From: Candidatus Cloacimonadota bacterium
GTDB lineage: Bacteria > Cloacimonadota > Cloacimonadia > Cloacimonadales > TCS61
NCBI GenBank assembly: GCA_018400535.1
Contig: JAGYMQ010000130.1
Span: 1-42,053, forward strand
Length of the DNA stretch: 42,053 nt
Direction: 5' to 3'
The position numbers and the translations under genes are program-made. Below the pieces are notes generated by a model. The model searched no databases. It saw only the letters and a list, made by a program, of their open reading frames with translations, and was not told the DNA's origin. Of the stretch, positions 1 to 42,053 are shown one piece after another; the stretch's first letter is position 1; the number at the start of each line of letters is the position of its first letter.

Positions 1-1917
1 GAGAGAAAAAGATATAGTTGTTGATGGATTGAAAGGATTTGGATAATTACATAACTGATCTGTGCTAGGTTTAATTACCTGATCATCTGCTGTTGTCGGA
101 ATGTCAAAACGATGAACCATAAAATTATGTTGATTTCCACTCACGAGATATTCTCCATCAAGATCAAAAGTATCAGCTCTTTGATTCCAGCGATAAGATA
201 AAACACATTCGGGATATTGTGGCACAGAAATGTCATATATCAGCAATTCATTCCAGGCTTTATCCTGTATGATAAGATACTTTTCGATTATTTTCATTTC
301 GCTGTTCAAATCAGAATCAGAATGCGGAAATATCGTGCTGAGCTTATTTGTTGATTGAGGATCAGAAACATTGACAAGATGGATTTCTGAATTCTTTTCC
401 AAAATCGCAGCGATCGTATCTTTGACTGCAATGGAAACTGCAGAGCTTAGCTGATTATAGCTTCCCAGAGAAGTTGGATTTGTTGGAATGCTGACGTCAA
501 GTATCCGCACGCCACTGAATCCATCAGCAACATACAATTTATCTTCGAAATAAGCGACTTTTTTTGCTCTATCTGGTGTGTTGTAGGTGCTTTCCCAGAG
601 AGGTTCTTCAGGATCGCTGATATCAACAATGTGAATGCCTTCTTCCGCTGCGCTCAGATAAGCTTTATCTCCATTGATCACAATATCGTTCACTGTTTGT
701 GACAATTCACAAGTTGCTGCAATTGTAGGAATGGTGGGAATGGTGATATCAATGATCTGCAAGCTGGAATTTCCATAATTAGAAAAATGTGCTCCGAAAA
801 TATGATTTTCTCGTATGACAAAATTTTTCTGGAAAGCATAATAATTAATCCCTAATAATTCCGGTTCATAAGGATCGGTAAAATCAAAAACTTGCAAACC
901 ACCGCCAGAATTAATCAGAAAATCATTTTTGATCCGGATAACTTGTGCTTCGAGCGGGAATTTGTGGAGCATATTGAAATTTTCTGGCTCGCTGATATCG
1001 ATGATCTGCATTCCCGCTTCTTCATCTGCTAGAAAGAAATAATCTTCCAGTAAAGCAAAATCTAAAGTATTATAGAAACTGTCATATTCACCTAACAACC
1101 TTGGATTAGAATGATCAGAAAAATCTATGGCAAAAAAACCTAGATATTTATTCAAAGCAAAGACAATGTTATTCCGGACGATTAATTTTTTAAAATCTCT
1201 CAAAAGAGGATAGTTATTGATAATTTGTGGAGCTTGAGGCGATTGCACATTCATCAAAACCAAACCGCTGGCAGAATCGGAAAAATAAACCAGATCATCA
1301 CAGGCAAAAATACCGAGTGCATCTCCACGCGTTTCATATTCGCTTAACAAGATTGGAACTGTCGGTTCGCTCACATCGACGATCTTTATGTATTGTTGAG
1401 AATAATCGGTTATAAAGACGATATCATTTTCGATGGCAAAATCATATATGTATGAGGCGAAGTCGAAGGAATTGAGAAAGATCGGAGTTTCTGGATAATT
1501 AATATCAAACATATACATTTCATCAAGGTCTTTTTGGGCATAAAGGATGCTGTCATGAATTTTGATCTTGCCCCAATTATCTTCGAAGGAAATAGAGCTT
1601 AATATTGTGGGAAATTGCGGGTTACCAATATCGAAGATCAAGATATTATCGTCGGTTGAGACGTAGAGAATTCGGCCTGATATAGCTAGATCGTGCGGAT
1701 CATTAATATCGCAACTTCCTAAAAAGAGGGGTGTGTTGGGAACAGAAATATCGAGGATGACCAAGTCCTGTTCTTCACCTAAAAGATAAGCACGATTTCC
1801 TTGAACTGCAATTTTGTAGATATTATCAAAATCCGAATAATTGCCGATCTTATGATAAACGCAATTTAATTCGGACATAATTAATAACAAAACAAGATAA
1901 AATATAATTTTCATCAT
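1..1917 (-). CDS. Secreted LVIVD-repeat beta-propeller protein with C-terminal sorting domain (3' end cut by window edge)
   Basis: The reading frame is open from an ATG at 1915-1917 to the left edge, giving 639 codons with no stop; I checked the frame at both ends and at several points between. A ribosome site AGGAGA lies about 6 nt upstream of the start. The protein opens with a hydrophobic signal-like segment (MMKIIFYLVLLLIM). It then shows many repeats of roughly 40 to 50 residues with the LVIVD signature, such as DLVILDISVPNTPLFLG, GIHIVDISDPEEP and MQIIDISEPENFN, which in this family form a beta-propeller. The last visible residues are YPNPFNPSTTISFSL, the beginning of a FlgD-like / type IX-style sorting domain, so the rest of that domain lies outside the window. 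The gene starts 43 nt after the permease gene and may be co-transcribed with it. The function is unknown; a cell-surface or extracellular location is inferred. Confidence 0.85.
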   Translation of the reverse strand, partial: MMKIIFYLVLLLIMSELNCVYHKIGNYSDFDNIYKIAVQGNRAYLLGEEQDLVILDISVPNTPLFLGSCDINDPHDLAISGRILYVSTDDNILIFDIGNPQFPTILSSISFEDNWGKIKIHDSILYAQKDLDEMYMFDINYPETPIFLNSFDFASYIYDFAIENDIVFITDYSQQYIKIVDVSEPTVPILLSEYETRGDALGIFACDDLVYFSDSASGLVLMNVQSPQAPQIINNYPLLRDFKKLIVRNNIVFALNKYLGFFAIDFSDHSNPRLLGEYDSFYNTLDFALLEDYFFLADEEAGMQIIDISEPENFNMLHKFPLEAQVIRIKNDFLINSGGGLQVFDFTDPYEPELLGINYYAFQKNFVIRENHIFGAHFSNYGNSSLQIIDITIPTIPTIAATCELSQTVNDIVINGDKAYLSAAEEGIHIVDISDPEEPLWESTYNTPDRAKKVAYFEDKLYVADGFSGVRILDVSIPTNPTSLGSYNQLSSAVSIAVKDTIAAILEKNSEIHLVNVSDPQSTNKLSTIFPHSDSDLNSEMKIIEKYLIIQDKAWNELLIYDISVPQYPECVLSYRWNQRADTFDLDGEYLVSGNQHNFMVHRFDIPTTADDQVIKPSTDQLCNYPNPFNPSTTISFSL

Positions 1918-1960
1918 CGTATCTCCTATGCAAATATAGAGTTAAGTGAAAACCTTATGA

Positions 1961-3796
1961 TCAATAAAATCTTTTACGTTGGTTTAATAGTAAAATGTTC
2001 TTTAATTCTCCGATATTTTCTGCATTTAGCCATTCTTTACGAAATTCTTCTTGCCCTACCAAAGTTGCGATGGAAGCGATAGTTTTCAGATGAAGTAGTC
2101 TTTTATCTCTCGAACCACCGAGTAGAAATACAGCTTTGACGCTATTTTCTTTTTCGGTGAATTTGATGCCTTCTTTGCTCCTGATGATCCTCATGAACAT
2201 TTTATCTTCACCGTCTAAAATGATATGTGGGATCGCCAGAAAATCTGAAATTGCTGCGTTAAAATCAGTTTGCCTATCCAGAAACAGTTTTATCAGTTCT
2301 TCTTCCTGCATATCCAATTCATTAGCCAGATCAAAGCTGATCCTCTTGAGCAATTGATGAAATGTTTCAGCTTTTTCACAATCGATGATTTTTGCTTGTT
2401 TGATCAATTCATCGAAATTATCCTGTTGTATATTTTCTCTTTGCACAAGAATATCTCGCAATTCATCTTCCAAATTGTTACCGATCAATTTTTTATCCAC
2501 GATTTTTTTCATTAGATGTAGAAGAGCTGATTCGCGGTTACTCAGTTTGCGTCCATAAAAATAATAGATAACAACACCAATAATTAACAGAAGCAGGCTG
2601 ATCTCGATCGCTTCTGCACCAAGATCGATGATAAAAAAGGTGAATAGTATAATACAAAATATCTGAAGCCACGGATAAAAGGGTGCTTTGAAAGTAGGTT
2701 TATAGGTTGTCAGTCTGCTTTCTCGCAAAATTATCACAGAGATATTTGTGAGCACATAAGATGTGAGGATTACGGTGGAAGCTGCTTTCACAAGCATTTC
2801 TATTGGCAATAGCAGCGAGAGATAGATCACAATTCCTGTGATGATTATCGCCATGATCGGTGTATTATATTTTCGATCTATAAATGAAATTTTCCGGGAA
2901 ATTAGCTTGTCACGGCTAAGGGCAAGAGGATAGCGAGAAGCCGACATGATACCAGCATTCGCTGTTGTGAAAAAAGCTAACATTGATGCCAAAAGTATCA
3001 AAAAATAACCGGGATTTCCCAGAAATATTTGAGCTGAATCTGCTACCGGCGTGCTGGATTCACTGAATACATTGGCTTGCAAAGTTCCCGTGATGACAAA
3101 AGTGATAAGCGTGTATAACAATCCAACAACGATGACCGAAGTAATAATTCCGAGGGGAATATTCTTTTTGGGATTCACAACTTCTTCAGAAATATTAGCA
3201 ACGTTCAATAATCCGCCGAAAGAAACAAAAACAAAGCCTGCAGTGATCAGGATTTGATTCCAATCGGAAGAAAGAAAAGGCTTAAAATTTGCCATTTCAA
3301 TATTTCCCAGACCGAAAAGAATATAGAAAACGATAATTGATAACAAACCCACGACTAATATAACTTGAAATGTGACAGATTCCTTTACTCCAATAAGATT
3401 CAGCCAAACAAAAAAGGCACAGAGAAAAAAACCAGAAATTAAAGGATTGATGTTTGTGTAAAGATAAATGATCTCTGCAATACCAAAAATTGCAAAAGCA
3501 CTTTTCAAGGAAAGTGCAAACCAGCCAAGAACTCCAGAAATTGTTCCCAAAAAAGGTCCGAAGGTTTTATTGATAAAAAAGTAATCTCCACCGGCTTTGG
3601 GCATTGCAGTAGCCAATTCGATCACGCTGAAAATTCCCAGCAGTCCGAGAAATCCAGCGATGAAGTAGGAAATGAACAAAGGTGCACCCACTCGGGCAAA
3701 AGCCAAACCTGGCAGAATAAAGATTCCAGAACTGATCATCGCTCCGGAAGCAACGCTGAAAACACCAAAGAAATTTATATCTTTTTTCAATTCCAT
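1961..3796 (-). CDS. APC-family amino acid permease with C-terminal PTS EIIA-like domain
   Basis: Residues 1 to about 440 form a multi-spanning membrane protein of the amino acid/polyamine/organocation (APC) superfamily. The N-terminal run has the family pattern SVASGAMISSGIFILPGLAF in the first helix, and about 12 hydrophobic segments follow. After a cytoplasmic linker of about 35 residues, the last 150 residues resemble the fructose/mannitol PTS EIIA fold (PF00359). They include AIPH with a candidate phospho-histidine at residue 524, and a late segment LLHLKTIASIATLV that is typical of that domain. The substrate is probably an amino acid and cannot be named from sequence. The frame also allows a TTG start 18 codons upstream (3850) that overlaps the previous gene's stop. 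I chose the ATG at 3796 because the protein then begins just before helix 1. The gene follows the GAF/GGDEF-like gene closely and probably shares its transcript. Confidence 0.85.
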   Translation of the reverse strand: MELKKDINFFGVFSVASGAMISSGIFILPGLAFARVGAPLFISYFIAGFLGLLGIFSVIELATAMPKAGGDYFFINKTFGPFLGTISGVLGWFALSLKSAFAIFGIAEIIYLYTNINPLISGFFLCAFFVWLNLIGVKESVTFQVILVVGLLSIIVFYILFGLGNIEMANFKPFLSSDWNQILITAGFVFVSFGGLLNVANISEEVVNPKKNIPLGIITSVIVVGLLYTLITFVITGTLQANVFSESSTPVADSAQIFLGNPGYFLILLASMLAFFTTANAGIMSASRYPLALSRDKLISRKISFIDRKYNTPIMAIIITGIVIYLSLLLPIEMLVKAASTVILTSYVLTNISVIILRESRLTTYKPTFKAPFYPWLQIFCIILFTFFIIDLGAEAIEISLLLLIIGVVIYYFYGRKLSNRESALLHLMKKIVDKKLIGNNLEDELRDILVQRENIQQDNFDELIKQAKIIDCEKAETFHQLLKRISFDLANELDMQEEELIKLFLDRQTDFNAAISDFLAIPHIILDGEDKMFMRIIRSKEGIKFTEKENSVKAVFLLGGSRDKRLLHLKTIASIATLVGQEEFRKEWLNAENIGELKNILLLNQRKRFY

Positions 3797-3840
3797 CAGA
3801 ATACCTGTTTGATCTGAACTCCGATCTCTGTAATCATTTT

Positions 3841-4794
3841 TTATTCGCAACTCATGATCTTCTCATTTCTTATGCGGACTGAATTAACTGCTGCTTGTTC
3901 TGCTTTGGCGATTAATTGGTCCACTGTGGAAATCGAATCATCCTTGCTACAAACGCCATAACCTATTTTGCAAACTTTGCATTTACTTATGCTGTCGATC
4001 GTTTTTTTAATTCTTTTCAGAGAAATGATCGCATTTTTTTCGGAAGTTTCTGGCATCACGATCGCGAGCGTGTCTTTGTGTAATTTCCCGATGAGATCAG
4101 TTTCGCGTAAATTATTCGCCATATTGCGCGAAATATCATTTATCAGAACATTTGTTTCTTGTTCGCCGATAGTGCGGATGACCTTGTCAAAATTTCCGAT
4201 CTTGATGACAGAGATCGTGAGATCGCGCTGATAGCGTAGTAAAAGTGAGAACATTGAATTTGCTTTTGATAAGAAAGCTTGGTAGGAATAGACGCGGGTC
4301 AATTCAAATTCCTTGTATTGATGATCCATTTTAGATTCCAAAACGTAAGTATTTACGGTAAAGGAAATTATCGATGAAAATATGCTGAGGTGGGTCAATT
4401 CTTCACTATTGAAATTACTTTCTTTTTTATTGATGAAAAGAAATCCTAAAAGCTCATTGTTCTGGAAAATCGGTATGATAACTAATTGCTTGTATTCGTG
4501 CTCCATCATATATCTACCCGGTGCATCCAGGATGAGCATTTTGAAATCAAGCAGTTCATCGATGAGAGGATCGCCTTTCGTGAAAATCGTATTCTTTGCA
4601 AATTTATGGCTGATATTCCGCGAGATTTTCAGACGGTAAATCTCTGATTTTGGCACTTTCAAAAAAATTCCCAAGCTCAAAAAGGAAAATTCATTTTCGA
4701 TCTCACGAATGATCTTACTCAAATTTTCTTCTAAAGGTCTTTCTTGATGAAGACTTTTCAATAATTCATCAAATTGGATTAGTTGCATTGCCAT
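3841..4794 (-). CDS. GAF domain plus degenerate GGDEF-like domain protein
   Basis: This 317-residue cytoplasmic protein has no membrane segment. Residues about 20 to 155 look like a GAF sensor domain (QLVIIPIFQNNELLGFLFIN is the typical core strand pair). Residues about 165 to 315 have the shape of a diguanylate cyclase domain: a YSYQAFLSKA start, then DLIGKLHKDTLAIVMPET, where active enzymes have R-x-GGDEF-x-x-LLP. Here the signature loop reads HKDTL (residues 239-243), so the glycines and acidic residues needed for catalysis are absent. The protein is therefore more likely a regulator or effector than an active cyclase. GGGAG lies 6 nt before the ATG. The gene starts 9 nt after the DUF4139 gene, which suggests co-translation. 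The GAF call is stronger than any functional claim. Confidence 0.75.
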   Translation of the reverse strand: MAMQLIQFDELLKSLHQERPLEENLSKIIREIENEFSFLSLGIFLKVPKSEIYRLKISRNISHKFAKNTIFTKGDPLIDELLDFKMLILDAPGRYMMEHEYKQLVIIPIFQNNELLGFLFINKKESNFNSEELTHLSIFSSIISFTVNTYVLESKMDHQYKEFELTRVYSYQAFLSKANSMFSLLLRYQRDLTISVIKIGNFDKVIRTIGEQETNVLINDISRNMANNLRETDLIGKLHKDTLAIVMPETSEKNAIISLKRIKKTIDSISKCKVCKIGYGVCSKDDSISTVDQLIAKAEQAAVNSVRIRNEKIMSCE

Positions 4795-4803
4795 TTTTTC
4801 TCC

Positions 4804-6150
4804 CTAATAATTAATTCTTTGTGTCCAGGATATTTCTTCTTCTGCTCCTGCTTTCACATTGATCTCAAATTCGATCTTATTAGCAGATTCTTTCTTATAG
4901 CTCTGGCTTTCATCAAAAATCGTCCAATCTCCATAAAGCGAATGCAAGACTGTTATCGTCTTATCTTGTTGGGAACGATTTTTCAGGATAACTTTCATAT
5001 CGGTTTCTTTGATGCGTTTTGCTGGCTTGCGGACGTCTAGCTCTTTGGTTTCTGCTACAATGTCAAAAGCAGAACCTGTCGTCAGCGTCACCTCTTCTTT
5101 GCGCGGCGTGTGATTAATCCGATCTTCACCGATGAATTCTAACAGATCATCTTCCACATCTTGTTTATAGACTTTCACGATTCCCTGCGGTAGAGGAATA
5201 CCCAATTCATTTTTTTCAGAATTCACAAACTCGATCTGACTTTTTACTTTCTTGGAGTTTGTCACATACTCATAACGAGCGTTTGCTTTGATCTCTTTGG
5301 TGGGAAAAAGACGCAGCTGCTTCGTTTGTTTGTTATTGATGGAAACTTTTTCGCTCAACGTGTATAAATGAAAATCATGAAAGGCTTTTTCTTCAAATTT
5401 AGCTTCTGAACCACCAGACACAGCTCTTTCTACAGAAAGTAGATCATAATGTCCGCGAGATTGCATTTTTTGATATTTTTGCACATCGCCAGCCATTAAT
5501 TTCAATTTCACTTCAGAGAAAGCTTTTCCCGTTCTGTTTTCGATCGTAACCCAGCTATTGAGCACTAATTCTTCTGCTTCATCATTCCAGACAGCGTTGT
5601 AAGTAACTTCCCATTCCATTCCTGAACAAAGATAGGAAAATTCAGTTGGATAGGAATCTTTTTTGGGAGCATTTAAGCGCCAGTGCAAAGTTGGTTTCAA
5701 GAAGAAATTTTCGGGCAATTCCGCCAAATTAATATTCTGGATCTCGTTGCGATTGATCAAGATCAGTTCTTTTGTAGCATCATCGATCAAGCCGATCGTT
5801 TTGCCGTCAGTGAATTGCAAAATTCCACTAAAAAATTCATCTGATTTTGTTTTGATCTTAAATTCTTTGCCGATATATTTTTGCAATATCTTTTCTGTAT
5901 TTGCCAGATCATATTCATAGTTTTGAGCAAAGATCGAGAATTTATTTTTTTGTGGATTGATGATGACCGAATTTGCTTCGATCGTGGATGGAATATCATC
6001 AAGATAAAAATCCTGCAATCCTTTTTCCAATTTCAGATCCAAAAATGTGCGCACCAGCGAAAAATCGTTGTTGTAAATCGTCACCTGATCTTGCGACCAG
6101 ATCAAAATAATCGTCATCAAAAAAAATATTATCAAACAATGTTTCTTCAT
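4804..6150 (-). CDS. Secreted DUF4139-family protein
   Basis: This 448-residue protein begins with a signal peptide (MKKHCLIIFFLMTIILIWSQ). What follows fits the DUF4139 family: an early VTIYNNDFSLVRTFLDLKL segment, a conserved HWRLNA stretch, the YLCSGMEWEVTYNAVW motif that is characteristic of the domain, and a C-terminal beta-rich part with LKNRSQQDKTITVLHSL. Family members are periplasmic or surface beta proteins of unclear role, so no reaction is proposed. A strong GGAGG precedes the ATG. The gene starts 61 nt after uridine kinase on the same strand and is followed after 9 nt by the GAF/GGDEF-like gene. Confidence 0.8.
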   Translation of the reverse strand: MKKHCLIIFFLMTIILIWSQDQVTIYNNDFSLVRTFLDLKLEKGLQDFYLDDIPSTIEANSVIINPQKNKFSIFAQNYEYDLANTEKILQKYIGKEFKIKTKSDEFFSGILQFTDGKTIGLIDDATKELILINRNEIQNINLAELPENFFLKPTLHWRLNAPKKDSYPTEFSYLCSGMEWEVTYNAVWNDEAEELVLNSWVTIENRTGKAFSEVKLKLMAGDVQKYQKMQSRGHYDLLSVERAVSGGSEAKFEEKAFHDFHLYTLSEKVSINNKQTKQLRLFPTKEIKANARYEYVTNSKKVKSQIEFVNSEKNELGIPLPQGIVKVYKQDVEDDLLEFIGEDRINHTPRKEEVTLTTGSAFDIVAETKELDVRKPAKRIKETDMKVILKNRSQQDKTITVLHSLYGDWTIFDESQSYKKESANKIEFEINVKAGAEEEISWTQRINY

Positions 6151-6211
6151 AAAACCTCCAATTTTTCATTATTTCACTTTCTAAAATATTTCAAATTTCA
6201 GGCAAGTAAAA

Positions 6212-6826
6212 TTAAACCATAATTTGATTTATTTTTGCCACCAGCATATCAATTCCCACTTCATTTTGTCCACCTTCAGGAATGATCACATTGGCAAATC
6301 TTTTGCTCGGTTCGACGAATTCATTGTGCATCGGACGAACAGTTTTGCGATATTGCTCGATGATAGATCGCAGCGTTCTACCGCGTTCTTCCATATCACG
6401 TTCGATCCTTCTCAAGATACGAACATCAGCGTCTGTATCCACAAAGATCTTGATGTCCATTAATTTGCGCAATTTTGGATTTTCAAAGATCAAGATGCCT
6501 TCGATAATGATCAATTTGGTAGGTTCTTTCGTGATCGTTTCGTTTGTGCGTTGATGTGTTTTAAAATCATAGACTGGCATTTCGATGCTTGTCCAATTTT
6601 TTAAAGCTTTGATATGCTCGATAAAAAAATCATTGTCAAACGTCTGCGGATGGTCAAAATTTAGTCTATCTCTTTCTTTTGGAGATAAATAGCTGAAATC
6701 TTTGTAATAGCTATCCTGCGGTAATATCGTGATCGGGTTTGGAACTTGACGCCGTATTGCATCTGTGATCGTGCTTTTGCCAGAACCTGTTCCACCTGAA
6801 ATCCCAATTATGATCGGATGATTCAT
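6212..6826 (-). CDS. udk: Uridine kinase
   Basis: This 204-residue enzyme of the uridine kinase/phosphoribulokinase family phosphorylates uridine and cytidine to UMP and CMP in pyrimidine salvage. The P-loop is GISGGTGSGKST (residues 8-19). The PQDSYYKD segment, the FDHPQTFDNDFF segment and the YDFKTHQR segment are the family's nucleoside-binding elements. LIIEGILIFENPKLRKLMDIKIFVDTD corresponds to the Walker B and lid region (shown here only as a location, about residues 108-134). The length is typical of bacterial Udk. The ATG directly abuts the stop of the O-methyltransferase gene (TAAATG), so translational coupling is likely. Confidence 0.95.
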   Translation of the reverse strand: MNHPIIIGISGGTGSGKSTITDAIRRQVPNPITILPQDSYYKDFSYLSPKERDRLNFDHPQTFDNDFFIEHIKALKNWTSIEMPVYDFKTHQRTNETITKEPTKLIIIEGILIFENPKLRKLMDIKIFVDTDADVRILRRIERDMEERGRTLRSIIEQYRKTVRPMHNEFVEPSKRFANVIIPEGGQNEVGIDMLVAKINQIMV

Positions 6827-7393
6827 TTACTTCTCCCTTTTGAATATCGAAATTTCCAATCCTGCCGCAAAAGGCAGAGTCATAGTCAAAAAACCTGGAT
6901 CACTCTTGATAAAGTCAAGATATTCTTTCACCGTATTTTTGTGAGAGATCACGTTGTCTGCAATGATCAGAGAATTATCTTTCATTTTTGGAAACAACAA
7001 TTGTAAATATTTGATATAATCGATTTTTCCAGCATCGATGAAGATCAGCTCAAATTCAGATTTTAGTGTTGGAATGAGTTCTAAAGCATTTCCTTTGAGT
7101 AATTCGACATTCTTTCTCTGCTGCAGATTTTCTTTCGCCAGCGCAAATCTTGTGTCATCAATTTCGATCGAAATAATTTTTGCTTTGATCTTCTCTGCAG
7201 CGAGCGATAGCCAAAAGGTCGAATATCCGTTAGATGTTCCGATCTCCAAAATTTTATCTGGAGTTTTGAATAAAACGAAAAAATAGAGCAATTCTGCTGT
7301 TTTTTCTGAAATATTCCATAATCGTCTGATCTTTTTTTTCTGTTGCGCAAATCGATGCAATTCCGTTTGATAAAGCTTTTTCAATTTTTCCAT
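6827..7393 (-). CDS. Class I SAM-dependent O-methyltransferase
   Basis: This 188-residue Rossmann-fold methyltransferase resembles the COG4122 / catechol O-methyltransferase type. The SAM-binding motif ILEIGTSNGYS is at about residues 48-58. The acidic ribose-binding strand IISIEIDD follows, then LIFIDAGKIDYIKYL and LIIADNVISHKN, the metal- and substrate-site elements of the family. The acceptor cannot be deduced. It overlaps the 3' end of the glycosyltransferase gene by 13 nt and abuts udk, so it sits inside an operon with dnaX. Confidence 0.88.
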   Translation of the reverse strand: MEKLKKLYQTELHRFAQQKKKIRRLWNISEKTAELLYFFVLFKTPDKILEIGTSNGYSTFWLSLAAEKIKAKIISIEIDDTRFALAKENLQQRKNVELLKGNALELIPTLKSEFELIFIDAGKIDYIKYLQLLFPKMKDNSLIIADNVISHKNTVKEYLDFIKSDPGFLTMTLPFAAGLEISIFKREK

Positions 7394-8463
7394 CGATATT
7401 TCCCAAATGTTCCTTTCAATCCAAAAAAGATAAAATAGGGAATGTAAAACAGTTCCGCCAGCGGGAAAAAAGCTAAATACCTGAGTTTGTGTGTCTTGGA
7501 AAGAAACGTCATCAGCAGCAAAAATTCACTTCCAATTTTCAAAAAAAGATTGAGCCAAAAAATTGATGAAAAGTCCAGCTTGAATAAATGAATAAGAAAA
7601 TATGTGGCAAAAATCAAATAATAAAGGAATATGAAAAGCGTCATTAATTGAACGGAAAGAGGGTAATATTTCCATTTGGAAGCACGGCGGCTTTCCAAAT
7701 CGAGCATTTCTTTTTTATTTTCTTTATCTCGCGATGGAACTATTGCATCTTTTGAAAAGATAAAACCTGCTTTTCGAATGTTCTTTGCCATTTTCTGCAA
7801 AAGCAGATCGTCATCACCAGATCGAATGTGACCGATTTCAGAAAATCCCTCGCTTTTCTGGAAAACACTTTTTCGATAGGCGATATTGCGTGCAGAAGAC
7901 GTGATCAGCCAGCCAAGGCCAATGCTTCCAGCCACCACCGCAAAATGAGAAGCGCGTTCGAGATTTTTCAGATAGAAAAAAAAGGAGGGAGATAATAATA
8001 AAGGTGAATATCCAGCAAGATAATCAATATTTTTTGTGAAATGAAGATTGATCTCTCGCAGCCAATTTTTGGAGGGAAGACAATCTGCATCAGTGAAAGC
8101 CAAAATTTCATTCGAAGCCGATTCGATAGCTTTTTGTAAAGCTCCCTTTTTTCCCAGCAAATGAGGATTTTCTTTTTCGATATGCAAATATTTTATGTTG
8201 GGAAATTTTTGCTGGAAATCATGAACGATCTTTGCTGTGCGATCGGTCGAACGGTCATCAGCGATAATGATCTCAAATTTATCGACAGGATAATTTTGCT
8301 GAATAAGTTTTGCTAATAATCCAGGAAGAAATTTTTCTTCATTGCGCGCAGCGATGATGACAGAAATATTTTGGATATTTTTATTCTTTGCGTGATGAAT
8401 TTGTAAAATGCCAATCGTGAAAGCAATGATCAGAAGGAAATAGATGCTACTTAATAGAATCAT
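7381..8463 (-). CDS. Membrane-anchored GT2-family glycosyltransferase
   Basis: This 360-residue protein has an N-terminal membrane helix (about residues 3-21) followed by a GT-A fold. ISVIIAARNEE starts the nucleotide-sugar domain, IIIADDRSTDRT is the first acidic motif, and FTDADCLPS carries the DxD metal motif (D125/D127). SGDDDLLLQKM is the catalytic-base region, and SRRASKWKYY resembles the (Q/R)xxRW acceptor motif of processive GT2 enzymes. Two or three hydrophobic segments follow at the C-terminus, so the active domain is cytoplasmic and membrane-bound. The likely role is envelope lipid or polysaccharide glycosylation; the sugar and acceptor are unknown. It starts on the base after the dnaX stop. 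Confidence 0.87.
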   Translation of the reverse strand: MILLSSIYFLLIIAFTIGILQIHHAKNKNIQNISVIIAARNEEKFLPGLLAKLIQQNYPVDKFEIIIADDRSTDRTAKIVHDFQQKFPNIKYLHIEKENPHLLGKKGALQKAIESASNEILAFTDADCLPSKNWLREINLHFTKNIDYLAGYSPLLLSPSFFFYLKNLERASHFAVVAGSIGLGWLITSSARNIAYRKSVFQKSEGFSEIGHIRSGDDDLLLQKMAKNIRKAGFIFSKDAIVPSRDKENKKEMLDLESRRASKWKYYPLSVQLMTLFIFLYYLIFATYFLIHLFKLDFSSIFWLNLFLKIGSEFLLLMTFLSKTHKLRYLAFFPLAELFYIPYFIFFGLKGTFGKYRWKN

Positions 8464-10056
8464 TTATTCGATCACGGAATCGGTTTTTTCAATGAATTCA
8501 GCTACCACGGGAGATTCTTTTTTGATGTCTTCCAAATTAGGATTATTGATGATCTTTTTATTTTGTTTTTTGATCAATTTGAAAATTAAATGAACTTTTG
8601 TTTGAAAAAAATCGCTAACTTCATGTTCAATGAAATTTTGTTTCGATTCCAGAATATCAAAAGCTAATTGCGATTGAACAGAAAGCGTAATTGTATTATT
8701 GGTTATTTGTTGCAATTTCGATCCCAGAAAATAATTTGCCAGGATCATATCTGAAGCTTTCATTCTTGCAGAAAGTTCATTTTTCGAATCTTCCCAGACT
8801 TCTTGAGTGATATTCTCGACTTTTTTTCTCTGGTTTTTCGGTTTTGTTTCGCGGATGATTTGCTTTGCTAATTTGGGAGAATGATCTTTCTCTTTGATTC
8901 TATCTTTTTCTATCAGTTCTTCTGTTGAAGGGTTTTTATCTAACTCTTGAAAAATTTTTTCCAGAGGTTCAAGCTCTTTCAAACGCGATATTTTCACAAA
9001 TGCCATTTCAATTATCAAGATCGGATTATCACTATTTTTGAGATCAGTTTTTGTTTTGATCAGAAGTTGAATTAAATAGAGCAGATCATTTTCACTGAAT
9101 TTACTGTGGATTTCTTCCATCTTATTTTGTTGAGATTGGGAAAAAACTTTTATCTCTAATCCAATTTTCAAAAGCAATAAATTACGCACAAATTCCAGAA
9201 GACCGTTAATGAATTCTTCCAGATCATTGCCTTTTTCGACGATCTTATGTAAATAATCTATCAGTTTTCCAGCGTTTTTATTCGCAATATTTTCCATGAT
9301 CCCAGCAAAAATATCGTCGGGAACAATTCCGAAAATGGATAAGACGTCACTATGATTGATCTTTTCTTTTCCATAAGCTAAAATCTGATCCATCAATGAT
9401 TGTGCATCGCGCATACTGCCATCTGCTTTTTTTGCGATCAGGAAAAGTGATTCGTCATCAGCTGTGATCTTTTCTTTTTGACAGATATCTTTTAAACGGG
9501 AAATGATAGATTCGATTGGTATGCGACGAAAATCGAAGCGCTGACATCGAGAAATGATCGTTGGTAAAACTTTGTGTGGTTCAGTCGTTGCAAAAATGAA
9601 GATCACTCTTTCTGGAGGTTCTTCCAAAGTTTTTAAAAGAGCATTAAACGCACTTTTGGAAAGCATGTGGACTTCATCGATTATGTAAATTTTATAATTT
9701 GAATTGCTGGGAGAATACATCAATTCCTTTTGCAGATCACGAATATCATTTACGCCTGTGTTGGAAGCACCGTCGATCTCGATCACATCAGAAGAATTTC
9801 CCTGCTTGATCTCTACACAATTTTGACATTTATTGCAAGGCGTGATCGTTGGCCCATTTTCCAAACAATTCAAGCTTTTTGCGAAGATGCGAGCCATCGA
9901 AGTTTTTCCCACACCGCGCGGTCCTGTAAATAAATAGGCATGCGCCGTGCGATCAAGTTCGATCGTATTTCGCAATACTTTTGTGATATGCTCTTGCGCA
10001 TATACTTCATCGAAGGTTTGCGGTCGATACTTTCTAGCTAAAACCAAATATGACAT
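8464..10056 (-). CDS. dnaX: DNA polymerase III subunit gamma/tau
   Basis: This 530-residue AAA+ clamp-loader subunit loads the sliding clamp during replication. It has the classic N-terminus LARKYRPQTFDEV, Walker A GPRGVGKTS (about residues 45-53), a zinc module with Cys64, Cys74, Cys77 and Cys80, Walker B with IIDEVHMLS, the LLKTLEEPP segment, and sensor 1 ATTEPHKV. The C-terminal 150 residues are divergent and Lys/Glu-rich, as expected for tau. A GAGGA ribosome site precedes the ATG, and the gene heads the leftward run. The usual partner recR is not adjacent; a glycosyltransferase follows instead. Confidence 0.96.
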   Translation of the reverse strand: MSYLVLARKYRPQTFDEVYAQEHITKVLRNTIELDRTAHAYLFTGPRGVGKTSMARIFAKSLNCLENGPTITPCNKCQNCVEIKQGNSSDVIEIDGASNTGVNDIRDLQKELMYSPSNSNYKIYIIDEVHMLSKSAFNALLKTLEEPPERVIFIFATTEPHKVLPTIISRCQRFDFRRIPIESIISRLKDICQKEKITADDESLFLIAKKADGSMRDAQSLMDQILAYGKEKINHSDVLSIFGIVPDDIFAGIMENIANKNAGKLIDYLHKIVEKGNDLEEFINGLLEFVRNLLLLKIGLEIKVFSQSQQNKMEEIHSKFSENDLLYLIQLLIKTKTDLKNSDNPILIIEMAFVKISRLKELEPLEKIFQELDKNPSTEELIEKDRIKEKDHSPKLAKQIIRETKPKNQRKKVENITQEVWEDSKNELSARMKASDMILANYFLGSKLQQITNNTITLSVQSQLAFDILESKQNFIEHEVSDFFQTKVHLIFKLIKKQNKKIINNPNLEDIKKESPVVAEFIEKTDSVIE

Positions 10057-10076
10057 AGAATCCTCATTTTTTTTGA

Positions 10077-10105
10077 AAAATCTAATTTTATCATCTTTCT
10101 GTCAA
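10077..10105 (-). promoter_or_regulatory. Candidate promoter for the dnaX transcript
   Basis: Read on the minus strand, TTGACA (10100-10105) is followed after 15 nt by TAGATTTT (10077-10084). This matches 7 of 8 positions of the Bacteroidetes-type TAnnTTTG element. Transcription would start near 10070, just before the GAGGA site and the dnaX ATG at 10056. The same arrangement occurs at 18904 and 35883. Confidence 0.4.
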
Positions 10106-10396
10106 TAATTTAAACTTTTGACTTTTGAACAGAAAAAAAAGTAATTATCTTTGTATAATCGAATAGATGTCTATTTTTCCAACAAATTAAAAAATTTATT
10201 ATTGGGAGGAAAATTAATAAGCAAAGAATGTCAGATTTGATTTAGGCTAAAAAAATTGAAAAGGTAAATCTGTGTTTGATCTGGAAATAATTTTATTTAA
10301 TTTCTACTCAGTAAGGATTGGTGGTCATTTCTATCTTTAATTTTTTTCAAACAAAGCAAATGATTTCACAATCCAGGAAATTCCAAGAATTAAGTA

Positions 10397-10427
10397 TTGA
10401 CAAGCAAGAAACAAAAACTTTCATAAC
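10397..10427 (+). promoter_or_regulatory. Possible promoter for the tandem kinase genes
   Basis: TTGACA at 10397-10402 is followed by a weak -10 match around 10421-10427 (CATAAC-like). It lies about 30 nt before the AGAGGA ribosome site (10444-10449) and the ATG at 10454. The -35 box is perfect but the -10 is poor, so the call is tentative. Confidence 0.25.
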
Positions 10428-10453
10428 CAGATATAAAAAAATAAGAGGAAAAT

Positions 10454-13400
10454 ATGAAAAAGGAATTAAGAGTTCTGATCTTAGAAGATAATGAATTTGA
10501 CGCAGAATTGATTATCAATACGATCGAAAAAGAAAATTTCAATTTGGTCTATCAGATAGTATCAGATAAAAATCAATATCAAACAGCTTTGTATGAATTT
10601 CATCCACAGATTATTCTAGCTGATTATTCCTTGCCTCAATTTACTGGTTTTGAAGCTTTAAAGATTTTGAAAGAATCTAAGTTCGAAATTCCATTTATTT
10701 TAATAACGGGTTCTTTAGATGATATAGTTGCTGCTAATGTCGCTCGTGATGGTGCTTGGGATTTTGTGAAAAAAGATCATCTGGCTCATCTTGTTCCTTC
10801 CATCAAAAAATTTTTGGAATTGCAACAGGAAAAAGAGAATAAAAGAAGGGTTGAAAAAGAATTGAGCGAAAGCGTGACGCTGTTTCGATCAATCGCAGAA
10901 AACATTCCTGGAGTAGTCGGAATCTATGACTGGTATCCCGATGGACATCGCAAAATGATCTATCAAGGTCCAGGAATGGAAAAGATCGTGGGAGAAAAAT
11001 ATGGCAAGGAGATCTATTACAATCCAGATCGTTATTTTCAACTAATTCCAGAAGCAGATGCTGAAAAATTGGAAAATGCCGCAAAGAAAGCTTATAAAAA
11101 TGATGAAGAATTAGATTGCGAATATCGTTTGGAAGTGGGAGATAGAAAATTCGTCTGGGTACGGTCTTGTTATAAAAAACAGAAAAAAGAAAATGGTGTG
11201 ATCCGCTGGATCGGTTTGATCCTTGATATTACTGAAAGAAAGCAATATGAACTCAAGCTGGCAAAAAGCGAAGAAAATTTTCGCGAACTCTTTGAAAATG
11301 CGATCGATATCATTTGGACTTCTGATCGAAAAGGGAAATATATCTCCGTCAACAAACAATTCAAGCGGATCTTGGGTTATGGTGAAAAAGAATTGATCGG
11401 AAAATATTCCTTGCAGTTGGTTCATCCCAAAGATAGAGAAGTTTCCAAAAAATATTATTCTGAAGTTTTGAAAGGTAACGAAATCGAGTATGAGATCAAA
11501 GTCGGTACAAAATCTGGAAAATATCTGGATTTCTGGCTCACGATGCGCCCTCTTTTTGATGATCAGGAAATAATCGGAGTGCATGGGATCGGAAGAGATA
11601 TCAGCGATCGTAAAGAAGCTGAACGTTCTTTGCAGAAAAGCAGAAAACGATATCTCGATATTTTTGAATCGACCGGAACAGCAACATTGCTCATCGAAGA
11701 AAATACGATGATCTCTCTGGCAAATACAGAATGTGAACAGATAACTGGTTATCCTGCTGAAGAACTGATCGGGACAAAGTGGACTGAATATGTTCATCAC
11801 GATGATCTGAAAATAATGTTAGAAAGACATAAAGCAAGACGAAAAAGCCCAAATCAAATTAAGAATGATTACATTGTCAGACTCAATCACCGATTTTTGG
11901 GAACGCGTTATGCCAATCTCAAAGTGAAAATGATCAAAGGAACAAAACAAAGCATAGTTTCACTGATCGATATAACAGAACAAAAAGAGACAGAGATCAA
12001 ATTGAAAGAAAGCAAGAATCAACTTTCTCTAATTTTGGATAATTCTCCGATCGGCGTGGTGGTGAATGATCTGAAAAAGGATATCGTTGATTATAATAAA
12101 GCCTATTGTCAGATGCTCGGTTATTCTGCGGAAGAACTGAAGAATATGAAAGAGGAAGAACTTGTTCATCCAGAAGAGCCGACCAAAGGAAAGATAAATT
12201 TCGAAAAATTGAAAAAAGGCGAGATAGATCAATATGAGCTTGATAAACGATATATCAGATCGGATGGAAAAGAAGTTTACGCTCATCTGAAAGCACAATT
12301 GGTGAAAGATGAAAATAATTTTCCCCTGTTTGAAATTTCGGTTGTGGAAGATATCACCGAAAAAGTGAGAGCTGAAAGAGCAAAAAATGTGATGCAAAAT
12401 ATTTCTGCCAAAGCCCTTTCTTCTTCCAATCTGAAAGAATTTTCTCGCATTGTTTATGAAGAACTTGGCAAGATCATGAACACGACCAATTTCTATATCG
12501 CTCTCTACGATGAAGAATTAAATAAGTATCAGTTTATTTTTTCGGTTGATGAATATGATGACTATAATGATCTGACCTATCATAACCTGGAAAATTCTCT
12601 CACAAATTATGTGCGTAAAACCGCTGAATCTCTTTTTTGCACAAAGGAAAAAGATCGGCAATTGCGAGAAGAACTCAATATAAAATTGATCGGTTCGAAT
12701 TCTATGCTTTGGATCGGTGCTCCCATCATTGATATAACAGAAAATAGAACTCTCGGCGTGATCGCATTGCAAAGCTATCAATCAGAAGATCTTTATGATC
12801 AAGATGATCTGCAAATGCTGGAATTTGTTGCTAAAAATATTGGTAGTATCATCGAGAAAAAAAGATCCGAAACAGCTTTGAAAAAAAGTAAAGATCAGCT
12901 CACCTTGATCACGAAGATCCTGCGCCATGACCTCACAAATGATCTGGCGGTGATCAAAAGTGCTTTAAAAATGTATCAGCGTGATCAGAAAAAATATTAT
13001 CTTGATGAAGCAGAAAAAAAAGTGGAAAAAGGTTTATTGCTCATAAATCAAATGCGAAAACAAGAGACTTTTATGGCGAAATATTCCAATTTGATCCAAT
13101 ATAACTTGAGATCAGTGTTGAAAGAGATCTCGCAAAGATATTCTGATATGAAGATCAATATTATCGGAAATTCAAACGTGTTTGCTGACCGAACAATTTA
13201 TTCCATCTTTGATAATTTGATCGATAATGCAAGAATTCATGGAGAAAGTGATAAAATCGATCTGATCATTACAGAAAATGAATCTCGATGTATCGTAGAA
13301 GTTCATGATTATGGAAAAACTATTCCAGAAGAATATAAAGAAAAAATTTTTGAAGAAGGATTTGTCTTCGGCAATACCGGGCATTCTGGCATTGGTTTGA

Positions 13401-13510
13401 ATATCGTCAAAACTACGATGGAAAAATATGGCGGTTATGCAAAAGTGAAAGATAATGATGATGGTGGTTCGAGTTTTATTTTAAATTTCAAGCGAGCTAT
13501 AACGAAATAA
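10454..13510 (+). CDS. Cytoplasmic sensor histidine kinase, receiver-PAS(x4)-GAF-DHp-HATPase
   Basis: This 1018-residue signalling protein has no membrane segment. Residues 1-125 are a receiver domain (LILEDNEFDAE; phospho-acceptor D57 in ADYSLP; conserved Lys in DFVKKD). Four PAS domains follow at about 138-262, 275-388, 399-512 and 523-640. Each ends in the DITE/DISD-R-K type linker (DITERKQ, DISDRKEAE, DITEQKE, DITEKVRAE). A GAF domain occupies about 650-805. The kinase core has an H-box ILRHDLTNDL with His825, an N-box NLIDNARIHG, a G1-like box HDYGKTIPEE and a G2 box GHSGIGLNIV. With the receiver first, it probably accepts phosphate from another kinase and then controls its own output. 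AGAGGA lies 4 nt before the ATG. The next gene begins 14 nt later and encodes a second receiver-first kinase. Confidence 0.92.
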   Translation: MKKELRVLILEDNEFDAELIINTIEKENFNLVYQIVSDKNQYQTALYEFHPQIILADYSLPQFTGFEALKILKESKFEIPFILITGSLDDIVAANVARDGAWDFVKKDHLAHLVPSIKKFLELQQEKENKRRVEKELSESVTLFRSIAENIPGVVGIYDWYPDGHRKMIYQGPGMEKIVGEKYGKEIYYNPDRYFQLIPEADAEKLENAAKKAYKNDEELDCEYRLEVGDRKFVWVRSCYKKQKKENGVIRWIGLILDITERKQYELKLAKSEENFRELFENAIDIIWTSDRKGKYISVNKQFKRILGYGEKELIGKYSLQLVHPKDREVSKKYYSEVLKGNEIEYEIKVGTKSGKYLDFWLTMRPLFDDQEIIGVHGIGRDISDRKEAERSLQKSRKRYLDIFESTGTATLLIEENTMISLANTECEQITGYPAEELIGTKWTEYVHHDDLKIMLERHKARRKSPNQIKNDYIVRLNHRFLGTRYANLKVKMIKGTKQSIVSLIDITEQKETEIKLKESKNQLSLILDNSPIGVVVNDLKKDIVDYNKAYCQMLGYSAEELKNMKEEELVHPEEPTKGKINFEKLKKGEIDQYELDKRYIRSDGKEVYAHLKAQLVKDENNFPLFEISVVEDITEKVRAERAKNVMQNISAKALSSSNLKEFSRIVYEELGKIMNTTNFYIALYDEELNKYQFIFSVDEYDDYNDLTYHNLENSLTNYVRKTAESLFCTKEKDRQLREELNIKLIGSNSMLWIGAPIIDITENRTLGVIALQSYQSEDLYDQDDLQMLEFVAKNIGSIIEKKRSETALKKSKDQLTLITKILRHDLTNDLAVIKSALKMYQRDQKKYYLDEAEKKVEKGLLLINQMRKQETFMAKYSNLIQYNLRSVLKEISQRYSDMKINIIGNSNVFADRTIYSIFDNLIDNARIHGESDKIDLIITENESRCIVEVHDYGKTIPEEYKEKIFEEGFVFGNTGHSGIGLNIVKTTMEKYGGYAKVKDNDDGGSSFILNFKRAITK

Positions 13511-13524
13511 CGAAGGAGATGGAC

Positions 13525-15012
13525 ATGCACAATTTAGATATCTTGATCTTGGAAGATGATGAGCTTGATGTGGAATTGATTAGAAACGAATTGGATAAAA
13601 CGCAGTTAAAGTATTCTTCTCGCATTGCGATAAATAAAACACAATTCCTGAATGCTTTAAAAGAAAATAAACCAGACTTGATCTTAGCTGATTATAATCT
13701 TCCTGATTTCACTGGATTCGATGCTCTGGAGATCACAAAAAAAATTTATTCTAACACACCTTTTATAATCGTGACCGGTAGTATTGCTGAAGAAACTGCC
13801 GCAGAATCGATCATGAAAGGTGCTTGGGATTATATCGTCAAAGAAAGGATCTATCGCCTCAAAAGCGCTATCGAAGGCAGCTTGAAACTGCAAAAAGAAA
13901 GACAAGAAAAAATTTTGGCACTGGAAAGATTGAAAAAAAATGAAGTTAAATATCGTGAATTATATAATTTCTTTCGTTTGATGGCAGACACTGTTCCTGA
14001 CTTGATCTGGGCAAAAGATATGAAAAAAAGGTTCACTTTCACAAATCAAGCAATGTGCGATATTTTATTGAATGCAAAAGATACAGAAGAGCCGATCGGA
14101 AAAACTGATCTTTTCTTTGCCGAACGCGAACGAAAAAATCATCCTGAAAATAAAAAATGGCATACATTCGGAGAAGTTTGTCAGGATTCTGATGAGGTGA
14201 TCTTCCGCACGAAAAAACCAAAAAAATTTGATGAATATGGAAATGTGAAAGGAAAATTTATTTTTTTGGAAGTTTATAAAGCTCCGATCTTTGATGATCA
14301 AAATAAAATGATCGGAACGGTTGGATCTGCTCGCGATGTTACTCAGCGCAAAAAAGCACAAGAGCAGATTGAAAGAGATTTGCAAGAGAAAAAAATTATG
14401 CTAACAGAAATTCATCATCGTGTAAAAAATAATCTGCAGGTAATCACCAGTATGTTGCGAATGGAAAAGAGCAAAATGCAAAGTGAGTTAGATAAAAAAG
14501 TCTTATTGGAGATCTTCACCCGGATCAAAACAATGTCAAACATACATGAAATTTTGTATCGATCAGAAAATTTTTATGATATTGAATTCAGTGAATTTAT
14601 CGATAAGATCGTGGCAGACCTTTATATGCTCTATAATATGAACTCGCAAAAAATCGAAATCGAGAAACAGATAGAAGACTTGACTTTGGATATCAATCAT
14701 GCGATTCCAGTAGGACTGATAATCAATGAATTGGTCAGCAACGTTTTCAAATATGCAATTCCTGAAAAGGGAAAATGCTATCTGAAGATCATTTTTTGCA
14801 AAAAAGAAGATGAATATATGCTGGGCGTGATCGATGACGGAAAGGGTATTGGTGAAGATATTGAGATCAGCAAGATCAAATCAACTGGTTTGAGATTGGT
14901 CTATCTTTTGAGTGAACAGCTACGAAGCAAGTATGAAATTAGTACTGAAAAAGGAACAAGCATAATCATCAAATTTAAAAAAGGAGCTTTGAGCAGTTAT
15001 TCCAAATTGTGA
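13525..15012 (+). CDS. Receiver-PAS-HisKA_2 sensor histidine kinase
   Basis: Residues 1-120 are a receiver domain (LILEDDELDVE; D56 in ADYNLP) closely similar to that of the upstream kinase. A PAS domain lies at about 150-275 (DTVPDLIWAKDMKK ... RDVTQRK), and residues 285-495 are a HisKA_2/HATPase core. The phospho-acceptor motif is EIHHRVKNNLQVITSMLRM (His298 most likely), with the N-box GLIINELVSNVFKYA and the G-box VIDDGKGIG. An in-frame ATG at 13519 touches the AAGGAG ribosome site, whereas the ATG at 13525 is 6 nt from it, so I chose 13525. It is probably co-transcribed with the preceding kinase. Its 3' end converges on lpxA with only 4 nt between the stops. Confidence 0.92.
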   Translation: MHNLDILILEDDELDVELIRNELDKTQLKYSSRIAINKTQFLNALKENKPDLILADYNLPDFTGFDALEITKKIYSNTPFIIVTGSIAEETAAESIMKGAWDYIVKERIYRLKSAIEGSLKLQKERQEKILALERLKKNEVKYRELYNFFRLMADTVPDLIWAKDMKKRFTFTNQAMCDILLNAKDTEEPIGKTDLFFAERERKNHPENKKWHTFGEVCQDSDEVIFRTKKPKKFDEYGNVKGKFIFLEVYKAPIFDDQNKMIGTVGSARDVTQRKKAQEQIERDLQEKKIMLTEIHHRVKNNLQVITSMLRMEKSKMQSELDKKVLLEIFTRIKTMSNIHEILYRSENFYDIEFSEFIDKIVADLYMLYNMNSQKIEIEKQIEDLTLDINHAIPVGLIINELVSNVFKYAIPEKGKCYLKIIFCKKEDEYMLGVIDDGKGIGEDIEISKIKSTGLRLVYLLSEQLRSKYEISTEKGTSIIIKFKKGALSSYSKL

Positions 15013-15016
15013 TGAT

Positions 15017-15790
15017 TTATCTATTCAGACCACGATCGGTATTTTCAATAAATTCAATAAATGTTTTTTGCTCGTCAGATAATTTCGTAATTTTTCGTGC
15101 TTCTTTCAAAGCCTCAGAAAAATTCAATCCTGAATGATAGAAAATTTTATAGATACTTTTTATGTTTTTGATCTGTTGTGAACTAAAACCATTTCGTCTC
15201 AATCCAATACTATTTAAGCCAATGATTTTGTAAGGAAATCCTTCACCTCGAGTGAAAGGTGGAACATCTTTTTTCACACCAGATTTCCCGCCAATGAAAG
15301 CAAATTTGCCCACGCGAACAAACTGATGGATCGCTACCATGCCACCGATTGTAACATTGTCATCAATATGAATGTGACCGGCAAGGTTCACTGCGTTGGC
15401 GATGATCAAATGATTTCCAAGCTGGCAATTATGTGCGACATGAGAATAGGCCATCAATAAATTATCGTTTCCGATCCTGGTCTTTTCTTCCAGAGTGGCG
15501 GATCGATTGACCGTGCAAAATTCACGGAACGTATTATTCGACCCGATCACAAGTTCTGTTGGTTCTCCCTTATACTTCAAATCCTGACAATCCGTTCCGA
15601 TAACTGCTGAATGAAAAAATTTGTTGTTATCACCGATTTTTGTCGGTCCTTCGATCAAGACATTTGAAGCAAGGTGATTGTTATCTCCTAATTCCACATT
15701 TGGTCCGATAATGGAAAAAGCTCCGATCCTACAATTATTTCCGATTTTGGAATTTTTATCGATGATTGCTGTAGGGTGGATATTTTCCAT
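15017..15790 (-). CDS. lpxA: Acyl-ACP--UDP-N-acetylglucosamine O-acyltransferase (lipid A step 1)
   Basis: This 257-residue left-handed beta-helix enzyme transfers an acyl chain from ACP to the 3-OH of UDP-GlcNAc. It shows the hexapeptide repeat pattern from residue 4 (IHPTAIIDKNSKIGNNCRIG) and the catalytic His120 in SHVAHNCQLG. GGMVAIHQFVRVGKFAFIGG and the GLNSIGLRRNGFS hinge before the C-terminal helices are diagnostic of LpxA rather than LpxD. The length is close to that of E. coli LpxA. It is the last gene of the leftward lpx operon, 3 nt after lpxC/fabZ. Confidence 0.95.
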   Translation of the reverse strand: MENIHPTAIIDKNSKIGNNCRIGAFSIIGPNVELGDNNHLASNVLIEGPTKIGDNNKFFHSAVIGTDCQDLKYKGEPTELVIGSNNTFREFCTVNRSATLEEKTRIGNDNLLMAYSHVAHNCQLGNHLIIANAVNLAGHIHIDDNVTIGGMVAIHQFVRVGKFAFIGGKSGVKKDVPPFTRGEGFPYKIIGLNSIGLRRNGFSSQQIKNIKSIYKIFYHSGLNFSEALKEARKITKLSDEQKTFIEFIENTDRGLNR

Positions 15791-15793
15791 GAA

Positions 15794-17185
15794 TTATTTT
15801 TCCACTATTTTTGCTAAGAAATCACCTTCACAAACTTTATTATTTGCCACATAAGCATCACCATGCATTTTTGCCAAACCTCTTTTCATCGAGATCACTT
15901 TCAATTCCATCCGCAAAGTATCGCCTGGTAAAACTGGTTTGCGGAATTTCACATTATCAATTGAAGCAAAATATGCAACGTGTTCACTTGGTTCTTCCAA
16001 GGCATTCAAAAGCATGATGCCACCTGTCTGAGCCATCGCTTCCACGATTAGAACGCCTGGCATCACTGGATGTTCAGGAAAATGTCCCTGAAAAAAAGGT
16101 TCATTGATAGTCACATTTTTCAAGCCAACAATACTTTCTCCTACTTTGAATTCGATGATTTTATCAACTAACAGAAAAGGATAGCGATGTGGAAGAATTT
16201 TTTGGATGGCCGTGATATCAAAAACGATCTCGTCTAATTTTTTCTTTTGGTATATTCGCTGTAAAACTTGTTTTTTGTGGATATTACGTAATTTTTTCAC
16301 CAATTCCACATTTGTTTTGTGACCAGATCTTGCGGCCAGTATGTGTCCTTTGATCGGAACGCCCAGAAGCGCAATATCACCGAGCAGATCAACCACTTTA
16401 TGCCGCACGAATTCATTATAATAGCGCAATGGTGTGTGATTCAGCAAGCCATCAGATCCCACTTCAATTTCACCAGAATATTGGAAGATTTTTTTCAATC
16501 GCTCTATTTCTGATCTTGGTGTTTGTGGATCGGCTACCACCAGAGCATTTTTTAGCGAACCACCTTTGATGAGCCCGGCTTTCTTTAATTCAATGATCTC
16601 GTGAAGAAAACAGAAGGTACGGGCAGAAGCAAATTCTTCTTCAAAATATTTCAGAGAAGGAAGCCAGGTATATTGTGTGCCAAGAGCCTTTTGTTTATAA
16701 TCGACCATAAAAGTAACTTTCAGGCTGTCTGAAGGGACGATCACAATATCGACATTATCGGCAGGTGAAGAATAGGAGATAGCTTCTTCGATCTCCATAT
16801 ATTCTCGTTCGGAATCTTGTTCTTTCAGACCGATCTTTTTGAGCAGTTCCAAAAAAACGATTGCACTTCCGTCTGCCACGGGGACTTCAGGACCATCGAC
16901 CTCGATCAGAATATTGTCGATATTCAAGCCTTTGATCGCAGCGAGGACATGTTCGATCGTGGCAACTTTTGCTTCTTTGATCCCGATCGTAGTGCCGCGC
17001 GAGATATCGATAACATGATCAATATCAGCTGGAATTTCTGGTTTTCCTTTCAAATCAGTGCGCACAAATTTGATACCGGCATCTTTGTCTGCTGGACTGA
17101 AAGTGATCGTGGAAATTTTTCCAGAATGCAGTCCAATTCCTTTATAACTCACTTCTCCTTTGATAGTTTTTTTGAATTCTTTCAT
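15794..17185 (-). CDS. lpxC/fabZ: Bifunctional UDP-3-O-acyl-GlcNAc deacetylase / 3-hydroxyacyl-ACP dehydratase
   Basis: This is a 463-residue fusion. Residues 1-305 are LpxC, the zinc deacetylase that commits to lipid A synthesis: GIGLHSG near the start, EHVLAA with zinc ligand His79, [10 protein letters not shown] with His262 and Asp266, and SGHKTN with His289 as the catalytic histidine. Residues about 315-463 are FabZ, the fatty acid dehydratase: [14 protein letters not shown], then [12 protein letters not shown] with His368 and E382 in VEAMAQ. The same fusion is known from Bacteroidetes and related phyla. The start overlaps the lpxD stop by 4 nt (ATGA). Both halves keep their active residues, so both should be functional. 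Confidence 0.96.
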
Positions 17186-18222
17186 GATCCATCCTTTTTT
17201 TGTCTTTTCCTCAGATCTCGCACCAGCTCGGGTAAATGCTTTTCTGAAATGAGAATCCGCTTCATCTCACCAGCTTCTTTTGCTGGTGTGCCAAAAAATT
17301 TTTTCTTTTTTGGAACGTAGGTCATCACGCCAGATTGAGCACCGATCAATGCATTATCATCGATTTTTAGATGACCAGCAACTCCGACTTGACCGGCAAG
17401 ATAGACATTATCTCCGATTTCTGTGCTGCCAGCAAGACCTGTTTGTGCGCAGATAATTGTATTTCTTCCGATCTTGCAATTATGACCGATCTGCACCAGA
17501 TTGTCGATCTTTGTGCCTTCTCCGATAACTGTAGAACCTAAAGTAGAGCGGTCTATTGTTGTATTTGCACCAATTTCCACATTATTATGAATGACTACAT
17601 TTCCAACTTGTGGAATTTTGTGATGCTGATTTTCATGAAAAAGATAGCCAAAGCCATCAGCTCCAATCACGCTTCCAGAGTGGATTATCACATTTTCACC
17701 GATCTGAGAATCATTGTATATCGTACAATTTGGATATAGGATCGTTTTTTCACCAATTATAGTATTTTCCTGGATCACGCAATTTGCTCCGATCTTTACT
17801 CCCGAAGCGATTTTTACATTTGCTCCGAGCACACAATTGGCTCCGATCGTTACATTCTTATCAATTTCTGCGGTTTCAGCAATTTGTGCAGATTTTGAGA
17901 TTTTATGCTCAAGATCAGTTTGATCGAGAGATAACCATTTTTTCACAAATTCCATAAAATAAATATATGGCTTTTCGACAAAGATCAGATTTGTATTTTG
18001 TTTTTGGGTTGGATCAAAATCAAGCGGGACGAAGATCAATCCAGCTTCAGAATTTTGCAGAGCGTCAAAAAATTTATTATCTTGATAAAAACATACTGAG
18101 TGTGAATTTGCTTCTTTCAGTTCGGCCACGTTATCCAATTCTTTATTATTAATGAGCAAGTATTTTTTGTCGAGTTGATCGATGATCAAACGTGGTGATA
18201 AGGAGCGAGCAAACTTTTTCAT
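17182..18222 (-). CDS. lpxD: UDP-3-O-acylglucosamine N-acyltransferase
   Basis: This 346-residue enzyme adds the second acyl chain to the deacetylated glucosamine in lipid A synthesis. The N-terminal ~100 residues are the uridine-binding domain. Long hexapeptide repeats follow ([20 protein letters not shown] onward), then [10 protein letters not shown], the LpxD signature, and catalytic His247 in [10 protein letters not shown]. The C-terminal helix ([20 protein letters not shown]) is typical of the family. It overlaps ompH by 4 nt upstream and lpxC/fabZ by 4 nt downstream. Confidence 0.95.
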
Positions 18223-18743
18223 TCTTCGATCGTTTGTTCTAATTCATCGATAATCTTATCGGTGATATCCAGACTTGGTTTTGCATATAGAATGCTGCCA
18301 GCAGCAGCATCGAGAACGATTGTATAGTTATTTTCGATCGAGACTTTTTCGATCACATTTTTCAATTTTGCCAGAATTGGTTCCAAAAGCTCATTTTGAC
18401 GTTGATAATATTTTCCATTTTCACCAAAATATTCTTTGACCTTATCTTGTCTTTTATCTTGCAATTGGGTGATTTTTTCTTCAGCTTCTTTTTTGCTGTC
18501 TTCACCCATGATCAATTTCCTGCTTTCATATTCATTTACCAGTTCTTCAATTTCTTGTTCCAGATCGGTTATTTCTTTTTCCCATTTCTGACGATCATTG
18601 AGCAAAGAGGTCTGAGCTTCTTGAGTTTCCGAGCTTTCCATCACTATCCTATCAGTATCGATATATGCTATCTTCAATTCTGCAAAAACCACAGAACAAA
18701 CAAATAAGGCGAGCAACATCAAGATCAATTTTTTTCTAAACAT
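18219..18743 (-). CDS. OmpH/Skp-family periplasmic chaperone
   Basis: This protein of about 174 residues has a signal peptide ([21 protein letters not shown]). The OmpH hallmark [14 protein letters not shown] follows, then a long Lys/Glu-rich coiled coil (about residues 40-110), and a C-terminal strand [17 protein letters not shown] as in Skp. Skp/OmpH proteins hold unfolded outer-membrane proteins in the periplasm. An in-frame ATG seven codons upstream exists, but GGAGG at 18748-18752 sits right before the ATG at 18743, so that start is chosen. It leads the lpx operon, an arrangement common in diderms (skp-lpxD). Confidence 0.88.
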
Positions 18744-18903
18744 TTTTCCTCCAGAATTTTCCATTTATAAACCGTTTCAAAAATTACTTGTATCAAGTCA
18801 ATAAAAAATCTATTCCAAACTACATTTTGGAGAATATTTTTATCTCAATCTGATCAATTGAAAATATTATTTCAATAAATTTAAATTAGCGATCAACAAA
18901 AAT

Positions 18904-18932
18904 TTGACAATGAAAATCTTTTTGCAAATTTG
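18904..18932 (+). promoter_or_regulatory. Candidate promoter for the PorU-like gene
   Basis: TTGACA (18904-18909), then 15 nt, then CAAATTTG (18925-18932), which matches 7 of 8 positions of TAnnTTTG. The predicted start lies around 18939, just before the GAGGA ribosome site (18941-18945) and the ATG at 18950. The spacing equals that of the candidates before dnaX and before the repeat/HEAT gene. The leader would be very short, which weakens the call slightly. Confidence 0.4.
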
Positions 18933-18949
18933 ACTTTAAAGAGGAATTT

Positions 18950-21900
18950 ATGAAAAAGTATTATATCAATGTTCTAATGGTCTTTCTTTCTCAATTATTA
19001 TTCTCTGAGCTCAAGATCATTTCTGAAACTAAAGACCAGCTTATCATCGAGGTTTTGAATGAAGATTTTCAGTTCATAGAAACGGATGATCATTTTTCGA
19101 TCGAGACATCAGAATGGCACAGTGATTTGCAACCTGGCGCACCTGATCTTCCAGGTAGGATCATCAATATTGCTCTGCCGCCTTCTGGGAATTTACGTAT
19201 CTCAAAATTGAGACAAGAGATCGAAACGATTTATTTTGATAAGCCAATTGCTCCTGTGCCAAAGATCATCGAAAATTCTTCTACTCATGATTTTATCTTT
19301 CAAATCGATGAACAAAAATATTTGGAACGACAGGCAGTTTTGGAAAAAATGGAAAAAGCATATTATCGTTTTTACGAATACATCTCGATCAAGATCATCC
19401 CTTTTCAATATGATCATGTCCAAAAAAAGCTCACGATCATTACAAGCTTGAAATTCCAGATTGATATTCTAGGCGAAAAATCTCATCGTGGTCGGATTAA
19501 TGACAATTTTGAGAATATTTACCAAAATCTCTTTTTAAATTTTCATTCGGCGCAAAACTGGCAAGATTGGAAACCGATCAGCTATGAAAAAATGCCTTTT
19601 TCCAGTTCTCAATTCTGGTATCAATTTGCTGTCAAAAATGGTGGAATGCAGCTGATCGATGAAAAATCACTGTCAATTTTACCAGATTTTTATGATCCAA
19701 AAACTGTTCGATTGTTTTCAATGTTCAAACAAGATGAAAAGGCGAACCATCATTTTGAATTAAAGGAAATTCCGATCTCAATTCAAAGATCGGGGATTTA
19801 TTTTAAGCATCAAAATAAGGTAGAAAAAAAATATTCGAAAGCTCATTTGTATTGGTTAACTTTTGGCGGAGATTTTTCTTCTGAACCAAAAAGAAAAAAA
19901 TTCACTGAATTACACCAAGCTCGACAGATCGAAAAACTGACCAGAAAAGATGTTGCGTTCACGCAGATTCGCACGGCGCCGCACGGCATCATCATCTATC
20001 CAGATGAAAATACTTTCCAAACACAGGCTCAAAGTTATGCTGATCTTTATCCAGAGCTGAATTTTTTTCTGAAAAGTCAGCAAGAAATATTCGCTGAATA
20101 TAGCGCGGGCAATCCCGATCCGCAGGCGATCGAAGATTTTTTGCAAGAAAAATACACCGAATATCCAGATATGCTCGAATATGTTATTTTAATGGGTTCT
20201 GGAACAAATAATTGGAATGAACCATCTGATAAGAACAAGATCATTTTCTTTCCAAATTCTGATGATGAATTCGTGAATTTTAATAATGCTTATCTCGCAC
20301 AATTGATCATCGGAAGGTTTCCAGCTCGGAATAATGAAACTCTCGATCTTTTGTTAAATCGCTTGGAAAAATATATTTATGAGCCCATTTCAGGTTTCTG
20401 GCGAGACCAGATGCTGATCATGGCAGATGATGAAAACAAGGGTGGATATTATGAAGGTTTTTCTGCTGGTCTGAATCACGGCAATTTGGCACAGGAAACT
20501 TCAGAATTGATCAATGAAAATATCATCATCGATAAAATTTTTGGTTTCAACTATGATTTTGATGAATTCCAGAATAAACCAGCAGCCCGTGATGCTATGA
20601 TCAATGCAATTAATAAGGGACGATTGATCTGGTATTATATTGGACATGGCAATCCAGAAGTTTTGGGTGACGAAGATTATTTCCGTGGTAATCTGCATGT
20701 CAATCTTTTGCAGAATGGCGAGAAACGTCCGTTATTTGTAGCAGCTTCTTGCAGCGTGGGACAATTTGACGATCCGGGTATTGATTCTGTAGCAGAGAAA
20801 GTCCTCTTTGCTGAAGATGGCGGAGTGATCGCTTCTATTGCTGCGACGCGCAGAACAGGCGGCAGCAATAACACGACTTTGATGAAATATTTTTTCCAGA
20901 ATATTCTTAATGATGATCGAGAAAATGTTAATATTGGAAAAGGTTTGTTGCAAGCGAAAACAGAATATACAACCGGTCAATCAAATAGCTATTATTACAA
21001 TATTTTAGGTGATCCTATCCTGAAAGTTCTTCCACCACAAAACGTTGGCTCTATTTCAGCTCTACCCGATACATTATTTGCCAGAGAAAATATTGACTAT
21101 ACGGGTTATTATGGCGATCAATTTCAATTGAATGGAAACGGTCTGACACAAATCTTTGAACCTGAACAGGAACTTGTTTATGTGAATACAAATTACGTTC
21201 AGAATGATACTTTTTTTACTGTGAATTATACAGAAGAAGGCAAACGACTTTATAACGGTGAAATAAATATTTCGCAGGGAAATTATGAAGCAGAATTTAT
21301 CGTTCCAGATGAAGTCAATGACGGCAGTAGCGGAAAAATATTAACCTACATTTTTGATGAATTTTCAAAAAAAGATTATCTTAATTCTGCTCTGCACTTG
21401 AATTTTAGTTCTATTACGCAAGGTGAGCCTGATTTGAATCCACCTCAGATCAAGCTCTTTATCGATTCCAAAAAATTCAAAGCTGGTGATTATGTTTCCA
21501 GCAATCCGACTTTGATCGCAGAAATTGAAGATGAGAATGGCATCAATATACTGGGGAATGCTGGTCATGGCATTCTGTTGATCTTAAATGAAGAACAAGA
21601 ACCAATTGACATTACAAGCGGGTTTGTTTACAAAAATGGCTCGAGCACAAAAGGTGAATTAAGCTGGCAATTACTAGATCTGAGAGAAGGTCATCATCAT
21701 CTGAAATTAATTGTCTATGATAATCAAAATAATTATCAAATTGCTGAAACAGATTTTATTACTCGGACGTCAGAAAAAGTCTCGATCGAAAAATTATTGC
21801 CCTATCCAAATCCGATGCAAAAAGATGGATATCTCACTTTTATCATCACAGAAAATTCTGATGTGACAATTTCGATTTATACGATTTCTGGGAAAAAGAT

Positions 21901-22075
21901 CAGAACGTTAGAACATTTTGGATTGGAAAAAGGATTCAATAAGATCTATTGGGATGGAAAAGATGACGTAGGAGATGGGATCGCTAACGGCACATATTTT
22001 TACAAAGTCAAAGCGACACAATTGGACAATGAAAAAAAATCTGAAAAGATAGGTAAATTGATCATTTTGAAATAA
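18950..22075 (+). CDS. porU: PorU-like type IX secretion sortase, C25 peptidase family
   Basis: This 1041-residue secreted protein has a signal peptide (about residues 1-19). A beta-rich propeptide-like region (20-330) contains the LQPGAPDLPGRIINIALPPSG motif area. The gingipain-type C25 caspase-like domain (about 340-705) has the catalytic dyad His566 in YYIGHGNPE and Cys601 in VAASCSVGQFDDP, and ends at YYYNILGDPILKV. Next comes the beta/Ig region typical of PorU (NGEINISQGNYEAEFIVPDE; ENGINILGNAGHGILLIL). A FlgD-like C-terminal domain (about 945-1041) starts at LLPYPNPM and ends KLIILK. In Bacteroidetes, PorU removes the C-terminal sorting signal of type IX cargo and links the cargo to anionic LPS, and PorU itself has such a domain. 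The architecture supports PorU over an ordinary gingipain-like protease, but this has not been checked by phylogeny. Confidence 0.78.
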   Translation: MKKYYINVLMVFLSQLLFSELKIISETKDQLIIEVLNEDFQFIETDDHFSIETSEWHSDLQPGAPDLPGRIINIALPPSGNLRISKLRQEIETIYFDKPIAPVPKIIENSSTHDFIFQIDEQKYLERQAVLEKMEKAYYRFYEYISIKIIPFQYDHVQKKLTIITSLKFQIDILGEKSHRGRINDNFENIYQNLFLNFHSAQNWQDWKPISYEKMPFSSSQFWYQFAVKNGGMQLIDEKSLSILPDFYDPKTVRLFSMFKQDEKANHHFELKEIPISIQRSGIYFKHQNKVEKKYSKAHLYWLTFGGDFSSEPKRKKFTELHQARQIEKLTRKDVAFTQIRTAPHGIIIYPDENTFQTQAQSYADLYPELNFFLKSQQEIFAEYSAGNPDPQAIEDFLQEKYTEYPDMLEYVILMGSGTNNWNEPSDKNKIIFFPNSDDEFVNFNNAYLAQLIIGRFPARNNETLDLLLNRLEKYIYEPISGFWRDQMLIMADDENKGGYYEGFSAGLNHGNLAQETSELINENIIIDKIFGFNYDFDEFQNKPAARDAMINAINKGRLIWYYIGHGNPEVLGDEDYFRGNLHVNLLQNGEKRPLFVAASCSVGQFDDPGIDSVAEKVLFAEDGGVIASIAATRRTGGSNNTTLMKYFFQNILNDDRENVNIGKGLLQAKTEYTTGQSNSYYYNILGDPILKVLPPQNVGSISALPDTLFARENIDYTGYYGDQFQLNGNGLTQIFEPEQELVYVNTNYVQNDTFFTVNYTEEGKRLYNGEINISQGNYEAEFIVPDEVNDGSSGKILTYIFDEFSKKDYLNSALHLNFSSITQGEPDLNPPQIKLFIDSKKFKAGDYVSSNPTLIAEIEDENGINILGNAGHGILLILNEEQEPIDITSGFVYKNGSSTKGELSWQLLDLREGHHHLKLIVYDNQNNYQIAETDFITRTSEKVSIEKLLPYPNPMQKDGYLTFIITENSDVTISIYTISGKKIRTLEHFGLEKGFNKIYWDGKDDVGDGIANGTYFYKVKATQLDNEKKSEKIGKLIILK

Positions 22076-22156
22076 CGAACTTTGCCGAAAAACTAGAAGC
22101 TTAAAAAATATGAGCAGAATTAGTTTTTTGAAAATAGAATATTATTAGAGGAAAAT

Positions 22157-22636
22157 ATGAACAGAACAGAATTTGCCAAAGTTACCAAAGCTATCAAAAA
22201 TCCTGCGAAAATCGCTATAGCTATCGTGAAAACTCCCACCGAAAAATTCAATATGATCACATTGGAATGGTTTATGAGAACCAGCATCCAGCCGCCGATG
22301 TTCGCAATCTCGATCGGTCATACACGCTATTCCTATGAATGTTTGCAGAATAACAGATTTTTCAATCTTTGTTTTCCATCACAAGAAATGGTAGAAATTG
22401 CCAAAATATCTGGTTCTTTTTCTGGTCGCGATATTGATAAATTTGAAAAAACAAAAGTGGAATTTTTTTCTGGAAAGTTAAATAAATATCCAATTTTAAA
22501 AAAAGCTAAAGCAAACTTTGAGTGTGAAGTCGCAACGCAAGTTAAATCGGGAGATCATACGATCTTTGTGGGGAAGGTGAAACATAGCTGGCTAGATCAA
22601 GAAAAAAAAGTATTAACTTATCGCGATTTTGAATGA
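22157..22636 (+). CDS. Flavin reductase-like FMN-binding protein
   Basis: This 159-residue protein has the split-barrel flavin reductase fold: KIAIAIVKTPTEKFNMITLEWFMRTS, with the N-T-x-x-W type FMN phosphate region replaced by NMITLEWF, followed by PPMFAISIGHTRYSYEC, NNRFFNLCFPS, and a late GDHTIFVGKVKHSW strand (the positions matter here, about residues 17-42, 46-62 and 130-143). It is somewhat shorter than most members. The reaction is probably NAD(P)H-dependent flavin reduction or simple FMN binding; the partner is unknown. GAGGA precedes the ATG. It starts 81 nt after porU, and its 3' end overlaps the convergent trmL gene by 19 nt. Confidence 0.8.
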   Translation: MNRTEFAKVTKAIKNPAKIAIAIVKTPTEKFNMITLEWFMRTSIQPPMFAISIGHTRYSYECLQNNRFFNLCFPSQEMVEIAKISGSFSGRDIDKFEKTKVEFFSGKLNKYPILKKAKANFECEVATQVKSGDHTIFVGKVKHSWLDQEKKVLTYRDFE

Positions 22637-23097
22637 ACAAAACCGATCTGACGCCAGGCTTCGTAACTGATAATAGCCACGCTATTTGCCAGATTGATAG
22701 AACGAATGTTCGCATTCATCGGGATCGTGATCGTTTGTTGCCAGTTATCTTGTAATATTTCATCGGGAATTCCACGAGATTCAGGACCAAAAATAAAGAC
22801 ATCACCTTTGCGAAAATTAACTTGTGCATAGTTATTCGGACTTTTCGTTGTGCAGAAAAAGATGCGCTCTTTTCTAAATTTTTTCTGTAACGAAGCAAGA
22901 TCATCATAGAATTCCAACTGCAGTTTATCCCAATAATCCAAACCTGCTCTTTTCACATATTTATCGGAGATCAGAAAGCGCAGTGGTTTGATAATATGTA
23001 ATTTTGCCTTACAACCGACGCACAATCTTCCGATATTTCCAGTATTTGCTGGAATTTCCGGTTGGTAAAGAACAATATGGAAATTGAAATCATTCAT
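22618..23097 (-). CDS. trmL: tRNA (cytidine/uridine(34)-2'-O)-methyltransferase, SPOUT family
   Basis: This 159-residue SPOUT methyltransferase modifies the wobble ribose of certain tRNA-Leu species. It has PEIPANTGNIGRLCVG (motif 1), the FIFGPESRGIP motif that forms part of the SAM knot, and the final NLANSVAIISYEAWRQIGF motif. The length matches TrmL. The frame is open 22 codons further upstream, but the family N-terminus starts at MNDFNFHIVLYQPEIP, so the ATG at 23097 is chosen; it overlaps the stop of the preceding lipoprotein gene by 8 nt (ATGAATGA). It is the last gene of the leftward housekeeping run. Confidence 0.93.
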   Translation of the reverse strand: MNDFNFHIVLYQPEIPANTGNIGRLCVGCKAKLHIIKPLRFLISDKYVKRAGLDYWDKLQLEFYDDLASLQKKFRKERIFFCTTKSPNNYAQVNFRKGDVFIFGPESRGIPDEILQDNWQQTITIPMNANIRSINLANSVAIISYEAWRQIGFVHSKSR

Positions 23098-24097
23098 CGT
23101 GCATGATCTCTTGCCATCTTTTTTGCCAGAGCTGATAATTTTCACCGATAAATTGATGCTCAAGTTTATTGGTCAGATCGGTATTTACAGCTTGTTTTTG
23201 TTGGGAACTTGGGTAATCAATATCTTTGCGAACAGATATCATATTTAATTCAGAGAATATTGTGCGTTGGAATTTTTTGGAAAGCAGATAATTCAGCAAA
23301 ATCTCAGCAGCTTTGATATTGGAAGAATTTTTCATGATCCCAGCTGCATAAATACAATTGAAAGAACCTTCTGTAGGAATAAAACTTACAAAATTTTGTT
23401 CTGAAGAAATATGTTCAGTTTTATGGATGGTTGATCGATAGCCGATAATGATCGGTGCTTCCGCTGCTAGCAATCTATCATAAGCTTCATTATGATCGGC
23501 TACGATCTGATAAATATTTTCTTTGATAGAACGCCAGAAATGACGATAGCCACTTGTGCCAAAAGCTGCAACCGACCAGATCAATATTGCTTTCCCTATT
23601 TCGGAAGTTGCTGGATCTTGTAATATGATCTTTTCTTTGAATTTCCCGTCTTGGATCGCACCAAAAGTGCGCGGAACATTTTCGATTTTCTTTTCATTAT
23701 AAATGAATGCCAGCGGACTGTAGAAAATCGGAACAAGAGTTTTGCTTTGATCAAAGATCAAATTTTCGGAGATATATCGAAAATTGCTTAATTCAGCAGA
23801 GATCAAGAAAGAATCCTGAATTACATTTTCTACCAAAATATTATTCAATCCCAAAATGATATCTACTCGAGTAGAATCTATATCAGAAAAAAGAGAATCA
23901 AGGTTTGGATAGACATCAATGTTGATTTTATATCCATATTTTTTTTCATATTTTAGCAGAGCTTGTGAAAAATCATCCTGTTGTAAAAAAACTTTTACTG
24001 AAGCGATATTGAGTATTTTATCTGAGGTAGATAAATCCTTTTCTGGTGAAGGTGAACAGGCGATCAAGAGAAGAAAAAATAAAGGAAAATATTTCAT
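23090..24097 (-). CDS. Extracellular solute-binding lipoprotein, ThiB/iron-type
   Basis: This 335-residue lipoprotein has a signal peptide ending in LLLIAC, with the lipidated Cys at residue 14. The mature part looks like a type 2 periplasmic binding protein of the thiamine/ferric-ion cluster. It contains VKVFLQQDDFSQALLKYEKK, then VDIILGLNN, TLVPIFYSPLAFIYNEKKI, and DPATSEIGKAILIW, which resembles the DPRTS(x)G motif of ThiB-like proteins. The ligand is not determinable. No ThiP-like permease or ATPase is next to it. The gene lies directly after mlaE (TAATG, 1-nt overlap), so the two are co-translated, which is unusual. Confidence 0.8.
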   Translation of the reverse strand: MKYFPLFFLLLIACSPSPEKDLSTSDKILNIASVKVFLQQDDFSQALLKYEKKYGYKINIDVYPNLDSLFSDIDSTRVDIILGLNNILVENVIQDSFLISAELSNFRYISENLIFDQSKTLVPIFYSPLAFIYNEKKIENVPRTFGAIQDGKFKEKIILQDPATSEIGKAILIWSVAAFGTSGYRHFWRSIKENIYQIVADHNEAYDRLLAAEAPIIIGYRSTIHKTEHISSEQNFVSFIPTEGSFNCIYAAGIMKNSSNIKAAEILLNYLLSKKFQRTIFSELNMISVRKDIDYPSSQQKQAVNTDLTNKLEHQFIGENYQLWQKRWQEIMHDE

Positions 24098-24864
24098 TAA
24101 AATCCTCCAAATAAAATGGAAGCTACAACAAAATCCATGATCAAGATCAAAATCGAAGAATAGACAACTGTTTGGGTTGCCACTTGTCCAACGCCTTCAG
24201 CACCGCCTTTTGCCTTGCTGCCAGTAAAACAACCGACAGTTGTGATGACCAGACCAAAAAAAGCAGCTTTGACCAATCCACCCCAGAGGTCAGATGGCAG
24301 GAAAAAAGCTTTCATATTTGTGAAAAAAGTAAAGGCATTCACATTATATTTGAGGACAGATAGCCCATAGGCAAAAAATATTCCTATCGCGTTGGAAAAA
24401 ATTGTTAAAATAGGTAACATCACAAAACCGGCTAAAATTCTGGGTAAATAAATATAATCAAGCGGATCAATTGCCATAGATTCCAGTGCATCAAGCTGCT
24501 CACTCACTTTCATCGTTCCTATCTCTGCCGCGATAGAAGCCCCGATCTTGCCTGCAAGTACCAAAGCAGTCAAAACGGGAGCTAGTTCGATCATCGTAGA
24601 TTTTCCTACCAGAACACCGATCAGATTTTTTGGAATATAACCGCTGGTTTGGTAGGAAGCTTGCACAGAAGTGACCAATCCGGTGAATGCAGAAGTGACA
24701 GCGATGATCAAAAAGGAATCGTTACCTATTCTTTTCATTTGTTTGATGATCTCGGGAAATCTTTTTCGCAATTTCTGGATGTGTAATAGCAGTGAAGAGA
24801 GAAAAATGAGAAATTCTCCGAGTAGAGAAAGAAAGTGGAAAATACTTTTTCGGAATTTATTCAT
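24097..24864 (-). CDS. mlaE: MlaE/YrbE-family ABC transporter permease
   Basis: This 255-residue permease has five or six membrane segments. The conserved core is present: TGLVTSVQASYQTSGYIP, IELAPVLTALVLAGKIGASIAAEIGTM, EQLDALESMAIDPLDYIYLPR and the C-terminal GCFTGSKAKGGAEGVGQ (about residues 58-75, 91-118, 122-143 and 211-228). MlaE forms the inner-membrane channel of the Mla lipid transport system, which moves phospholipids between the inner and outer membranes. The partner genes mlaF (ATPase) and mlaD (MCE protein) are not adjacent in this window. It overlaps dnaB by 8 nt upstream and the lipoprotein gene by 1 nt downstream. Confidence 0.93.
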   Translation of the reverse strand: MNKFRKSIFHFLSLLGEFLIFLSSLLLHIQKLRKRFPEIIKQMKRIGNDSFLIIAVTSAFTGLVTSVQASYQTSGYIPKNLIGVLVGKSTMIELAPVLTALVLAGKIGASIAAEIGTMKVSEQLDALESMAIDPLDYIYLPRILAGFVMLPILTIFSNAIGIFFAYGLSVLKYNVNAFTFFTNMKAFFLPSDLWGGLVKAAFFGLVITTVGCFTGSKAKGGAEGVGQVATQTVVYSSILILIMDFVVASILFGGF

Positions 24865-26194
24865 AGGCTTCGATATTACGAAAGGCTGTGAATTCTTCGT
24901 AAAATCTCAATCTTAAACTTCCGATCGCACCGTGTCGATTTTTCCCGATGATGATCTCTGCAATACCAATATCATCGGTTTCTTTATTATAAAGTTCATC
25001 GCGATAGATAAAAAGGACGATGTCAGCATCTTGTTCGATCGCTCCAGATTCGCGCAGATCAGACAATTTGGGACGCTTATTATCACGGTTTTCCAGGCCA
25101 CGATTAAGTTGCGAGAGAGCAATGATCGGCACTTCGATATCTTTTGCCAGAACTTTCAAGGATCGTGAGATCTCAGATATTTCTTGCTGGCGGTTTTCAC
25201 GATTTCTTTTGACCGACATTAGTTGTAAATAATCAATAATGATCAAGTCCAATCCTTTTAATTCTGCTTTCAATCTTCGCGTTTTTGCTCTCACATCCAA
25301 AATCGTATTAGCACCATTATCATCAATAAAAATATCTTTTTCGTTCAGAACTTCTGCAGCTCCAATGATCCGCATAATCTTTTTCTCATTCATACCAAAA
25401 CCTTTGAGCATATCATCCATACTAACTTCAGAAGCTGAACTGAGCATTCTCATCAATAATTCTTCGCTTTCCATTTCCATCGTAAATACTCCCACTTTCT
25501 TATCGTAATTCACAGCTGCATTGGAAGCAATATTGATCGCCAGAGAAGTCTTTCCCATAGCGGGACGAGCTGCAAGAACGACCAGTTGTCCCGGTCTGAA
25601 TCCACCGATCTTTCTATCTAATTCTATAAACCCGCTGGGAACGCCGTGGACAGATTTTTTCGTGGAAGCGGTTTTTTGGATGTCTCTGATCGTTTCGGGA
25701 ATTATTTTGCTGATTCTTTGAAAAGCTTTGCGTTCTGGTCTTTCGGCAATTCTGAAGATGGATTGTTCGGCTTCGTCAACGATATCCACGACAGGCTGAT
25801 CGCTATTATAGCAATTTTTTATAATCGAATCACAGGTGAATAACAATTCGCGGAGAAGTTTTTTTTCGAAGATGATCTTGAGATGATATTCTATGTTTGC
25901 GCTGCTGAGCACGATATCTGAGAGTTCATTAATGAAAGGTTCTCCACCCACATTCTCCAATTCTCCTGACATTCTCAATTTATCGATCAAAGTGATCACA
26001 TCGACTTCTGTTTTTTCTTCATAAAGATCGCAGATCGCTTGAAAGATGATCTTGTGAGACCTTTTATAAAAATGTTCTTTATCCAATTTTCCCAAGACTT
26101 GGGAGATCACGTAATCACCTAACATCATGGCAGATAGCACTGCAGCTTCGGCGTTGATATCTGACGGAATTTGTTTATTCTCTGATCTGTTCAT
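24857..26194 (-). CDS. dnaB: Replicative DNA helicase
   Basis: This 445-residue RecA-fold hexameric helicase unwinds DNA at the fork. The N-terminal collar domain starts IPSDINAEAAVLSAMM. After the linker, the helicase core begins VHGVPSGFIELDRKIGG, with Walker A LAARPAMGKTSLA (about residues 207-219), then VFTMEMESEELLMRM, Walker B LIIIDYLQLM, LSQLNRGLENR, and the arginine-containing DLRESGAIEQDAD motif. The length is standard. An AGGA site lies about 8 nt before the ATG. The gene is the first after a 93-nt gap and may have its own promoter, although no clear one was seen. Confidence 0.97.
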   Translation of the reverse strand: MNRSENKQIPSDINAEAAVLSAMMLGDYVISQVLGKLDKEHFYKRSHKIIFQAICDLYEEKTEVDVITLIDKLRMSGELENVGGEPFINELSDIVLSSANIEYHLKIIFEKKLLRELLFTCDSIIKNCYNSDQPVVDIVDEAEQSIFRIAERPERKAFQRISKIIPETIRDIQKTASTKKSVHGVPSGFIELDRKIGGFRPGQLVVLAARPAMGKTSLAINIASNAAVNYDKKVGVFTMEMESEELLMRMLSSASEVSMDDMLKGFGMNEKKIMRIIGAAEVLNEKDIFIDDNGANTILDVRAKTRRLKAELKGLDLIIIDYLQLMSVKRNRENRQQEISEISRSLKVLAKDIEVPIIALSQLNRGLENRDNKRPKLSDLRESGAIEQDADIVLFIYRDELYNKETDDIGIAEIIIGKNRHGAIGSLRLRFYEEFTAFRNIEAYE

Positions 26195-26219
26195 AATTTT
26201 ATCCTAATATTTTTTTAGG

Positions 26220-26254
26220 GCAATAAGTATTCTGTAGAATTTTTTGCAATAAGT
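26220..26254. repeat. Direct repeat plus short palindrome upstream of dnaB
   Basis: GCAATAAGT occurs twice, at 26220-26228 and 26246-26254. Between the copies is the near-palindrome ATTCT-GT-AGAAT (26229-26240). The block lies 26-60 nt upstream of the dnaB start, inside the 93-nt gap after the uracil-DNA glycosylase gene. It may be an operator or may be chance in AT-rich DNA. Confidence 0.3.
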
Positions 26255-26287
26255 TAATTAGAAAATTTTGTCTAAAATGAGAAAGAG

Positions 26288-26956
26288 CTATTTGAGTGCG
26301 AAATAATCATCGCGTAGTTTTTTCAGATCGACCCAGGCAAATTTTTTCCAGTTTGGATTTCTTAACAAGGCTGAAGGATGGTAGGTTACATAAGTTTTGA
26401 TATCTCGGTAGCGATGGGTTTGCTGTCGAAAAGATTTCAGAGTGGTGTCGATATTTAAAAGAGTCACAGCAGCGACGCGTCCCAGAAGTAAAAGCAATTT
26501 TGGTTGGATGATATCGATCTGTTCATTCAAATAGGGCAAACAAGCTTCGATCTCTTCTTTTTTGGGATTGCGATTTTGGGGAGGGCGGCATTTAACGATG
26601 TTTGAGATATATACTTCTTCACGTGAAAGATTGATCGCCTTCAGCATTCGAGTGAGCAATTGTCCTGCTCTTCCGACGAAAACCTTTCCGGTGCGATCTT
26701 CATCAGCACCAGGTCCTTCTCCGATCAACATCAGATCAGCTTGCGGATCTCCGTTTCCATAGCAGAATTTATTTCTGGTTTCTGCCAGAGGGCATTTATC
26801 ACAATTTGCATATTTTTGATTGAGCAAGGAAATTAATTTTTTTGCATCGATCTCTGGTTCGGGAGATTTTTCTTTGCTGGTCCTATCAACGAAAATATCT
26901 TGAATTCCAGAAAGTTCCAGATATTCAAGATATTGTTTTAATTTATTGTGATCCAA
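26288..26956 (-). CDS. udg: Type-4 uracil-DNA glycosylase (iron-sulfur)
   Basis: This 222-residue base-excision repair enzyme removes uracil from DNA. Motif A is GEGPGADED (about residues 79-87) and the HPSALLRNP motif near the C-terminus supplies the catalytic-loop His. The four Cys residues that bind the 4Fe-4S cluster are present: Cys52 and Cys55 (CDKC), Cys123 (VKCRPPQNRNP) and Cys139 (EACLPYL). This pattern defines family 4 UDG. The N-terminal ~40 residues are a variable extension that is common in the family. It starts 7 nt after rpoZ. Confidence 0.94.
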   Translation of the reverse strand: MDHNKLKQYLEYLELSGIQDIFVDRTSKEKSPEPEIDAKKLISLLNQKYANCDKCPLAETRNKFCYGNGDPQADLMLIGEGPGADEDRTGKVFVGRAGQLLTRMLKAINLSREEVYISNIVKCRPPQNRNPKKEEIEACLPYLNEQIDIIQPKLLLLLGRVAAVTLLNIDTTLKSFRQQTHRYRDIKTYVTYHPSALLRNPNWKKFAWVDLKKLRDDYFALK

Positions 26957-26963
26957 ACTTCTC

Positions 26964-27203
26964 CTACTCTTTTTTGTTTGCCTTTTTCTTCTCTGATTCT
27001 TCTTTGATATCTCTGATCACGTAATCAGGGATATCATTTGAGGCAATATGTTCCAGAGCTTTCGTCGTGACTTTTCCTTCGATCTTTTTGCGGATCGTGT
27101 ATGGTAAATTGTTCAAGCGTTCTGATTCTAATTCTGCCAGTAATAGAAACATATAGGTCATATTGTGTTCTTCCAGAAATTTATCGATCTTTTTATTTTT
27201 CAT
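26964..27203 (-). CDS. rpoZ: Probable RNA polymerase omega subunit
   Basis: This 79-residue protein has the short helical pattern of omega/Rpb6: YMFLLLAELESERLNNLPYT, in which the usual RA(R/K)QL helix is replaced by ESERL, then KKIEGKVTTKALEHIASNDI, where VTTKALEEIA is the common omega motif, followed by a charged tail. Its position right after gmk is the classic gmk-rpoZ pair and supports the call. GGAGG inside the end of gmk is the ribosome site, and the two genes overlap by 11 nt. Similarity is modest in the first helix, so certainty is moderate. Confidence 0.72.
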   Translation of the reverse strand: MKNKKIDKFLEEHNMTYMFLLLAELESERLNNLPYTIRKKIEGKVTTKALEHIASNDIPDYVIRDIKEESEKKKANKKE

Positions 27204-27807
27204 TGAACCTCCGAATAATATCTGTATTTCTCATCATTTTCATTTCTTCTGCAAGGATAATCGCTTTTACTTTTTCAGCTGCTTCGTCCAGCTCCTTATT
27301 GATAACCAAATACTGAAAATTCTGTAATTGCTGCAGTTCTGTCTCTGCGGTCTGTAACCTTTTTTGCAAAGTTTCGTCATCTTCTGTTCCTCTTTTTTTC
27401 AATCTTTCTAGCCATATCTCTCGTGAGGGTGGCAGGATAAAGATCGTGATCGCTGAGATCTTTTTTTTCAGGATTTGCAAAGCTCCCATATAATCAATAT
27501 CCATGATGATATGTTTTCCTTTGGCTATTGATTTGCGAATAAAACTGATCGAAGTTCCATACCAATTTCCATGAACTTTTGCTGTTTCTAAAAATTCATT
27601 ATTTTTCTTCATAAAAAAAAATTCATCTTCACTCAAGAAATGATAGGATGAACCATCAACTTCATCATGACGTGGTTTGCGTGTCGTATAGGAAACAGAA
27701 TAGACAATGTTTTCTGTTGTATTCAGGACTTTTTTTAATATGGAAGATTTTCCACCACCAGAAGGTGAGATCAGAATTATCAAAAAATTTTTTGCTTTCG
27801 ATCGCAC
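27193..27807 (-). CDS. gmk: Guanylate kinase
   Basis: This 204-residue enzyme converts GMP to GDP with ATP. The P-loop is SPSGGGKSS (residues 14-22). VSYTTRKPRHDEVDGSSYHF is the GMP-binding region (about residues 38-58), followed by NEFLETAKVHGNWYGTS, MDIDYMGALQI and a lid ending KKRGTEDDETLQKRL. The frame stays open for 34 codons upstream, inside gcvH, but the family N-terminus fits a GTG at 27805-27807, 7 nt after the gcvH stop. No good ribosome site precedes that GTG, so translation may be coupled to gcvH. The next gene, rpoZ, overlaps its stop. Confidence 0.92.
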   Translation of the reverse strand: MRSKAKNFLIILISPSGGGKSSILKKVLNTTENIVYSVSYTTRKPRHDEVDGSSYHFLSEDEFFFMKKNNEFLETAKVHGNWYGTSISFIRKSIAKGKHIIMDIDYMGALQILKKKISAITIFILPPSREIWLERLKKRGTEDDETLQKRLQTAETELQQLQNFQYLVINKELDEAAEKVKAIILAEEMKMMRNTDIIRRFNEK

Positions 27808-27814
27808 GTTGTAA

Positions 27815-28189
27815 TTACTCGACGATTTCCTGATATTCTTTTGCGCTGAGCAAAGCTTCCAATTCTGAATCATCACTGATCTTGATCCTGATGATCCAGC
27901 CATCTTCAAAGGCAGATTGATTGATCAATTCGGGCGTGTCTTCCAATTCTTCATTGACATCAATAATTTCACCGCTGATCGGAGCAACAATATCTTCGAC
28001 AGCTTTCACCGCTTCGATGGTGCCCAAAGCATCGTTTTTTATCAGATCATCACCAATTTCTGGAAGTTCCACATAAACAATGTCTCCCAATTCATTTTGC
28101 GCATAATCTGTGATGCCGATCAGCGCTTCGCCATCTTCCACTTTCACCCATTCGTGGGTTTCTGTATAAAGTAAATCTTCTTTGATCAT
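27815..28189 (-). CDS. gcvH: Glycine cleavage system H protein
   Basis: This 124-residue lipoyl carrier protein shuttles the aminomethyl group between P and T proteins. It has LYTETHEWVKVEDGEALIGI, then TDYAQNELGDIVYVELPEIG, and the lipoylation motif TIEAVKAVEDIVAP with Lys62, followed by APISGEIIDVNEEL. An ATG four codons upstream exists, but GGAGG lies 5 nt before the ATG at 28189, so the latter is used. No gcvT or gcvP is nearby; the protein may instead serve in lipoate metabolism. A TTGACA lies upstream at 28234-28239 without a clear -10. Confidence 0.95.
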   Translation of the reverse strand: MIKEDLLYTETHEWVKVEDGEALIGITDYAQNELGDIVYVELPEIGDDLIKNDALGTIEAVKAVEDIVAPISGEIIDVNEELEDTPELINQSAFEDGWIIRIKISDDSELEALLSAKEYQEIVE

Positions 28190-28275
28190 GATTTCCTCCA
28201 TTTTTATCGTTTCTTTTTTTCACTGCTTTTTTATGTCAAGCAAGATGTTTTGATAAATATTCTTCTCATATTAGA

Positions 28276-29649
28276 TTAAAACTGGAATTTATTTTCCCGA
28301 AATAGTTTTATACATACATTGGAAATATCTTCATCGAAATCAATTCCTTTTTTAGTCTCAATTTCTTTGATAGCGCTCTCTATTCCAAGCGCTGGCCGAT
28401 AGGGTCGATTGGACGCAATTGCTTCCATGACATCTGCCACGTTTAAAATCCTCGATTCGAGAATGATATCATCACCTTCCAAACCACGTGGATATCCTGT
28501 ACCATTCAATCTTTCATGATGTTGATAAACAATTTCAGCGACTGGCCAGGGGAAGTTTATTTTGGATAGAATGTCATAACCTGCTTTAGGATGTGTTTTG
28601 ATCAAATTGAATTCTACTTCGGTCAATCTGCCTGGTTTACTAAGAATTTCTGCTGGTACATATATCTTTCCGATATCGTGAACCAGTGCGGCAATTCGAA
28701 TGCCGTTAACAGTTTCAGTGGGCAGCTCCATTTCTGTAGCGATCGCAGTAGCCAGTTTTGAAACGCGCTTTTGATGTCCTGCTGTGTAGGGATCTCTTTT
28801 TTCCAGGGCAGATACCAATCCATTCACCGTTTCTTCTAAAAGTTGTTGCATTTTTCGATAGCTTTCTTTGAGATCATCTTCCATTTTTTTTCGATCAGTA
28901 ATGTCGGTGGCTACTCCGAGAACAAGCTCTTTTCCATCAGGCGACAGCAGAGGAACTTTGGTCGTCGTGAACCATTTTACTTTTCCGTTCTGATCGGTGA
29001 ATTTTTCTTCTGGTATTTTCACCATGCGGTCATCTTGAAAAACTTTTTGATCATGTTTCATGAATTGTTTTGCTTCTTCTTTCCCGATTATTGAATCTTC
29101 CACGAAATCAAAATCTGTTTTTCCAACCATATCACGAGGATTGGAATGATAAACATTTGCCAGGTGTTTATTTGCTATGATATATCTGCCATTTTTGTCT
29201 TTGGCGTAAATTGAGCTGGGAACATTATCGACGACTTCCAGAAGAAAATCTTTATTTTTGCGAAGCTCACGATCCAAATCAACTTTATAGAATGCCATTT
29301 CGATCGTTGCTTTCAATTCCCGATCTTCAAAAGGTTTCACTAAATAACCAAAAGGAATCGATTTTGCTGCTTTTTCCAAAATATTGTCATCGGCATAGGC
29401 GGTTAAATATATAATTGGAATATTATGTCTATCTCGAATGATCTTTGCCGCTTCAATGCCATCCATTTCACCGTTTAGTTTGATATCCATCAATATAAGA
29501 TCAGGTTTGATCTCGGAAGCTTTTTCCACAGCATATTCACCGCTGGAAATCACTTCAGCTACTTCATAGTTCATGTTTTCCAAAGAACGCATAAGGTCTT
29601 CTGCAATGATCTTTTCATCATCAACCAACATAATTCTTCGTTTACTCAT
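28276..29649 (-). CDS. Response regulator with PAS and HD-GYP c-di-GMP phosphodiesterase domain
   Basis: This 457-residue cytoplasmic protein starts with a receiver domain at 1-122 (MLVDDEKIIAEDL; phospho-acceptor D55 in LMDIKLNG; Lys in YLVKPFEDREL). A PAS domain follows at about 132-256 (DNVPSSIYAKDKNGRYI ... TDITDRKK). The HD-GYP domain spans about 272-457, with the HD motif HDIGKI at 324-329, HHERLNGTGYPRGL at 377-390 and DVMEAIASNRPYRPAL. All key metal-ligand and GYP residues are present, so c-di-GMP hydrolysis is likely. GGAG lies shortly before the ATG. It is downstream of the tricorn gene after a 325-nt gap and appears to have its own promoter. Confidence 0.93.
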   Translation of the reverse strand: MSKRRIMLVDDEKIIAEDLMRSLENMNYEVAEVISSGEYAVEKASEIKPDLILMDIKLNGEMDGIEAAKIIRDRHNIPIIYLTAYADDNILEKAAKSIPFGYLVKPFEDRELKATIEMAFYKVDLDRELRKNKDFLLEVVDNVPSSIYAKDKNGRYIIANKHLANVYHSNPRDMVGKTDFDFVEDSIIGKEEAKQFMKHDQKVFQDDRMVKIPEEKFTDQNGKVKWFTTTKVPLLSPDGKELVLGVATDITDRKKMEDDLKESYRKMQQLLEETVNGLVSALEKRDPYTAGHQKRVSKLATAIATEMELPTETVNGIRIAALVHDIGKIYVPAEILSKPGRLTEVEFNLIKTHPKAGYDILSKINFPWPVAEIVYQHHERLNGTGYPRGLEGDDIILESRILNVADVMEAIASNRPYRPALGIESAIKEIETKKGIDFDEDISNVCIKLFRENKFQF

Positions 29650-29974
29650 TCATACTCCAATCAAGAAAACTAAAAAAATGATAATTTTCTATATTTCTTA
29701 GAACTTAATTCTTTTCTTGTAATTAATTTTTTTTTCATTTCATTTGTCAAATGAATAATCTATTACTCAAAGATTTTTTTTAGAAAAGCTAAAAAAATAA
29801 CTTTTACTTTGAAAAAAATATCGATGTTATCTCACTACTAAAAAATATTTGTCCTTTTGACTCTGTTCAAGGTGACAAATTCTTTGATACATTTCTTTGG
29901 AATTAATATTTCGAAGCCTGATTCAAACTTTTATCAATAATTTGCGTTGTAGGAAAGCGCTTCAAAAAAGAAAC
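29650..29974. other. AT-rich intergenic region before the HD-GYP gene
   Basis: This 325-nt region between two minus-strand genes holds no convincing reading frame or RNA. A TTGACA-containing promoter candidate lies near the HD-GYP side (29722-29750). An 8-bp palindrome AAGCGCTT (29955-29962) lies just after the tricorn stop but lacks a following T-run on the minus strand, so it is not called as a terminator. Poly-A/T tracts are frequent. Confidence 0.5.
29722..29750 (-). promoter_or_regulatory. Possible promoter for the HD-GYP regulator
   Basis: On the minus strand TTGACA (29745-29750) is followed after 17 nt by ATTAAT (29722-29727), a 4-of-6 match to TATAAT that lacks the important first two bases. 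Transcription would start near 29715, leaving a leader of about 65 nt to the ATG at 29649. The -35 is perfect but the -10 is weak. Confidence 0.3.
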
Positions 29975-32900
29975 TTATTTTATATTTTGCAATAATTCTT
30001 CCACTGCTCTTTGCAATTGTGCGTCTTCGTCGTTGATGATCTGCTTTGGAGTAGGTTCTACCAGAATATCTGGCTCGACGCCACTTCCTTCCATATTTTC
30101 TTTCTGTAATGTGAACCAGCCATGAGATGGCATGCGCATACCAGATCCATCCATGAACCGAATATGACCGGTTCCGATGACAGATCCGCTTGTCGGCATT
30201 CCGACAACTTTTCCCAGTTTCAGTTCTTGGAAAAGTGTGGGAAATATTTCTGCGTCGGAAAAGGAATTTTCATTGATGAGAACGATCATCGGTTTGTCGA
30301 TTCTTTCTGATGGTGTTTTATAGGTTTCTGCTCCGAAGATGCGAGAACTGCTGAGAGCATAGGGTTTTCTGGTCAAAATTTCGATCAAAAGGTCATGCGT
30401 GTAGCCCCCGCCATTATTTCGCACATCAATGATCAAGGCTTCTTTATCCAGATTTTTGGTGAAAAGTTCCTGATAAAATTTCCGATAGCTGGAAAAATTC
30501 ATCCTGCGAATGTGAACGTAGCCAATTTTTCCCTTAGATAATTTTTCTGTTTTCACTCTGCGTTCTTCCACCCAATTTTCATAGAAAAGATCATAATTTT
30601 CTCGGTAACTCAAACCTTTTATCGTAACCGTCTTGTAACCATCTTTGATTTTGAAGAACAATTTAATTTCGTCACCTATCTTGTCTCTCAATAATTGTCT
30701 GAGCTTTTTCCCTTTTTCAACGTTGATGCCATCGATGGAAAGCAAAATGTCGTCAGCTCTGATATTATTAGGATTTTTCAGTTTTGAATTATTGTAAACT
30801 TTTTTTATCCTGATCCCATTTTCAGGAAAATCTTGATAATCAAATTCACAACCCAGATATGCGGAATAGAAATATTTGTGTTGTTCGTCTCTTCTTGGAT
30901 AAAATCCTGTATGAGAGGCATTTACTTCTCCGATCATTTCTTCTATTATCCAGTCCAGAATTTGTGGGTCTTCTATATATTCCACATATTTCAGGAAGCG
31001 CTTTTTGATCTTTTTCCAATCTTTGCCGTGCATTTCGGGATCATAAAAATTCTTACCGAAATATTTCCAAGCTTGCAAAAAAATATTTTCGTTCAAAGCC
31101 TTTTTGTTATAAGAATATTTGAATTCAAAGGAAACAATTTCTGATGATTTCTGATTTACATTAAATTTGCTGATCTGCATATTATTCAGGAAATAGAAAG
31201 CGTCATTTTCTGGATTGAAAGTAATATCTTCAGGTCTTTGAGCAAAAGTGTGGATCATTTCATCATTTTCACCTTTATAATCTGTTTTCCTCAAAGTATA
31301 TTTATCATCAGCAGTATTCAAATAATAAAAAGTTGAATCATTGATAACGTGAAGAACTTCATTATAACCAGTTCTTTTGACTATTGGCATAAGGCGTTCT
31401 TGAATATTTTTCAGATCAATTTCTAAAGGACTGGAAGTTTGTTCATTTTCTTTTTTTTGTGCTTTATCGTTCAGTTCTGGTGCAAAAATTTCCTGCCAAT
31501 GATTTTCCTTATCATAAAAATCTTCTTTTGCTTTCAGATCAATCCGATAAATATTTCCTTCTCTGGAAATGAATGCTGTCTTGCCATCCTTTGCCAGAGC
31601 AAAATCGCTCAGATAACCATTGAAATCATAAAGAGAATAAAGTTCTTTTTGCTCGAAATCATAGCAATTAAGATGCCGACTCCAGATATTTTCCTTCAAC
31701 TCGATAAAAAAACCGTATTTTTTCTGAGGAGATAATTGCAAAGAGCTCCACACATATTTTTCTGTGATCAGCGGCTTGATCTCGTTTCCCATACTATCTG
31801 CCATTGCTAACTTATGATATTTATCATCTTCAGAATAATTGATAAAAAGATGGCCATTACTGAAATTCATAAATTCAATATATTTGTCTTCCGACCATTC
31901 CAATTTTTCAATATTTTCCACATTACGAATGTCAACGCGAAATAATTGCGGAGTTCCATCAACAAAGCTGGAAAAAGCGATTGTGCGATCATCTCCCAAA
32001 ATAACGATGTCATTAATTCCTAGTTGATTTTTGGTGATCTGCAGAACTTTGTCGCCTTTTTCAGGAAAAGCAAAAAGGTCAAATTTGTAAGAAAAAACGA
32101 TCAATTTTCCATCTTGTGAAATTCTAAATTTATCGGCTTTGTTGTGAACATTTTCCAGCGTGATATGATCATCCAGAATATCTTGCTTGATCTCAATTTG
32201 TAGCTTTTCAGCTTTTTGGGTAGCACTATCCCAAGTCCATAACTCATCGAATTTTTCGAAGACTATTCGATCTGTGTTTTTTGCACAGGAAATATCACGA
32301 ACCGACCAGGTTTTAAAATTTGTTAGAAATTGTTTTTTGGGAAGCTCATCGATCTTTGCTCTGCATAACTGGAAAACATTTCCATCAGAAGCGGCAAAAA
32401 ATATCTGGTCTGGATTTTGTGAAAAAGTGGGATAATTCTCGGTCAGATCGGTTTTTGTTAATCTGGAAAATTTATCGTCATCAATTTCATAGAGCCATAA
32501 ATCTCCATTGAAAGAGCCTTGATAGGCTTCTCGATAGCGCAATCCGCGGCGGTCAAACAAAATTGTGTTTCCACGATTGGAAATCGTTGCATCATTTCCA
32601 CCAAAGGGAGTGATCTCATTGAATTCACCGTCTAATTTTAAACGAAAAAATCTATTGCGGAAATGGGGATCACCTCTTCTCACCAGTAATTCTTTTCTTT
32701 TGGGAAACCAATCATTCAAATAGAAATTTTCTTTGGAGATCGGCTTGGCTTCTCCGCCTTCAGCAGGCAGCAGATAAATTGCGGTCCAACCATTGCGATT
32801 GGAATTGAAGGCTATATTTTTTCCATCAGGAGAAAAGACAGGATTCCAATTTGTTCCTTCTGAATCTGTGATGCGTTTGGCTTCACCACCTGAAAAAGGA

Positions 32901-33043
32901 ACAAGCCAGAGATCATCCAAATATCTAAAACAGATCGTTTCTCCATCGGGTGAAATGGCAGGATGTTTCATAAAATGCGGCTCGAATGCCACAAGCGAGA
33001 ACGTCATTACGATAAGAATTGTGAACGTTGACCAGAATTTCAT
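29975..33043 (-). CDS. Secreted tricorn-type protease, S41 family
   Basis: This 1022-residue protein has a signal peptide (about residues 1-19). The N-terminal half (about 25-560) is a beta-propeller of PD40/WD-like repeats (HPAISPDGETICFRYLDDLW; WNPVFSPDGKNIAFNSNRNG). A helical domain with His711 in NASHTGFY follows, then a PDZ domain (about 740-820, IRADDILLSIDGINVEKGK), and the S41 core with catalytic Ser929 in SDAEIF and VVGMPTSGSVIGTG. This order matches the tricorn protease of archaea and its bacterial homologues, which trim oligopeptides, but here it is exported. The stop of the repeat/HEAT gene lies 8 nt upstream, so the two are co-transcribed. Length and catalytic residues appear intact. 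Confidence 0.92.
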   Translation of the reverse strand: MKFWSTFTILIVMTFSLVAFEPHFMKHPAISPDGETICFRYLDDLWLVPFSGGEAKRITDSEGTNWNPVFSPDGKNIAFNSNRNGWTAIYLLPAEGGEAKPISKENFYLNDWFPKRKELLVRRGDPHFRNRFFRLKLDGEFNEITPFGGNDATISNRGNTILFDRRGLRYREAYQGSFNGDLWLYEIDDDKFSRLTKTDLTENYPTFSQNPDQIFFAASDGNVFQLCRAKIDELPKKQFLTNFKTWSVRDISCAKNTDRIVFEKFDELWTWDSATQKAEKLQIEIKQDILDDHITLENVHNKADKFRISQDGKLIVFSYKFDLFAFPEKGDKVLQITKNQLGINDIVILGDDRTIAFSSFVDGTPQLFRVDIRNVENIEKLEWSEDKYIEFMNFSNGHLFINYSEDDKYHKLAMADSMGNEIKPLITEKYVWSSLQLSPQKKYGFFIELKENIWSRHLNCYDFEQKELYSLYDFNGYLSDFALAKDGKTAFISREGNIYRIDLKAKEDFYDKENHWQEIFAPELNDKAQKKENEQTSSPLEIDLKNIQERLMPIVKRTGYNEVLHVINDSTFYYLNTADDKYTLRKTDYKGENDEMIHTFAQRPEDITFNPENDAFYFLNNMQISKFNVNQKSSEIVSFEFKYSYNKKALNENIFLQAWKYFGKNFYDPEMHGKDWKKIKKRFLKYVEYIEDPQILDWIIEEMIGEVNASHTGFYPRRDEQHKYFYSAYLGCEFDYQDFPENGIRIKKVYNNSKLKNPNNIRADDILLSIDGINVEKGKKLRQLLRDKIGDEIKLFFKIKDGYKTVTIKGLSYRENYDLFYENWVEERRVKTEKLSKGKIGYVHIRRMNFSSYRKFYQELFTKNLDKEALIIDVRNNGGGYTHDLLIEILTRKPYALSSSRIFGAETYKTPSERIDKPMIVLINENSFSDAEIFPTLFQELKLGKVVGMPTSGSVIGTGHIRFMDGSGMRMPSHGWFTLQKENMEGSGVEPDILVEPTPKQIINDEDAQLQRAVEELLQNIK

Positions 33044-33051
33044 ATTTACCT

Positions 33052-35859
33052 CTAATATTTATTTTCGCATTTTTCCCAAACTGCTTTTAATAAAATAGAG
33101 AGATCATCTTTTTTTAGAATAAATTTTTTCAAATCTTGATCTTCCATTTTCCAGGCAATTTCAATGATGGTTGCTTTGATATTTTCTTGTGATTTAGTAT
33201 AAAATTTTTCCATATCTTTCAATGTCTTTTTCTTGATCTTTTGATCATGATCTGACGTGCTATCTTTGAGCGCAAAAGCCAGCTCACCCAAAGCCTGAAT
33301 AACTGATTTCTTGCTAAATAAATTTCCAGAATTTATCTCTTCAACGAGATAGGAATAGACTAAATGCGGCGGAAAATTTCCAAAAGCTTGGCTGGTTGTG
33401 GTGCGCACGGTGAAGAAGTCATCTTGCAAAGCAAAGATCAAAAAGGGAATTGTTCTTTCATCAGCCAATTTTTTCAAAGCATTCACCGCACTCAAACGCA
33501 CTATTTCATCTTCATGATCGATGAAAGGAGCGATTTGTAAAGCTGCTGAAGGTTCACCGATATTTCCCAGGGCAGAAATGATCCGATTTTGAAGCTCATA
33601 ATAATCGTTTCTAAAGAGAACTTCCACCAGGATCGAAGCAGATTTTTGTGCTTTTGTAATTCCTAATAAGGAGATCACATTTTTTCTGGTTTGAAGGTCT
33701 TCTTTAAAAATTTTTTTCTGGAGATAAAAAGCCATCGAATCAGGATATTCTTTTGCCAGCGCTCTGATAAGTCGCATTTGCAGGCTGCTGTCGGTCATCA
33801 ATTTATTTTCACAGACATATTTTACAGCATCAGTTCCTTTTGTCAGAAATGCCTTGCGTGCTCTTGACACTTTTTTGCGATTTGAACCAACTCCCCACAA
33901 AGCCGCTTCGTCATAAAGTTCTTCTACAGAGCGCAAAGAATCTTCTTTGGTCAAGATTATTTCGCCGATCTCTTCTTCTTTCTCGCTGGCTATTATGTCA
34001 CGATCAAGGTCGATTCCTACAGCATAATCTTGATTGAACCAAAGCTTTGCATTAGCGGCAAAGGTATTGGAAGAATAGTGATCTTTTCCTTCCAAATCCA
34101 GAAAAATCCCACAGCCATTAAATCCACGAGCCTTTCTTTGTCCGCCAAAACTAAATTTTTCCCAGGTGGAATACATATCATTACCCAATTTATCAATAAA
34201 GATACCGACAGAATTCGTGAGCGAAATTCCATATCCTCCTGATACGCTGTAATGATCATCGCCCTTTTCTTCGATAAAAGAAGCCACCGAAAGATCGTGG
34301 GCTGTTCCACCGACCACGCCATTTCGCGAATGATATTGATCATCACCAGCTTTATCCCATAAACTGCCGACAGAAAGGTGGATTCCAGCACCCTGAGCGT
34401 ATTGCACTGCAGAATAAGAATCATTTCCTTCCGCATCGATCAAGATTCCCAGAGAATACCAATAAGAAGCACCTTGACAATAAACTTCGCCATCATAAAA
34501 ATCATTTCCTTTTTTATCGTAGAGAATTCCGATTCCTCCGCCAGCACGTGGTCGCCAGCCCATTCCGAAACCGTGACTGAAAGATTGGAAATCCTCTGGT
34601 AATAATGGATCGTGTAAAACAGCACCACCACAGCGATAAGAATCATCTCCGCCCAATTCAATGAGCGCTCCGAACCCGAAAACCGAACCAACACCTTGGG
34701 CGTAAAGAGATGCGTGATAATGATCATCGTCTATTCCTTGATCGATGAGCAGACCGCTTCCGACATTTCCCGCTCCTTGCGAGAATGAGCCAGCCCGATG
34801 ATCATCAATTCCATCTTCATCGAAAAATAATCCCAATCCGAAAATCCCGACTCCCTGGGCATAATCCGAGCCTCGATAAACGTCATTTCCAGAGCGATCA
34901 AGTAGCATTCCATAGCCCAGAAATCCTGCTCCTTGGCTGATGATCTTTTCTTCGTTTTGATAGAGATCATCTCCTGCCAAGTCGATCACTGCAGAAAATC
35001 CGGAGTTCAATTTTCCAACCGCACCACCAGCTCTATTGCGATAAATGTCATCGCCTCCAATATCAATTATCAGGGCAAAATCATCGTAATAGATATTATC
35101 ACCAACTCCTCCAATAACCAGTTTTCCAAAATCGGTTTCACGATAATCAAGTATCTCTCCCTGCACGCCAGCAATATTTTTTGGAGTGGGTGATTTACTA
35201 AACTCATCAATTGCAATATTTTGATAGATATCCAGCATTGAACGGAAAAAGATCAGACCACCTTGATATAATGATTGACGATCCAATTTTTTGATGATAT
35301 TCAGAATATCATCTTGAGATACATTTCGTGTGGTATCGATCAGTGCACCGAATTCCAGTTGTAATGCGCCTTCATTCTTTTCAGCAGCAGCGCTCCAAAG
35401 AGTTGGAACTGCCATGATCAAGTCATGCAATTCCAGACTGTCCAATTCAGAATAAAATTTTCGGCGAAATTTATCAGCACGATTGCAGGTTTTTATCCAG
35501 TTTTCAAAAACATTATCAGCATCAAATTTATCTGGTGTAATTTCTGAGATCCTCAGATCGAGTTGTGCTGCGGAAAATTTTAGTAATGCAAGAGGATCAT
35601 CTTGTGAAGTTAATATTGTTTGTTCGACTGATTCTGTGTATAATGGTAATTGAAGAGGATTGTGCAGAAGGCTATCCACGATTTTTAATTTGAAAGTATC
35701 ATCTTTTACCCAGGTTTTTTTGAAGCCCAGTTCGTAAGCTTCCAGACCCAAAGTTGTCAAAGCTGAATCGATGCAGCTCGTGGTGAGCGAATCAAGAATT
35801 TCAGCATTTAAAGAAAGGCTAAAAAGGATGATGATAATTCCCAAGAACATTTTTTTCAT
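33052..35859 (-). CDS. Secreted protein with Asp/Gly/Tyr-rich repeats and C-terminal HEAT-like repeats
   Basis: This 935-residue protein has a signal peptide (MKKMFLGIIIILFSLSLNA) and an N-terminal helical region (20-240). A repeat block at about 250-600 contains about thirteen copies of a short motif of the type G-(N/D)-D-x-Y, usually spaced 25-32 residues apart. The segment between is glycine-rich and often reads YAQGxG...G. The C-terminal third (about 635-925) is helical with HEAT-like pairs, for example EDEIVRLSAVNALKKLADER and TVRTTTSQAFGNFP. I do not recognise the repeat block as a named family; the Asp/Gly pattern could bind calcium, as RTX repeats do, or form a beta-solenoid. It is not a FlgD-type cargo: no YPNPFNP domain is present. 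It is encoded directly before the tricorn protease, so a joint role in extracellular peptide processing is possible but unproven. Confidence 0.8.
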   Translation of the reverse strand: MKKMFLGIIIILFSLSLNAEILDSLTTSCIDSALTTLGLEAYELGFKKTWVKDDTFKLKIVDSLLHNPLQLPLYTESVEQTILTSQDDPLALLKFSAAQLDLRISEITPDKFDADNVFENWIKTCNRADKFRRKFYSELDSLELHDLIMAVPTLWSAAAEKNEGALQLEFGALIDTTRNVSQDDILNIIKKLDRQSLYQGGLIFFRSMLDIYQNIAIDEFSKSPTPKNIAGVQGEILDYRETDFGKLVIGGVGDNIYYDDFALIIDIGGDDIYRNRAGGAVGKLNSGFSAVIDLAGDDLYQNEEKIISQGAGFLGYGMLLDRSGNDVYRGSDYAQGVGIFGLGLFFDEDGIDDHRAGSFSQGAGNVGSGLLIDQGIDDDHYHASLYAQGVGSVFGFGALIELGGDDSYRCGGAVLHDPLLPEDFQSFSHGFGMGWRPRAGGGIGILYDKKGNDFYDGEVYCQGASYWYSLGILIDAEGNDSYSAVQYAQGAGIHLSVGSLWDKAGDDQYHSRNGVVGGTAHDLSVASFIEEKGDDHYSVSGGYGISLTNSVGIFIDKLGNDMYSTWEKFSFGGQRKARGFNGCGIFLDLEGKDHYSSNTFAANAKLWFNQDYAVGIDLDRDIIASEKEEEIGEIILTKEDSLRSVEELYDEAALWGVGSNRKKVSRARKAFLTKGTDAVKYVCENKLMTDSSLQMRLIRALAKEYPDSMAFYLQKKIFKEDLQTRKNVISLLGITKAQKSASILVEVLFRNDYYELQNRIISALGNIGEPSAALQIAPFIDHEDEIVRLSAVNALKKLADERTIPFLIFALQDDFFTVRTTTSQAFGNFPPHLVYSYLVEEINSGNLFSKKSVIQALGELAFALKDSTSDHDQKIKKKTLKDMEKFYTKSQENIKATIIEIAWKMEDQDLKKFILKKDDLSILLKAVWEKCENKY
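34060..35112 (-). repeat. Coding tandem repeats, ~27-residue period
   Basis: Inside the 935-residue protein, the motif G-x-D-x-Y recurs with these cores: GVGDNIY, GGDDIY, AGDDLY, SGNDVY, DGIDDH, IDDDHY, GGDDSY, KGNDFY, EGNDSY, AGDDQY, KGDDHY, LGNDMY and EGKDHY. Typical spacings are 25 to 32 residues, with one longer interval of about 48 (residues 403-451) that carries an insertion. The DNA of the units is diverged, so the repeat is visible mainly at protein level. Confidence 0.85.
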
Positions 35860-35882
35860 TTTGACCTCAAAGAAATTCTCGC

Positions 35883-35911
35883 CAAAGATATTTTACAAAG
35901 CAGTCGGTCAA
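35883..35911 (-). promoter_or_regulatory. Candidate promoter for the repeat/HEAT - tricorn pair
   Basis: On the minus strand TTGACC (35906-35911), then 15 nt, then TATCTTTG (35883-35890), an exact match to the Bacteroidetes-type TAnnTTTG element. The predicted start near 35876 gives a leader of about 17 nt containing the GAGGT ribosome site and the ATG at 35859. It is the best of the three sites with this arrangement. Confidence 0.5.
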
Positions 35912-35957
35912 CCAAAAATATTTTGATAACAGCAGCTGTAAAATCTCAAACTTTAGT

Positions 35958-36725
35958 TCAATTTTGCAGGAAAGCGAGAACGTCATTTGCCACAGAACGT
36001 AAAATTATGTGCAATTGAGCAAAATTTTCTGGGTCAAGAATGCCTGTCCATTCGTCCATAAAGATCTTTTTGAGTTCAATGGAAAAAACACAGACCGATT
36101 TTGGAAAATGGTTGTGTATCCAGCGGGCAAAATTTCCGCCTGGATATTTTACGTTCTTGCGTACATCGAGTTTCCGGCCAAAATAATCTGCATCAGAAAA
36201 GCTTTTGATCACTAAGGAAACAATTTCTTTCCATCTCATTTCGTTCATATTGCTTGTGCCCACGATGAGTTCAGGATTTTGAGTAGGATCATCAAAAGGC
36301 GCATCTTTACCCAAGCGATGATGATTGTAGGAATGAAGATCAAAAATGACGATTTGATCATGAATTCTTATGAGCTCATCAAGATAATTCTTTAAAACCT
36401 GGTAAAATTTTCGATAATGATTCTTTGATTTTTCTAAAATTTCACTATCGGGTTTTTTTTCCCAGATATCCAGATTCCAAGCATCATTTGGTTCAAGATA
36501 GATTTCTTTGCCAGCGGGACGATTTAGATCAAACCAGAATCGGGAAGCATTCACAATGATGCGATTATCAGAAATATCGGTCAATTTTTCGATGAAAGGG
36601 TCTTCTTCACGCAATCTGACATTTTCTGATATTTTCATCAATTTCAGGATGTTCGGATCAATATCATGTCCACTATGTATCGCTGTCGCAATTAGAGGAG
36701 ATTTTCCTGAAACAAATTTCCACAT
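35958..36725 (-). CDS. N-formylglutamate amidohydrolase-family protein
   Basis: This protein of about 255 residues belongs to the FGase (PF05013) family. It has AIHSGHDIDP with His17/His20 as likely zinc ligands, REEDPFIEKL, VNASRFWFDLNRPAGKEIYL, and IVIFDLHSYNHHR. These match the metal-dependent hydrolase fold that deformylates or cleaves N-acylated glutamate or short peptide substrates; the true substrate is unknown. The frame is open to a TTG nine codons upstream (36752), but GGAG sits 8 nt before the ATG at 36725, so that start is preferred. A TTGACA occurs further upstream (36778-36783) with only a poor -10. No signal peptide is seen, so it is cytoplasmic. Confidence 0.85.
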   Translation of the reverse strand: MWKFVSGKSPLIATAIHSGHDIDPNILKLMKISENVRLREEDPFIEKLTDISDNRIIVNASRFWFDLNRPAGKEIYLEPNDAWNLDIWEKKPDSEILEKSKNHYRKFYQVLKNYLDELIRIHDQIVIFDLHSYNHHRLGKDAPFDDPTQNPELIVGTSNMNEMRWKEIVSLVIKSFSDADYFGRKLDVRKNVKYPGGNFARWIHNHFPKSVCVFSIELKKIFMDEWTGILDPENFAQLHIILRSVANDVLAFLQN

Positions 36726-36881
36726 AAGCGAACTCCAATATTTTTTTATCAATCAAAATCCAAATGAAAGTTTATATTGTCAAAAGAAAATGATAGAAAG
36801 AAATTTTGGCAATAGTGATCAAGAGAATGATAGACATTTGTAGTAAAGAGATTTATAGAAAAAAGATAGATATCAGGAAAG

Positions 36882-36908
36882 AAAAAAGCCGCCTTACGTT
36901 GAGACGGC
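36882..36908 (-). terminator. Rho-independent terminator of the C25 peptidase gene
   Basis: Read on the minus strand, GCCGTCT-CAACGTA-AGGCGGC forms a 7-bp stem (one G-T pair) with a 7-nt loop at 36888-36908. It is followed by six T (36882-36887). It lies 27 nt after the stop of the gene at 36935. Confidence 0.85.
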
Positions 36909-36934
36909 TTTGTTGTTAATAGGAATTTATCAGG

Positions 36935-39900
36935 TTATTTTAGAAGAATGATTTTCTTCGTGCTCGTATAATCGGAATCTCCGTCGTCAGCCTCGAAGAT
37001 GGAAAAATAAACTCCGCTTGCTGCATTTCTCCGGTTTTCATCTTTTCCATCCCAGATCATTGAATGATAACCGGCTTCCATTTTTTCGCTGATAAGGGTT
37101 CTGACTTTTTGTCCTTTGATGTTATAGATCTGCAGATTAACTTTTGCTCTTTTTTTCAAGCTGAATTTGAAATTCGTAGTCGGATTGAAAGGATTGGGAA
37201 AATTACCATTGAATTCAGTTACTGCTGGAAGAATATTGTTTGCATCTGTAGCGGTAACAGTCATCATTATCGGGATGATCGTCTGTTCTTCCAGATAATA
37301 ATCGACGATCAAAGCGCTGGAATAATTTCCCGGTTCTAAGTTGGCAGGATCAAAGGTCAATTCGATAGTTTCTGAACTGCCAGTAGCAATATTTCCAGCA
37401 TCTGGTTCATAACTCAGCCAGGTTGGAATATTGGTCGTAGAAATTTCATAATCCAAAACATCTCCGCCGATATTGGAAAATTCTAGCTCAAAAACTTCTG
37501 TTTGATTGGCTGGCACTTCCACGTTCACGATATTTGGATCAACGTGTAAGATGGGCGGAAAGATCGCACCAAGAGATGGGAACACAACAAAATCCACTCT
37601 TGCGCAATCCGTCCCCCCACTAACATAAGTATCCTTTTCATAACGCCATTCGAAGACGTGTGAGCCAGCAGCAACATTATAGGATTCTTCTGCCCAGCCT
37701 TCGTCGCCTGACCACTGTCCCATCATATTATTATCGATATAAAATTTGAGATAATCATAGTTTGCTTCTGAAGATACTGTGCGCCAGAATTTTATTTCGC
37801 TATCGTCGATCACATCGACTTCGATCTTGAGACCGGTTGTGGAAAGGTTTCCAATATTTCCTGAGCGAGCGCAATACAAACCTTCATAAGCGCCATCTGA
37901 GATGATCCAATCTGCATCGCCGGTAAATTCCCAGGGAAAATTGGAAAAATCACCGGTTTCAAAATCTTCTTTGATGAGACCGATAGAATGATCGAAACTA
38001 GTTTGATACATATAGCTGCCTGAAGTGAGGATCACATCAAAATCTATGATCGTTCCCAGTTCGATGCTGCCATCAGCGATCACGTTGAAAGCACCATTAT
38101 TTTGATTTTGTGCTGGGATCAATCCGACATTCAACAAGCTTGGTTCGATCGTGATCAGATCATTATCGGTGGATAATCCAATATAAGTATCGGGCGACAG
38201 ACTATGTCCAATGTTTTCAATTTGCAGGATCATAAAGACATCTTCGCCGGGATCGAGAATGCCATTGGCATTTCCAGCAGAGTCATCAACGAAAATTTCT
38301 CCCAAAGCAAATTCTGGGGCGTTTAACGTCAAAGTGAAATAGGAATTCCAGATCTCACCGCCAGTATCAGTGATCTCCATCGTAAAGAGCACTTCATATT
38401 GATCAATAATATCATCAGCGACTTCGAAAGAAAAACCAGCTGGCATATTAGAAATTGCTTGAGCGCCGATATTGCCATAATTTTCTAAACTATCCAGCAG
38501 CGTGATATTGTCATCATTGCAGATCAAAACGGCTTCAATACCGTTTGCTGGTTGATTTCCCACATTTTTCAAAGTGATGTCCAGAGCTATTGTTTCAGCA
38601 TAATCTACCAATCCATTTCCATTTCCAGCAGAATCATCAATTTCAACAGCATTGAAGATCACGTAGGGCTCATCAGAAACAACTACCAGATCTCCGCTGT
38701 ATGGAAGTTTATTGTGGGCGATGATAGAAACTTGAATCGGTTCAGCAGTAGTGATCGGCTCATAGGTTGTAATAGTCGCATCTCCATTTTCATCAGCGAT
38801 GGCTTTTCCGATCAATTCATCATTTTGGATAAGCGCAATTTGAGCAAAAGGTGCATCTGTTTGGAAACTTACTTGATCTGCTCCGACCGAAATGCTGGGT
38901 GGATAGATCGCAGTTATTTCGTCAGGTTCTGCCGTCCACATATCCAGAGAAGGGTCGCCAAAAAGATTCAATTGATAATGCACCCAACGATAATTATCGT
39001 CAGTGCAATATGGAGCAGCGTCATCTTTGGCATCATTGTGCATCATTCCGACTTGGAAAAGGTTTTCGCCGAAACTGGCATCGAAAAATTGTCTATCATA
39101 ATATTGGGAGCTGGAATTTGTGCCACCTGGCATATACCAGCCATATCTGGAATTTGCCACAAAAACAGCACAGCCATTTTGAATTGTTGTAAATTTTTCT
39201 ATGATACAATTATCATCAAAAGCAGCAGGATAACAACCTTGAGAATAGGCAACGAAAAAATTGTGATTAATGCCATTTGCAGTAATATTCTGGTCAGTTA
39301 CAGACCCCATATAAAGTTTCATATTATAATCTGTGTTAGAATGTCCAAGATGATTAAGAAAATTCACGCCACTGTTCAACGCAGAAAAAAGATGATTTGA
39401 ACCCCAATAAAAATCACGATCATAAAGTGTTTCCACATTAATATTTGGCGAAATCGCTTCAGTGTAGTACCCGTTGTAATTTCCACCATCGGCGATCTCA
39501 TCTTTATAATCTCCACCCCAGGTTTGTGGATCATCATTTAATTCTTCTCCGACCATCAGTGCATTTTCCAGATCACTCACCACAGGACTTTCCTGATACA
39601 TAATTTGTTTATTCAGCGCATTTTGGATCTCGGTTGCGTCGTCTCCTGAAATCCTTCCCAGATAAATTTCGGAATAGTAATCTGCTTCTGAATGTTCGCC
39701 CCAATAGGAGTTATCATTTGTATTCCAATCTGGTCCATTGCCATTACCCACACGATCCAATCCGGAAAAATAGATATCAGCAGGTATATTATAGTCCGTT
39801 GTGCCATAGCTATCTACATAGAAACCGCGATAGGGCACGATATTTGTGTCGCCGCCCAAAAGAACATAATCTGTGCCATTTTCCTGATAAGTATATTTGA

Positions 39901-40702
39901 TAAAATTTCTCACTTTTTCGGCATTATCTTCACCAGGATATTCAGCATAGATATCTTCGACGGTTTTTATCAGCACGCTGTAGCCTTGAGAAGTTTTGAA
40001 AGCGATAAAATCATTGAATTCATTCACATAAGAATTTCCAGTAATGATCACATAATCATAGATTTCGTCTCTTTCACGATTTTGGATCGGATAGCGAGAA
40101 AGAAGTTCGGGATTTTGTACCAGATTGTTTATTTTTTGATGAGTGATTGGGTCGTTTCGCAGAAAATTTTCCAGATCGAAACGTGTTTTTCTGGTCTCGA
40201 TCTTGATCGTGAGCTTTTCGAAATATTGGATCTTTTTTGTGACAGGGTTGTATTGGAGCGGATAAATGTGGAAATTGGCGATCGAATGTCCTCGCAAGAA
40301 TTGAGTATTGATATTTGTGTTAAGCTTTTCAGGGAAAAATTTATTTGAATTATAGATATCTTTATCTGGTTGGATAAAATCTACTTTTCCTTTGTAGCTT
40401 AGAGGGATCGGTTTTTGTTGTGGAATAATATTATATTCTTCTGAAAGCAGGATTGGTTGAGAAGTTTCGATCGATATGGAAGTTGCGGTGTGCCCGAAAG
40501 GTAATAGGATCTGGATTGCTTTGCTTGGTATTTCAGGTTGTCCCGGTGCAACGATTGATTGCATATCATCGAAAATTATTCGGTGATAATCATCTGTTTC
40601 GATGATTTTGGGCGTCTCAAAATCGAGAAAATGCTCGATATTATCTGCAAATAACAGGGTATTTATCAATATTCCAAATACAACGATTAGTTTTAGCTTC
40701 AT
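36935..40702 (-). CDS. Secreted gingipain-like C25 peptidase with sorting domain
   Basis: This 1255-residue protein has a signal peptide (about residues 1-19) and a propeptide-like beta region (20-205). A C25 domain (about 209-600) starts DEIYDYVIITGNSYV, with DYVLLGGDTNIVPYRG, the catalytic His454 in NHLGHSNTDY and Cys490 in AYSQGCYPAAFDDN, and ends LNLFGDPSLDMW. About 300 residues of CARDB-like repeats follow, for example DDSAGNGNGLVDYAETIALD and DDSAGNANGILDPGEDVFMI. Next come a MAM/choice-of-anchor-type lectin-like region (EDFETGDFSNFPWEFTG, about 905-1050) and a BACON-like Ig domain. The FlgD-like sorting domain starts NFPNPFNPTTN and ends KKIILLK. It is therefore a likely type IX-style cargo protease acting outside the cell. 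GAGGT precedes the ATG, and a strong terminator follows the stop. Confidence 0.9.
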   Translation of the reverse strand: MKLKLIVVFGILINTLLFADNIEHFLDFETPKIIETDDYHRIIFDDMQSIVAPGQPEIPSKAIQILLPFGHTATSISIETSQPILLSEEYNIIPQQKPIPLSYKGKVDFIQPDKDIYNSNKFFPEKLNTNINTQFLRGHSIANFHIYPLQYNPVTKKIQYFEKLTIKIETRKTRFDLENFLRNDPITHQKINNLVQNPELLSRYPIQNRERDEIYDYVIITGNSYVNEFNDFIAFKTSQGYSVLIKTVEDIYAEYPGEDNAEKVRNFIKYTYQENGTDYVLLGGDTNIVPYRGFYVDSYGTTDYNIPADIYFSGLDRVGNGNGPDWNTNDNSYWGEHSEADYYSEIYLGRISGDDATEIQNALNKQIMYQESPVVSDLENALMVGEELNDDPQTWGGDYKDEIADGGNYNGYYTEAISPNINVETLYDRDFYWGSNHLFSALNSGVNFLNHLGHSNTDYNMKLYMGSVTDQNITANGINHNFFVAYSQGCYPAAFDDNCIIEKFTTIQNGCAVFVANSRYGWYMPGGTNSSSQYYDRQFFDASFGENLFQVGMMHNDAKDDAAPYCTDDNYRWVHYQLNLFGDPSLDMWTAEPDEITAIYPPSISVGADQVSFQTDAPFAQIALIQNDELIGKAIADENGDATITTYEPITTAEPIQVSIIAHNKLPYSGDLVVVSDEPYVIFNAVEIDDSAGNGNGLVDYAETIALDITLKNVGNQPANGIEAVLICNDDNITLLDSLENYGNIGAQAISNMPAGFSFEVADDIIDQYEVLFTMEITDTGGEIWNSYFTLTLNAPEFALGEIFVDDSAGNANGILDPGEDVFMILQIENIGHSLSPDTYIGLSTDNDLITIEPSLLNVGLIPAQNQNNGAFNVIADGSIELGTIIDFDVILTSGSYMYQTSFDHSIGLIKEDFETGDFSNFPWEFTGDADWIISDGAYEGLYCARSGNIGNLSTTGLKIEVDVIDDSEIKFWRTVSSEANYDYLKFYIDNNMMGQWSGDEGWAEESYNVAAGSHVFEWRYEKDTYVSGGTDCARVDFVVFPSLGAIFPPILHVDPNIVNVEVPANQTEVFELEFSNIGGDVLDYEISTTNIPTWLSYEPDAGNIATGSSETIELTFDPANLEPGNYSSALIVDYYLEEQTIIPIMMTVTATDANNILPAVTEFNGNFPNPFNPTTNFKFSLKKRAKVNLQIYNIKGQKVRTLISEKMEAGYHSMIWDGKDENRRNAASGVYFSIFEADDGDSDYTSTKKIILLK

Positions 40703-40768
40703 TTTTTACCTCACTTTGTTTTTTTATTTATGATGCAATAATAGTTCCAGCTTTGATAATTTACACAG

Positions 40769-40804
40769 AAAAAAAGGAGTTGCTATTTTTTCAGCAACTC
40801 CTTT
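40769..40804 (-). terminator. Rho-independent terminator of the right-edge gene
   Basis: The perfect 12-bp inverted repeat AAAGGAGTTGCT / AGCAACTCCTTT (arms 40773-40784 and 40793-40804, 8-nt loop) is followed on the minus strand by a T-run of 7 (40769-40775, overlapping the arm). It separates the C25 peptidase gene from the right-edge gene, whose stop lies 20 nt away. Confidence 0.9.
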
Positions 40805-40823
40805 GTGATCAATATCTTGATCG

Positions 40824-42053
40824 TTATTTCAATAAGATAATTTTCTTCACACTTGTATATTTGCCATCATCGTCATTGGCATCAAAAATAGTGAAATAGA
40901 CACCGCTGCCAACTGCTCTGCCATTATCATCTTTTCCATGCCAGACAACTGAATGATATCCTGCCTGCATTTCGCTATTGACAAGCGTTTTCACTTTTTG
41001 TCCACGCACGTTATAAACAAATAGTTGAACTTCTGCGCTGTTTTTCAAACCAAAATTAATATTTGTCGTTGGATTGAAAGGATTGGGATAATTGCCGATC
41101 AAGGCAGTGTTTTCTGGAACGAGAATTCCATTGGCATTCGTGTGTTCGATCGTCACTTCTGCAGGATCGGATTCGTGATCACCATCATAAATAATTGTGA
41201 CGCCGTAAGTATAAGTTCCGTAGGAAATATCTTCGTCTGTATAGTTTTGTTCTGTCGTTGTGGCAATTTCCATTCCATCACGATAAACTTTGTATTCTTC
41301 GATGCCGCGTTCTCCAGCAGGATCATTCCAGCTCAGGAAAATATCATCAGCTTGCGATTGCGCCTGCAGATTTTCTGGCGGAAGAAGTTCGATCGTCACG
41401 TCTGCTGGAGCTGAAGGCAAAGATTCGCCATCTTCATAAACAGCGACTACTTGGTAAGAATAATCTCCTGCAGCCAATTCGAAAACAATAAACATCATCG
41501 TATTCGGATCAGTGATCTCGATCAATAATTCGTCATTCTGGAAAATCTTGAAACCCTGCAATGAACGATTCTGACGCAATGCTTCATCCTTATCATTTCG
41601 GATAGGAGAAGAATTTCGCATTGTCGGCATTGACCAATTAAGCGTTACTTCGTTATAATTCGCGATTTCTGCTGTTAGGTCTTCGGGAGCTGAAAGTGGC
41701 TGAAGTTGGAAATCAAGGTCGGTCGTCTGATTTTCGATCACTTCCACGTTTTGCGCTGTGAAAGATTCGTAACCATCAGCGCTGCAAGTGATATCCCACG
41801 TTCCCGCAGGCATATTGAAAGAATAATCACCATTGGCATCGGTATAGACGAAACCACCGATGTTTGCACCTTCGATCGGTGCGCCAGTATCGGCATCGGC
41901 AACAGTTCCAGCAACGGTTCCGGTTACTTCTGGTAAGATTCCAAAGAAATCAGCATATTGTTCCATCAATTCTTCTTTTGTATTAGTTCCGTCATCCAGA
42001 CCGCCAAATTCGAAGGAAGTCCCGATCGTGCGATAATCTCCAGAATCGTAAGC
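40824..42053 (-). CDS. Secreted multidomain protein with sorting domain (5' end cut by window edge)
   Basis: The frame is open to the right edge (about 410 codons), so the N-terminus lies outside the window. The visible part begins AYDSGDYRTIGTSFEFGGL, which looks like the end of a catalytic or lectin-like domain. It continues with a carboxypeptidase-regulatory-like domain (TVADADTGAPIEGANIGG ... YTDANGDYSFNMPAG), then two fibronectin type III-like domains (APEDLTAEIANYNEVTLNW; PPENLQAQSQADDIFLSW). The FlgD-like sorting domain is GNYPNPFNPTTNINFGL ... KKIILLK. The tail is closely similar to that of the neighbouring C25 peptidase, marking it as another type IX-style cargo. The enzyme function, if any, is in the missing part. 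A strong terminator follows the stop. Confidence 0.88.
   Translation of the reverse strand, partial: AYDSGDYRTIGTSFEFGGLDDGTNTKEELMEQYADFFGILPEVTGTVAGTVADADTGAPIEGANIGGFVYTDANGDYSFNMPAGTWDITCSADGYESFTAQNVEVIENQTTDLDFQLQPLSAPEDLTAEIANYNEVTLNWSMPTMRNSSPIRNDKDEALRQNRSLQGFKIFQNDELLIEITDPNTMMFIVFELAAGDYSYQVVAVYEDGESLPSAPADVTIELLPPENLQAQSQADDIFLSWNDPAGERGIEEYKVYRDGMEIATTTEQNYTDEDISYGTYTYGVTIIYDGDHESDPAEVTIEHTNANGILVPENTALIGNYPNPFNPTTNINFGLKNSAEVQLFVYNVRGQKVKTLVNSEMQAGYHSVVWHGKDDNGRAVGSGVYFTIFDANDDDGKYTSVKKIILLK

Follow-up and report, generated by a model that had tools for sequence, protein, structure and literature searches.

Background to the locus considered here comes from Porphyromonas gingivalis, in which A-LPS is delivered by PorZ to the sortase PorU of the type IX secretion system (T9SS) (PMC8545088) and A-LPS synthesis involves a dedicated WbaP transferase (PMC7468200), and from Flavobacterium johnsoniae, whose T9SS translocon includes the Skp homolog SkpA as a structural component (PMC10994853). 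Outside Bacteroidota, the T9SS is little studied. For Cloacimonadota, all that the literature found says is that T9SSs "may also be present" (PMC11285876); a search for Cloacimonetes with "type IX secretion" returned no match, nor did a search for T9SS with Wzc and PorZ.

The window, the whole stretch of 42,053 nucleotides analyzed here, corresponds to contig C130 in a genome of 2.62 Mb (95.7% complete) whose relatives of the same genus and the same family are Candidatus Cloacimonadota, Candidatus Tenebribacter included. In it, a gene resembling porU diverges from ompH and the lipid A genes, a tightly spaced set in which neighboring frames overlap by about 4 nt or stand 3 nt apart. All five open reading frames lie where an earlier, sequence-only reading of the window had placed them, and the intergenic gap that it put at about 200 nt measures 185 nt. 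In profile searches, the lipid A genes and OmpH all exceed their curated cut-offs.

15017..15790, minus strand: lpxA (353.2 bits, cut-off 226)
15794..17185, minus strand: lpxC-fabZ fusion (NF009667, 628.9 bits, cut-off 465)
17182..18222, minus strand: lpxD (385.9 bits, cut-off 207)
18219..18764, minus strand: ompH/skp homolog (PF03938, 111.8 bits, cut-off 32.4)
18765..18949, no strand: divergent ompH/porU intergenic region, 185 nt (promoter-like sites no more frequent than in shuffles)
18950..22075, plus strand: porU ortholog, T9SS C-terminal signal peptidase/sortase, 1041 aa (NF033707, C25 tree, Foldseek)

The explanation that accounts best for the evidence, and that is held here with considerable confidence, is that this gene encodes the PorU sortase of a Cloacimonadota T9SS, that the enzyme may join cargo to a glycan presented by PorZ, that it belongs to a family in which one domain has been lost, that its position beside the lpx genes is inherited, and that the gene cluster around porZ is the nearer sign of a link between anchoring and glycan.

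A PorU ortholog and its family-specific shortening

The domain organization expected of PorU, as proposed by the sequence-only reading (a propeptide, a C25 domain with His566 and Cys601, an Ig region, and a C-terminal domain), was recovered in full.

19118..19546, plus strand: Propeptide_C25, residues 57-199 (PF08126, 36.6 bits, cut-off 22)
19919..19924, plus strand: point of the missing block, residues 324/325 (alignment with PorU of other families)
19988..21028, plus strand: Peptidase_C25 catalytic domain, residues 347-693 (PF01364, 219 bits)
20645..20647, plus strand: catalytic His566 codon (invariant in 13 Cloacimonadota PorU and in a wider alignment of 41 PorU)
20750..20752, plus strand: catalytic Cys601 codon (invariant in 13/13 Cloacimonadota PorU; conservation of at least 90% in the 41 aligned)
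21047..21769, plus strand: all-beta Ig-like region, residues ~700-940 (AlphaFold2, pLDDT mostly 85-95; aligns with the same region of 6za2)
21803..22021, plus strand: T9SS type A C-terminal domain, residues ~952-1024 (TIGR04183, 30.6 bits, cut-off 23; FlgD_ig/Por_Secre_tail matches at residues ~952-1029)

IQ-TREE with a mixture model, applied to 64 C25 domains, places the window protein in a clade (support 100/97) that also holds P. gingivalis PorU, 18 PorU of the protein's own family (designated f1), and a further 15 from Cloacimonadota. Gingipain RgpB instead joins the other C25 proteins of the host genome, with one of which it pairs at 100/99; in this tree RgpB is represented by a fragment, and P. 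gingivalis PorU forms a long branch. Sequence and structure comparisons give the same placement. The best PDB sequence match of the window protein is P. gingivalis PorU (6za2, E 5.5e-30, with RgpB at 8.9e-6), and a Foldseek search using an AlphaFold2 model (mean pLDDT 87.8, pTM 0.82) ranks 6za2 first (7.5e-38), followed by gingipains. The 6za2 match has a low TM-score over the whole structure (global value 0.25), probably because the placement of domains differs. On these grounds the gene is assigned as a PorU ortholog and not as an ordinary C25 protease, and the phylogeny bears out the relationship to PorU suggested earlier.

The likeness to P. gingivalis PorU (6za2; NF033707) extends to the same C25 His and Cys, the Ig-like region, and the enzyme's own C-terminal T9SS domain. 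Differences are that the window protein has a detectable Propeptide_C25, that its gene does not adjoin porV, and that it is without a domain of ~200-240 residues between the propeptide and the catalytic domain. The PorU of other Cloacimonadota families (G035-G058) fall in the same clade and share the dyad at 31-38% identity, with differing gene neighbors, such as the order porU-coaX-sprA in G041.

The missing domain sets family f1 apart. In the alignment, 6/6 PorU from outside f1 contain a block of 200-212 residues that 7/7 f1 PorU lack. Propeptide and C25 are separated by 136-165 residues in f1, compared with 387-401 in the other families. Lengths follow the same division, with f1 proteins of ~1028-1098 aa, those of the order's other families of 1277-1387 aa where complete, and those of most Ignavibacteria, Calditrichota, and others of ~1312-1380 aa. 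Canonical PorU from a sister family aligns to 6za2 across the region missing in f1. Absence of this domain also explains why only positions 355-1095 of the PorU equivalog profile NF033707 were aligned and why the window protein, at 418.1 bits, falls short of the cut-off of 420; in the genome search the score is 406.3 bits, and relatives G011 and G013 exceed 420. The f1 enzyme, as judged from these alignments, represents a family-specific, domain-lacking variant of PorU that is new here.

Loss of one canonical domain might also be expected of a different kind of protein, namely an ordinary secreted protease of the gingipain type that bears a T9SS tail and is not a sortase, and the host genome encodes 21 C25 domains, a large share of which belong to proteins that bear a tail. 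Yet the tree, the HMM, and the fold, which group the window protein with PorU and RgpB with the other C25s, speak against such an identity, and the gene order around porU is kept across the family. This alternative is very improbable.

Partners of the sortase in the host genome

A further expectation of the sequence-only reading, that other type IX genes should occur elsewhere in the genome, was borne out by SprA, PorV, PorZ, and the many tail domains. The SprA/Sov translocon protein (2020 aa, 511.8 bits, cut-off 200) has counterparts in all 37 of the good-quality genomes searched. A PorV of 402 aa, encoded beside an M6-like tail-domain protein, scores well with PorV_fam (231.9 bits, cut-off 90) and PF19572 (91.1, cut-off 27), and at 172.3 bits lies under the cut-off of the PorV equivalog. 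Potential cargo is abundant, with 91 matches to the T9SS tail-domain model TIGR04183 in the host genome. PorP was not found in the host genome, its relatives yielding weak fragments only. The motor proteins GldL and GldM gave no match in the host genome, with models that also matched nothing in any genome searched, controls included, a negative result that does not indicate their absence; the GldM model failed to match even in Ignavibacteria-type genomes having porU-porV. These results point to a genuine T9SS beyond Bacteroidota in this organism, one whose composition is so far defined in part. Counting against the explanation favored here, PorU is 2 bits under its equivalog cut-off, and PorV and PorZ are under theirs.

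By analogy with P. gingivalis, cargo with a tail domain would cross the outer membrane through SprA and be carried by PorV to PorU, whose Cys/His dyad would cut off the tail. PorU may then act as a transpeptidase, joining the new C-terminus of the cargo to a surface glycan, the presumed anchor, that PorZ would present. In f1 these steps would be performed by an enzyme that has lost a domain of ~200-240 residues located after the propeptide and ahead of the catalytic part. The sortase, translocon, and shuttle of Cloacimonadota and a candidate for the glycan-delivery protein are here identified together, with the sortase placed by a tree.

Gene order around porU and the lipid A genes

The sequence-only reading took the proximity of porU to the lipid A operon to suggest that cargo anchoring and lipid A supply could be linked, and had proposed conservation of the neighborhood as a check. 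Conservation proved to be real within the family and confined to it. Contig C175 of G001, a genome of the window's genus, has the same porU surroundings. Among the 19 f1 loci with enough upstream sequence to be counted, 16 have a divergent ompH-lpx operon within 6.3 kb of porU and three do not. No gene intervenes in seven of the 16, where the distance is 94-717 nt; in the other nine, xanthine dehydrogenase-like genes (xdhAB, a name given by sequence appearance, with no HMM scan) or tail-domain proteins are inserted. In the order's other families, the adjacency occurs in 0/13, lpxC being far off or on another contig. Outside the phylum no locus shows it, and porV adjoins porU in most.

The opposite side of porU has conserved neighbors as well. 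Genes resembling fusA, yebC, ruvC, ruvA, and rsmB, likewise named by sequence appearance and without an HMM scan, are found there in ~25/29 loci, the window not being one of these, and adjacency to lpx is kept no better than adjacency to fusA-yebC-ruvC. As genes of translation and recombination accompany porU as faithfully as lpx does, common ancestry of the gene order explains both. The head-to-head arrangement of porU with ompH-lpxDCA is an inherited, family-level order that by itself does not show porU to be tied to lipid A in function or in regulation.

The stronger form of the earlier reading holds that porU and the lipid A operon stay together because anchoring needs a supply of lipid A/LPS, coordinated through a shared divergent promoter. 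Several observations can be enlisted for it: the head-to-head arrangement in 16/19 informative f1 loci, seven of them uninterrupted; the attachment of cargo by P. gingivalis PorU to PorZ-delivered A-LPS (PMC8545088); and, in G002, a genome of the window's genus, the presence of porZ, a glycan cluster, lpxA-ompH, and porU on one stretch of contig. But the G002 arrangement is that of a single genome, the adjacency is missing from all 13 loci of the other families and from everything outside the phylum, and the fusA-yebC-ruvC side is as well conserved. Moreover, the unrelated genes between porU and ompH in 9/16 loci preclude a common promoter there, and between 18500 and 19100 of the window two promoter-like sites were seen against 2.4 expected by chance from shuffles. 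A shared porU/ompH promoter is accordingly rejected, its signal being no higher than in shuffled sequence. The adjacency could not be upheld as a sign that anchoring is tied to the supply of lipid A; a connection drawn from adjacency is weak, and this reading as a whole is improbable. Caution is warranted against interpreting the porU-lpx adjacency as function.

A different reading of the same arrangement makes ompH, and not lipid A, the neighbor that matters, with a Skp-family protein acting in the T9SS translocon in the manner of F. johnsoniae SkpA, so that porU-ompH would pair the sortase with a translocon subunit. Normal T9SS export depends on the SkpA trimer, which binds both SprA and SprE, and PGN_0300, its P. 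gingivalis counterpart, is also implicated (PMC10994853). The window OmpH is the sole member of its family detected in the host genome and adjoins porU, which is why ompH could be a meaningful neighbor where lpx is not. Against this, in most of the order's families the lpx operon begins with ompH regardless of where porU lies, so that the position of ompH is explained without reference to the T9SS. A role for the porU-ompH pair is therefore unlikely, if slightly less so than one for lipid A supply, and inherited gene order remains the preferred account of the locus.

porZ within surface-polysaccharide clusters

The broader idea, that anchoring outside Bacteroidota is tied to the supply of surface glycan, loses the porU-lpx adjacency as its basis and gains another in the position of porZ. 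On contig C77 of the host genome is a PorZ candidate, a propeller protein of 802 aa with a T9SS tail, resembling in both respects the PorZ of P. gingivalis (5m11; NF052228). The PorZ equivalog NF052228 matches this protein and five relatives (best 169.7 bits, E 1e-49, cut-off 260), PF21544 is above its cut-off, and the top PDB match of the PorZ profile is 5m11, PorZ itself.

The PorZ-positive Cloacimonadota genomes (6/6) carry porZ inside a surface-polysaccharide cluster; five of them belong to f1, where they span four genera, and one to family f6. In the Ignavibacteria-type genomes G060 and G062, by contrast, porZ is found among housekeeping genes. In four of the six, the gene directly upstream encodes an initiating sugar-phosphate transferase of the Bac_transf type, and in the other two the transferase is from an unrelated family, PF00953. 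Most of the clusters continue with genes for a flippase and glycosyltransferases and with one resembling dehydroquinate synthase. That the position of porZ is constant while the type of transferase changes argues for function more than plain synteny does. In G002, the porZ cluster directly abuts lpxA-ompH-porU. From these comparisons, porZ in a glycan cluster is the better-supported clue, relative to porU-lpx, to the anchoring of proteins to a surface glycan, and its position marks a concrete candidate for the biosynthetic genes of the anchor glycan.

A more speculative proposal, which should be regarded as possible but distinctly doubtful, is that T9SS attachment in Cloacimonadota is built into glycan clusters at large, those of porZ and those in which PorU2 and PorV2, a second pair of sortase and shuttle, occur in one run with SLBB and Wzc export genes, cargo being placed on a species-specific O-antigen or capsule by a shortened PorU, possibly in a system lacking GldLM. 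PorU2 (NF052324), represented in the host genome by a protein of 1667 aa (G000:C71), is like the window PorU a PorU-related C25 protein with propeptide and tail, and forms a clade separate from PorU (100/100). Next to its gene are one of PorV2 type and others for polysaccharide export (SLBB/Wzc).

C25 proteins and a Tricorn-like protease of the window

Two genes of the window, both on the minus strand, encode further proteins of protease type:

36935-40702, minus strand: second C25 protein, 1255 aa, with propeptide, C25 domain, Peptidase_C25_C Ig domain, HYDIN-type Ig domain and T9SS tail
29975-33043, minus strand: Tricorn-like protease, 1022 aa, with PD40 propeller, Tricorn_C1, PDZ and S41 domains

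The second C25 protein clusters with the ordinary C25 proteases, not with PorU. Short PorU-related paralogues of 614-632 aa (loci L108, L109 and L110), present in some genomes of the window's family f1, are nested inside the f1 PorU clade.

Gene neighbourhoods of PorU, PorU2 and PorZ

In the sister-family genome G041, porU, coaX and sprA form one run (L076:2652-13475), and in the window's genome sprA is likewise preceded by coaX (L087). Elsewhere in the latter genome, on contig C71, a single run (L086:3082-12799) encodes a PorU2-like protein of 1667 aa, a PorV2-like protein, a lipoprotein, an SLBB protein and Wzc, together with ispE-prs-rplY-pth. This run is largely kept in the ten other genomes that were sampled, which come from several families of the order (L234-L243); in G039 its SLBB-Wzc part is absent.

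The window's genome carries its PorZ-like gene on contig C77 (L226:8375-10783). In all six PorZ-positive Cloacimonadota genomes (L226, L227-L231), an initiating sugar transferase gene lies immediately upstream of the PorZ-like gene, within a surface-polysaccharide cluster.

A candidate energiser

On contig C12 of the same genome, receptor-, ExbB-, two ExbD- and TonB-like genes, named by sequence appearance, are followed in one run by genes for a 998-aa protein and a PorV/PorQ-family member (L089:490-9911). This putative ExbB/ExbD/TonB run is a candidate for the energiser, provided that the GldLM motor is really absent.
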